Positions 1 through 64,000 of a stretch of 64,000 bases of DNA are shown in pieces. Location of the stretch: assembly GCA_030062745.1 (NCBI GenBank), contig CP099843.1:16968997-17032996 (forward strand), read 5' to 3'. Both the position numbers and the translations under genes were made by a program. Positions within the stretch are counted from its first letter, which is position 1, and each line of letters opens with the position of its first letter. The notes beneath the pieces were generated by a model, which was not told the origin of the DNA, ran no database searches, and worked only from the letters and a program-made list of their open reading frames with translations. The stretch is from Capitulum mitella (Eukaryota > Arthropoda > Thecostraca > Pollicipedomorpha > Pollicipedidae).

Positions 1-1077
1 TAGGGTTAACGCCAAGAGTTTTTTAACAAGCAACAATAAGGTATTTATGTTCATGATGGAGTGCGTGTTTTTTTTTGCCACATTGGACCATGTGTATTGT
101 CCATCTCAGATCACCCAATTTCTACATCATATATCCTCGTCTCTGTAATGGGATGAATCACGTCATGTTGCGCAGTAACGAAATAACCAAGTATGTAGAA
201 CGTTACTGGAGCATCGCACGCTCCTGGCTTTCTCATCCCCGGCAACACCCACTCACAACAAACGAATTACTCCTCTCACATCATAAAGTACGGTGGCAAA
301 CGACCGTAACAGCTTTCGAGCATGACCTCAGTTGAGCTGCAGGCACGTCCTTCCTGTGCACCTGCGCCCATTCGGGCTTGGTCATCGGTCAAGGTCACCT
401 GCGGTCGGCACACCACAGCGGTTACTCTGCACGTGAACTTAGGTCAACAGAATACGCTACACTTACGTTGAATGGACAGTGTGGTGTATAAATTTCAATA
501 GTCGCGGTGAAAGCATATGACACTCCTACGCTAACCTACCTATGCTAACCTACCTAACCTACCTATATGACCTACCTACGCTAGCTAACGCAAATCCATT
601 TATAAATGGCTGACCATGCGACGCGTGACTATGATAGATGCCACCTTCATGCTATTTACCTTCGGCATCAGAGAAAATATATCCCGAAACGCAAGTTGGA
701 CTCAATGACCTTGTCACCAATGTTTCACTGGACTTTCGCCATCATAGTCTTTAGGAAATACCTACGCCCGTGTTCAGTATATTAACGCAAAAGTTGCAGA
801 GCCAATGCCTTTTCAATAAAATTTCGCACCATGGACAGTCTAAAACGGCGAAAGGTAACCACGTTGCCGCTACTGGAAGTTAAAGGTAATAACCAAATTG
901 CGAGAAAGAACTTGTAAACTCTCAAGTCTTGAGATTCATTGCATACAGCGGCGGCCACCTGTTGCCAGCTCCGTCGGGCGTCGGCGCAGAGGGCGCTGCC
1001 GACGCGCCGTCGCCGCCCGTCGGAGCCGACGCGTCTCAGTGCCGGGCCAGACCGGGCGGCGGGCGGCCGCCGACGGC
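1..1077. other. Upstream region of the TMTC-like exon, no gene seen
   Basis: No coding sequence is recognisable here. The stretch holds an AT-rich left part, a short CTAACCTAC-type repeat, and from about 950 onward a sharply GC- and CpG-rich block that runs into the start codon at 1078. Its position and composition fit a CpG-island promoter and 5' untranslated region, but I see no clear TATA box next to a start site, so transcription start cannot be placed. Confidence 0.4.
525..590. repeat. Short CTAACCTAC-type tandem repeat
   Basis: Irregular repetition of CTAACCTAC/CTACCTA words gives a low-complexity tract of about 65 bases. The units are uneven and do not match TTAGG or TTAGGG telomere repeats. 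Confidence 0.6.
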
Positions 1078-1202
1078 ATGGCCGGCCTGAAGACGGGCGC
1101 GCGCCTAAGGCGCTGGGTCTGCCGTCGGCCAGCCTGCGCCTGCAGCCTGCTGGCAACGCTCTATCTCACCATGCTTAACGCCGGCTTCGTCTGCGACGAC
1201 TC
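950..1202 (+). promoter_or_regulatory. CpG-rich block over the TMTC-like first exon
   Basis: The sequence switches from roughly balanced composition to very GC-rich with many CG dinucleotides just before the start codon and stays so through the exon. This is what a CpG-island promoter with 5' untranslated region looks like. No core-promoter motif was identified, so this rests on composition and position. Confidence 0.45.
1078..1202 (+). CDS. First coding exon of a TMTC family protein (partial)
   Basis: The reading frame from the ATG at 1078 (context gacggcATGgcc, good for initiation) gives about 41 residues. They are a basic N-terminus with several Arg, then a hydrophobic stretch, then LYLTMLNAGFVCDDS. 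This matches the start of TMTC proteins, where the first transmembrane helix is followed by a YLNTL-x2-F-x2-DDS segment carrying the conserved Asp pair of the first luminal loop. TMTC1-4 are multi-pass ER proteins with C-terminal TPR repeats that transfer mannose to cadherin and protocadherin domains. The exon ends after the first two bases of the Ser codon (phase 2) at gactc|gtgagt, a near-consensus donor. The resemblance is closest to TMTC2/TMTC1. The rest of the protein (about 800 residues) is not found in the window, so the following intron is probably very long. The call depends on a short match. Confidence 0.6.
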
Positions 1203-1208
1203 GTGAGT
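1203..1208 (+). other. Splice donor of the TMTC-like exon
   Basis: GTGAGT directly follows the conserved DD-S motif. Reading through it reaches a stop (TGA) immediately, so the exon must end here if the homology is right. It opens a phase 2 intron. Confidence 0.55.
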
Positions 1209-1964
1209 TTAGGACGGTGCGGCTGTGGCGGGAGAGATTGAACGATTTTAAATGGTGTCGAAACAGAAGCTGTTGAACTATAAGAAAGCCCGTATGTTAC
1301 TGCATACTTTGCTGCTAATTTCTGTCTCTTTATCACTAAGGCCTTGATGATGTGCTGATAGATGGATGGTTTAAGATAACTATGTTGCATTCTCTTGCTA
1401 GTAAACGCGATGGAAAATGTTGAACAGCCTTTGCAATGTACAAGACGAAATGATAATTGGCTTAACATTTTATGTTGCTCCAGATGGGCGCAGTACTTAT
1501 AAGATTATTGAAAATACAATTCGCTATTCACGTGTAACGTGTTTGAGCTGTAGGTTCAAAATGGCGATGGTAGCAAACGACCTGGAACATGCTGGTTCGA
1601 TGATGCGTTTTCGGAAGACATAGGTCACTAATATCGCCCCTGCCATTTCAGCCAGCAAAACCAAACACTTCTCAGAAATCCCCGTCTCCTTTGTTTTCAG
1701 GTGACTCAAAGACCTAAGTTTCACGAGGGTGAAGACGGCGTTTTATTGTAAACAAAATTTAAAGAGCTTCATTACGTATACGTCCATGTCTTATCGATCC
1801 AGTAGCTATTAGCTATCTGAATTAGTGCACGTATACACTCACGTATAGAAGCACTTACGCAGATGTAGCGTGGCACAGCTAAACGCGGTCTAGTGCACTT
1901 TCACGCATGTACTGAGGTGTTCATTAACATGCGCTCGAGTGCACGCATGCCGATGCAGTCATGG

Positions 1965-2003
1965 GCAAAGAGCGAGCAAGAGAGCGAGCGAGAGAGAGAG
2001 AGA

Positions 2004-2076
<73 letters not shown>

Positions 2077-2125
2077 AGGAGAGGCAGAGAAGGAGAGAGG
2101 GAGAGAGAGAGAGAAGGAGAGGAAA
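1965..2125. repeat. (AG)n microsatellite
   Basis: About 160 bases of nearly pure GA/AG dinucleotide repeat with a few G insertions. It produces spurious Arg/Glu-rich and Ser/Leu-rich open frames on both strands, which are not genes. Confidence 0.95.
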
Positions 2126-5100
2126 AATCGACGAAGGAAGTCTTTAATTGAAAAAGAGGAAAGCTAATCATTCACAAAGCATTGTCCTCACATTACGCTG
2201 GCAGCTTAATGCAAATATCACCCACGCCCATCGCATTTGTCGTCACAGTTTTCCATTAGTATTCCCGGGGCCGGAGTGTCATCTCACCGAGGCGTCCTCT
2301 CTATCATGCTAATGAGGACAGGAACGGAAATCCCATCCATTCTCAATGAGATTCACACTAACGCTGTCAAACGAGATGAAAGCATCGCACACACTGCCCG
2401 GATAGTCGTCCGCTTCCTGGTCGCCGGCTTTGTTGCGACAGCCGGGCAGACCACGCTCCAGTGATGACATTCAGTCCTCAGGTTTCACAGATATGAATAT
2501 GAACCTCATTCCAATATATGCCGCGTGTCCAGGTCAACGTGAAGCGTATACAGGTACAATTTGGCATGCATTAGAGAGGCGTTAGGAGTGCCAGTTCAGT
2601 ATGATACATATTGTTGCCGGTAGGTACTAGCACTAGCATGGGTTTTCGCTGACTGAAGGGACTTTTTCAATTTTGGTGTCATTTTTTGCTCACTGAGGGA
2701 AACTGATCTGAACCTCCTGGGAGCTTGTACCGACAGCCATCTCTCGCCACCGACTCAAGTCCCTGTGTCTGCATCAGGCCGGTGCACTGGCATGCAGACT
2801 AGCGGAACGTTGCATGGTGGGGAAATACAGCCTCGCATTCATCTGTGGTGGCGCCAGCCTACCCAGCACAAGTAAGCTATTGGTAGTGGGATCGAACTGA
2901 TGGGACATGCTGCTCGGCTGACCAGGATGTGGTCACTTCCACAGGGATGATAGGGTGATTGTGTAACCCGTAGGAAAAGTATGTCTTTGTTTGCGAGTAA
3001 TTCCGGTCGGTTAATAGTGCCTCCATAAAAAGTCTCAAAACCGAAAGCTAAACGGATGCCACGTTTGTACTGCACGCAGAAGGCAACGCGAAATGACTAA
3101 ATATAAAACAAAACTATTAGCAACATGTCAAAGAATATCTTTAACACCAAATGAATCATCTTGACCAGGAAAGTCACTTAATGTTCTTTTGCTGGCGCGA
3201 TGGCTCCTCCAATGTCCAAATGTGACTTTGGCCCCCAATATTTTCCGTTAGTTTAAACAGGGGAAATGCAGTATGTCATTTCATAAACGAAAACCTCCAA
3301 AAATATCAAAAAATTGCCGTCGGTCAAAGTGAAATTTGCTAAACCCATTGATAATTTTACATTTGTGGGGAGGTTAGGCTGTCGGGCTCTCGGCTCGACC
3401 CTCCCCCAATCACTTACACAAAATAACGCCACTTATCTTGACTGGGAAGAAGACAAATGAAACATTCATCGAAATTTTCAACAGTCGTCTTGCTTGACAC
3501 CTAACAAAAGCTACTCACCTGTAACAGAACGTCAATCATGTAAGACGAGCTGACGACATCTTAACATGACGAGTCAGCAACATCTCAACAACTGAGAGTG
3601 ATGAAATGGGTATCAGCCCCTGAATTGATCCATTAGGATGAAAGAGATGGCGGGCTGTTCGATGGACCTTGGCCATCATGTACCCACCAAACAATATAAA
3701 CAATATGCTCCATTTGTCTTGGAATGGGAAGAAGCTGCATTTGCTATTCAACTTTGCAACGAAACATTACCAAACACTACACACAATGAATCTTTAATTG
3801 TAAAAGAGTGCCATCAGCGCACAGCTTTACATTTATTTCAAAACATGGAATCTGCGCTCTAAATACAGTATTGCAAAGTATTATATCCACCAAAAATAAG
3901 GAGCATAGAAGTGAAACAGCTACTGACTTCTTTGGACATATGGAGAAATAAATGTGAAGAAACCAGTAAAACATTTTCCACTTGTCCGAACAGAATTCCA
4001 AAACGACTTGCATACACTGGTCATTTTCATAACGACTTCACGTGTAATGGTGCGTTGATTATTATGGAAGCGCCTGCTTGTTCAACACTGCCATTTCGGC
4101 ACATCTGGCTGACACTTGGTGCGATGTTTCACGATCTAGTGCTGCCCGTCTGTATAGGAGTTTCCTTCATGGCGAGGTATTGATTATCTGGTCAGTAACT
4201 GTTCGTTGAGCAAACACTCCCGTTCTGGCCCAGGCAGGTGGTGTGGATGGCTGTGTGTCGTGACAGCTAAATGCTTAATCGATAGTAAACGAATGTTGCC
4301 GGCATTGGATGGGCCGGTGCCACCTGGGGAAGACCCAGGGAAACGGACATCTGGTTCACCCTTTGCTGTGGTAAACAGCAGCTGAAACGTTGCGGCGGTC
4401 CAAAGGACTGGTTAATGGGATCGCACTAATGAGAACGACGCTTGCATAAATTTGATCAGTTCTTGATCATGTGTAGTTGGTATTTGTTTGCCTCTGTGGG
4501 ACAAAAAACAGTGTTGGGGTCCGCTGTTGCTGTTTTATCGCTGCTGAGGTACGACATTCAAATACTTAGTTTCATTTCGTCATATGTCTTCAAAACAGCA
4601 TCAAATTTTTATCGATGGCTTTGCTATAGGGCCTTTTTATCGATCGGTGACTTGCACAAATTGCCCCGAATTATTCTTTACGCGCCTTGATGCTATTTAG
4701 ACGTTGAAAGTTAATAATGAAATGAAAGTAAACCACTGAAACACCGTACATGCCAAACCACCAGCTTCGACCGTTTACCCTTAAGTGGTCTCCTGGAGGT
4801 GCCACTAACGTTTTGTGCCACTGTTGCATCTATGAAAAGTTAGCTCACATCATTGCCTTTAGTTACGTTCTTGTTTCGTCGAAATCGTTCCAGCAGATGG
4901 CAGACCTAGGGAGCAGGGAGAATCGGTACCAGCGTGGATTTACATACATTCCACCGCACGAAAACAAGGTTAAATAAAATTTTCCACCTAATTCGCTATT
5001 TCTGCCATACGTCATAAATTTGGGTAGGATGACACATTTCCGTCAGCGGAAATTTACGACAACGGCATTCATTGCGTCTTTAAAATTTAATTAAACATTT

Positions 5101-5639
5101 ACGGCCCACTAAAACGCATGCGAACAATAACAACGAACATTAAAACGGGAATTAATTCAGCCATGTCGTTTTAAGTAAAAGCTTCCCGTGAAAGATGATG
5201 TTGCATTGGCTATAAGGATGACCTTCTATGGTACATTTTCATGCTCAGGAATTAACTTAAAGTACCCATTCAGCTCAGACCATGTTCCTTTAAGCAGATG
5301 GCTCATGCAGTGATGGCAAAGTTTCTTCCTAACAGCTGCATTATCAGAGGCCAACGACATGTTGAAATATCCGTATTCATGCCAGTATAAAATCTTCATC
5401 TATCGCTCATTTCGGCAACGGCGCCGTGACATCTGAATATCTCTACCGTAAACACAAAAAAAACAGCAGTGGATCTGTACCAATTGATCGTTGAACCGAA
5501 CCTTCGACAACGCAGTTTTCACCTTAAAATCAAGGGCGTCACCAGTTTTGCATCCTTGGTCCTTTCCCGTCTCTGGGGAGCACCACTCAGGCCCCAGTGG
5601 CCAGGTGAGCACCACCGAGCAACACATCAGTTACAACAC

Positions 5640-5950
5640 CAGGGCCGCTCCAGGCACCTCCTGCGGCCCGCGGTCCCGGTGGCGACGGCGCATGGTCATC
5701 AACAATGCAGGCGGTGCCCGCCTGCCATGCATGCGGAATGTGACGCGGGATCGGCTTTATGACCACACGTCACGGCACATAGCGGCCGGTGTCAGTCAGC
5801 TCGCCGCCTCCGCGTGTTCGGGGGGGGGAGGAGGTGGACAGGCCATTGCTGCCTCTCCGCCCTCCAGCCTCGAGGACGACCACGAGACAGGTCACTGCAG
5901 GTCACCTCCGGCCGAGGGGGCCGCCACGAGACAGGTCACACATCGCTCTC
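5640..5950. other. GC-rich island, no gene recognised
   Basis: CpG-rich stretch with a run of nine or more G near 5821. Two overlapping open frames cross it, but neither shows a recognisable domain. A non-coding regulatory island is as likely as an exon. Confidence 0.35.
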
Positions 5951-8029
5951 AATAAGACCGACTCGTTCGTAACCATGGGCGGAGGAACACGCCAGCTTAG
6001 TCCAGCTGTTTCGAGGCGGCGCAAGACACGCATCGCACTGCATCGCAAAACATCGCATCGCAAGGCAGACATCTTTCATTTGCTGCCGTCGGATTAAGTG
6101 AACCGGTTAAACAGGGTCACTGCTCAAGCTGTAATGTGACATACGTGTCTAAAATACTAAATTAGTAGCGTACGTGCTCGCATGCGTCCGAACCTTTAGC
6201 CAGACGCACAGCACAGACGTCTGCACCGATGACGGTGGAACTTGCATACAAGACAAGTTCAACCTTCGTGACGATCCACGGCATAAATTCATGCCGGTCC
6301 GTTGCCGGTGTTCGCCACAGCATGCGCAGGAACGGGGCATGTTTTTGGCCTTTTATCAATGAGAAAGCTATCGCAAATTGCCAGGTCTTGAAAAAAAAAC
6401 ACATAGCAGTAGTCCAGACAGCGAAGGATTTGGAATTCCCAATTTCAGGAGATATATCATTTACGGCAGACCCAGGTGAAGCCATTTAATCCGGACAATT
6501 TTACTGGCAGAATTTACGTCGAAACGGGGTCCGAGTGAAGCATAAGCATCAGACGGGTTGACCACAGCTGGACCAGGCAGGGATGGGTTTTCGGCTTTGA
6601 TTTGTAAGAGTTCTGCATCTCCCATGCAAATTCTGTTTGAGATTCGTTGAAGTACTCTGCAACGAGAGACAACGCCACCAGCGCCAACAACGTCGCATCT
6701 TTGCGCAACGAAGCAAGCAGAAACCGCTTGTTAGCTCTTGCTGTCCGATCATATGCCATACGTTGTCGCACCCGAAACACTACACAGTCGTTAAGACTCT
6801 CGACTGCACGACAGGCCTCCATCCCAATGTGCCCGGGTCGTGGACAATGAAGACAGTCGGTGACAGCGGGTCCGTGAAGCGATCCAGCCGTTATCAACGT
6901 CCGGCGGCAGCTTCAGGCCGACTGAGCTGCGCCGGTCGACTGGCCGCGGCGCAAAGTCCGCAGATCTACCGGATGGGGCCCGTCTGATCCACCTCGCGGG
7001 GCGTGAAATGAAACCGATATTGGAGTACCCGGGACCACTGCGTCAGAAGGAGGAGGGGGTTTGGTGGGAAACCGCTGCAAGGGCGGGAGCTGCTCGATCT
7101 AGCTGCGCCCGGTCCAGCGATATAGTACCGCCAGCCCCCGGGCTGACCGGCTCAGTGGCGTTCGGCAGCGTACAGGGCGTCATGCTCGGTGTAGGTCATC
7201 ATTAGAATGATGATATGGGTTTACTAATTTTGATGTGCTTCGGTTCTGCTGAACCAAGCTTTCATAACCCGTACGATGTGTGATGAATCCGTGTCCGTTT
7301 TAATCTCTGAAATCTCTTACGTTTCTTTGCTGTAAATGAAAGTTGGCTACAGAATTGCGCAATCTGTGTCGACCAAAAAAAAATGAAATCTGTCAAAAGA
7401 TTTTCGGAAATCTTGGCAACCTTGCTTCTGAATGGTAACACTTAAATCGAATGCATCCCTTCCTAGAAATGTTTTCCGTCCATACAGCATTGCTAAGCTG
7501 CATAAAATGTCTGGTTGTACATACAAACATTTTTATCATTTGGTCGTTCAGGCTGAAAAATATCAAACCGAACACTGGAAAAAAGCGATTTTCCAATGGA
7601 TATTTGTCCGTGGTTATACACAAGGCCTAAAACAAAAGCAACATGCACTAAGCAATTTTCAAACGTTCAACACTTACCAACGTTCCTAAACTCGCACACC
7701 AATTATGGGTTAAATAACGAATGAAGCCAAACCAGCCGAACGAACGGCTATCGTTCCCAAGCGTCTACTCACACTCCGGTAGTGGATGTCCCAGTTCCTC
7801 CGAGCAATATCGGTTACTGCTGAACCTGTCGTTAACTTGCCCACGGTAACTGATAGCGGTTTCGAAAGTCCCTGGGGAGGCATCCATCATAGCACAGCTA
7901 TCGTTACGGAATCGGATGGCAGCGTTTTATCCAGTCTGAAAATCGCCATCGCAGTATATAGCCGCGGTCAATCAGAACTCTTATCGAAGTGGTTCTGAGG
8001 CCGTGCAAACAACGGGAGATATCTCATCG

Positions 8030-8280
8030 ACAGCGGTTACGTCGGGCCCCGTTTCAGAGTGCGGATTGCGGCCGATTGAGGCGATTGCCGCGCCGTCTCG
8101 TCATATCTCCCTCTGCACGGCGCCGGCGCCCGCGGTGGCATCCATCAGGGCCGGCCACAGCGCCCGGCCGTGACGGCCCTACACTATCGGGCTCGCCGCA
8201 CGGTCCCGCCGGCCGTGACAAACGATCAGAGAATGACGGCGGAAGGACATTAGTCGGCGGGGCCGCGTAACGATATACAG
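8030..8280. other. GC-rich island, no gene recognised
   Basis: A CpG-rich block in otherwise AT-rich surroundings. It carries an open frame of about 90 residues rich in Arg, Pro and Gly, typical of GC-rich non-coding DNA. No domain is recognised. Confidence 0.35.
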
Positions 8281-8890
8281 CGTTGCCAGCTGCGCCGGAG
8301 ATCCCTACACAGTACTACACAGTAGTACAGTAGTAATAGTACAGTGTTGGAGATCTTTTTCAGGCTTAAGCGGAGGTAGCGGAGGGGCAGTCTGACCAAA
8401 AAAGTTTTTGAATTCTGGCCATTAATTTTTCGGGTCCTTGTGATTTTCATTTGCAAATTTTTTTTTCAGGGAAAAATGAAGCACAAATCATTAGCACGAG
8501 CCTGGCTGAGAGGCAAAATATGTCGAGACCAAGTTTTTCGTAATAGTTTTGAAACCACTGCAGAGACCCGTTGATTTTGTTGTGGTTATACAACTAATTA
8601 CTAAATTCCGTTCCAATTACCGCAAGGAAGTTTAAAATCATTCATTGTGCGAAGGGATGGAAAAGCAAATTTCCCAACAGCTTGGGACAGCATAGCCTTG
8701 TTGCATCGTTCACGAGCGACTGGCGTGGCGTTGCTATTTTGACTAACCGATCAGAACGTAGCATTGACGGTGATTGAGACTGAAGAAAACGGAAACTGCA
8801 ATATTGCAAACATTAAAATACATGATTCTCTGGAATGATTCTAGGCAACACTTTTGCACCAAATACGGACTAACATCATTTCTTTCATGA

Positions 8891-9013
8891 CTTAGAAGAC
8901 CCGGTAAGAAATGTAATGCAACTTAGAAGACCCGGTAAGAATTGTAATATAACTTAGAAGACCTGATAAGAATTGTAATATAACTTTCAAGACCTGATAA
9001 GAATTGTAAGTTA
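8891..9013. repeat. 31-bp tandem repeat, four copies
   Basis: Units start at 8891, 8922, 8953 and 8984, exactly 31 bases apart. Each reads approximately CTTAGAAGACCCGGTAAGAA followed by a TGTAATATAA-like tail, with late units changed to CCTGATAAG. The array abuts the left edge of the recognisable L1-like endonuclease segment, so it may lie in or have replaced the 5' part of that element. Confidence 0.85.
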
Positions 9014-9029
9014 AGTATTGTTTGTAATG

Positions 9030-9410
9030 ATTGGCAGGACTGGAGTTTAGTTTTGGATGAAAGCAAGGGTCTCATCAGCTACAGGAACGGAAATAATCCT
9101 CGTGAGAAATGAAGTGTCCAAGATGGTGAAGCAGATGAATTTGATGGACATACGCATAAAGGGAGAGAAATAACGATGACAGGTGGTTCACATGGAAAAC
9201 TAGGAACCCGGTCATCAAACAAGCAAGGTTAGATTTCCTTTTGATAACATCTTAACTGAGCTCCATGGCTGGAAAAAACAAACATTGTTCCAGAATATAG
9301 GCCAGATTACTCCATAATTACCTTGCGTCTACATGTATTATATCAGGACAAAGGGAAAATCTTATATTTATTACATCACAATGGCGTAACGAAGAATACA
9401 GGTCACGCGT
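9030..9410 (+). pseudogene. L1-like retrotransposon fragment: APE endonuclease domain
   Basis: Three frames joined by eye give a typical L1-type apurinic endonuclease C-terminal half. First DWSLVLDESKGLISYRNGNN (the GDFNxVLDPxxD region), then MVKQMNLMDIR, then RWFTWKTRNPVIKQARLDFL followed by NIVPEYRPDYSIITL, the RLDFxLIS and SDH region. The final His position reads Tyr here (DYS for DHS), which would damage catalysis. Several stop codons and frame changes separate the pieces, so this is a dead copy. The enzyme normally nicks target DNA for target-primed reverse transcription. The N-terminal half of the domain is missing, its place taken by the 31-bp tandem array. Confidence 0.75.
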
Positions 9411-9414
9411 AAAG

Positions 9415-9850
9415 AGGGCAATCTCAACTCAGTACCGCCTGGCGTGTTTTTGTACCCGCCACCGGCTGGGGGGTGTCAAAAAGGGCACCCCCTGCTATCT
9501 CAGGGATCTAACCGACGGATCTCAACCGGTCTACCACCAATCGAAAGCCCTTGGTCTTGCGATTCAGAAAATACTATGTCAGCACTGATCACCCGACTGA
9601 TGATGTCACAGGTTACGTAAAACAAATAACACGATGTCGGAAAAACTGACATCGGTTTGCACCTCGTATCATCGGCAATAGTGGTCTTGAGCCTTAAGTT
9701 AGGTGTCAAACGAAAGATCACGATCTTCTGCATCAAATGCCTACCGAAATATTAAAAAGTGTCAGATCAAGGTCAGCCTAGGTCAGGCGAAATATTGGTC
9801 TTATTTTATATGCCAAAGATGAATTACCTTTTTGCACTTTGTCAAAAGAA
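9415..9850. mobile_element. Unclassified insertion splitting the L1-like element
   Basis: About 430 bases with no retrotransposon similarity separate the endonuclease and reverse transcriptase parts of the L1-like relic. Near its left end it has a G-run followed by a C-run (about 9468-9492), the same subterminal hairpin style seen in the MITE families of this window. Near its right end it has AGGTCA half-sites (9769-9787). Ends and target duplication are not resolved. It is inferred to be a non-autonomous element. Confidence 0.4.
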
Positions 9851-9859
9851 TTACGTAAA

Positions 9860-11080
9860 AACCTCTTGCAGATGGGTTAATTACACGGTCACGAGTTAAC
9901 TGGTACAGATTTTCAGAGAAATCTGAAAATTACTCCTTTCAGCTTGTGTAACGAACCTGCACCAATAGACTCACTCCGTGCATTAGAAAGCCTTCAGTAG
10001 AAGCGATGTGTAAGCAAAAGAAAATATTGGACCACATTACTTGAACTTCCACAGCTGTGTTTAGAATCATGACAAACAATGCGATACGAAGGAATTTTTT
10101 AGTCATTTCCCAGCTCCAGTCACAATGAAACAGGGCCTCAGTGATGAAAGGAGACATGCAGGAAGAATAGATGCGCGAAACCTTATTTAATATGAAAAAC
10201 AACAAATCCCCCGGGTGAGACGGAATCTTTCCGGAGCTTTTATTTTTCTCTGGCTAGGTATACAAATATTTATCATACCCATGTTTCTAAAAAGTCGCTC
10301 GTGCATGGCACTGTGTGGTGCTTTGAGAGAGGGCATTATGATTTTGGTACCCAAGCCCGGAAAACTACGAGAGGAAACTGATTCATTCTGTCCGATAACA
10401 CTGTTTGACACCCCATACATAATTATCTCGGCAGATAATTTGAACGGACAAAAGTGTTTTATGAACAGACTGATACTTCCCACGTAGACGGGCTTTAGAA
10501 GGGATAGATTTGTTGGATATAACATTATGCACTTCTGGGAGATTTCATTCAGTACCTGAAACAGAGCCGTAAAATGGATTATTTTGCAGTCTTGACATAG
10601 TAGACCCATTTCACACGGTGAACTGACGATTGATTGAAAACGTGCTATTGCATTACCCCATTTCCTTGGACACCTTACAATGGCTCAGGATATTGTACAG
10701 AAATTCTACAGCGTAAATTCCCTATAATGGACAACTCTCAAATGAAGTACAGATGCAGAGGTCCTGTAGACAGGAAGATGCAGTAACCTTTTATTTTTTT
10801 GCTGGTTATGGAAATCCTTGCTGTTGAAATACAACTAAATCAAGGGATGAAAGAGACAGCAACAAAAATATACAGAGCAAATTTCCATCGTATGCGGACA
10901 ATACACTTTGAATGCTCCGTGGCCCTGAAAATAGTTGTAAACTGTTATTTCACGACCTTGGGGTCGTTGCCAAATACTAAGATCTATATCCAACCATTGA
11001 AAAACGCAAGTAAGATGGATAGGTCATGATGTTCAACACAAATAAATAGTTTGCTATGATTCAAACATGAAGTTGGCAAC
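9860..11080 (+). pseudogene. L1-like retrotransposon fragment: reverse transcriptase
   Basis: Disjoint frames give the standard order of non-LTR reverse transcriptase blocks. A linker (FSEKSENYSF) is followed by NNKSPG.DGI.PELL near 10200, then GIMILVPKPGKLREETDSF.PITLFDTPYII (10330-10430), a LDIVDPFHTVN segment (10600, from LDxxKAFDxVN) and a weak RQG-like motif (10760). The active-site motif follows as SYADNTL (10890-10910) where YADDT is expected. The second catalytic Asp is Asn, and there are many stops, so it is inactive. Enzyme class and order place it in the L1 group of non-LTR retrotransposons, same strand as the endonuclease piece and as the 15.7-16.7 kb piece, so all three probably derive from one insertion. 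Confidence 0.75.
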
Positions 11081-11196
11081 GTAAATGAAAGTGCTTGGAA
11101 TAGTTCAAAATCAAAAAGGCTGAAAGCGCGTTTTGCACGCTCTTAGCGAGTGAGATCTCATACGATGTGCAGTCGTTCGGAAAAGTTCAGATCGAG

Positions 11197-11197
<1 letters not shown>

Positions 11198-11240
<43 letters not shown>
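11198..11240. repeat. (GT)n microsatellite
   Basis: About 43 bases of uninterrupted GT repeat. It yields Val/Cys-repeat frames that are not genes. Confidence 0.97.
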
Positions 11241-11241
<1 letters not shown>

Positions 11242-11647
11242 TCCAAGCTTCGGAGCGTCTACTGCCCGGGTCGGGTGTGCCGACACAGCGGACAGGTTAT
11301 GGTGAGCGTTTCGCAGCGATTCGTGGCGCGCCCCGCCGTGCCACGTGGCGCGAACTGGACCTCCACGGAATTCACGTCAAACGGAGGGTGCTTTTGACTG
11401 AAGACTTCGTAACAACACGGAACCCATTTGCGTGTACGTGCCTTTTTGGTCGGAACCCACGTGACGATCATAGGGTCATGACGTCATCAACGTCATCAAC
11501 GTCATCATCGTCATCAACGATCCATAGGCTCATGTTTTAGTTTGGACTTGGGAACCTCCTAGTACCATGAACAGTGGCCCAGGCGGCTGAAATTTGTTGA
11601 GTAGATAGGCCAGCACTGCGCTATCCAACGGTATCCCATATGATGGG

Positions 11648-11935
11648 CAAGTTTTCGGGCAGAAGTTCGTCGGACTCAAGTTCGTAGGGTAATAGTTCGT
11701 CGGATAATAGTTCGTAAGAACAGAAGTCCGTCGGAAAAGTTCGGCTAGCCGAAAAGTTTGTCTTGCGAAAGTTCATATTGGGCAAAAGTTCGTCTAGAAC
11801 AAAAGTTTGTCCAACAAAAGTTCGTGTAAGGCAAAAGCTCGTCTGGGAGAAAAGTTCGCCCAGGACAAAAGTTTGCCTTGCAGAAATTCGTCTCGGACAA
11901 ACTTCCCATAGGGCAAAAGTCCATCCAGGAAAGGA
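11648..11935. repeat. Degenerate ~17-bp tandem repeat (AAAAGTTCGT array)
   Basis: Roughly 17 diverged copies of an AAAAGTTCGTCNNGNAC-like unit, spaced 15-20 bases, mostly 17. On the minus strand the array reads as long open frames with repeated DELLP, YEL and NFC words. The period is not a multiple of three and all three frames show similar repetition, so this is a repeat and not a protein gene. Confidence 0.8.
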
Positions 11936-12341
11936 GCCTCTCTGTGTCATATGGTTTTTGCTCGCAAGTCCGCACGGGCAATATATGCCGGTCAAGAAAA
12001 ATTGCCAACTGCCAGACGACAGTTAGTTAAATCATGCTGATGAATAAGGCAGTGAATGTGATGCGAATGTAATTACATTCATTGCGTCACCGATATCAAG
12101 AAAGAAGAAGTGAACATTCGAAAGCGGTTAGACGGGCCAATCATAATGACTATCAATACAAATATTTCTGGCCAACTTGTTTATAATCTACTGGTTATAA
12201 AAGCTTATAAAACAAAGCAGAAAATATTCAAGAACAGCAACACTTGCGCCCACAACAGTTACACACCAGGCCTGACACAAAGTCCCGGGGGTATTCCGTC
12301 ATACTGGGTTAGGGGCCCCCTCATATTCAGATGGCGTTTAA

Positions 12342-13550
12342 TCCTATTCCCGGCAGGGGGGGCTGAATCCGCCCCCACTCGGGCTTTTTGCTTGCCAATT
12401 CCAGGCTTTTTAACGCAGCTTTACGAAACTTGGTAACTTTTCCTAGCTATTCTTTCTACGTGCTGTGACAAAATTTCACATTTTGCTCAGGGGAGGAGCC
12501 AGGCAACGTTTTTGGGAGACACCTCAGGCCATTTTTGGCCATGTTGAAGGTAAAAGAAAAATGCCTGCCAAAAACAGAGTTTTGAGATAGAACTTAAGAC
12601 TTTATATGGATGTATGGCTAAATAGCTGGGCAATGTGCAGATGTAATTTTGTTTATCTGAGGTCACTTTACAAGGTCAGGTCAATGTCAAAAGCCATAAT
12701 TTGTTTTTTTCGCAATAATTTCGGCGCCGTTTTTTTCAAATACCAAACTTGGAATATGTATGACGTAGAAGGGTGCCCTCTACTCGTGTAAAAATTTCAG
12801 CTCGATATCAGGTCGGGTCACAGAGCTATGACCTAAAATGTCAGTGCGCGTACCCTATATCGCAATAGCCATAAAACGAAATTTTTGAAATAGAGTGAAT
12901 TCAAATTATTAAAAACGTTTACAGATAATACTGAATGCACACGACATCATTCCAAGTGACCCCAAGGTCACTGGAGGTCAGGTCATTTAAGGTGAAAGGT
13001 CACAAGTTGATCTGAGAAACGTGTGACCATGACAGTGTCCCCTTTTTCATGTCCCTGGCACCGCCTATGCTAACATGACACAAACATTGTAATGCGATTT
13101 GTACTTCTTTAGCATAGCATGACTAGCAGAACCCAAAAAAGTGTTTTTACCTTTTTTGTTCATTCAGTTGTTAGAAAATTAAGCCTCCTATTTTTGAAAC
13201 CCTGTGAACGCCCATGCATTTTCTCAAAATTTCATATTTGTGTACCCATGGTAAAAGTCCTAATCCAAAATCTCTCGATTCATACCAGTTTCATTGAAAT
13301 CGGTCCATAAACGACGGAGTTATAAGAAGTCCAAAAGTACCCCGCATTTTGACATTTTTGCCCCCTGTATCCACAAGTTTCAAAATTTTGAAAGTTTCTT
13401 TTTACAAAAATGTGGTTCACGTCACGGCAAATCGATTGCCGTTTGTTGTGATAAAATTGGACAAGTAGTTCTCGAGATCCCAGGGGGGGGGGGGCGAATC
13501 GGCCCCCCTGCCGGGAATCGACCATACCGTCTAGCCCTCCGGGAATAGGG
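12342..13550 (+). mobile_element. Family A MITE, copy 1 (TTAA-flanked, 1.2 kb)
   Basis: A 1209-bp non-autonomous element flanked by TTAA at 12338-12341 and 13551-13554. Its terminal inverted repeat is about 12 bases, CCCTATTCCCGG (TCCTATTCCCGG at this left end). Both subterminal regions hold a G-run/C-run hairpin (12350-12381 and 13480-13515). There is no open frame of note. The inside carries clusters of AGGTCA half-sites at 12661-12690 and 12963-13006. TTAA targets with CCC ends suggest mobilisation by a piggyBac-type transposase, although Kolobok also uses TTAA. Copies 2 and 3 align end to end with only scattered differences, so the family spread fairly recently. Confidence 0.9.
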
Positions 13551-13905
13551 TTAATGGCATGAACCGTGTCTCGGATGAAAATCGCCTTCAAGACCTAGAA
13601 TATAGTACGGCCATCGCAATGTGCAATGCTACTGGCGTTTTTTTTTCTTTTAACGTTGGTTCATGGTTGAATCGTATGCCATGTATTGTTTGGTGGTGCC
13701 ATGCCGGTGCATCGCCCTGAAGATGGGTCTTGATCCGCCGGCTCCCTGTGTTTCTTATGGGCCAGTTGCCGGGACTGGAAACGGCGCAGTTTTGGTGCGA
13801 TAATGGCGTAGAAAGACGGACGGACAGCTGGGCGATCAATTTCGATGGATTCAGGGCGAAACGGGGGTGCAGCTTGCACGTGAAGCGCGAGGTGCCCGAG
13901 ATTAA

Positions 13906-15149
13906 TCCGTCCCCGACTGGGGGGGGGACAGTTGACCGCCACCCCTAAGGTTTTTCTGGGAATTGCGAGAGAACCAACAAACGCAGAGTCACGAAACTTT
14001 GTGTACCTTTTGCTTTGTCAATTTTACATCTCGTGTCAAAATCTTGATCTCAGGTCAGGTCACGTGCCTACAACTAGGCCAGGTCAAACAGACCTATTTC
14101 CAAAAACGTTTAGCGCTCTGTAACTTTTTTCGCAAAACAAGACATCTCAATATTACTTCCAGGGATTAGTGATCGTGATAGATGCAACAAATCTGCTATC
14201 TCAGATTTTTCGGAATTTTCCGGGTCATTCACCTAAGGTCAAGCCCATTTTTAAGACATGTCGTCGTCTTTCCGGAAATTGACGGAATATTTCATAACAT
14301 TTTTAGTGTGGAGTCAAGCGGACATCTAGTTACCATCATTGGGTAAAGTATCAATGACTTCCAGCCATTGACCTGAGGACAGTTCACGAATAACTGTAGT
14401 GAGCCAAAATGCACCACAGTCAAAATCGACGATGAATTACTCAGAATGGGTAGACAATGGCAGAACTAGCCTGCACAGACGTAAGTAATACCACGAACCT
14501 CAAAAAGTTTGAAAAAATATTTTGGAAATAACGAGGATCTCGCGAATAAAGCTCCGCCAATTGCGCGGATTGGTAACAAATGAGTTTTCCGAAATTTAAG
14601 CATGAAAAGCCATCACAACAACCACTAAGATCAATAAAATTTACATGGATAGGCTTTTTTTCGGCAAGATAAAGGAACGCTAAAATTAGTTCCCGTCAAT
14701 TTGTTACTGCATACGGCAGCGGCGCACGCCGACAGCTGGTGCGAGAATTGCCGTGTCTTTAAATCAACGTTTCGACGTATATATTGTACAAATGTGGGAA
14801 ATTAGACGTGTACCGGCATCCGCTTGTGGACCTTTACTTGTGCGCTGGTGCCTTTACCTATGCGTTATTAGTCACAGCCCTTGAGATTCAGGCCATTTCT
14901 CGGTCTCATGCAATCGGCTATGAGAAGTCATATATAGGGCGTAAATTGGTTTACATATTATCTAAAACTAAAAATGAGACCAGTTTCGAGCTCTACTCGT
15001 CACAAGCTTTCCAACGGTATGCTTATTTTTTATCGTGCGACCAACCTACTCTGCTCTACTCTACCTACTCTACTCGTGTGAGTTAGAGGGGGGCCAACTG
15101 CCCCCCGCCAGTCGCGCATATTCGAAACCGTCCGACGGTCGTGCGCGGG
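13906..15149 (+). mobile_element. Family B MITE, copy 1 (TTAA-flanked, 1.24 kb)
   Basis: Flanked by TTAA at 13902-13905 and 15150-15153. The right end is CGCGGG|TTAA and the left TTAA|TCCGTCCCCGAC, a degenerate version of a TTAACCCG terminus. A G-run plus C-run hairpin lies next to each end (13918-13946 and 15090-15112). The body has AGGTCA half-sites (14051-14087, 14236-14242) but no coding potential. It is homologous to the copies at 28452-29664 and 52222-53715, which lie in the opposite orientation. It sits only 350 bases from family A copy 1, both inside the L1-like relic. Confidence 0.8.
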
Positions 15150-15724
15150 TTAACACATCTCCGTTATTGCCGCAAAACTACTGCGGCTGGGATGCTGAAA
15201 ATTGGCGGGCAGAAGCACGTGATACCTTGTAGTCAATCCATGTGGCTGTTTTGCATACCAATAGCTTCAGTCTGCTGTGTGCGGGAGCCACGTGCTGAGG
15301 TGTACCCCTTTCCCATTCAAGTCTGGCGATATATGTTGCCTGGCGATATACGCAGTTACTGAGTGATCCCATTCCAGACAGCATCTTCTCACTGACGGTC
15401 GTAGCCAGGTGACTAAGGCGTTTGTCTGTGAATCCGACACAGCGGGACCGAGACCTGTCGGCCGCGAAGAATTTCAATAGTTCATAGAGTGCCATTGTTA
15501 AGCCGGTTTCTTTACTGTACAAGTGTGCCGTTGCGTGCATGGCAATATGATCTTGTACTGGTGATGATGATAATACTAGTATTGAACGGGTGCACAGGTC
15601 TGCGTGCGATGCAAGGCTTCGATTTTGACCACAAACCAACCGTGTAATGAGTTGGTTTGCCTGTAATTGAAAAACGCTGAAGAAGAAATGGCAAGGAAAA
15701 ACGACGAAAAAATCTTGCAGCAAT

Positions 15725-16730
15725 TCAGACTGCTACAAAAGCTGGCGCTATGGTCACCTGATTGGTTACAGTAGAACATTGTTTATTAAAGCTTTACTTG
15801 TGTCAAAATTGTTGAATTTATCCACTGCTCATCCAAAGTCATCCAAAACATTTGTGAACCGCCTGAACAGTGAGCTATTTAGCCTGCTATGAAATGGGGA
15901 AGAGAGATAAAATCAGTACGAAAAACATAATTTCTCCCCAGAATAAAGATAGAATGTGAATGGCAGACATAGAAGATTTCATGGTGGCTATAAAAATTGC
16001 ATGGGTTGGACGAGAAATCGCATCAAACGCTGAATGGACCGAACTATTCGCTGAGATGATTGCTCGTCAACACTTCATTTGGGAAAGGAATTCGCTGTTT
16101 CAAAGAAACTGGGAACAAAAATAAAAAAACGTGTGTTGGAAGTACGATATTAACTCCCTGGCAAGGTATCAAGTAGTTTGCAGTGGATTACAGTGAAGTA
16201 ACATCTTGTCACTCATGGCATACTGATTTGACGAAGTTTGACTTCAATGAATTGAAATCTTGGTGCAAAATGGTTTTAGAAATTCAAATGAAGTTGCTGC
16301 AGATGGAAGCATTCTCAGTTTTAAGGATGTAAAGAAAATTATTGGATGGAAAATACACGGGTCGACTACGACGGTTCAATTGGCAGCATATCAAGGCAAG
16401 ACGCAAAAAAGCAAGTTGTCCGACTAATGCATCCATTTCTTGCAGTTTTGGTATCCATGACAAAGGGGCAACATATTTCTATCAGATACTGTAACAAAAA
16501 TATCACAAGGAGCATCAACTCCGTATGTAAAGGAGTTCGCACTAGAGTATGATTACTCGGACCTTAGAAACAAATCTTTTGCTTCACAAAAAGATAAGTG
16601 GATATGTGGATACTCTCCATGTGCAACGGTGTTTCAGTTTAAGTTCAGTTTTCAAAACAACTGACCGCAAATATTGGGCTTGTCCCCATGTAAGAAGGTT
16701 TGGGAGCACGTACGTCAGTGGATGATTGTC
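15725..16730 (+). pseudogene. L1-like retrotransposon fragment: C-terminal domain
   Basis: Broken frames match the region after the reverse transcriptase of L1-type elements. FIKALLVSKLLNLSTAHPKS is followed by FVNRLNSELFSLLWNGEERD (the F.WNGK..K block), then MADIEDFMVAIKIAWVGREI, and later DGSILSFKDVKKIIGW near 16300. In L1-type ORF2 proteins this part supports nucleic-acid binding near the 3' end. Several stops are present. Together with the 9.0-11.1 kb pieces it makes one 5'-to-3' ordered relic, interrupted by about 4.6 kb of repeats and MITEs. Confidence 0.75.
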
Positions 16731-18989
16731 AGCGGTGCATCAGGGAGACATGAAATTCTGAGCGATAAATTAGTGTTCTTTGGAAGCAGCAGAGGACCTC
16801 TGATCAATCATCAATCAATCATGATTATATAGCAACAAAACAAGCTAGACAAATAGGAGCAAACCATCGTTTCAATACGGCTAAAAGTATGATCAAGGAC
16901 AGGGCAGCGCAATAGGCGACACTTGGAATGTTCCGTGATCAGACTCGCTTCGAACAAACAAGAGGTCAGTTTTGTTGTCAGCGGCACAGCCTACCCGCCG
17001 ACCGGTGACCAGCTGCCGCGTGACGGCAGCGCCACCCGCCGCCGCAGGCACTAACCACCGCCCGGTGACCAGCCCGACCCTGCCACGTGATTGGCTGTCA
17101 CCGGGCGGGTACAAGGGTCGTAGCGAATTCCCAGTTGCCGCTACTGTTCCCCATGATGCGACCTTGTATGTTCGACCCGGAGAGGGTCATCAGTGTGCCT
17201 GGAGTTCCCTGGCAATACATTGCTGCAAGAGACGTCTGCCTCTAGTGACCAGGTAGACGAGGACACAGCAAATTTTGTCCTTGCAGCGTGCTGTACCTCT
17301 TTTTCCGTTGGCAATTATGCCGCTCCATTTCTTTGTGTGTCTATGTGTTAAACGTGCAGATCCTGTTGTTAGGCGGTGGTGTTGCAGATTGCGGTGAGAT
17401 GCGTTTTTGTATTTCATAATCTGTGTCATTGTGCTGATAAACTAGTCCTGAGGTGAGAACAGCCGTAAAAATGTTTAAAATGTTAATGTTAAAATGTTTA
17501 AAACGGCCATAGTTCTTTTCGAAAACTGATCCGCCGATGTAGAGCCGACCATCAGGCGGACCCGCCGAGGACTCACCGTACGGCATATTGACGCGCAAAG
17601 AGGAGTGGGAGGGGAAGCAGTATTCGGACCCTCATGTTTTTCTCTGACATTTTTGAAGAAAAGAGGGAAACTTGCAAAAGCGTGGTTCTGGTATGCGTTG
17701 GACAAAAAACTAATACCTTGTGCGATGTTCACGATGTTCAAAGCCACACAAATAGAACGTTGGATGGAATGTTTGGAAACCATGGACCTATAAAGTCAAA
17801 CGTTGAGCGCGAATACGAGCTGATCGGCCGTTCAGCACATGTTTTGGGCAGTCAAGAAAATGGCTTAGACTCGATGACAAGTGAATTTGGCATCAGGTTA
17901 TGCCCTGTGCAGCATACCGCAGGTATAGCCGCTACAAAAGCAAAAACGTTTTCGTGGTACAGTCAGCTCAGGGATCTTCCCACATTAGCGTACCATCCAC
18001 TGTTAGTCCCAGGCCTCCGGACCGAATAAAATGTTCGGCCTTCGGCTTCGCTGGAAAAACCGCCAAAATTTCGAGGTGAGGGGGAGGATGCTTCCCCCGG
18101 GCGCACCACTGAGCAGGCGATTCAGGCATGTGTTGCTGTTATTTACTTCCTTTGTCGAAGCTGGCAACTACTGCAGCGATCCGTGTCGCCAACTTCTCAC
18201 TCAGGCTGGTCGCGGCTTCAGACTGCACAGTTAGAATCAAATCCAGTCTTTCGGTGATGAGGTTATGACCGTGGAACTGGATAGCAGGCCCCTCTCCCAT
18301 TGATCCGTCCGTTATCTTCAGCTTCACAATGCAAGATATTTCGTCTCAGATGCGGCTTTTTATAAGGTTTGTGCAAAATGTGTACAATGTGCATTTTGCT
18401 CGACAATCACCACAAAAATAAACCATATGTTGCACTCTTATAAATATTAAATACCACTGTCATTTTTGGTATATTGCTTTCCGTTCTACCGCAAACAGCT
18501 GTTTTGTTCGTAGCCTTTGTTCTCATTTGACAGTGCGATCATTATTTCAGTTTTCCATACTGAGTCATTATGGCCCATTATTTCCATAATGTGTTGTATC
18601 AGGTGTATCTCTTTGGTAGGTCTTGTTCACTGGGTCTGGTGTCTGTACTTCAGATGGCACAAGACGGTGTTATGATTTTATTGCTTGAACGCAATGCTAG
18701 CAAGGAAGCCGTGTACATAAGTGTTATGATGGACTACTGAATGGGCATGTTTGTTGTGAGTTAGGACGCGCAGCCTCTTGGGCCCAGAGGTCCACAAACT
18801 TGTTTACTTGGCAGAACCAGCTGGGGCAATCCTGGGACGTTGCAAAAAGTCCAAGGATCGGAAATCTCCTTTTTCGTGTTGAAAAAGCTCCCTTTCCTCC
18901 ACGCAGTCATGGCTATAGCCCTGACTGCGTGGCTAACGATAAGACGAAACGCTTCGCCGGCCCGCCGCCCAGCACATTTCATTGACGTA
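16731..18989. other. No gene recognised
   Basis: Beyond the L1-like relic there is a short TCAATCA repeat (16801-16820), a moderately GC-rich stretch (16970-17130) and several short open frames without recognisable domains. One frame at 17634-18029 has 131 residues but no similarity I can name and unremarkable composition. Confidence 0.4.
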
Positions 18990-19124
18990 TTAACCCTTTA
19001 GTGCCCAATTTATATCCTCTAACATTTTGCCAAATTCTATGCCATATTTATTAGGTCAGTACTAGGGAAAAAAGATAGCTAAAGCACCCGAAGCCCCTCA
19101 TTCGCCGGTTAGAGCTCAGTAGAG

Positions 19125-19127
<3 letters not shown>

Positions 19128-19184
<57 letters not shown>
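19128..19184. repeat. (TA)n microsatellite inside the piggyBac element
   Basis: About 57 bases of alternating TA adjoining the left internal inverted repeat. The right counterpart has only a short TA run (21330-21344), so the tract expanded after insertion or in a parent copy. Confidence 0.97.
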
Positions 19185-19187
<3 letters not shown>

Positions 19188-19569
19188 CATGGGCATCCGG
19201 GCGGTCGAAAATCAGCTAGAAGTTGGGGAAAAAGGTGTCGACAACAACTAACAAACAGCAAGCGTATATTCTTGATCAGACAAGACACGAACATTGATAT
19301 GAGTCTGCAGAACTCACTGAGGATCCCAGTCACGTCCTTCAAGTTCTCTGGACCCATGTATCCCAGCCTACAACCCTTCGGTGTAGAATGGGACTCAGCC
19401 TTCAACTCACAGGTGCACATTGCAGTTCTGGCACTCTGTCTTGCGGTTGGCCAGATCAGGCCACAATCTAGCACTGGCACACGCATCAGAATTACAGTAA
19501 AAATCTCAGTCCCGTCTCACAAGTCCCACAGGACCCTCCAGTACCCAACCTACGACCCATCCGCGGTGT

Positions 19570-21276
19570 GGAACGGGACGAAACATCCAACGCAGAGGTG
19601 GATTTGACACTTCTGGCATCCTGTCTTGGGGTGGCTCTTGCAGCGCGACTTGTTAGCGCAGGTCCCCTGCTTGGCAAGGGGACCCCGAGGTGGTTGACCC
19701 CATCAAACCGGATATCCTGGAGTACCCGGACAGCGGCCGATGAGGAGCTGGGACGCCCAGACGGCGGCTTGACGCTCTCTGCCATGTAGGACTAAACGAT
19801 GGTTTGGATGAAGTCCAGCTGGGTTTCTTCGGGGTGGTGGCGTCGGCGGATCAGCCAGGCGTTCTGCATCGTAGCTCCCAGAATCCAGTTGCAGATGCAC
19901 CACCAGGACTTCCTCTGCCGGATTCCGATCCGGTAGCACCCAATGTTTTGGTCCATGCGATCCGTTCCTCCCATCGCACGATTGTACTCGTTGATGACCT
20001 TCGGCTGAGACACACTGATGCGCTTTTTCTCCTTCTGGGACCACCGCTGAACCTCGCTGGTGGGCTTCGAGCCGTATACTGTTGACGCCACCGTGACGGC
20101 GGAGTTGTCTTCCCACCTGGCGACGCTGATGCCCACGCTGGTTTCTGTGGCGATGGAGGTCTCTCCCCTCGGGGCCTTTTTCATAGCTGCAAGGGACTTC
20201 AGAGGGCATCCTCTGAGCCGGTTCTGGCGCATGGTCCCGCTGGAGCCTATGCCCTCCTCCTTCAGGGACTTCATCAGGGGAAAACTGGTGAGGAGATTAT
20301 CCATGGAGACATGGACCGAATCTTGCCTCATCTCTCTTGGCATCCTGTCGACGAGGATCTTCACCGCCGCTCCGCACTTCCCGAAAGCGGCTTCGTACTC
20401 TGGACTCTTGATGATCCCGCCTGCTCCCTGGTACACGTCTAATGCCAGGAGGTACCCGTCCGGGCTGCTGAAGCACCATGCCTTGAATCCGAACCGGATG
20501 GGTTTTCCACGCAGGAATTGCTTGCAACCATGCCGGCCATAGTAGGGGATCATGCTCTCGTCCACGTCAAGGTCGGTGGAGGTCGCGGGCCTCTGAAAAC
20601 CCTGGATGAATTTGTCCTGGATGGCGTCGATGAGGGGACGAAGCTTGGCCATCTTGTCGCTGCGGTCGAGCCGTTGGTTGTCAGCGAAGTGGAGGACCGA
20701 CAGGATGGCATCGAAGCGGTTTCGCGACATGACTCAGGCCACGAATTAGACGTGCAGGTCCGGATCGACGGACCAGTAGTGACGACGTGCTGGGACCTGG
20801 TGGTATCCCGAGAAGAACTGGATCGCCATAACGGCTTTCAGCTCGGCAACTGACGGCTCCGGGACGTGCTTCCCACTCCACCGGCGGATCTCGTGCTGAA
20901 GGTGTCGGAAGAAGGCGTCGTCAAAGAAGAAGTCAAACACCTGGACAGGCGCTATTTTGGAGAAGTCCTGCTGGGGATACGGGCACTGCTCCACCCGCTC
21001 CTTGAGGAAGGAAGCCACCTCCCGCTTCCCCCATCTGAAGCCACCTGAGGCTGCAGCTACGTCTTCTTCCTCGTCGGAATCATCTCCGCCACGAACGATC
21101 TCAGCCTTCACTTGAAGGAGGTTGCGATTGAGGTTGTCGACCGTCCCGCAGCCGTCCTCATCCCCTGAGTCACCATCGCTGTCCTCACGGACGTCAGGAG
21201 GACAAATGAAAATGTCGGTGCCATGCTCTCCATCCTCTTCAGCGAGATCTAGGAGGCCCAGCAGCTTCCCACTTCT
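19570..21276 (-). pseudogene. piggyBac transposase, disrupted
   Basis: The minus-strand frame reads an acidic N-terminus (DEEED clusters), the fold region WSGKHVPEP with FFSGYHQVPARRHYWSVD, then MSRNRFDAILSVLHFADNQR. It continues through the DDE/D domain: DVDESMIPYYGRHGCKQFLR (first Asp), SMDNLLTSFPLMKSLKEEGI (second, in DN), and YNRAMGGTDRMDQNIGCY (third). These match DDE_Tnp_1_7. Breaks: stops at 20746-20748 (TAA), 20734-20736 (TGA) and 19792-19794 (TAG), and a frameshift near 19680. Past the frameshift, the C-terminal Cys-rich finger is still readable at about 19570-19683 as TCANKSRCKSHPKTGCQKC followed by CVGCFVPFH. The first two stops fit single C-to-T changes. A possible splice acceptor (ttttcag) lies at 21275-21281, so an upstream exon may be missing from this reading. 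Catalytic motifs are preserved but the gene cannot give full-length protein. Confidence 0.92.
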
Positions 21277-21904
21277 GAAAATAAGAATAAATTGGAAATG
21301 CGTAATATTCGAGCACCCGACTGCCCATGGCCATATATATATTGGGCTGTGCAGAAGCCTGCTCAGTTGAGGCGCATCTCACTCTAGGGACACTTTTTCA
21401 TATCAGGGAGTTCGAGAGTGATTCTGAGGACACCACAAAACAAAATCTAGCTTCCACCATGATTTACACGCTCCATGGACTCACCGGCGTGTTTTCGACA
21501 TGTAGGCGTAGATCCGTGTAAAGAAGGATGAACGATATAGACCAAACACACTCACAGCTCTTCACTAAACCCGTGAGATATATTAGAAGTCCTTTAAGTG
21601 GCGACCACTCCGCATCGCTCCACGCAAAATGATCTAGAAACACCGTTATAAATATATCGCTATGGGCACTAATGGGTTAAGGTAGACCGTTGGAGGAGAC
21701 AAGACCGGGCCACTCGGATGGAGCAGTGGCGGGCTTTGCAAGAGGCTTCAGTGCCGAATGGGCGACTTTCAATAGTTTTTCAGAGGATTTTCACCCATAA
21801 GTAGCATCTCGCTCGGAATCATTTGTTTTTGGAGCCAGTTATGTGAGCCATCGCTTCTTATGACGCCACTGAGGCATTTTCCACGTGAGATCGACCAGGG
21901 GGTA

Positions 21905-22300
21905 ACACACCATAGTCTGAAATCGTAATGAAATGTTATCCAGGGGGCGCTATAGCTGAGATGTCAGATTTCCGCTTCTCAGCTCCGTCTGACGAGCGAT
22001 TTTGCGCCACAGCAGTCTGAAGTTTTAAAATTTGATTGTTTTTGGCCAAATCCTTCATAGGATAATGTATATGATTCCAGTAACCGATGACCACATTTTC
22101 GAAAACTGGATATAGTTGTGATGAGGACAAAATGCTGCGATGTTCTGCTGTTTGCATATGCTAGAATTCCTATCGGTTTTTACTTCACCCTGAAACCGAT
22201 TTCCAAGGCCAGATTTTGGGGTGTAGCCAGTGATTCCGATTGAAACTGTGAACAGGTAAAATGTTCTCCAAAGGGTTTTGATTCGTTTTAAACCGGGAAA
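21905..22300 (-). repeat. Family D repeat, copy 1
   Basis: The reverse complement matches 25930-26340. Shared landmarks, in order, are CGGAATCACTGGCTACACC, a GGTTATTG/GGTCATCGGTTACTG region, an AAAATTTCAAATTG-like word, the GAGAAG/GAAATCTCAG region and an ACTATGGTGTGT end. No coding frame. Probably a non-autonomous transposon of about 400 bases. Terminal repeats were not resolved. Confidence 0.6.
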
Positions 22301-22759
22301 AATTATCCATTTTTATGTTTAGCACTATACATACACGTATAATTTACGGCATGTTAGCTGAAAATATCCTCATTGGACATCTCCCTGTCCGTTACCGATG
22401 AAAAACGACATACAAATTACAGGTATAAATGGCTTATGATATATGTACCAGTTAATCGCGCGACGCTGTTATCAACAAACATTGAACAGAAATATAAGTA
22501 CAAGAAACACTCGGTGTCGTTCGTGACGGAATCGACCGCAAACTTGAAGAAATCTAGGTTCCCAGTCGATGTCTTCGCAGACTAGGCAGTGGGCAGGCGG
22601 TGCGCCGAGTCCAGTGGCCTTGGGTGCCAAAATGGACATAGAGGTATGGGAATGAGAGTAGTTAATATGCTGGGCACCATACCATTATTGAAGTATTTTT
22701 TACAGACTAATATGACGACTGTGTTTGGCACCGTAGCTTGAGACAGATGACCATTTGTT

Positions 22760-23040
22760 TTGAAAATACTGCGGGCAACACAGGTTAAGTTGTGGGCAGT
22801 TTCTGACGCAGTATGGTATAAAATGACTTCCACAGCATGCGAAAATACCTGAGGTGGCCTTCTGGGTCGTTCCTTAGGTCCCTCACAAAGGGGGCCAATT
22901 TTCCATCCTCCTCCCGGCAGTGGAGAACGGCGTCTTTGACGCTGCTGACGTATTTGGACACACTCAGGTTTTCAGAAAGCGAGAAAACGGCAGCTGTGGC
23001 GCCGCCAAATTTTCAGTACCTTTTCTCACATCTACTGCGC
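22760..23040 (-). pseudogene. PIF/Harbinger-like transposase fragment
   Basis: One minus-strand frame reads VLHCREEDGKLAPFVRDLRN followed by DPEGHLRYFRMLWKSFYTIL and RQKLP, then a stop. This resembles the N-terminal part of HARBI1-like nucleases, where a (G)EF-x-L-x2-(E/D)LR-x-DP-x3-F-x-(R/Y)YFRM-x3-F-x2-LL pattern precedes the DDE domain. No DDE domain is seen nearby. The piece is cut at 23045 by the insertion of family A copy 2. It could instead be an exon fragment of a host gene derived from such a transposase. The match is short. Confidence 0.45.
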
Positions 23041-23048
23041 ACATTTAA

Positions 23049-24253
23049 CCCTACTCCCGGCAGGGGGGGGGGGCTGAATCCTCCCCCCTCGGGTTCTTTG
23101 CTTGCCAATTCCAGGCTTTTTGACGCAGCTTTACGAGACTTGGTGACTTTTCCTAGCTGTTCTTTTTACGCGCTGTGACAAAATTTCACAATTCTACTTT
23201 ACTCAGGAGCGGAGCCAGGCAACATTTTTGGGAGGCATCTCAGGTCATTTTTGGCCATGCTGAGAGTAAAAGGAAAATGTCTGCCAAAAACAGAGTTTTT
23301 AAGATAGAACTTAAAACTTTATATGGATGTATAACTAAACAGTTGGGCAATGTGCACACAAAATTTTGTTTATTTGAGGTCACTTTACAAGGTCAGGTCA
23401 ATGTCAAAAGCCATTTTTTGCAGTCATTTTGGCGTCGTTTTGTCAAATGTCAAACCCGGAATATATATGACGTACAAAGCTGCCCTCTACATGTGTACCA
23501 AGTTTCAGTTTGATATCAGGTCGGATCACGGAGCTATGACCTAAAATGTCAGTACGCGTATCCTATATCGCAATAGCCATAAAATGAAATTTTTGGAATA
23601 GAGTGAATTCAAATGATTGAAAACGTTTACAGATAGTATCAAATGCACACGAGATCATTCCAAGTGACCCCAAGGTCACTGGAGGTCATTTAAGGTGAAT
23701 GGTCACAAGTTGGTCTAAAGAACGTGTGACCATGACAGTTCCCCTTTTTCATGTCCCTGGCACCGCCTATGCTATTATTATACAAACATTGTAATGCGAT
23801 TTGTACTTCTTTAGCATAGCATGACTAGCAGAAGCCAAAAAAGCGTTTTTACTTTTTTTGTTCATTCAGTTGTTAGAAAATTAAGCCTTCTATTTTTGAA
23901 ACCCTGTGAACGCCCATGAATTTTCTCAAAATTTCGTATTTGTGTACCCATGGTAAAAGCCCTATCCATAATCTCTCGATTCATATCAGTCTCATTGAAA
24001 TCGGTCCGTAAACGACGGAGTTATAAGAAGTCCAAAAGTACCCCCCCATTTTGACATTTTTGCCCCCTGTATCCACAAATTTTAAAAATTTGAACATTTC
24101 TTTTTATAAAAATGTAGTTCACGTCACGGCAAATCGATTGCCGTTTGTTGCGATGAAATTGGACAAGTAGTTCTAGAGATCTCAGGGGGGGCCGAATCCG
24201 CCCCCCTCCCCTGCCGGGAATCGACCATACCGTCTAGCCCTCCGGGAATAGGG
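23049..24253 (+). mobile_element. Family A MITE, copy 2
   Basis: A 1205-bp element between TTAA at 23045-23048 and 24254-24257, same orientation as copy 1. It opens CCCTACTCCCGGCAGG and closes CCGGGAATAGGG. G-run/C-run hairpins lie at 23056-23090 and 24184-24215. It carries the same AGGTCA clusters (23378-23410, 23670-23702) as copy 1, except that the second cluster has lost one AGGTC unit. It is inserted in the PIF/Harbinger-like fragment's flank. No coding sequence. Confidence 0.92.
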
Positions 24254-24257
24254 TTAA

Positions 24258-25929
24258 GGCAAATGTCAATTTGGGATCGGGGTAGATCAATGACCTAGGT
24301 TTGGTTAAAGGGGCCTGTGTCCAAAATAGTTTGGACTGCAATAGCATTAGCAGATTCAAAGATTTCAAATTGTGTTTTGGTACATGACCGTCTACTGCCA
24401 ATGGCCTTACAACGTTTATCTTGGAATTTCTCTGAAAGGTATGGTCAATAACCCGAGGTCAAGGAAAGACGTAGCCATTTTCGGAAAACCTTATTTCCTG
24501 CATTTCTTTAAATTGCATTTTGCGAACAGAGAGTTAAAGGCCGGCACCACCATGAGCATAAGTGAAAAAAGATGGCTGATCTGTCACTGCACCGGAGGTC
24601 AGGCCAAAGTCGAAGTTGTTTCCCGTTTTTTCATCTCTCTTCGGAGTTAATTGCAAGAATCTTTGAACAACATCATTTTAGTTTCATGGCGTGCATTGAC
24701 TGTTTCATCCCAAATAGCCCTGATGTGTACCACTTATTGCACTCTAGGGGATCAAGGTCACCTGAAGCCATTAAAGGTCATATCGATCCAAGAACCTATT
24801 TGTACCTAAAAAACTGGTTAGCAAGTCGAAAAGGCACGGAAAACGGTTTTTATTTAATATTTCGGCATATTTTGGTCTATTAATATCCAAATTAAGGGAT
24901 GGTCGTGCGCACCTGAAGTCCCGCCTATTACAAAGGATTTGTGTCAAATACTGCACCGTTGCGTATTCTGGCAAATTATATTTATAACTATGCTTTGTGG
25001 GACAAGGAAGGCAATATGCTACTTGTCTCATCCTCTGCTAGTACGGCTGGCTGACAGGGTAAAAGAACAGGCAGGCTTCGCCTGCTATTGCATGGCGCTG
25101 GCGGAAGAGCGCGTTGCAAAACCACAGACTTTTATTTGGAAATGACAAAGTGATTTTTAGTTTAACTGATTTGTTTTGAATGATGTAAACTCTAATTTTA
25201 CGGCGTCTTTGTTTTTCCCCTATGGCTACGGCCCGCGAGTTGGAGGGGGAAAGGTGTTCAGATGCCCCTTGGTACGGGAAAGATGGATCTGACGACTGGT
25301 ACGTTTTGGGTTAAAATAAGCACAAAATTTTCCTAACCAGCCCGAAAGACAGTCTTTGCAAATTTCGAACCTCAGAGCAGAAGTCAACAAGCGAAACTGA
25401 TGTTGGAGGCGATCACCTGATCGCCAGCAGCATCAGATCAGCACATCAGCAGATCAGCAGCAATCAGCACTTAGCTGAGTGCATTTTTGGTCGAGTCCGT
25501 CGAGGTGTCACGCCACTGAAATCTGGGCGCCATTCCGTTCGTCCGTCGAGTCCGCGTCGGTAGGGTCCGCGACAGGTTACCGCTCGTGTAAGCTGCTTTT
25601 AGAAAACTAAAAAAGCTAAGGAGCTTTAACGCTTTACCGCCCCCGCGACGCACTTCCCTGTAGCGTGTTATGTGGGCCAAGGCCATGCGGCACGGCCATC
25701 TATCGTGGGGAAAAATATAACTACATCTTCGCAGTAGGCGACAGATGGCAATAAATGCAATGAGATTGCGAAATCTGTGACATATGCATAAAAGAAAATA
25801 GACTTGGGGTGTTCAGTACTACTTTCACCGATTATTCACCCGTCACTGCTTTTTGCCAGTCCGGATTGGAAGTTCGTTTGGTGAAAGCATCGCTAATTTG
25901 AAGTGCAATTTGTAAAACAATAAAAAGTA
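24258..25929. other. No gene recognised
   Basis: AT-rich sequence with scattered AGGTCA half-sites (24469, 24597, 24750, 24773) that may belong to another old non-autonomous element. A short GATCAGCA-type repeat lies at 25411-25469. Open frames are short and unrecognised. Confidence 0.4.
25411..25469. repeat. ATCAGCA-type short tandem repeat
   Basis: About 60 bases of imperfectly repeated ATCAGCAG/GATCAGCA words. Confidence 0.7.
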
Positions 25930-26340
25930 AAATGGGTGATGTTCTCGACTTAAAACAAATGATTTCTTTTAAAGAACATTTCGCCTATTAAAGATGTCAG
26001 TCGGAATCACTGGCTACACCTTCAAAATTTGATTTTAAGAATAGGTCTCAAGTCCAAATGAAAAGCAAAAGATATTAAAAAAAACGTGGATAGGAAAAAG
26101 ACGCAACATTGCGTTCACATCACAATGATACCCATTTTTTGAAAATATGGTTATTGCTTACTGAAATAATACACATTATTTCACCCAGGGTTTATCAAAA
26201 AACACGAGATCTCAAAATTTCAAATTGCTCCAGCAAAAAATCTCTTGCCCGACCGAACTGAGAAGTGAGAATGTGAAATCTCAGTCACAGATAATCCCAG
26301 GACCAAAGTTTATCCAAATTTGAGACTATGGTGTGTGGCT
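25930..26340 (+). repeat. Family D repeat, copy 2
   Basis: Matches the reverse complement of 21905-22300 over about 400 bases with small gaps. The best-conserved parts are the CGGAATCACTGGCTACACC word (26002-26020) and the terminal ACTATGGTGTGT (26325-26336). Divergence looks considerably higher than within family A, so this family is older. Confidence 0.6.
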
Positions 26341-28447
26341 TTGAAGGGGACAAAAAAACCCCACTAAAATCGCTAAAAGAAAATGTTTTATTTTTCCTCG
26401 TAATTTTGCATGTAACGGGATAAACGGGCACAAAATATAACAGATGACGCCAGAAAGGTGTCTCTTGCGTGTCTTACCTTTGGTTCACAATGTGCTGATC
26501 GTTAATCACATTAATGGAAGCGTGTGCGCCGCTGTAAAGAAGGGTTTTCCGGGAAGTGGAAGCCATTGGGAGACTTCGTTGGGTTTTAAAAGATTTTGCC
26601 CGCCCTCGCTTGTTTATACTTAGGCGATAACGATCCAGGCTGATGATCTCAAGATGCCATCATATCCATCACAGCAAAAAATGAAGAGCGGATATGATGG
26701 ATGCCTCTTCGAGTGTAAAAGGGAAACCTCAAAAGACAGACAGTCAACAAACATGGCTCCAGCCATGTTCTGCTGAAGAATGACATTTTGTTGCTGGAGG
26801 AAGATGCCAGGCATGGAGATCACAGAATGGTAGGCAACCAATTATTGTGAAGCCAGGTTCGGTTCACTCCGGCAGTGACTTTTCATGTGCCTGTTGTCTT
26901 TGAAAGGAAGGCAAAAATGTCCAGTATTGGTGTGCTACGCTATTGTTATGCATAGTTCTATGTCTGTAACTAGTTGATTATAACATAAAACATAAAGGCG
27001 TAAAACATGAGTAGGTACCTAGGTACCTCTACAACTACTTACTAGCCACAAAGGCAATCCTTCGTTGCACTTTGTGGATGCTAAAAATATGTTATCATTT
27101 AAATTCGTCAATTAGATATCAATGGGGCCGAGGAGACAGATTGCATGCCCCTCAAAAGGGAAGTTGGGAAGCAAACCAGCATGTTTTTGGACCTTTGCAG
27201 TTGTGCCCAACCGTCCGTGTCTTGAGTCAAGTCTTGTGTCTCGCCAGGCGTCAGTCAGTCGTTTAATTATCGATGTGGAAACACGTAACTTCGCTTTGAA
27301 TACCTCTATAACACCATTTTGGGGATAATTCCATCAGCTACCACATTCCTTAACGATACTGCCATATTCCGAAAATAATTTGTAGAGCCGTTTAAGGAAG
27401 AAAATTAGATCAATTCGTGTTCCATGTACACGCAAACAGGGCTGCACATCAATGTATCTTACAGCTGAAATCATGGCGATCCACTGAAGCAAGGTGATCC
27501 AGTAATATAGTTCAGTGTGGCCAAAAACAGAGGACCTCCTGGCCTCTCAGGCTTACCCGATTCGATCTTGGGGGGTCTTGATCCCAACCCCCGGGATCTC
27601 AAATCGTGTCCCTGCAGGAGGCCGGCAGCCGGCGGCCGCGGCCGACGCGATGGCATGGATTTTCGATGGAGCGTCTCGCGGACCAATCCCAGCTGCCAAT
27701 AACAGCCGGCGCGAGCGGCACCAGTGCCCGGGTACGCTGCCGTGTTTGACACCGGCCGCAGATATTAAGTTCAACGCGAGTAACGGCGTGAGGCCGCGGG
27801 CAGTCGAACGTTCGTATGCACAGGCGTGAATGTGCAGTGGCGGCGCCGCTGGGAGAGGAAGGGACAACGGGCTGCCCCTCTAGCTTGGGGAAATTAAGCA
27901 TTTTTCCAAAGGTGGTGTACTGAAAGATAAAATTCGAAAATAACGTTTGCCCCCGCTCTCAAGAATACGTGACGCTGCAAGTGTGTGAGCGTGCGTGGGC
28001 GCCTGCGGGTGTGTGTGCCAATGTTCCAAGAACGGATTGGGCAGAAGAGCGGTCACACTAATTATTAAAGCAGAATGAGTGATCCCACCGACGCTAGGCG
28101 GCGTTCGCCATCATTTAGCAGTCTTGCACACGTTCCCTGATCCTTTATCACTACTGTATGCGTGTGGCGTGCTCACACGGAAACACCGGAGTAGTGCTGG
28201 CGCGCTGGTTGGAAACCACTGCGTCTTTAAGACTCGATATTGCGCACTGACCTATGGAGCAAGGTCCATGTATCCGGCCTCTGCGTAGATTCGCGGAATT
28301 TCAGGGGGCTATAAACGTGCCAGAGTAAAGAAGCCTCTATGCGACCAGTAAATTTGGTCGTGTCGAAGACTGTATGGATTTAGACTGAAAAGTAAACTGA
28401 AAAAGGGGCTTGTCCAACACGTTTGGTAAACATTCTTACGTAAAGAC
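26341..28447. other. No gene recognised, one GC-rich island
   Basis: Contains a GC- and CpG-rich block at about 27590-27840. Overlapping open frames on both strands there show no domain and have the Arg/Ala/Pro bias expected from composition. The rest is AT-rich. Confidence 0.4.
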
Positions 28448-28451
28448 TTCA

Positions 28452-29664
28452 GCCCACGCTCGACTGCGGGTCGCCGCCATGCACGCTCGACGGGGGGGAG
28501 GGCGGTTGACTGCTCCCTCTAACTCACGAACGGTGGGTCGCACGACGAAACTAAGCACACCGATGGAAAGCTCGTGGGAACCAGAGCTCGAAACTAGCCT
28601 CATTTCTGGTTTTGGATGATATGTAAGCCATGTACGCCCTATACATGTTTTCTCATAGCCGACTGCATGAGACCGAGAAACGGCCTGCATCTCAAGGGCT
28701 GTGACTAGTAAAGTCTGGATAAAGGCGCCAGCGGACAGGTTAAAAATCCACAGATGCCGATACACGCCTAATTTCTATAATTTCTTTAATATGTACACGG
28801 AAGTGTTGGGTTAAAGACACGGTGATTTTCGCAACGCTGCAAGACGGGCGCCGCCGACGAAGGCGGCATAAAATTAATGGGAACTAATTTTGGCGTTCTC
28901 TTATTCTCACGAAATATGCCATTCCAAGTGTTGTTTCTTTGTCCTAGTGGTTCTCGTGATGATTTCTCATGCTTCCATTTTGGAAAAACTAGCTAGTTGT
29001 CATTCTACACAATTGGTGGAACTTTATTCGCAAAAGTCTGTTTGTTCCCAGAATATGTAATTTTTTTAACTCTTTGAACTTCCTGGTATTAGTCGCAAAT
29101 GTGCGAGCCATTTCTGCCAGTTTTAAACCGATCTGAGTCGTTCATTGCCGATTTTGATGGCAGTGCACTTTGACTAATAACAGTTTTTCGTGACCTGACC
29201 TCAGGTCAGTGGTCGGAGGTCATTGAAACTTCGCCCATTGACGTAAACTGGATGTCTGGATCTCCCCACACTCAAATTGATTTGAAAAAATTCCGCAAAT
29301 TTTCGAAAAACGGCGACTTATGCTACAAACGGGCTTGACATTAGGTCAATGACCCGGACATTTCCGAAAATCCCGAGGCAACATATCTGTTGCATTCATC
29401 ACAGTCTCTGACCCTTGAAAACTTTATTGTGATATCGTGTTTTGCGGAAAAGTTACAGGACCCCAAACTTTTTTGGACATAGGTCCCCTTGACCTGACCT
29501 AAGTCAGACATCTTACTCGACCTGAGGTCAAATATTGGATACAAGGTGTAAAAATTATCAAGCAAAAGGTACACGAAGTTTCGTGGTGCTGCATTGTTCC
29601 CTTTTCTCGCAATCTCGGAAAAATCTCAAACGGATGGTCAACCGCATACCCAGTCCGAGGCGGG
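28452..29664 (-). mobile_element. Family B MITE, copy 2
   Basis: The right edge is GCGGG|TTAA with TTAA at 29665-29668. The left edge is degenerate (TTCA at 28448-28451). Opposite in orientation to copy 1. Shared blocks with copies 1 and 3 include the G-run hairpin plus CTAACTC segment near the left end (28492-28530), the GACCTGACCTCAGGTCAGTGG half-site cluster (29190-29212), the TTGACCTGACCT cluster (29490) and the GTCAACCGC segment at the right end. No coding sequence. Confidence 0.8.
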
Positions 29665-29814
29665 TTAAGTCAAGTTGAATCATATCTGGATTTTGTCACG
29701 AACAGAAAAAAAATCAGTCGCAACATGGCGTCAGTTAATCCCGCACGGAACCTACAACACATTTCTGTGAATATCACAGGTGCTTAGATTTTGCACGTGA
29801 CATCACTCAGCGGG

Positions 29815-30270
29815 ATCCGCTGAGCCGGAAACGCCGGTCGGCTGACGTATCGCCGCCGGGCTTCAGCACAGTTTCACCACCGCTGAAGCCGGCCGCTGAC
29901 GCGCGCGTCAAATCCCGCGGGAGATAAGTATGCATTACCGGACGCCGGCGGCGGCGGATAAACTGATTTGGCCGGCCGGGACATCTGGCGCCGCCATTTC
30001 GGCCGGCCGCTGCGACTTAATTACGAGAACAGGCGCCGGCGCCGGCGGCGACCGTCCCGTCGGGGCGCGGGGCAAAAACGGCTCCGGTTCCGCGCTGCGA
30101 ACGCCGCGAACGCCACACCCGACGGCGTGACGCCCCGGATGGCGCTTCGGTGGGGTGGGTCGACGATGTAATGACCACTCGACGCGCGCATCGTAATGGT
30201 CGACGCGGCGTGTTCAGGAGGCGGGTCATGATCGCGGGGCCGCGGCACCGCCGGGTGGTCACAGTTTGGG
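29815..30270. other. GC-rich island, no gene recognised
   Basis: The strongest CpG-rich block in the middle of the window, with many GCCGGC and GCGC words. Open frames on both strands are Arg/Ala-rich and unrelated to known domains. It starts with a small palindrome (CAGCGGGATCCGCTG, 29816-29830). Confidence 0.4.
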
Positions 30271-31008
30271 ACACTGAATGAACATTGGGATAGGAAGGGA
30301 GGACGTCATTCGTTGATCATCAGGTACTGGATGCCTGTAAGATGAAGGGATAGTGATCGGCACAAAAGATATTGATGCTCCCTGCTATTTTAAGAACAAA
30401 GGAACAGCAGTGATGGAGATATCAGTAAATACAAACCAACGTACGTACTAGTAACACAAAGGGTACTTTTGGTCCCCAGAAGTTTACGCACTTTTCTCCT
30501 AGAAGTCTTTTCCAGTGCATTTTTTGAATACACCTATGTCAATCTTGTGATTGGTGGGAGTCGAGTGATTAGCCATGATCACTTGAAACCTTGTCGAGTA
30601 GGCTGCGCCGCACGACATCCGAACCCGGCGGAACAGCCGACGCCTCGCGCGCCGAGCAGCGATAACCGCTCGAGGCAGAGACAATGCAGGGATATTTCCG
30701 AAACGCGTAATCAATTCAGACCCAGTGACGGTACCACGAGTAGGGCGACAGCCGAAACAGCTTCCTCCTTAGGGAAAATTTAACATTTTCCCAACAGCGA
30801 TGGAAGGAAAAGAGAGGACTCGAAAACGTTTCATGGACTTCTTCGTGGTGCCGGCACTTCTCAAAAACCTCTATTGTACTGGTTTCTGAGCAAAGTTAAT
30901 CTGCAAACCGCACTTTTTACTTGGTGTTCGGTGTGCGAATTCAAAACCTGGAATAGTTTTATGAAAGGGACTGTTCCATGTACAACGTAAGATTTGGAAT
31001 GGCATGGC

Positions 31009-31048
31009 AAAGATACTGGAATAAGCGAAGCAGAATTCCAGTATCTTT
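31009..31048. repeat. Inverted repeat with 14-bp arms
   Basis: Arms AAAGATACTGGAAT (31009-31022) and ATTCCAGTATCTTT (31035-31048) are perfect complements around a 12-base spacer. It may be a hairpin remnant of a small transposon. No other role is evident. Confidence 0.85.
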
Positions 31049-33233
31049 TTGTTATTTGTTTCCACTTGCGGTATAATTTCGCTCTTATCTGCAACTAGTA
31101 GGAAAAAGACAACGACCTAAAAACGATTTCAATGCATGGTGTGACACATTTAGGATCTCCTGGATCTACCCAGCCCAAGTTCGATGAAGCAATTGACAGG
31201 TTTTCTATTGTTGTTGTAAACGCTGGCCCGAAATGGCTATCACCGAGATGAGCTGGCTTTTCTTAACTGTTTCTGCCATTTTTGTCGGGCACCGATAATG
31301 GCTATGACCTTAATCCTCGTATCGGGTCTTCCAGACCACGGCGCAGCCAGGGGAAAACGCTGAGCCATCGAGGCGACGTCACATACGATGCAAAACGCGT
31401 TTTTTTGGTGAGTTTGTAGAATCCATATCATCCACGTGCTTGCAGCCATGGATGACATTACACAGCCGTACCTTTGACTGAGCCAAACATCAGACAAAAG
31501 TACAGTAGATCACACTTTTACGTGAATCTGTCTTTCCATGTTCTTAATCCGTCACACCGAGTCTTTCTGCATAGAGGGAACCCCAAACCAAACAAGGGAC
31601 GTATATACAAAGCCCAGTAATTGTTCATTCGTTGAAACATGAAATGCCGGGCCATTTTAGTTTCGATGTGACCAAAAAATGAAATTTTGTTTAGTCACCA
31701 ATTTTGTTCAGGGCTGTCAGGTTTCTGAAAGCACGCAAGTGCTCGAAGACACAATAGCTATGCCTTTTGCATACACATTCTCGCTTTGTATGGCTGTCGG
31801 GAATGAAAACAATAACAACATAGAGTTAAATGAAATGGAATTCATTTATGCAAAGGAAAGGGTGGCAGAGAATTAAAAGATGGATATGCGGTATGTCTTC
31901 GTAAATTTGTTTACTTTCGATATCATTTCGTGTTAAAAAATGTAAACAGTTTGGCAGCTGCCCTGCACCCTATTCCTTCGCTCATGCATTCAGCTAACAA
32001 AGATAAACAAAATTTGGATGACAGGCGCGACGGCTATTTTTGCTCCGGTACAAAAGAGAGCCCAATTTCCGTGGGGAATAGTTTACATCATCGTGGTCAC
32101 CAAGTTTATCCGACCTGTCAGACTTTAAAAGTCAAACATCCAAAAGCAACAGTGTTAATTAAGCGTTTTGCTTTTCACAATAAGCGTTGGACCCAAAGAA
32201 AGTTAAAAGTTGTTTCATGCTTGAAGGACGGCGTCTGCAGGTAAACTTCTTTCGTCTCAATAACGACAGATGTTTATAAGAAATTTTGCGTTACTTGTCA
32301 GCTGTGCTGAATTAGGAATTGACAAGCATTGTTCAAGATGGGCAATATGTCTGAACAACTGGCCATGAACTTCTTCTGGCCCAGGACCTGTCGTATCGCA
32401 CCGAGTTTAGCACATTTTACGTGTTCCAGCTGCTCAGACCATTTTGAAGGTTGTTTTTTTCTGTTTTGGGCACCTTCGCTTGCCGCCGACTCCCCCAGCT
32501 CGGAGCGTGCCGCGCTCACCAGACCCCATGTGTTCCGATATTGGGGTCGAAGTTCGATTTCCTGCCGGCGTGCAGTGTGTCGTCGTGATGGCGTGCCGGT
32601 TCCGCACGCACCGCGGCCCAGTCCGAACGCGCCCTCAGGCCAGCCAACTCGGATTGCTCCCGTCCCGTCCGAGAGTTATCATGTCCCGACAGCAAAATAG
32701 GCTGGAGATGGGTTCGTCTTGCTACTGAGAAGACAGGAACAGGATTTACGATGTTTTGAAAGCGTTTGAAACGACTGGATGTTGATGTTGTCTTTGAATG
32801 TCTTCTCTTTTCGTCCTTGTTTTTTTATTCTTTTTTACATGAAAAAAAAACGACTGCGTCGCACCAAAACTTTTCCCATTTTTCCTTTTATGTGGTTTAC
32901 TGGAATGTGTCTGAGTAGGCACACAACCGTCTACTGGCCCCCGTATTTGCAGAACTCTCCCCGGCCAGCACCAGTTACATACTCGCCCATTCGAATCAGA
33001 ACCGCGTGACTGAGACGCACGATCACGTGAGGCACGTCATTGTCACTTCCTCCGATCTGCCCATGACCTGCGCGACCTGGTAGCCGTTTAACCGAGCTCT
33101 CTGCCGAGCCTTGCTGAACCTCGTCCCAGTGGTCGCGCATGATGTTCCGATGTTCACACGTAACAGTGGGATACCACAGATAGTTGCTGAGCTTGATTCA
33201 TGCATTATAAACATTACCATATGTAGGATTTGT

Positions 33234-33235
33234 AG

Positions 33236-33289
<54 letters not shown>

Positions 33290-33290
33290 G
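33234..33290. repeat. (TA)n microsatellite
   Basis: About 57 bases of alternating TA with single interruptions at both ends. Confidence 0.95.
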
Positions 33291-34888
33291 TACAAAGGTG
33301 GCATGAAGGCATCGAGTTTACATCGAGAGCGAGCTGTCGAGGATCCCTAAATCTACCCATGACTTTTCACTTAATTTCATCGGTGAACTTTTTACAACTA
33401 ATGTATGTTTTAAAGGGAAGGAATTGGTCCGCTTTTCCCACAAATTTACTTTCATCTCAGTAAGTGGGTCTCTGCTGGCTATACTTGTCTGCTAGCTATA
33501 CGCCGCTGGATCAGAGACTGCCGCACAAAATCGGCTGGCTGTTTAGTAATGAATTTGCTACAAGGAAGCCGACAAGTAAGCCCGCAGAGCAATGCGGCGT
33601 TTTTAATTATAAGCAGCACAGTTTCCGGTTTTCTTTAAACAGTTGTGTATGAACTTCTCTCGTGTCATTTACGTTAAGGTAGTTTGAGATTTCTAAAGCT
33701 GCTACATGTATGCCTCTTCAAAAGCATTTTTAAGCAATATTACGAGTTCAAACATATCCGAAGTAAGTATGAGACAATTCCCTGCGCACCCAACTTGTTA
33801 AATCAAGGAAGCGAAATTCAAGAGCCATCTGTGAATTGCAATAAAGCAAGAAAGCAAGCAAGCAAGCATTCAGACCTCTGGTTTGCATTGACTGTATGTC
33901 TGCGTTCACTATCTTCGGTCGCTCACTCCGTCTAGAATTAGAAACACGTGCAACTTTATGGAACATCAAAATATCCATAAAGCATGTAATAATAATAATG
34001 TACCCGAGGATCGCTGATTTGGTATCTGCGGTTATTTCAGAACTGCGAAACAAAGTGAAAAGGTGAGTCTGTCATAAACATCACAAACAAACACAAACCA
34101 ACTAGTTTTTAACATCACATCGCATAGCTCCAAAACGTGCCGCACGGCAATGGCCAGAATCGATCCCACCAAGGTCACCTCTCCCAGCCAAAGCCAGCCT
34201 CTCGCCTGCAAGCCTGGACGGGGTACGGCTGGGAAGGGGGGGAGGGTGAGGGGCAGAAGCCGTTTCCGTCGGGCTGACGCCGCGGAAAGATCGGCTGCCG
34301 ACGCGCGCGATGGAGCAAACGCCCGGGGCTATATTGGACGGATGCCGCCCCGGCCGCCGGAGCCGGGGCAATAAAACACACAACTCTCCCCACTGGGATG
34401 GCGCCTCGGGCGACCCGGGCGGCGTCGGCAAGGCAGGAGTCGCAGTTGCGGAAAAAGCTTGGGGCTCGGCGCAATGTCATACGTCGAAAGCCCATGTTGA
34501 ACAGATCAGAATGAGTTATAAGGGAATGGGTAGAACTGAACATTTTATACTTGGAATGGAACAGGGCATTTGGGGTATAAAGCTCTGAGAAATAGGATAA
34601 TGGGCTAAACTGATTTGTTTTGCTGAATCATATCTACCTAGGGCAAAAGACATGCTGTTCGTGATTTGGAAGTCTCCACGTTTATGACAGCACAATTTAC
34701 AATCGAGACAGCTGTTTTTACTCGCTACCCTCTCAGGCCTTATCTGAAGCAGCTCGTCGGTTGCTTTGCACCAGCAAAAAGGTATCGTTAAGAAAATTCT
34801 GCCACATGTCTGTCTTGAGTGCTCTAATAACGGCTCTGCCTCCGAAAACCCGATGGGTTACCACTGTTCACTGGCATTGCTCCATTAA

Positions 34889-35040
34889 CCCCATTCCGTG
34901 CTGAGGGGGACAAATTCTGCCCACTTCTGGAACTTTGCTCGCCGTTCCCGGGCTTCTGGGAGCAGCTTCACGAAAGTTTGTAAATTTTGCGGCGATGATG
35001 ACGCAGTCAGGAACACCTATGAGTAGGCGGCATTGCTAAG
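34889..35040 (+). mobile_element. Solitary left end of a family-A-related TTAA element
   Basis: Follows TTAA at 34885-34888 and begins CCCCATTCCGTGCTGAGGGG, then ACAAATTCTGCCC. This parallels the family A left end (CCCTATTCCCGGCAGGGG, then CTGAATCCGCCCC). It continues with a GGGCTTCTGGGAGCAGCTTCACGAAAGTTTGTAA-like segment that matches the family A GGGCTTT...GCAGCTTTACGAAACTTGG region in order. The remainder and the right end are not found, so this is a truncated relative. Confidence 0.55.
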
Positions 35041-37051
35041 GTGATTTTTTTTTGACGTCGCTGCCGCTGCCACTGCTGTTTCGTTATGCCGCCGGTCTGT
35101 TTGTCGCGCTGGTGTCGCATAAACTAGCGGAGAGGCCCAAATACAATGTCTCTAATATGTCCCTGCCGGCTCTGTTCGTCATCACTGGGAGGCCAGTTTT
35201 GATCCCAATTGTGGAAGCCGATTCCAATTGTGGGGGTTCCCCACCGACTTACACCCAGGTCACCTGCGGCAAGACTTCAGACAAGACACCTGCGGCACGA
35301 TCAGATCACATGCGGCGAGACTTACGGCCAGTTCGCTAGACCACATTTACCAACTGACACAGAACAGGCCCCGCGCGTTCGTGTTTCACGGTACCTGAGG
35401 CGTACGAGCGAAAACGTGTCGTCACTGGCCGCTGCGGCTCGACCGATAAGCGGGCGCTGAAGAGCTCCGTCGTCTCTTAGACGGTTCAACGGCGGAACTG
35501 GCGGAATTCGGCGCGCGGAAATCAGGCCCGCCGCTCTTTGAACTGTCCTTCAGCACCGTCGGCTGATTGGTTCCGACCCGATAGGCCGCCGCTTCATTAA
35601 CTTTCCAGACTGATGCATGGGAAATGGAGTACCGGTCATGCGGTGTCGACAGGGAGCTTTCAGCGACGGAGGTCACGCCGGTGACTCTGTGTTCAACTGC
35701 GAGCAGGGAAGAGATGTGGTTGAAGCATGGCGTTCTGAGCGTTATGGGGAATATAGACGAGATTAGGCTCATCGATTCATATTCATTGGGATCATCTGAC
35801 AAACTGTGTACAGTTGAAGCAACGACAGTGACCAAGAGCGATTGTATGGGGTTCCAGTATCATCTATTTCAAAATCATTTGGAATAACGCCGTTAAACCA
35901 AATTTGGCATATTTCTGAATGTTTATGTTTGATAATTTCGGCATACGGCCATGACATCAACAGACTGAAGCAGCCCATAAGATTACATTGCAAATGATTC
36001 TAACTTCAAATTATAAATGGACATTTGGATACATAATCAATAAACAGAACAGCAGTACATAGCAGTAATCATTACCTTCATGGAACACAAAGCAACGATT
36101 AAATGGTAATAAAAAAAATGTGCTTCGATGTCCCGTGGAATATAAACCGTGTTAGATGTAGACCTAAGTAGACACTAATGGACTTACCCAATGTGATGTA
36201 CAGGCTGCAGTATGTAATAAAGGTCCGTCTGATCTATTGACCGTCCCGAGAAAATATAAACGTTGTCTGCATTAGACGGCGCCAACTAATTAATACCTTG
36301 GTCATCAGACAACATGTCGTTCAGAGGTATTTTTGTAAATGGGGTTCATTTTCATGTCAGACTGATTTATTAACGAAAGCGACATTTTTCCTTCCTTCAG
36401 TCCGCCTGTCCGCCTGTCTGTCCATACGTCTGCCTGTGACTGCTGGGGATCCATCAGGAATCGTTAGCCTATCATTTGCAATCATTTGCTGCGGTGCTCG
36501 GCCCGTAGATGACCGCGTGTCGGGGAGAGGAAATGACCACCACTTTGACTAATAGCTTCTCGACATGCGATGGCGTCGTCAGAAACCTAAGGCAGCGGCC
36601 GTTGTACGTTCGCGCTTGCCCTTGCTGAGTCGCTGGGCTGCAGAAAACGCCTGGCTGACCTGTCAGAGACACTCACGGAGAGAGTAGTTATAGCATTTGA
36701 ATAGCAAAGCCAGCCGTAGAGTTCTAGCAGTTGGGGCTTCGACTCGCAATATCCTGTGATAATTCGAATTAGAGCAGCCTCCAGATCGCGATGGCCGATG
36801 CTCTCAAGTTCTGGACCTACTAATGGCAGTTGCATGATTTGCATCCCCTATGAGCCTCTAAGTTTGAGCGAGAAAGTGGTCTTGGACCATGGTCGAAATG
36901 GACATGCTGTTGTGTTGCGCAGAGTAACAATGCTTCTTTTTTAATTTTGGTTGGTGCCTGGAGTAGAGATGCCCTTTTTTTGAAACCCATGAGCGACGAA
37001 ATCTGGGTCTCGTCGATAACATTGATTAATGCCCATACGTGACGTTATTTG
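35041..37051. other. No gene recognised
   Basis: Contains a GGTCACCTGCGGCAAGAC-type short repeat (35258-35335, about three imperfect units of 23-28 bases) and a GC-richer patch (35430-35600). No domain is recognisable in the short open frames. Confidence 0.4.
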
Positions 37052-37055
37052 TTAA

Positions 37056-37590
37056 CCCTCGCCAAAACGTCGTCCTGACGTGGGCTTCCTGAGCGGGGGG
37101 GGGTGCGGTGGGGGTGAGGGGGTTCGACGTCCTCCCTTTTCTCCCGAACGGAACGTAGGAGAAAAATCTCATTTGAACGGAAAGTTCGCCATGGGTACAT
37201 TCCAGAACCATCAGAATTTTTGGAAAATTTAGAAAATAATGCAACTTTGTGGCCTATATCTGTAAAAAATGTCACTTTCTTAAGGAGAGCACTAGCTCCG
37301 CCATTACTGAAGCTGGAGCAATTCTGAGCATGCCAATGGAAAGCTAACAGAATGCAGATTACGATGGAATATATTTTGTTACATGCACATAATCGCATAT
37401 CACTTTAGGTGACCTGATATAATGCCACTTTTCATTCTGCTATATTGTGAAATTTTTGAACGCTGCTGAAAAGTCGTCCATGTATGCTTCCAAAAGGTTA
37501 GAAATGATTCATACAGCCATTTTTTCTTTTTTAAATACAGACAGGCTAGAACGACAAAAACCCGACGTGACCTGATCTCGCCTTGTGACA
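37056..37590 (+). mobile_element. Possible TTAA element, left end only
   Basis: TTAA at 37052-37055 is followed by CCCTCGCCAAAACG, then a long G-run and C-run pair (37096-37138) of the same type that marks the family A and B ends. The sequence then becomes AT-rich. A GACCTGATCTCGCC word near 37570 could be near the other end, but no second TTAA terminus is evident, so the boundary is a guess. Confidence 0.35.
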
Positions 37591-37599
37591 TCACCATTT

Positions 37600-37740
37600 T
37601 ATTTCACACATTTAACATATTTCATTTCATGCACACATTTAGTATATTTCGTTTTGTTTCATAGACTTAACGTATTTCACACATCAAACATATTTTTTAC
37701 TTCACACACGTTTTTTCACACATTTAGCGTTTTTTTTTTT
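37600..37740. repeat. Degenerate TTTCACACATTTA tandem repeat
   Basis: Four to five irregular units of roughly 25-32 bases built on TTTCACACATTTAACATAT. T-rich and not coding. Confidence 0.6.
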
Positions 37741-40045
37741 GGCTTAATTTTGCGTTACTGCCGAGAAATGTGCTCAGTAACACTACAAACAGAAAGGCAA
37801 GGAGTGCCTTTGGATGAATATTCTTGGGCTTCACAACTGTGCTCAATAGGCTGCCATATAAAGTGGGTCTTATGACCTTGTCTGGCCTAAGGCCACGACC
37901 TGATTTGAAGCGTGCTTGTATTTCATCTTTCATGCCTAGGCCTACCAGTGACTCTTCAAATAAACCAGAGGAATAAAGCTGGACATCTGGATATGAATTC
38001 AGTCTCCACCACGATGAACTCAGATGACTCAGAGATCATGACCTCAGATAGTATGACCTCAGATGGCCTAAGGTCACTTCACGACTTGGAAGTGTCTTTG
38101 TCCAATTTTGGACTGCAGGATTGATTTTAGTGCCTATTTTGCTCCATGGACAATCAAAAACAGGGTTTTATACTCAAAATGATTGGTCGTGTTTTATGAA
38201 TTCCTTGGCTCAGGAATGCATTTTAGGCACCAACGAGCCGAAAAAAAACGGTTCAAAACCATCAGAAATGTAGAAACAGGGTGAATATTGAGTTGACTTC
38301 GGATCATTGACCTTGGCCTTGACGAAAAATTCCAGATAGCAAAAGTCTTAGGAATGTCCTCGACTACTGTCTCTGAAAGTCTTAGGATGATCGATGGCAA
38401 GGCGTGAAGACTTAAAAAAATCGTTCGGAGAAGACTTTCTTTTAAATCGGATGTTGTCCTCTTTTACATGATCTACGTCAGTAACCTGACACCACCGGAA
38501 GTTCAAAATTCTACAGGAAATATGCAAAAAAATATCGAAAAAGATACTAAATATTTTATCGCGCTGAGAGCGCTGTTATTTTGCTATTACCAAAAGCCCT
38601 TGAGGGATGAAACGCCACCTCTCCCCGGCTGGGCGATGATTAGTTTTCCATGAGACAGTATGCTGTGAATCAAGGCAATATTCACTTCTAACATGTGGTT
38701 TGGGCCAAATCCGCGCCGGAACTTCATTGTTCCGTTAATAAATGATTCGAAAGATTACGACTGAGCTGACGTTGCATGTTTCCATTTTCTGAAATTGACT
38801 GATAAAACGGAAATGGAACGACTAGACACCCAGACATTACCTGCTATCTTCAATGCCTTTGCAATATTTTATCCAACTATTTGGCGACAAAGTAGGATAA
38901 AAGGGGTTCTTACTGGCCGATTTTCCATTCGTTTTGTAGGAATTCTGAGGCTGTCATTAATTCCAACATGGTTGTAACCTGTCATTGATGGCGTTTTCAA
39001 GGCCTTTTTACACGCGCGAAATTTCAGCCAAGTCCGTCGCAGATTCGACCGACGCGAACTCGACAGACCGACTGAATGACGTCACCCAAATCTTAATGAC
39101 ATTGCGATCAAACTCCACCAGTCGCTGCCCAGCATTCAGTCCGCAACGGAATACACCGAAAATTTGAAAATAATGCAGCTTTTAAGTCGATTCCATGGCG
39201 GACTAGGCAGGTACCGCTGCGAGTCCCGTTGTGTATGATTTACCTGGATCATGTTGAATATGATTTTAGTACCACGATGGCTGAAGAAGAAAGGGAATGA
39301 AATTATTACGAATTCTGGCCACTTCTTTGGCAATGAAATACTACTTCGCAGTTGCAATACAATGGTCGTTCCGTCGACGATCAACTTAATAAACTAAAAC
39401 TAAACTATGGATGATGGATGATTGACACTCACCGTCCATGGTCGTTCTGTTTCGGAAATAGGCACTTTGGCCTATAATGCAATTTAAATAAGAATGGACA
39501 TGTGAGCTGTAGACAATCAGCTCCCAGGAACTAGATACTTAATTTCCAGTTGCTTTTTAAATTACATGCGAGGGAATTGTAAACAGTTACATCTAAATCT
39601 TATCTTAACAATCTCCGTATAAGAGCTTCTGCTCAACGCAGACGTGTAAGGAGGTTGATACGACCATTTCATCAACCCGGCCATTTCCGGAACGTGCACC
39701 CTAGAGCGTAGTGGAAAAAATAACGTGTTGCGCGTGGCGATATCTCGTGACTGGTAACCCTTTTCAAGGTCTCAGACCAACAGATGACATTTCCAGGTCG
39801 GATCAAATGTCAGCAGTCGGCAGAAAGAGGTACTTTTTCGAGTTTAAATATAAATGAACGTCAAAGAATAAATGATGATGGAAAGAAACGGATATTATAA
39901 TGTTTGTTAATCAAATATAAGTTGATCTATTACACACATGATTATATTTTACTCATTAAGTCCGATCCAGGTCATGCTAGGTCGATCCTTGTGAAGCAGG
40001 GCGTCGGTTTAAATGCGTTCTCGGAGGTACAGAAGCATTTGCTCT

Positions 40046-40085
40046 ACATATAATGGATGATGCAGCATCATCACCCATTATATGT
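40046..40085. repeat. Near-perfect 18-bp palindrome
   Basis: ACATATAATGGATGATGC pairs with GCATCATC-ACC-CATTATATGT across a one-base centre. The only defect is a three-base bulge. It could extrude as a cruciform or form an RNA hairpin if transcribed. Confidence 0.85.
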
Positions 40086-40144
40086 ATATCTGTTATCCCA
40101 TGCAGCATATAAATTAACCAATACTATTGTCGAATGACATATAA

Positions 40145-40195
40145 AGGTCATCCTAGGTCAACCAAGGTCATCCCAAGTCATCCAAGTTTATCTAA
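40145..40195. repeat. Cluster of AGGTCA-like half-sites
   Basis: Five AGGTCA or AAGTCA words in about 50 bases with a spacing of 10-12 (AAGGTCATCCT, AGGTCAACC, AAGGTCATCCC, AAGTCATCC). AGGTCA is the core half-site of many nuclear receptors, but the cluster may simply be a decayed repeat. Confidence 0.65.
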
Positions 40196-41169
40196 AACCA
40201 GTGACCTAGAATGGTCTCGGATTACCTAAAAGTCGTTACTTAGATGTGTTAAAAACGTCTTTTGAGTTGATGTCCAGCACATAATCTATTTTTAGGCATG
40301 CCGTGGTAGTGTGGACCCATAACCCCGCGGACGGCACCGCTGCGCCCGTCGAAGCAAAAGTCAGGCGTTCTCCGCATTCCGCCCTCTTTTGATAAAATAA
40401 AAGATTGTACCAAATTTATATCATTCGATTCCTTACACCTCAAGCAGTCCGAATATATAGGTCGTTTTGCGATAAGTATTTTCTGCTGCATTTCCAGAGA
40501 TAAAAAGTAACGTATTTCCCTTCGTAGCTCATAACCTCATTTTCTAACCTTGGTAATCCCGGCGATGAGCATAAGTCTACTAAATCTATTTGTGGTGTTA
40601 TAGAAGATATAATGTTGGGTCGATTGGTGTATATGTTATTGTCTTTGCCCCCACCAGCCGTTTTTCAGTGAGACAAAACTGGGACTGTTGTAAACCGGCC
40701 GCGTCAGCGCCCGAAAACGGTTGACATGGTCTCCGTTATGACGTCATAACCCATTACAATGGCAACTTAGAGGAAAAATTTTTCACTATAGCGTGCGGAA
40801 AGGATGCTCCAGAGGGCCTACCAAGCTTCAGAGGGATCAAGCAAACCGTTAGGAAGTTATCCCGGAAAATCTCAGGGGAGGAGGGTGCATGAACCCCCCT
40901 ACACGGGCGAGAGTTAATCTAGTCTTAAAGATGGCTGAATATTCGAAGAGCTCCCTGGATGATGGTGTACAACAATCTCGGAGATCTTCTTCGTGGTTGT
41001 TGGCCTGAATGCCATAAAGAGTGGTCTGTGGCTCTTAGAAGAGCCGGAGAGTAAGCAGACCTTTCGGCCATGGGCCCTCCCCAGCTGCCCGCCAGTGATA
41101 TAATGGCAGAGAGGTGAGAATATCACAAGGGCTCGGCCGCGTGACCGCACAGTATGCCCGTGTCAGCGC

Positions 41170-41177
41170 ATGTACAT
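41170..41177. other. Left 8-bp target duplication (ATGTACAT)
   Basis: ATGTACAT directly precedes the left terminus of the 41178-44725 transposon and recurs exactly after the right terminus at 44726-44733. The word is itself palindromic, which lowers but does not remove its weight as a target duplication. Confidence 0.8.
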
Positions 41178-41313
41178 CAGGGTGGATCGAAAATATATTT
41201 TTTGTCGCGAAACAACTTCTTAGGGGTCAAAACGCGTGCGCGTGGATCCGAAAACACGGAAAATAAGGAGTAAGAAGATATTAAAAATATTCTAGAAAGG
41301 GCGCACGAAGCAT
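41178..41313. repeat. Left terminal inverted repeat
   Basis: Pairs with 44601-44725. Matching is strongest over the outermost 16 bases and the 32-bp block at 41213-41244. The inner parts are diverged, and this side has about 10 extra bases (41193-41212 region). Confidence 0.88.
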
Positions 41314-41834
41314 CTTTGAAGTGAGTTTCGCCGTTCCCGACCATTAAAGTCGCCATTGGTTTAGCATTACGCATAGCAAGATAGCACTTCGGTCACCATC
41401 CACCGTAGCTGTGCGTAGCTTTATGGGCCTTTTAGTGTCTGTAGTTCACGGATAGGTGATGAGCATGGATTTGAGCAAATAACAGGAGACTGCCAGGTAA
41501 AATAAAGTGGTAGACAGACAGTAGCCCTTACGAGCTAAGACCGCGCACCAATGAACCTCACGACCTGCAATAGATGCGGACTACAGAGTCCGAGTCGAAT
41601 TCGTGGGCTTCCCACACATATCGTTGCCCACGCTGCTCATCTCTGAGGACGCTCTTGAAAACCTTGATCGGTGCCGGTAAACGATACCTCGCAGCGAAGC
41701 GCTTTGTTGTCATCGGAGAGCGGTCGAGTCAGACAGACACGTCACAAGAGTAGCGCGCTGGTCCCTGGACTGTGACGTGGTGACCAGAGATTTAGTACTC
41801 GGGTGTGTTCCGTCAGCATTCGGATCGCAGGGGG

Positions 41835-41864
41835 TGACATTCTGTGACATTCTGTGACATTCTG
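41835..41864. repeat. Three perfect 10-bp repeats (TGACATTCTG)
   Basis: TGACATTCTG occurs three times head to tail, just upstream of the transposase start at 41877, within the transposon's probable 5' untranslated region. Confidence 0.95.
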
Positions 41865-41876
41865 AACTGGGCTAAA

Positions 41877-44242
41877 ATGAGTAATCCAGGACCATCAACA
41901 AGACAGAGAACGAAACACCCTTTGCTGCAAACAGGCTCGGACGCTCTTCCCATAAACCAGCTACCGTGGAAAAGAGAAGTGTATGCCTTTTACGTGAAGA
42001 CACGGAGTGAAAGGACAACTCCTTCTGGAAAGAAGCGGACAAAACGATTGGTTGGTTGGTTATTGGGGCTTAGGGGCGCACCGACTGCAGGGTCATTCGG
42101 CGCCCATGGACAAAACGAGAAATAGCAAAAGCAGTCAAGGATGCCATAGTAGACATCTGGGACAGAGCCAGTCTTTTTACGTGGATACCAGTGGACGACG
42201 GACAGGCGTCCCAAATGGGTGCTACGTCGGGTAAGACCGAGAGAGAGAGATGTCAAATGTTATTTCGGAGAACAGGATAATTCAGAACGTAGAAAGACTG
42301 GCCATAACTGGGAAGAACCTCATGAAATGGTCTTCGAAACGCCAACGGGGCAAGGGTCGAAAGTTCGTGAGTATGCAGCGAGAGTACGATGGCTTATTTG
42401 GCATCATGTGGTGCCGATGCGATCTTGCTGATGTCCCCTGTGGCACGCGTCCAGCTTCTAAAAGGGTGCAAGCTCAAGAAGTAGCTTTCCTCAAAGACCA
42501 GCGAGGAGAGAAAAAACTCTACATAGGCGGCGTTGACCGGAAGACAACTGAGGAAAATGTCCGAAGGCAGAAGAGAAGGGGAAAAAAATGAAACTAGCGG
42601 AAAAGAGACAGAAAAGGGACAGGCAGCACGATGCTGAGGAAAGGCAGCTGACTGAAGGGGATGCAGATGACGACGATGATAGCAGTGAAAAGTGTCAGAC
42701 GGGTGATACGGAGGCAGCTGATGCAAGCCGCTCTTATTCACCTAGTTCCGATGATGACGAGGACGATGTCGCCGGGCAGAACCGACATCAGCTTCCGAAT
42801 TATTCGCGGATGTGTCATCGGTACGGTATCTCTGATCGCTCCGCGGCTTGCTTGCTGAACGTAGCTTTGGTTGATTATGGGATAATTACAGAGCACAACA
42901 AGGCTGAGCTGACAGACCGCAGCAAAATCCGGCGACAGAGAGACAAATGGAGTAAAGAAGAGGTGGTTGAAAGCTCATTGCAAAACCGACGTGACCGCTT
43001 AGCAGGATTCTATTACGACGGTAGGGAGGACAGGACGCTGCAGAAAGTTGGTAAGAAATTGACGTTCGCCAAAGAACTGCACGAGATAGTGGTTACTGAG
43101 CCCGGCCATCGGTATGTCGATCACGTGTCTCCAAATAGCGGAAGTACTGCAGATATTGCGAAGGAGTTGCTGGACGTGATACGGGACAACGATGCGCATC
43201 CAGTGGTGCTTGGATCAGACGGCATAGCGGTAAATACCGGCCGCAACAGTGGTGTGAACAGGCGAATCGAACTGGGTGTAGGCCGTCCGCTCCAGCAAGC
43301 TATATGCGGCATGCACATCAACGAACTGACGCTGAGACATGTGTTCAAGGATGCTGATGGTGGAACGAGTGGTCCAGCATCCTTCCACGGACCAGTTGGC
43401 AAAGCCTTTCAGAGAGATCTGACCACACCGCCTTTGGCTAAGTTTGACATGACATGTGTAGGGCCGTCCAGGCAGGACCAGAAGGTGTTACCCAGTGCTT
43501 GTTGGCCTTAGAACCAGGGGCCATCCATCAAGCCCGTTGGGTTACACTTGCAATTAAAGTACTCAGACTGTACGTGTCCACAGAGGCTCCAGCACCGGCG
43601 CTTGTACGGCTAGTATATTTTATACTAAACCAGTACGGCCCCGAATGGTTCAGGTACAGACTTCATTCAAGTATCAGCGACAGAGCGAAGAACCTGTTCT
43701 TTCTGATGTCGCTGTCAAGAAAGCTGCCGGAGAGAGACCGTAACATCACGCAAAAGGTGCTTCAGCGCAACGGGTTCTGGGCCCACAGTGAACATGTCCT
43801 GATCGCTATGCTGGCCGACGATCAGCAGGAGGACAGGATGCTGGCGGAAGAGCGCATAAGGAGATGTCGAACCAGAAGATGCCAGGACCAGGATCCAGAT
43901 GACATACGCCAGTTCGTTATCCCTGACATCAGCTTCCATGCCGAGGAGTACCACCACATGATTGACTGGCAAGATACAACGGAACCACCTTTGGTCATGC
44001 AAATGTCAGACGAGACCATCGCGGCTGTTGTGGAAGCGTTAATGGACTTCAGTGACTTTCCCTGCCACTCCCAAGGGGTCGAACGACGGGTGAAAAAAGT
44101 CCCACAAACGGCACAAAAGAAGGCGGGACACAGTGGACGTCATGCACTGATACTGGCAAAAGCCCGGTTCAGGACTGATCTGCCAGTGATGGACACGAGG
44201 AGGGACTTCTATGACTGGCTTCGAGTGACATGTGACCGCTGA
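41877..44242 (+). pseudogene. Transposase-like gene of an unnamed RNase H-like family, broken
   Basis: Pieces: 41877-42070 (…WKREVYAFYVKTRSER), 42077-42215 (REIAKAVKDAIVDIWDRASL), 42250-42591 (EYDGLFGIMWCRCDL, then FLKDQRGEKKLYIGGVDRKT), 42588-43480 and about 43454-44242. The fourth has YGISDRSAACLLNVALVDYG, then TDRSKIRRQRDK, a GHRYVDHVSPNSGSTADIAK stretch, VVLGSDGIAVNTGRNSGVNR, and ICGMHINELTLRHVFKDADG with TSGPASFHGPVGKAF. The fifth has GAIHQARWVTLAIKVLRLYV and ends YDWLRVTCDR. The (S/C)DG-NTG and C-x2-H-x-NEL-x-LRH blocks are hallmarks of a repetitive protein family in many invertebrate genomes that I know only as uncharacterised. C-x2-H-x-L is reminiscent of hAT transposases. Breaks: near 42070, near 42215-42250, at a run of seven A at 42583-42589, and near 43454-43480, where some coding sequence also seems missing. 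An assembly error in the A-run is possible. The transposase role is inferred from its place between terminal repeats. Confidence 0.7.
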
Positions 44243-44349
44243 GGCTGGTTTATTAGTGGCAGCGGAGTTTGTTGTGGAATGTCATTCATCACAAATAAAT
44301 AGCTCTGGTTTAACGTTGTGTCTGGGATGGCGTTTGATGAATGGCGAAG

Positions 44350-44380
<31 letters not shown>

Positions 44381-44402
44381 TGATGATGATGATGATGATG
44401 AA
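44350..44402. repeat. (TAA)n-(TGA)n compound microsatellite
   Basis: About eight TAA units followed by seven to eight TGA units, inside the transposon's 3' region. It gives poly-Asn/Asp, poly-Ile/Met and poly-His/Tyr shadow frames. Confidence 0.95.
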
Positions 44403-44600
44403 GGTGATGACGACGACAATTATGATATGTTTCGATGGTTGTCGACATGACGCGAACAGCGTTTGTTCGGCGCATGCGCCAAACGCCGAAAATTATCACT
44501 CACAGGATTCACATAGACTTCTGAAGGGTTACCTTCTTGTGCAAGATGTTTAAAGCAATGGAGACTTCAACGCCTAGAAGGCGTATTTCTGGTCCCAAAA

Positions 44601-44725
44601 ATTCTTTGTGCGCCCTATCTAAAATATTTCAAATACTTTTTTAGTCCTCATTTTTCTTTTTTCCACATTCACGCGCACGCGTTTTGACCCCTAAGAAGTT
44701 GATTTATTTTTTTCGATCCACCCTA
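44601..44725. repeat. Right terminal inverted repeat
   Basis: Reverse complement of the left terminal repeat, with the 32-bp perfect block at 44670-44701 and terminal TTTTCGATCCACCCTA. Confidence 0.88.
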
Positions 44726-44733
44726 ATGTACAT
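44726..44733. other. Right 8-bp target duplication (ATGTACAT)
   Basis: Exact second copy of the 41170-41177 octamer, immediately outside the right terminus. Confidence 0.8.
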
Positions 44734-45550
44734 TGGTAATGGTACAAAAAAGCGAATTGCCGTGAGTCACCCATGGACAAAATTATTTGAAAGTTTTATC
44801 AACAAGGGACTCTTATCGGAGGGCAATGAGATGTCACTTAAGAAATCGCCACAATGGTTAGAAATGCTTTTTTGAAAGGATTATGGGTTTAGCCTAACAA
44901 AACAATGATGAATAGTTATCCGGAATAAAAAAGTTGCTCGATATAGTTAACTGAATAGTCTAGTAATTAGAAAGGTTGAACCCTATTCGGGGCTACCCTC
45001 GCTCCCTTCCTCCCCCTCCCCCGGGCCTTCCGGGGGCGCCGGCGCCAGGCAGACCGGCCTGCCGGCCCGAGAGGCGAGCCGTGGCATGAAATGTGCGGCT
45101 ATTGGAGCACTGCGAACTGTTTCGCAATAACGTCCGTCCCCGTCAGGAGAACAGTGCGGGTGGGTAGACGTTTGGGAAAAACGTGGTGATTTCAGCGTTA
45201 CATATGTGGCAGATGCTGATACATATGATATGGCTGTAATGCCTGTCACATACTGTGGCGCCAAAAAACGGACCCGACAATTACCGGTGGAAACCACAGC
45301 GAGCGAAAGAAAAAATTCTCCCCTTACACTACTGCGTTTCATCTTCACGCGCGACTCCCCGTCTCCGTGGGCGGCGCGTTCGTCGAACGCGCGCCGCGAC
45401 TCGCCGCCGACGCGGGTTAATCAGGGCGTAGGCTCGCATGGCTTCGTCTAATTATCTGCGAACCTCTGACCGCTGCAGCGACGCGTGCTGTCGCTAATTA
45501 CGCCGTGTAATTACACCCCCGGAGGCGCGCTGTGATATGATGGCTGCCAG
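44734..45550. other. No gene recognised
   Basis: AT-rich to about 44990, then GC-rich patches (45000-45090 and 45350-45540) that lead into the minisatellite. No recognisable coding sequence. Confidence 0.4.
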
Positions 45551-45554
45551 CCGA

Positions 45555-46000
45555 CTGTCAGCTCACAGCTGAGCCGGGCCTGACAGCTTCCGGCTAGCAG
45601 CTGAACGGGGCCCGACAGTTACAGGCTGGCAGTCCACAGCTGAACCGGACCTGACAGTTACCGCTGGCAGTACGTGGTTACCAGACACGACAGTTACCGG
45701 GTCATAACTGAACCGGAACCGGAGATGACAGGCGCCGGCTGGCAGCTCACCGCTGAACCGGGCCCGACAATTACCAGCCGACAGCTGACAGTTACCGACT
45801 GACATCCTGCGGCTGAAACGGAGCCCACAGATACAGGATGGCAGCTGAGCTAGAGCAAACTGCTACAGCCGGATGACTCACAGCTGAACCGGACCTGACA
45901 GCTATCGGTTGACAGCTAAATCGGACGCAGTAGTTGCTGGCTGACAGTTGACTGCTGAACCGGACCGGACAATTACCGGCTGGCGGTTCGCATGTAAAGT
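45555..46000. repeat. GC-rich minisatellite (CTGAACCGGACCTGACAG units)
   Basis: About eight diverged copies of a CAGCTGAACCGGACCTGACA then GTTACCGGCTGG unit, spaced irregularly around 40-70 bases. Many units contain CAGCTG E-box-like words. Minus-strand frames read repeated Gly-Asn-Cys and Ala-Val words but shift with the irregular period, so it is not coding. Confidence 0.8.
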
Positions 46001-49000
46001 CTAAAACGGAGCACCGCTGAAGCGGCGCCGTCAGTTGCAAACCGCGGCACGGCTCCCGGAAACCGCTGCACCTGTGCCGTTTCCCAGCCGAACCTGCAGG
46101 TTAATGCTGCGGACTGAACAATGAAATGATACAGAAATGGCTACGGAAAATATTGCGCCCAACTGAGCTGGATACGCCCGAGTATGGCTACAGCAACTCA
46201 AGAACTATCAGTCTGTTCGTCCTGCGCGCAGTCAGAACATATGGATGAACACTGGCTTTCCTGGTTCAGGAAAAAAGTGATAACAATTGAAGGTGTGTGC
46301 GTTTTTAGGAGCATTGAATAAATTTTAACAGTTAAACGTGTATTTCAAGCAGAATTTCAAAGGGGATTTTGAGTGATTGTTGACAAAGGAAAGTAAAAAC
46401 TGCGGAGCTTTTTTCGTCATTTGTTTAGACTTTTTTTAGCACATATTAAGCTTAACTTCCATGATGACAAATGCGCGATTCATTCGATCTTCCATGTGCG
46501 TTGCTTTGTCTAATCAGTGTTGTTTTCAACCAACAGAACAAAAGGGAACTCCTCTCCATTGAAAGGTCCGTTTAGTTCCGGAAGAAATTGCCGTGCCCCA
46601 CTAATTCCCTTGAATCCAATCTGTACTGTGTTTTGGCGGCGCGCCCGGCGGCCATTATGCCGTGATTACTGGCTGTTTTTCCCGGCGTGCCGGCGGCGGG
46701 TGGCCGCCCGGGGATGATATTAGTGGGCTCCCGGGGCGCAGTCGGGCCGGCCTGAGGCGCGCAATTACGTGCCGAGTCTCTGTCCCCCGGGGCCACGCCG
46801 GCGGGCGTCAGCAGATGCGCCGCCGGCCGCCGCCGCCGCCGCGTCGGCCTATGGCAAGCCTCGCTCGCGACATCTCGCGCAGGACGACGGTTCTGGTGCC
46901 GTTCTGGCCTCGGTGCTGAGACTGTGTATTCCGCCCTGCTGGCGATGTTTCCTCCTGTTTTATGGCTTTGTTGTGTCTCGTTACACACGCTCAAAGAGAA
47001 AACGCAGAGTTACTTCTTAGCTAGAATGATGCTCTCTGCCGAGGAGCGGCACTTTTGTTGCCATCTACCAACAGAGCTGCTAATCTTTCTCCTCCGCGGA
47101 CGGATGCAAACGCCGGCCGAACACAGCTCTGCCACAGGTCCTGATCCGACTGGCCCGGTATTGATTTCCCATCTGTCTCCTCGCATGGAGGCCGGGTGAG
47201 AATTGCCTCCATCCACGCTCCCAAATTTCAATAAGGGGATGGATGGAGCGCGGCAACAAAGAGCTGGCCTGCCGGAACCGGATGAATCAGGCCGGGGTCG
47301 GGCGGCCGCCGGCCGGCTGTGCGGTGCCGCCGGACGGCCGGCCTGTGCGGTGCCGTCGCCAATCATCATCCGTCACGGCGTGACGAGTGGCCGTCCGCCG
47401 ACGTCTGCGGACGGGGCTTGCCGGTGGCCGACGAACTCATCCGGAGCTGTTGAGACGTGGTGTTGAGTTCTGTTGGAGGTGTTTAGGCGTGGGGCGTTCA
47501 CGTGCACGGTGACCGCTAAGCAGGAGGAGGCGTGTTCGTGTTACTGGCAAAATCGTACTCCGGGTGATAAAGCGTTATACGCTTCCTTTTTGCTTATCCC
47601 ATGTCCGTGCTTGGTTATGTTCGGTGTTTTTCTCCATATATCTTCTTTCTTCATGCCTCGTTTCCTCGTTTATTTTGTCGCCCCTTCGTATTCCCCTTCC
47701 TTCTTGCTTGTTCTTATTCTGCCCCACATTCCCGCTCTTACCGATCTTCTATTCCTTCACGTACGGAATCCATCTGGCCGCGTCGGTGAACCCGACAAAG
47801 ATCAATACTGCGGATTTCCCTGGGGAAAACATCTCATCTTCCATATTGGTTTATTCAATATCTGTTCGCTGGAGGCTGATTGGATTCGTGGCTGAAATCT
47901 GCGCATTATGCGGAGATTTGGGATTGGCTGCGCGGAGACGTCCAGCAAAATGTCTGCATCCGCGCTCAGCAGCGGTAATTGGTGAATCGAATAAAACGCC
48001 TAGTCAGTCGTGAGTGAATTTAAGAGCACGGATAGATATGTGCTCACGAAAATTTCGTTGGGAGAACAACGGCTGGGCCGACAGGAAAAGGTAATTCGAA
48101 GCCATAAGAATGCAGAGAAGGATGCGAAAAAGGCAAGAAAGATATGCACAACATTACGTCTTGTTATTCGAAAACCCATACCTGGCAATTTGCCGGTCAT
48201 TGGTATGAAATGCAAGCCACACCCCGAGGACTTTTGCACGCTACTAACGTTTCATGTCAACAAAGCTTCCAAAACTCAAATATGCCGACGCGTATTTCTC
48301 CTACTGCGCTTTCTGCGTCTTCACTACTTATCTGACGCTTCGTCTTACCTCCTAGCGCAGCCGCTGCATCTGAGCGCAGTCCTCGCCAGACCCCGACAGC
48401 TCGCCGCCCGGACGCCATCTGACGCCTCGTGTGGTGCCTGGCTCAGCGTCTGCCGGCAGACAGCCGTCGGGGAGAGGAGCGTCCGTCTGCCGTCCCCACG
48501 GCCGGCTGAACAGCTGTTAACCATTGTCGGTTGAGCCGGGTCGATCCCTTTTAGGCTAATGGCGATGCCGGTTTGCGAGGCTGGCGCGGGCCCGTCGTCA
48601 GCGACGGCGCCACCGGAGCAGCCGACGTTTTCGCGCCCTGGGGCCATCTGGCGCGGGTTGCGATGCAGCCTTCACGGACGCAGCCATTCGCTGATCCAGT
48701 ACGGCTAGCTTGAAAGGTTGTGGCGTTGTTTCTACAGCTGCATGCTGTGTGCTCTGCAATCAAGGCATTGTAAGGACAAGTATTAGATCAGACGATTTTA
48801 ATCAAACTGTGATGTGCAGGTTCAACTTGTTTACACGCGAACTGGAAGGGAGTCCTTTTGTGCCCCCAACTGGTTTTCTTTGAAATCTCGAGAACGCATC
48901 GCAGCTGTTCGCTGCTATTTTGTGACATTTATGGCAATTGAATAACTCGTCGATTGACGCAGAAAAATCGAAAAACGGCTGGAAACTTTTGAAGCTCCAA

Positions 49001-49152
49001 GCATGTGAAGTCAAGCAAACGTAACGAAAATAACGGTTGTCGTTGACAAATGGGAACTTTGTGAAAGGACGCGTTCTACCTAAGATTACCGTTTGAACAT
49101 AATCAGGCGACGTCATTTGGGCATAAGTGATGTATATACTAAGACCAAATCC
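46001..49152. other. No gene recognised, three GC-rich islands
   Basis: GC-rich blocks at about 46620-46920, 47080-47450 and 48350-48680 are separated by AT-rich DNA. A 149-residue frame at 47564-48013 has hydrophobic stretches (SFILSPLRIPLPSCLFLFCP) but these come from T/C-rich sequence and no family is recognised. A 174-residue frame at 48010-48534 is likewise unrecognised. I cannot exclude unannotated exons. Confidence 0.4.
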
Positions 49153-49610
49153 AAGGTCAGTAAGGGTCAAGATCATCAAAGGTCAAGGTCATCCAGCTTC
49201 TGACCTGATCTAGATTTGCTTTGCAACACGTCGGTTTTTATGAAATATGCATTCAAAGACCCAAATTAAAACACTGTGCGCACATTGATACGCTTACATA
49301 TGTCAAGGTCAGTGAAGGTCAAGGCCATCAAAACTCAAGGTCGATTATCTTGTGGCCTGGTCCAGATTTGCTTCGGGACATGTCTATTTGCATGATATAT
49401 GCGAAGACCCTAATAAAAACACGTGTGCACACATTGCTACACTTATATATACAAGGGCCAATGCAGGGCAAGGTCATCAAAGGTCAGGATCAGCTATTTT
49501 GTGACCTAGTCCAGATTTTCCTTCCACCATGTCGATTTGTAAAAAAATATGCATTCAAAGACCCTAATAAAGGCATGTTTGGCACGTTTATAAGCATATA
49601 TGCATACATA
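49153..49610. repeat. Three ~150-bp tandem units rich in AGGTCA
   Basis: Units begin near 49153, 49305 and 49453. Each runs AAGGTCAGTGAAGGTCAAGG, a TGACCTGGTCCAGATTTGCT-like segment, a ATGCATTCAAAGACCCTAAT-like segment, then AAAACAC and CACATTGATACGCTTA-like tails. Every unit holds three to five AGGTCA half-sites in both directions. Not coding. A CATACATA tract (49602-49640) follows. Confidence 0.8.
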
Positions 49611-49859
49611 CATACATATAGATATACATATATCTATACATGTTCATATAATTTTTATGTTTTATAGCAATCAAATGGTGTAATTCGGCTCATTATAACG
49701 ACTTAAGCGCCAACAGCTGACATAAAACTTATTTTGAGTAAAGAGCTTCATCCAAGGTCAATGGCCTCACTTCACTTTTTTGACCTGGCGGAGGTTAGTA
49801 AACACTGGGAGTGACCAAATGTACCGATGTTAGCTACCTTCACTGAAAATGCCCCAAAA

Positions 49860-50245
49860 GATGCGTGTAGAGCCCTTATTTACACTCAAGCTATTCCGTG
49901 TTGCTCGAAATCTGACGTGCAAAAGATAAAAAAATGGTGCCATAGGTCAATGACCGGACAAGATCTCGACCCGAAATCCTCAGTCAAGACACCAAATGAA
50001 TGGAAGTTGTTGTATTCCACGTTTTGGCGCTAAAAAAAGCCCCTTTTGGGTTTCGTTGGAAAAGTCGTACGGAATGGCCTGTACGGACTGAGAAAGTGTC
50101 CAAAGTTGACCTTTCTGACCCCATTTGACCCTAAAGACATTCCATCTCTCTAGCTCCTTCAGTTTCCGAGATCGGAGGGGGCACTTTGTACCCTCCTTCC
50201 AGTGCGCGTTAGCGCCAAACCCCCTTCTATTGCGCGGGCTAACGC
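49860..50245 (-). repeat. Family C repeat, copy 1
   Basis: The reverse complement matches 62240-62640. Shared blocks are GCGCTAACGCGCACTGG, a G-run/C-run pair around the GCACT core, TCCGATCTCGGAAAC, GAGCTAGAGA, an AACGTG-AATAC-ACAA-TTCCATTCA segment and GTCTTGAC...GGTCATTGAC. No coding sequence. Likely another non-autonomous element with the same hairpin style. Confidence 0.7.
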
Positions 50246-52217
50246 GAGAGTGGAGAGTCCCGTTGTTGCCCGAGCTCGCTGTGTGATGATTTTGTTCTGC
50301 TGGAACTGTCTCATGTCACATCCCTGTCGATCTGGGATATGTTGAAAAAATCTGTTGTGAATTGCCGTTGAACAGGATCCAAAGAGTCTTTCTTATAAGG
50401 GGGTTAAGTTGTAAAAATGATTGGGTTATTAACTAAGAGAATGTAAAAAGCATCAATTACGTTCACGTTTGTTGTTTAACGTATCCGAAACTTTGGGTAG
50501 TCAGCATTACGCTATGAAACATCTGTCATGTGGCCTTAACCATGGACAAATGGTACTATCAAGTCGGTAGAAACAAGCGATACATGGAGAAGTGACGATG
50601 GCGGTAAATATTTAGTGGTCGAAATGTTTCTTTGAAGCATCAGAAATACCTTGTCAGGGAATGCACATTGAGCCTGATCTCAGATCCAGATTCGTTCTCT
50701 CTTTTGACGCCAGTGTTAACTTGGGCCAGCCACCAGCTGTCCGGATAGGAAGTCATTTACAACGGTTTCATAAATTTTGCAAAAGTAATCACCCCTGAGA
50801 TGGGAGAGAAAATTGGGGATCAGAGAGATCGGCAGTGATTTATTCCGGGCACGGTGTGGCGGTGAGCTATCTGTACACAGCACGACCGGCAAGACTGAGC
50901 CAGGACACATGAATCCTACAAGGCGTACTATTCGCTGATGATTTTAGCGGGACATGGACATCTCCTGTGGGGATGGCGTCTTGGTGGTGAAGGATGCAAT
51001 TATCGGTGGGAATCATATTGCAATGCTGAGCAAGAGCGATTTTTGGCGTTACTGCAGAGTGCTAACAAAGTATGATGGTTTGGAACAGAATGGCATTGGA
51101 TAACATATTCACGACAGGCGAGGTTGTGCTACCCAAATCATTAAACAGCTTCTGAAAAAATAGAAGAACAGAGGTTTGATTTAATTGAATTCAGGTTTTT
51201 ACATCCACGCGATTCCGCATTATCGAGGCAGAACTGGCTGCGAAAAAGAGTCTGGCCGTGTCTGGTCAGGCTCTGCCTTCCGTTCCGGCCAGAGCTGATC
51301 CCGTAGCGTCGGCAGCAAGTGACGTCGGAACCAGAACGGCCGGCCGCGAATGACCGCCGCTCACCGGCGCGCCGGTCAGATATTGGCAGCCGCGCGGCGT
51401 CAACACTCGGCGAGAAATAACCCGGCTATTGATCACGCCATTGGCCTATGATATACGGCCTCATAAAAGCTGGCTCAATTTCACGGAACTGTCTTCGCGC
51501 CATGGGCGGCGCGTTTTATGGCGCGCCTGTGCCGGCTGGCCGCCGACAGCCCGCCGATGGCGCGTCGCGCTCTGGTTACCGACTTCGCGACACTGTCCGC
51601 ACCAGTGCGTCGCGTGCGGTCGGAACTGCCTCCGCCGCAAAGGTCACGGGTGACGTCGCTCCATACCAAATGCGTCGACATCCGAGGGCTGCAGCGAGGC
51701 AGACTTCGGGGATTGCGTCCCAAATCGTCGCGATCTGGCCAGGCCTCTTGCGGTCCTAGCGTCTGTCATATAAAGAAGTTGACAGATGCGTTAGGAACAT
51801 GCCCCTTTGAAAGTATGGCTCATGGACGCTGCCAAATGGCACAAAGTGCAGGGGAAGGTTACAACGGATTAACAAAACGCAACACAACGTCGGCAGTGCT
51901 TGTGTAGGTAATATGGATGGCGATTTACTTAGCGGTACACTTATTTGGCGAGACGATTGCTGTATTTTCACGTGCACAAATATCGCTTGGTTGATTTTGG
52001 ATGGTCAAAATTGTGCCGACTTCACCAATGGGCCTGTGGTGCTGGCATAATATGGCTTGGCCCAAGCTTGTAGACCGAAGATTTGGCGATTTTCGTTCAA
52101 ATGAGCATGCCATGTGGAACAATTTATCAGAAACTTCAAAACTTTATGTTTAGCAGTGGGCGAGAATGATGCAGAGAGATGCTATTCGTGAAGTAACTAG
52201 CGGCAGCTTTATGTAAC
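50246..52217. other. No gene recognised, one GC-rich island
   Basis: AT-rich to about 51230, then a GC-rich island (51240-51740) with frames of 103 and 129 residues that carry no recognised domain, then AT-rich to the family B element. Confidence 0.4.
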
Positions 52218-52221
52218 TTAA

Positions 52222-53715
52222 ACCGCTCCTGACTGCCAGTCGGCGCCATGCACGCCTGACTGGGGGGGTGGGGGGGGGGCGGTTGACCGCCCTTCTCTAA
52301 CTCGCCAACGGTTGGTCACACAAGAAAAATAAGTGTACCGTTGGTAAGTTCGTGTACGAGCTCTGGATCTAAAGTGGTCTTTATATCATGACGAGTACAG
52401 CTCCAAACTGGCATTATTTTTATTTTTGAGTAATATGTAAACCGATTGTGCCCTAGATATGTTTTCTGACAGAAATGATGCTGGCAGAGATGGGCTACGG
52501 CTGGTGATTGAATGTAGCGTGTCGTGTTGACTGAATGCGTGTGTTTTTGCTTTTTGTACCTGCATCTTGATTTTCGGACATGTTGTCTTACGTCCCTTAC
52601 TATCAACTTGTAATAGCTATTCATCGTGGAAACGTTGTACCAGTACATGTCTCTATGTCTATGTCTGATAGCCTATTACATAAAACCAAGAAACAACTAA
52701 TTACATAAACCTGGATAAACAACAATTACATAAAACCTGGATCTCAAGTGCTATGATTAAGAAAGTCTAGGAAAACGCAGATACGAAAAGGTAATGGTCT
52801 GCAGATGCCGAAAAGTTTAATTTCTGTGATTAGTTAAACATATACTCGGAAATGTTGGGTTAAGGACACGAAAATCTGCCCGCCACTGCACCGCGGGTAC
52901 CGGTGCCGAAAGTGGGATAGCATTAACAGAACCAATTTTAGTGTTCCTTTATTTTGGCGAAATATGTTTTGACAGATGGTGTGTCTTGATGCTAGTTGTT
53001 TTTGAGACGGTTTTCCGTACTTCAATTTTCAAACAGTTCAGAAGTCATCAGTCTATACAGATCACGGAGCTTTTTGCGGACGTCTGTTTATTTCAAAAAT
53101 ATTCAATTTTCGAAGCTTTTTAACTTCTTGGTATTATTTACACTTGTGAGGGACAATTTGGTCTTTTCCCATCCGTTCAAAATCCTGAATTACCTGTTCT
53201 GACGGGATGCATTTTGGCTCAGAACAGTTATTGATGGTCTGACCTCAGATCAATGGCTGGGGGCCGTTGATACTTTATCTAGTAACAGAGACTGGATGTC
53301 TGCGTCACCTCACACTCAAAATGCTATAAAAAATCCATCAGTTTCCGAAAAACGACGTCATGCCTTGAAAATGGGCTTGACCTTAGGTCAACGAACCAAA
53401 AGTTTTCAAAAAAATCTTAGATCGCAGATTTATTGCATGTATCAAAAATTATAATCCAAGAAAGTTTGATTGCGATGCCATGCTTTCCGCAAAAGTTATA
53501 TGACGCTAAACGTTTTTGGACATAGGTCTACTTCACCTGAATTCGGTCAGACACCTGACTGGGCCTGAGGTCAAAACTTTGACGCAAGATGTAAAAAATG
53601 ATCAAATAAAAGGAGCACAAAATGTCGTGGTGTTGTGTTTGTTTGTCCTCTCAAAATGTTGGAAAAACCTCAGAGGAGGGGGCGGTCAACCTCCCTTCCC
53701 CTAATCGGGGCCGGG
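52222..53715 (-). mobile_element. Family B MITE, copy 3 (longer)
   Basis: Bounded by TTAA at 52218-52221 and 53716-53719, with left ACCGCTCCTGAC and right GGGGCCGGG ends. Same orientation as copy 2. At 1494 bp it is about 250 bp longer than the other two. The extra sequence lies around 52470-52735 and contains a repeated ATTACATAAA-CCTGGAT word (52673-52742), so it looks like a secondary insertion or local expansion. The left hairpin is an extreme G-run (52260-52281) facing a short C-run. Contains TGACCTCAGATCA and ACCTTAGGTCA half-site groups. Confidence 0.82.
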
Positions 53716-56700
53716 TTAATGCATGTGCAATGCATGGCCTGTATACAGCCACAATATGCAGTATTTTACTTCTTTCGGAAGGTAAAAAAGAAGCATCTCT
53801 TTCAAAACTGAAACAAAAAACACGAGATACACATTTGGCAGCCCACGTAAGCAAGTGCAAAGTAACGCACCCAATATTTCTCTGTTACATTCTTATCATA
53901 GGCGCAAGCCGGCGCGCCGTGCAGCTTCACTTTGAACCCGCCTGTCGATGAACACTCCGGGAGATTACCGGTCTAAGTGCACTTAACTACCTCTCAGAGA
54001 GCTGGCGAATAGCCGGCTTCACCCAGCGTGCTGTGCCCGATCCCCTTTGAAGGCTGCAAAGAGGATTACCGCGGCCAGTGTCGCAGGCGGGCCGTACTAA
54101 ACACGCGGACGAGCCTGCAGGGGCGGCCGGTCGGCCGTCGCGGTCGGCACGGACCAGTTTAGTACCGTCTCTGTCGTCATAAATTGGCGGGCTGATCACA
54201 TAGCATCCCGGCCGGCACCCGCGGATGGTCGGCATGCGGCGGGGCTCGTCCGTGCGTAGCGGCGCCTCCTGATGTGAGGATTTACGGACGGCCGAGCGGA
54301 GCTAGTGCGCGGCAGACCGGCCGGGGGACACTCGTCTGCAGCGGAGGTACAGCGCCCGGCGGACGGGAAACGACGGCAGCTGACGCCGCCGGCGACATGG
54401 CAGGAAGGCGAGTGTGGCTGTCCACCCAAGATACGGGCACAGGAAGCTGCTTAGTCTTTACGCTCAGGCGTCGAATTAAATGGGATATGATAATCTTCCT
54501 CTTTGTCTTCATGCCGATCGTTTGTTAGCGTGTAGTTCCTGTGGCTGTGATTACCAAAGCGGCATGGATACCGCAATATGCTTTGGTTAAGCTAATGGTG
54601 ATGTATCCGAGTCCAGTCAGGAACTGCTGATATGGCTCTTATCATGCTCTTGGCGATTCACATGGCTGAACCCTTTTATTGTCTCAATGGGCAATGTCCG
54701 ATAGTGTTTCAGCAGTGTCCGGGACCTGTATGTCTGGCCAGTTCTACGCAGACTTTGCCTCCACCATGACAGTCTCACGGCAGAATTCTGCGCAGGCGTG
54801 GCCTATGCCGTGCCGGCCTGCCGTGCCGTGCCTGCCGGAATATTCCGTGCCCAGCGGAGTGGCCTCGGCCGCCGCATCGTGCAGGCGCCGGCCGTAGCCG
54901 CTGTCACACACACCCGGCCCAATAACCCGTCCAGGATCAACAGCCGAGGGCTGGTGCGCCGGTCGGCTGGTCTCGGAGGAGCGCCGGAACTGGAGAGACT
55001 GGGGACTGGGCAGGACAGAGGATGGGCCGCCTTGTGAGAGCAGGTCGGAGACCGGGGAGGACTCGGGACTGGGGGAAACAAAGGAAGGGCCACCCTGTGA
55101 CGGAATGGGGACCAGAGTTACACAGCGGGACGTACAGGATTGATGGCCTGGCAAAAAACAAATGAGTGAGAAGAAAAAAATTTGGAAATGAATGAATGAA
55201 AATGGGAAATAAAATGAGTGAATGAAAAAAAAATGCAAAAAATGAAAAAGCAATAAAAAACGAAAAAATCAGGACAAAAATGATAACAAACAAAGCAAAA
55301 TGCACTTACCGTTGCAAAAAACAAAGAGAGGAACTCAGGGGCTTTGCGTGGGGGATAAATGTGTTCTGAGCGCCTCCCCCATAATCGGAACCCGACAGAT
55401 TCGAGTGCTGCTTTTGGCAGAACCAGAGACCGAGGACGTGGTGAGGACCGAGGCCTCTCTCTGTACGGTGCTGCCATCGCCCACTGCAATGCAAATTTCC
55501 GTGCACAGTTCAGACTGCGTAGGCCATGCTTGTATGGATTTCCCCAGAAACTGTGATTCCGACCTTTCGTCTTTTCATCGTTTAGTGCACATTCAGAAGT
55601 TTTTTAAAGAATGTGTGCTCACCTTACGGTTAGAATGAATAGGGTCAAATATGTCTAAAATACGGCATTCAGTAAATCGTTGGTAAAAACGATAACATTG
55701 CAGTTCCCGTTCGCCATTTTTTAGGAAACTTTAGACATGGTTATGTATGAGATAGCTATAATGGATATGGCAGCCCATGGGCGTGCGGCGGAGACGAAAA
55801 TTGCGGATTTCTAGGAACTTCGGAAATCAATTAATTTCATTTAGTGAGATTGCACAGACGACACAAACCATTGGTATAAAAAAGGAAAACAAAAGAATAG
55901 ATGCATGTCGCACACTGCACACGCCGTTAATAAGTCCGTATGCATTCATAATACATGGTTCGTCCAGCGCTGTCACGATCTTTTTTCTCCTCGTAGTTTC
56001 CTCCGTGAATCCCATCGAAACTTCGCGACAATCAAGTAACACTGCCTGCATGGCCAGGCGAATACTCAAGCGAACTGTTAAATCTTGTAGCCGCTGGGGT
56101 TAATCACAGAGTGCACATCCCATGCATACAGCTCTTTCAGGTAATGAAACCCCGAATCCAAGACCCAGACGCTAATCAAATTAGCGTTGGCTCGCGACGG
56201 CCTCCGGCAGGCCAAATGACTGCAGCCCACGCAATTTGGAGGCACATTTCTAACCGATGACCCGACCTGCTGGACACGGAGAACCGCCGGTCCGCGAACA
56301 GCGCACGGGGGCCTGCGCGGACGTCCGCCACGGCCCTCCAGTTCTCTTATTAAAGCGAACTTCGAAGATAGTCACATTTCATCGGGCCGCGCTGTCCCCA
56401 AAACGACGTGCGGAATCCGTTTTGGACGGTCTGAGACGTTATTAAAGATTCTTCCATCTGGCCGGGATCAAAGTGTTACGAGCTCGGTCGGCGGACGACG
56501 GCGCCGCTGCCGGTAACGATAGAGAGATGGCGACCCCTTTAGTTTGGCCGCGGTGGAGGCGCGTGGACCAGCAAATCATTTTCTCAAAGCCCATAGCACT
56601 CTGGCCTCACCATACAGTGTCCATTTTATCGCGTTACCGGTATTCGACTAAATCTGAACGTTATCAGCACCATGTGCAAAACCGAGTTTTATTCATTTGG

Positions 56701-57663
56701 TGGGAACAGAAGTTAATAAGTCAAACATGGTCTTGATCAACTCGCAGACTTTTGCCAGAACTCCTTAATTCCTTTACGCTTCTCTGTCGTGAACGGGTTT
56801 CCTAAATGAAACACTCAACAGACCAGTTCATGGGCAACTTCGTCTCATGGCAACTTGATCAGGTTAGTCACGAGGGCCTACGACGACCCCTTACATACCC
56901 CGCCCCTCTCCGTCGTGTCCAGCGCGGTGCGAGGAGGCGGCGCTGGCCGACGGGCCCTTTCCGTCACATCTCGGCTTTGATTTAACAGTTGAGCTCTCCC
57001 GAACGGCGGGCGGCCATATCTGCCGCCGCCGCTGGAGCATGCAGATTCCAGTCTTTTGTCATCACTCGGCGCCCCCTCCCGGGGGGAGGGGTCACCGGGG
57101 TCCCGGCGCTGTCGGGCGCCAGGCAGCGGGAGGTAGAGGCCGCTGGAGATGAATTAAACGACAGGAAACGGCAAACTTAAAAAAAATTCAAGCGATGATT
57201 TACGATGCTTTACGTATTAGTTGAGGAAAATGCTTGTGCCGCTGTGTGAGCACTGATTATCTTCCTTGATTGTGGATTTCGTTAGGGCTTTAGAGAACAA
57301 TCTGTCGGTCTGCCAGAGAGCTTGTTAAACCTTCTATGGAACAAGAAATAGGATACCTCCAGAACTTTGTGGCTTGCCAGCATGCATGTGCCACAACGGT
57401 GCTGGAAGGACTAGATGCAGCTTCGCGAATGAAGTTTTTCAGTTCTAAGCATAATTTATTGCTCAGAGCTTAAGCCCAAGCGTATACTACAAACATGGTA
57501 CCAGGTGAGCCCATGGCACCAGGTGAGTTCGTTACAGTGAAGAACTGCAATGCAAAGTTACTGGAAACCACTCAGCAGGGGCAGCGCCACGGATTTTTTG
57601 ACTGTGGGGTACTACCAGCCCAGACGATGAGCTCTTGAAAAAGGGTCCCCCATCAAAGCTGGA

Positions 57664-57942
57664 TTACTCCCCGGATTTCGGCCACTTCATTTTACGATTT
57701 ACGATTTTTACGATAAGAAACTTGCCCTTTTCTGACGAAAATAGTGGTTCCCAAAAATCTAAGAAATAATCGTATGCATCACCACAAATTTTCGCCTCAT
57801 TTTCAGATGGAGATTTAAATGTGTATTCGCCGAGGGTCCACAACGACGTTGTCTTTTCGCCTGGCACGTCAAGCTGAAGATAAAACGACAAACGTGAAGG
57901 CAAAGACTTTGGTATCACTCCAACCAGGCATGGGCTACTCAC
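57664..57942 (-). other. Open frame of protein-like composition, unknown
   Basis: Ninety-two residues from ATG to stop, not repeat-derived and not GC-biased, with DAYDYFLDFWEPLF and KGKFLIVKIVNRKMKWPKSGE segments. No splice sites were clearly paired with it and no domain is recognised. It may be a decayed transposon exon or chance. Confidence 0.2.
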
Positions 57943-58499
57943 GACAGATGCGCATTAAATGAGTCACTTCAGTGACGCCTAGACGGTATGGCACGCCTCA
58001 CAATGACTCCGAACGATGGAACGCGCGGATCTGTTTTGAGACGGTAAACATCGCGACTCCCCTTCTGCACAATCGGCGCCTGCCGGTTTCGATTCGGATC
58101 TGAACCGAAACCGAATGTTGTGTAATGTGGTCGGCGACTCGGGTGCTGTGGCCGTGTAGTTCGCGGACGAGCTGGTCGATGGCGTCGCTGACGCACTGGG
58201 GATTACCTTTCGTGATACCACACTGGACGATGCACACGGTGTGGTATTTGACTAATTCGGCCGCTGGCATCCATCGGAGCTGCTGCATGACATCTCAGAT
58301 GCGGTCACAACGCCTCCTACCACTGACAATTTGTGCGCAAAAGTTAATCCGCGAAGTGCTGAGGGCGGGGGCAGTTCGATGCCACCCAGTGGTTTTTAAT
58401 GATAACTCAGGAACGATTGAAAGCGAGCAAAATGAAATTTAGTCACCCTGCCTACAACAGAACGTTGCATCGTTTGATATCCAGTCTTTAGTCTAGCTC

Positions 58500-59125
58500 G
58501 AAACGTCAGTGAGCCAGGCCAGGTCAAATCCAGGTCAGAGATTCATGTAAAGACGAAAATTAGGGCGAACTTGAAACGACAGCCAAACAGTTTTTAAGAT
58601 AGCACAAACACTTGATGCTAGTATATGGGTATATATGTCATAAAAAGTATAATAATAATAGACATAACGCCAAGTCATCAGGTCAGATCAGGGTCAAAAC
58701 GAAAAAAACTATGTTGGGCTCTAGAGCTCAAAACTATTCATCCGAAAATAAAAGCCGTAAATCATATGACTTACCACAATATCTTCTAAATGGATACAAA
58801 TTTGGATTCAGTATCAGGTCAGGCCAAGTCGGATGAGGAGATCAGAAAAATTAACTTTGGTACACAGTTCACGCGATATCGAAGTGGACTTGTGCGCAAT
58901 TCGGTGACATGAAGGGAATGAACCTAACCCACATCACCATGAAACGTGCCCGAAGGTCGCCGAAAATGGTCTTGATGTGTTCCAAGATCAAAGACCATGA
59001 CAAGCAAAGGCCAAGACCATGACAGGAAGAATTAGAAGTTTCCTAATGAAACATCAGTACATGGCCACGAATACCGATGTTTGTGTCACAGTAAGGCATG
59101 GACAATAATGTCAAGGTCAGATACG
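58500..59125. repeat. AGGTCA-rich segment flanking family A copy 3
   Basis: Repeated CCAGGTCA, ATCAGGTCAGATCAGGGTCA and TGTCAAGGTCAGATAC words. It probably represents the left part of an older non-autonomous element, with 60435-60776 as its right part, into which family A copy 3 inserted. Confidence 0.4.
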
Positions 59126-59223
59126 GTGAGTTTATGGTTTTCTATGTTGAATCGTTCATCAAAACCAGTCAAAGCGATGCTTCAACGCATTACACCAGTG
59201 AAGAGGAAGGCGTTCAACTTTAA

Positions 59224-60430
59224 CCCTATTCCCGGAGGGCTAGACGGTATGGCCGATTCCCGGCAGGGGGGGCGGATTCGGCCCCCCTAAGATCTCGAGA
59301 ACTACTCGTCCGATTTCATTGCAACAAACGGCAATCGATTTGCCGTGACGTGAACTACATTTTGATAAAAAGAAATTTTCAAAATTTTGAGATTTGTGGA
59401 TACAGGGGGGCATAAATGTCAAAATGGGGGGTACTTTTTGACTTCTTATAACTCCGTTGTTTATGGACCGATTTCGATGAAACTGGCATCAATCGAGAGA
59501 TTATGGATAGGGCTTTTACCATGGGTATGCAAATTTGAAATTTTGAGAAAATTCATGGGCGTTCACAGGGTTTCAAAAATAGGGGGATTAGTTTTCCAAT
59601 AACGGAATGAACAAAAGAGGCCAAAACACTTTTTTAGCTTCTGCTAGTCATGTTATGCTAAAGAAGTACAAATCGCATTACAATGTTTGTATAATGTTAG
59701 CATAGGCGGTGCCAGGGACATAAAAAAGGGGGAACTGTCATGGTCACACGTTTCTCAGATCAACTTGTGACCTTTGACCTTAAATGACCTCCAGTGACCT
59801 TGGGGTCACCTGGAATGATGTCGTGTGCATTCAATATTATCTGTAAACGTTTTTAATCGATTAAATTCACTCTATTCCAAAAAATTCATTTTTTGGCTTT
59901 TGCGATATAGGGTACGTGCACTGACATTTTAAGTCATAGCTCCGTGACCTGACCTGATATCAAGCTGAAACTTGGTACGCAAGTAGAGGGCATCTTTCTA
60001 CGTCATATATACTCCGGGTTTGGCATTTGAAAAAATGGCGCCGAAAGTATTGCAAAAAAACAAATTTTGACTTTTGACCTTGACCTGACCTTGTAAAGGG
60101 ACCTCAGATAAACAAAATTATATATGCACATTGCCCAACTATTTAGCTATATATTCATATGAAGTTTTAAGTTCTATCTTAAAAACTCTGTTTTTGGCAG
60201 ACATTTTCCTTTTACCCTCAACATGGCCAAAAATGACCTGAGGTGCCTCCCAAAAACGTTGCCTGGCTCCGCCCCTGAGCAAAATAGAATTTCGAAATTT
60301 TGTCACGGCGCGTAGAAGGAATAGCTAGGAAAAGTGACCAAGTTTCGTGAAGCTGCGTCAAAAAGCCTGGAATTGGCAAGCAAAAAACCCGAGGGGGGGC
60401 GGATTCCGCCCCCCCCTGCCGGGAATAGGG
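59224..60430 (-). mobile_element. Family A MITE, copy 3
   Basis: A 1207-bp element in reverse orientation between TTAA at 59220-59223 and 60431-60434. It starts CCCTATTCCCGGAGGGCTAG and ends GGGGGGCGGATTCCGCCCC then CCGGGAATAGGG. Half-site clusters lie at 59756-59812 and 60073-60105. It aligns with copies 1 and 2 across its length and has no coding capacity. Confidence 0.92.
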
Positions 60431-60434
60431 TTAA

Positions 60435-60776
60435 GGCTAATTTACGCCATGACTTTGATCTCGACCTTGAAAATGAAATATAAATGCTGCTCCTCTGTAA
60501 GTCTCCTGCTGTTTGTCAATAGTTTTACTCGCCTTGCTGTGATCAGTCTGTATCCAGAGGACCAAAACCAAGACCTCCACGCAAAACGCGTGAGACCTTG
60601 ACTTTGATCTCTTTTGGGCCACCTGGTAGGTCATCGGTACGAGACAGAAGTATACATTCATCCAGACATTTTGGAATAGAAAGATGGGGCTACATATTGG
60701 TGAAAACCACATCTCTCTACGTGGTTTCGTTCGGGAGTTTATTAAGAGGGGGAGCTCAAATTAACCCTCTCGCACT
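60435..60776. other. No gene recognised, possible element end
   Basis: Contains TGACTTTGATCTCGACCTTG-type words and ends with a G-run then TTAA at 60772-60775 followed by CCCTCTCGCACTAAACG. It may be the right part of an older TTAA element split by family A copy 3. The left end of that element is not established. Confidence 0.3.
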
Positions 60777-60879
60777 AAACGCAGTAGAAAAATATTTCGG
60801 TACTTTACGGGCTAATGGTTTTCTGCACGGCGATGTATCTGAGTCACGCCACACGACCCGTGCACGCTCATACAATGGC

Positions 60880-61925
60880 TAACGACAAATATCACCAGTT
60901 CCTACACGATGATTTCCAACGTGTTCGCAAGTAGAACGTGGCGGGCATTGCTGACAGCGATCAAAATGTCTGTTCATTTTGTGGCTGATCAATGTGTGCC
61001 TGTTAGCTGAGAGGGCGGTCCAGATGACATTCCCAGTTTTTTTTTTCAGTCTGCAAACAACCCACGACGGATCCACAAAAAGTTGCCATGAAGGAGGGAG
61101 GTTCCTCAACATTGCTGGTGTGCTCAGTACCAAGGTCTGGGTTTTGGCGGTGTTGACCTTTATGCCATCGTAGAAAAACCATTAGTAAGGGGAATCCAGA
61201 GCTTTCCCCATGAGAGAAATGTTTGCCAAAGTCTGTTGTTTACTAGTGACCAAAATCTGAGAGTCATGGGCAGCCTGAACAATGGTGACACCGTCATGCA
61301 CATGCAAACTCATGTCGTTCGCAAGCATGTACCACACGCAGCTGAGTCTTCCCCCTCGAAATACCCCGATTCTTCGGCCGAGACGTAATATTTGAACCGT
61401 CGGCGCCTCGCACTCTCACGTGCCGTTTGTGTCCCGCCAAGCAGTCTGCGAACCAGTGAGTATCGGTACCACGCAGTTTTTCTGATACCATCGGAATTTT
61501 TCGAGAAGTTTTTAATGGGGTGCGACATCGAAACATTTCGAGAGACTGACAGGTACAAAATCGAAATTCCGCCATTGTCCATCGCATGGAGGACGCGGCC
61601 AGCGACGACGCTCGGTGCAGTGTCGGTGGAGTGCTGTTTTCGGTATCCGTGTTGTGCAGTAGCCAGTAACTCGTGTGCCTCGATGTAGGCGTTCAGCTTT
61701 TCGTGCGATGCACTACAATTTTCATTATGCCAGGCAAAATGGAAATAGGACGCGTATCGGCACGGCTGTTGGTTGCCTTCCCCTTGGGTATCGATATAAC
61801 TAGTGCGTTCTTCCACGCGGCTGGGGCAAGCCCAGAAGTCAGGCTGGCGTTCGCTATATCGGGGAGGTCGTGGCCAAAACCTGGGGAGTACCGGATGTAG
61901 GCAGTGCCACCTAATCAAATATGTG
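60880..61925 (-). pseudogene. CR1-like non-LTR reverse transcriptase, decayed
   Basis: Minus-strand pieces in three frames give the RT blocks in order. LTSGLAPAAWKNALVISIPK is followed by RPISILPGIMKIV, then NAYIEAHELLATAQHGYRKQ with HSTDTA (block 2), MDNGGISILYLSVS and ECFDVAPH (block 3, catalytic Asp region), and TDTHWFADCLAGHKRHVRVR. The active-site stretch reads VTIVQAAHDSQILVTSK where YADDTQ is expected. NTAKTQTLVLSTPAMLRNLP then matches the KTQ-VVLGT thumb-side block. Multiple frameshifts and a ruined YADD box mean it is dead. The HGFRK-HST and WF-x2-YL-x-GH-x-Q style is that of the Jockey superfamily, CR1-like elements, distinct from the L1-like relic at 9-17 kb. No endonuclease or gag part is seen. 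Confidence 0.82.
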
Positions 61926-62239
61926 GGGTGCGGGTACCCTTTGGTAAGTACCCCTCAACAGCGCCGCCCATGCCATCCAGGAATCAGTTGCTTTCGTCAT
62001 CGCAGAGCAGCGTCGCTTTGCCGCGATGAAATATGAACGAAATCGACACGTTGTGCTTGGACTGCTCCTAATGGCTTCATGGACGCGATAGCTTATTCAC
62101 AGGAATGCTGCGAATACGCTGCTGTTTTGGTTGAATCAGCATTTGTTGGCTGCCTCTGATCAGGAATGAAACGCCCCCATGACAAGGAAATGGCCAACAC
62201 TAGAAATGCCATTAGGTGTGTTTGGTCGTATCCAAATCA
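61926..62239. other. No gene recognised
   Basis: About 300 bases that may contain more 5' sequence of the CR1-like element on the minus strand, but no motif is clear. Confidence 0.35.
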
Positions 62240-62640
62240 AGGAATCAACGCCCTCAGTGGAAGGGGGCTTCGCGCTAACGCGCACTGGCAGGGGGAGGCA
62301 CTGCTGTGCCCCTCTTCTCCGATCTCGGAAACGAAGAGAGCTAGAGACACGAAGTTTTGAGGGTAGAGCAGGGTCACAAGGAATTACATTATATGCGGTT
62401 TTCATGATCGTAGCTAAATGTCTCTAAGGTCAAATTAGGTCGAAAAGTTCAACTTTGAACATTTTCTCAGGCCGTATAGGGCCTTCCGTCGGCTTTTCGG
62501 ACAAAACGAGAAAAACGCGCGTATTGGAGTATTAAAACGTGAAATACGACAATTTCCATTCATTTTGACGTCTTGACCAAAGATTTCGACGAGTCGAGGT
62601 CATGTCAGGTCATTGACTTATGACGTTATTTTTTTCTCTG
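62240..62640 (+). repeat. Family C repeat, copy 2
   Basis: Inverted partner of 49860-50245. Carries the GCGCTAACGCGCACTGG word at 62271-62287, a G-run/C-run hairpin at 62289-62315, and a GAGGTCATGTCAGGTCATTGAC half-site group (62599-62620). Confidence 0.7.
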
Positions 62641-64000
62641 CAGGTCAGATTTCGAGAAATGCGGGATGCTGGTGTGGCCTGAGTGTAAATAAAGGGCTAA
62701 ACGCATCTTTCAGGGAAGATAGCCAACATCGGTACATTTGGTCACTTTCAGCGTTGACTGACTTCGGCAAAGTCAAATGGAACGAAATGAAGTCATTAAT
62801 CCGGCACCGCTTGGGGGGGGTCAAATAGGGCACTCCCCTCGCTTTTTTCAGGAATAACTTCTGATGGAGTCAGCTAAACTTAATCCTCACTACCTGTTTC
62901 AGCAATCAATTTCATATATTTTGATATCAAAACCATATACATGCTAGGTCAGGTCACGGAGACATGTCATAACTGAACCTATGTATGCGTGTTTTTGCTT
63001 TTTCAGCCTGTGATAAATGTCACAAAGCAGCAGTGACCAGGTCCGATCCGTTCACAAGATTTTCAAGAAAAACAGCTGGGGGAGGGGGGTAAAAGTTCCC
63101 CATTCCAGTGTGCATGTTAACCGACTCCGGCACAAGATTACCGAACTTTTGAAACCATAAAATTGCTCAAAAAATGCATTTCCAACAACGACGAGAGGGT
63201 GAATAAGTGCCTGTAGCTGGTTCTCCACCTGGCAAATGCAGAACGACGCCCGTTCGCCTTTCGAACCATTCAATTCGTTCAATGTCCGCATTTGCTAACT
63301 TCCGAAGCGGCAGGAACTTTCTGGCGTCTTAACTTGCTGAATGCGTTCCTTGTAGCTCCGACCATGAACTTTGTGAAAGTTTAAATTTCCATTCAGGCGA
63401 TTCGGCGCCGGCCGGACACAGCTGTCACGCTCCGGACTGGCGCCGGGAGCTGAAATTCCTCCGACCGCGCCCGGCCGGACACCATTTATTCATGTCAGCG
63501 ACCGCCAGATGCGCTGGTGCGTGGCTGAATGTGCCGGAAGTTACATTCCGTCTGACGGCCCGACTGGCTCCATGATTGCCGGGCATTGGAGCAGCACACC
63601 CACTGAACAGTCACGTTCCCTGGCTTTTATGGGCGTAGCCGGACATGCATAATCAAGGTAAATCAGCTTAAGTGCAACAAAGCGATGCTCATGATATGTA
63701 ATAATGAATGGAATTTAACAAACTGTTTTATATCTGCATTGACATCTGTATAGCTAGATACGCAATCAGACGCTGTTTGCACATTCATGATAACATTAAA
63801 CTGAAGCCTGCAACCACCAGTCAATGCAGCTATCCAAAACAGTTAAGCTGTGAAATGGCTTCCACGAACTTCGAGAGATTCTCGACATATCGGGTAAACT
63901 GAGACATGACTGAAAACCAGCAGAAGTGCCTAACCACCCGCATTTAAAGAATGCTGGCGTTGTTCACGTTTCTGCTTCTGGATGGACGCCTTGTTTGGTT
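62641..64000. other. No gene recognised, hairpin-bearing repeat-like DNA
   Basis: Two G-run/C-run pairs (62811-62840 and 63076-63102), AGGTCAGGTCACGG at 62946-62959 and a GTTAACC word at 63117-63123 suggest one or two further non-autonomous elements whose ends I could not match. A GC-rich patch follows at 63400-63560. No coding sequence is recognised. Confidence 0.35.

Follow-up and report, generated by a model that had tools for sequence, protein, structure and literature searches.

The locus raises two questions: whether the sequence between two identical octamers in the window, i.e., the 64,000-nucleotide stretch of Capitulum mitella DNA that was analysed, is a complete mobile element, and what kind of protein is encoded by the gene inside it. 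By direct reading, the element occupies positions 41178-44725 (3,548 bp), with identical copies of ATGTACAT on both sides. Its features are listed in Table 1.

Table 1. Features of the element and its gene in the window.
Feature	Position	Strand	Basis
Left target-site duplication, ATGTACAT	41170..41177	.	direct reading and comparison with other copies
Left terminal inverted repeat, imperfect, ~140 bp	41178..41318	+	repeat listing, copy comparison
Transposase-like gene, broken in the window copy	41877..44239	+	open frames, protein comparison with intact copy
61-bp insert interrupting the gene; TTGG-repeat edge, 10-bp direct repeats GACAAAACGA on either side	42038..42118	.	comparison with intact copy
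AATAAA, possible polyadenylation signal 3' of the gene	44294..44299	+	direct reading only
Right terminal inverted repeat	44586..44725	-	repeat listing, copy comparison
Right target-site duplication, ATGTACAT	44726..44733	.	direct reading and comparison with other copies

Borders and terminal inverted repeats

The window element begins with CAGGGTGGAT and ends with ATCCACCCTA, and its terminal repeats can be aligned over approximately 140 bp. The outermost block comprises 16 bp, of which 15 match in the window copy. Inside it, 19 bases on the left side and 8 on the right side have no counterpart; they are followed by a perfect 32-bp block (41213-41244 / 44670-44701) that sits within 109-nt arms of 82% identity, the similarity being weaker beyond the block. 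Because ATGTACAT is its own reverse complement, the duplication and the end of the repeat are inseparable from the window copy alone, and other copies were compared.

The ends were searched for in the 477-Mb genome (16 contigs), with the best 40 of 244 candidates scored per end. This yielded 41 loci, i.e., the window copy, 39 other left-end matches and one right-end match. Both ends were present in 40 of these 41 loci, the exception being L015, in which no right end was found within the stretch taken. The usual termini are TAGGGTG at the start (38 of 40 copies) and CACCCTA at the end (39 of 40); the window copy and L011 start with CAGGGTG, and L011 also ends with CACTCTA. The first base of the window copy, C, is therefore exceptional, TAGGGTG being found in 38 of the 39 other paired copies. 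Ends of the YAGGG kind form the consensus of hAT elements. An earlier note, made from the letters of the window, had described a complete element with long inverted homology and a perfect 32-bp block; both parts of this description were borne out by the 40 end pairs, which define the ends, and by the length over which the repeats align.

Target-site duplications and target preference

The 8-bp duplication that had been proposed for the window copy was perfect in 37 of the 40 end pairs; L018 showed one mismatch, and L017 and L049 had no match. Among the 38 usable duplications there were 33 distinct octamers, in agreement with the difference between insertions that had been named beforehand as a check, and octamers from different elements were perfectly identical in 0.6% of comparisons. 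Since the copies carry differing octamers, these are genuine duplications with a length of 8 bp, and they fall outside the borders of the element. The alternative assignment of ATGTACAT to the inverted repeat was rejected, because other copies carry differing perfect octamers. The target consensus was nTGTACAn (T2 in 33/38, G3 in 31/38, C6 in 35/38 and A7 in 37/38), with at most 0.41 bits at the positions flanking the octamer (n = 38 insertions). ATGTACAT fits this target, which explains its palindromic look. An empty site was searched for at the window insertion, and none was found.

A palindromic target beside long repeats recalls the P superfamily, in which Galileo is described with long repeats, duplications of 7 or 8 bp and the palindromic target GTANTAC (PMC4168063). 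In that description, however, the duplications are mostly 7 bp and the palindrome extends beyond the duplication, whereas the bias here lies in the duplication itself, with at most 0.41 bits outside it. Pfam also gave no match to a P-element transposase domain, and we consider a P-superfamily lineage of the Galileo kind very unlikely.

The pairing of long inverted repeats with 8-bp duplications would also suit a lineage related to the mosquito MULEs, as MULEs are described with repeats longer than 100 bp, with duplications that measure 8-10 bp, and with a CxxH motif and a tryptophan common to hAT and MULE transposases (PMC5225508). According to the same source, Muta1 of Aedes aegypti makes duplications of 8 or 9 bp with no apparent sequence preference, whereas the length here was 8 bp in 37 of 40 pairs and the target is biased. 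MULE ends are described as having mostly conserved G/C in their first three bases (PMC13359780), as against TAG here, and Pfam returned no match to a MULE transposase domain. A MULE-related lineage thus seems to us improbable, if less so than a Galileo-like one.

Copy number and age

A 17-base terminal pattern, allowing at most one mismatch, gave 245 matches in the genome (130 + 115), compared with 3 (1 + 2) for the reversed control. For the pairing analysis, 100 of the 245 ends were used, i.e., the exact matches listed from C1 to early C8. These included 39 facing pairs (78 ends), 33 of which were 3,495-3,550 bp long. A protein match lay inside 37 of the 39 pairs, the other two, of ~2.6 kb, being without one among the matches listed, and 3 of the 22 unpaired ends were without a listed protein place.

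Pairwise divergence among 40 full elements ranged from 0.2 to 7.2%, with a mean of 3.8%. The closest copies were 0.23-0.5% apart, from which it follows that the family moved recently; it is a family of TIR transposons with recent activity. The window copy is probably older, given that its nearest relative in the set of 40 (L014) differs from it by 3.4%.

The gene between the ends

The gene of the window copy can be read in two pieces, at 42552-43508 (319 aa) and 43448-44239 (264 aa). Compared with an intact copy, it carries a 71-bp insertion and small indels, and a deletion has removed 73 bp. Open frames spanning the whole gene were found in L053 (790 codons) and L054 (789 codons), and the 788 aa from the first M of L053 served as the reference protein, P0003. 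A third copy, L031 at C1:8501370, was not counted as intact, its frame being 791 codons in the match listing and 494 on re-reading.

By tblastn with P0003, the same gene was detected between the ends in all 40 elements, with a coverage of at least 0.97 in 39 of them and of 0.64 in L019, so that the earlier note was right to place this protein family between these ends. The gene fills about two thirds of the element. Across the genome, tblastn with P0003 gave 76 matches, which came from the 73 top-ranked of 990 candidates. The dN/dS ratio was calculated for nine copies with long frames, L010 having been left out of ten for a frame of fewer than 450 codons. It lay between 0.39 and 0.78 in 35 of the 36 pairs and was 1.31 in the remaining pair, which differed by eleven changes. 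These values are not low, and they give a modest indication that the protein was once under selection.

Copies of the protein away from the ends and distant relatives

Whether the protein also occurs outside these repeats had been named beforehand as a check on its link to the element, and here the link held for most places but not for all. Of 59 close protein places on C1-C7, listed by hand, 55 had an exact terminal match no more than 3 kb away on their right side. Among the other four, the copy comparison showed L031 to possess both ends as well as a perfect duplication, and the right end of C3:30812989 was found by the end search. Two places, C2:15696195 and C6:1201988, had no end among the ends listed nearby.

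Pattern and protein searches revealed many distant relatives scattered over the genome, mostly as broken genes. Pieces of seven of them (L058, L059, L060, L065, L066, L068 and L069) were aligned to P0003 at 27-53% identity. Ends were checked in the first three, the stretches of the other four being too short. Around the gene of L060 there was no enclosing inverted repeat of at least 16 bp (all 7 pairs inspected), nor was there one for L058 among 25 of the 41 pairs listed, and the long repeats of L059 proved to be a second gene copy arranged head to head.

A looser protein pattern matched 96 places in the genome, i.e., 92 of this family, three distant relatives and one probable chance match. 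The pattern HANELPLRH, which we take to be typical of uncharacterised invertebrate proteins of this kind, matched nothing in the source genome. Relatives outside the source genome were sought in viral contigs, phages and plasmids, and, within the sensitivity of these scans, none was found. Three pattern matches in other genome contigs look like chance, as their translations are without related residues around the motif.

These distributions bear on the idea that the gene is a passenger, i.e., a host gene or an unrelated one that was picked up by a non-autonomous element and travels with the help of another element's transposase. Such an origin would accord with the lack of detected homology to known transposases in Pfam, NCBIfam and PDB sequences (see below). 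It sits poorly, however, with a gene that all 40 of the elements examined contain and that makes up some two thirds of each, with only two of 39 end pairs being without a protein match among the matches listed, and with scattered relatives as diverged as the seven aligned here, as would be expected of a transposase family. We regard a captured gene as highly improbable, the least probable of the explanations weighed here. We are almost certain that this gene encodes the transposase of the element itself.

Sequence similarity of the protein

In Pfam, neither the window pieces nor the full 788-aa protein nor the cores of eight family members matched a transposase. Only weak entries were returned (HTH_36, BUD22, DKCLD, Ribosomal_S17e, Zn_ribbon_10 and DUF3224), the best with an E-value of 0.017, and all those with a printed cut-off fell below it. 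The hAT dimerisation domain (PF05699, Dimer_Tnp_hAT) and the BED finger were absent from the Pfam matches of the 788-aa protein at E-values of up to 10, a scan in which HMMER drops most matches above ~0.1 and which returned two unrelated weak entries only. NCBIfam likewise gave no transposase match. Among PDB sequences, no transposase was found by phmmer or with the family profile, the latter giving seven unrelated chains with E-values above 1. As a control, a hAT protein of the same genome matched Hermes in PDB sequences with an E-value of 5e-21, which indicates that this search works for ordinary hATs. Judged by these comparisons, the family is unmatched as a transposase within Pfam, NCBIfam and PDB sequences. 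In the open-access literature, nothing was found on this protein family, which the earlier note describes as an uncharacterised invertebrate protein.

When the family profile was compared with those of four hAT proteins from this genome, the similarity was not significant (hhalign, E-values of 0.12-0.45 with a shallow family alignment, vs 0.0022 for hAT against hAT), and neither was a profile-sequence test with shuffles (Z of -0.5 to 0.9). In the best-looking hhalign alignment, with L062-type hATs, which carries no statistical weight, SDGTAVNTG lay opposite FDGASN and ICGIHINEL opposite HCANHSLDL, in this order, and D424 and the CxxH motif paired with their hAT counterparts. In this same alignment, YDGRED lay beside ADGTTD but out of register, with D361 rather than D357 on the hAT Asp. 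Two single-sequence fold predictions of the window's own pieces had mean pLDDT values of 39 and 40, too low for the models to be of use.

Candidate catalytic residues

We propose D357, D424 and E639 (P0003 numbering) as a candidate catalytic triad, with C453xxH456 and R554-W555 as putative hAT-like accessory motifs. The triad residues lie in the contexts YYDGRED, SDG and AHSEHV, respectively. The spacing from D357 to D424 is 67, and that of the corresponding residues in Hermes (D180 and D248) is 68. Among the distant relatives covering each position, D357 was kept in 4/5, D424 in 4/7 and E639 in 4/5, and the accessory residues were kept in 5/6 (C453), 6/7 (H456), 4/5 (R554) and 3/5 (W555). Other acidic residues were kept at least as well, i.e., E384 in 5/5 and E459 in 6/6, and for this reason the triad can only be proposed. 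As all relatives are broken copies, the losses of D424 and W555 are not clean evidence either way. The candidate D(67)D-CxxH-RW-E series would fit the hAT/MULE/P group.

Proposed mechanism and placement

The locus probably represents a family of cut-and-paste DNA transposons, of which the window copy was once autonomous and is now broken, and whose gene would encode a DDE transposase of the CxxH group. The gene product would bind the ~140-bp repeats and cleave the element at its two ends, using a DDE-type active site of the kind found in the CxxH group (hAT, MULE, P, Dada and Kolobok); it would then join these ends to the target strands with a stagger of 8 bp. By analogy, the element appears to work most like a hAT element, given its T2/A7 target bias and TAGGG ends. 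The earlier note had remarked on hAT-like ends and duplication length, to which the T2/A7 bias can now be added. It had also doubted a hAT assignment because of the long repeats, and rightly so, as the published length of hAT repeats is 5-27 or 10-25 bp (PMC3517528, PMC3942097). Since the repeats are not short, as those of hAT are, and Pfam matched none of the domains that characterise hAT, the element is not filed as hAT.

Two placements of this transposon family were weighed further. It may be a divergent lineage inside hAT, in which the BED finger and the C-terminal dimerisation domain have diverged too far to be recognised and long repeats are characteristic of the lineage. The 8-bp duplications, T2/A7 target, TAGGG ends and element size speak for such a lineage, as do the candidate motif order with its D1-D2 spacing and the presence of ordinary hAT relics with PF05699 in the same genome; the missing PF05699 match, the repeat length and the non-significant profile tests speak against it. 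We consider this placement a real prospect, though one falling short of even chances. More tentatively, and in our view somewhat doubtfully, the protein could stand for a separate CxxH-group DDE superfamily, a sister group of hAT and MULE that chooses its targets much as hAT elements do and has long repeats like those of MULEs. Were this so, the uncharacterised invertebrate proteins of this kind would be its transposases, a link between hAT and MULE transposases would be added, and the family would make it possible to ask whether the length of the repeats and the bias in target go together with the catalytic core. Through the analysis, a protein family without a Pfam match is assigned to a mobile element whose ends and target are exactly defined, and annotators could mask the family rather than count its copies as host genes.

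Comparison with known systems

The element resembles hAT elements of the Hermes/Ac type in its 8-bp duplications, its size and its bias toward T2 and A7, the bias described for Hermes (PMC8721813), as well as in its YAGGG-type ends and, as proposed above, its D-D-CxxH-RW-E order. hAT elements share the 8-bp duplications but are described with short repeats, whereas the imperfect repeats here extend over ~140 bp against 5-27 bp, although their outermost block is only 16 bp; the protein also differs in having no PF05699 or BED match, and its profile similarity to the four hAT proteins of the same genome was not significant.

With MULE/MuDR elements, as represented by Muta1, the element has in common repeats of more than 100 bp, 8-bp duplications and a putative CxxH plus W in the transposase. 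It differs from Muta1, which is one MULE and not the whole superfamily, in its strong target bias and in showing no 9-bp duplications, and from MULEs as described in its ends and in the lack of a MULE domain match. Long repeats and a palindromic target are shared with Galileo of the P superfamily as described, but the target here is nTGTACAn over 8 bp rather than GTANTAC over 7 bp, and there is no P-element domain match. Dada is placed in the C/DxxH group (PMC3706591), of which the present family is a candidate member. In that source, however, Dada has duplications of 6-7 bp and small RNA gene targets, and its families are shown without terminal inverted repeats, in contrast to the terminal inverted repeats and 8-bp duplications found here. 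Taken together, the element combines hAT-like ends and target with a MULE-like repeat length.

Copies and candidate derivatives of the transposon, and relatives of its gene

The octamers flanking the element differed between the two sides in the genomic copies L017 and L049, and recombination between copies or a change of boundary may account for these unlike octamers. Two facing end pairs, i.e., terminal-pattern matches oriented towards each other, each span approximately 2.6 kb, had no protein match among the matches listed, and are candidate non-autonomous derivatives.

Distant relatives of the transposase-like gene were found in two arrangements. At locus L059, one such relative seems to be present in two copies placed head to head, which would make up a large imperfect palindrome. 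On contig C15, five matches to one such relative lie on the same strand at a spacing of approximately 8.4 kb, as in a tandem array.

Positions of repeats, candidate derivatives and distant gene relatives
Feature	Sequence	Position
Candidate derivative	Genome, C1	342998-345564
Candidate derivative	Genome, C8	326203-328794
Five matches to a gene relative	Genome, C15	20262023-20295903
Putative first copy of gene relative	L059	816-1876
Putative second copy of gene relative	L059	2504-3598
Triple short repeat	Window	41834-41864
Insert with direct repeats	Window	42038-42118

Within the window, GTGACATTCT occurs three times immediately upstream of the transposase-like gene. The gene itself, which is broken in this copy, contains a 61-bp insert flanked by 10-bp direct repeats (GACAAAACGA); with TTGG repeats at its edge, the insert looks like a tiny SINE-like insertion.
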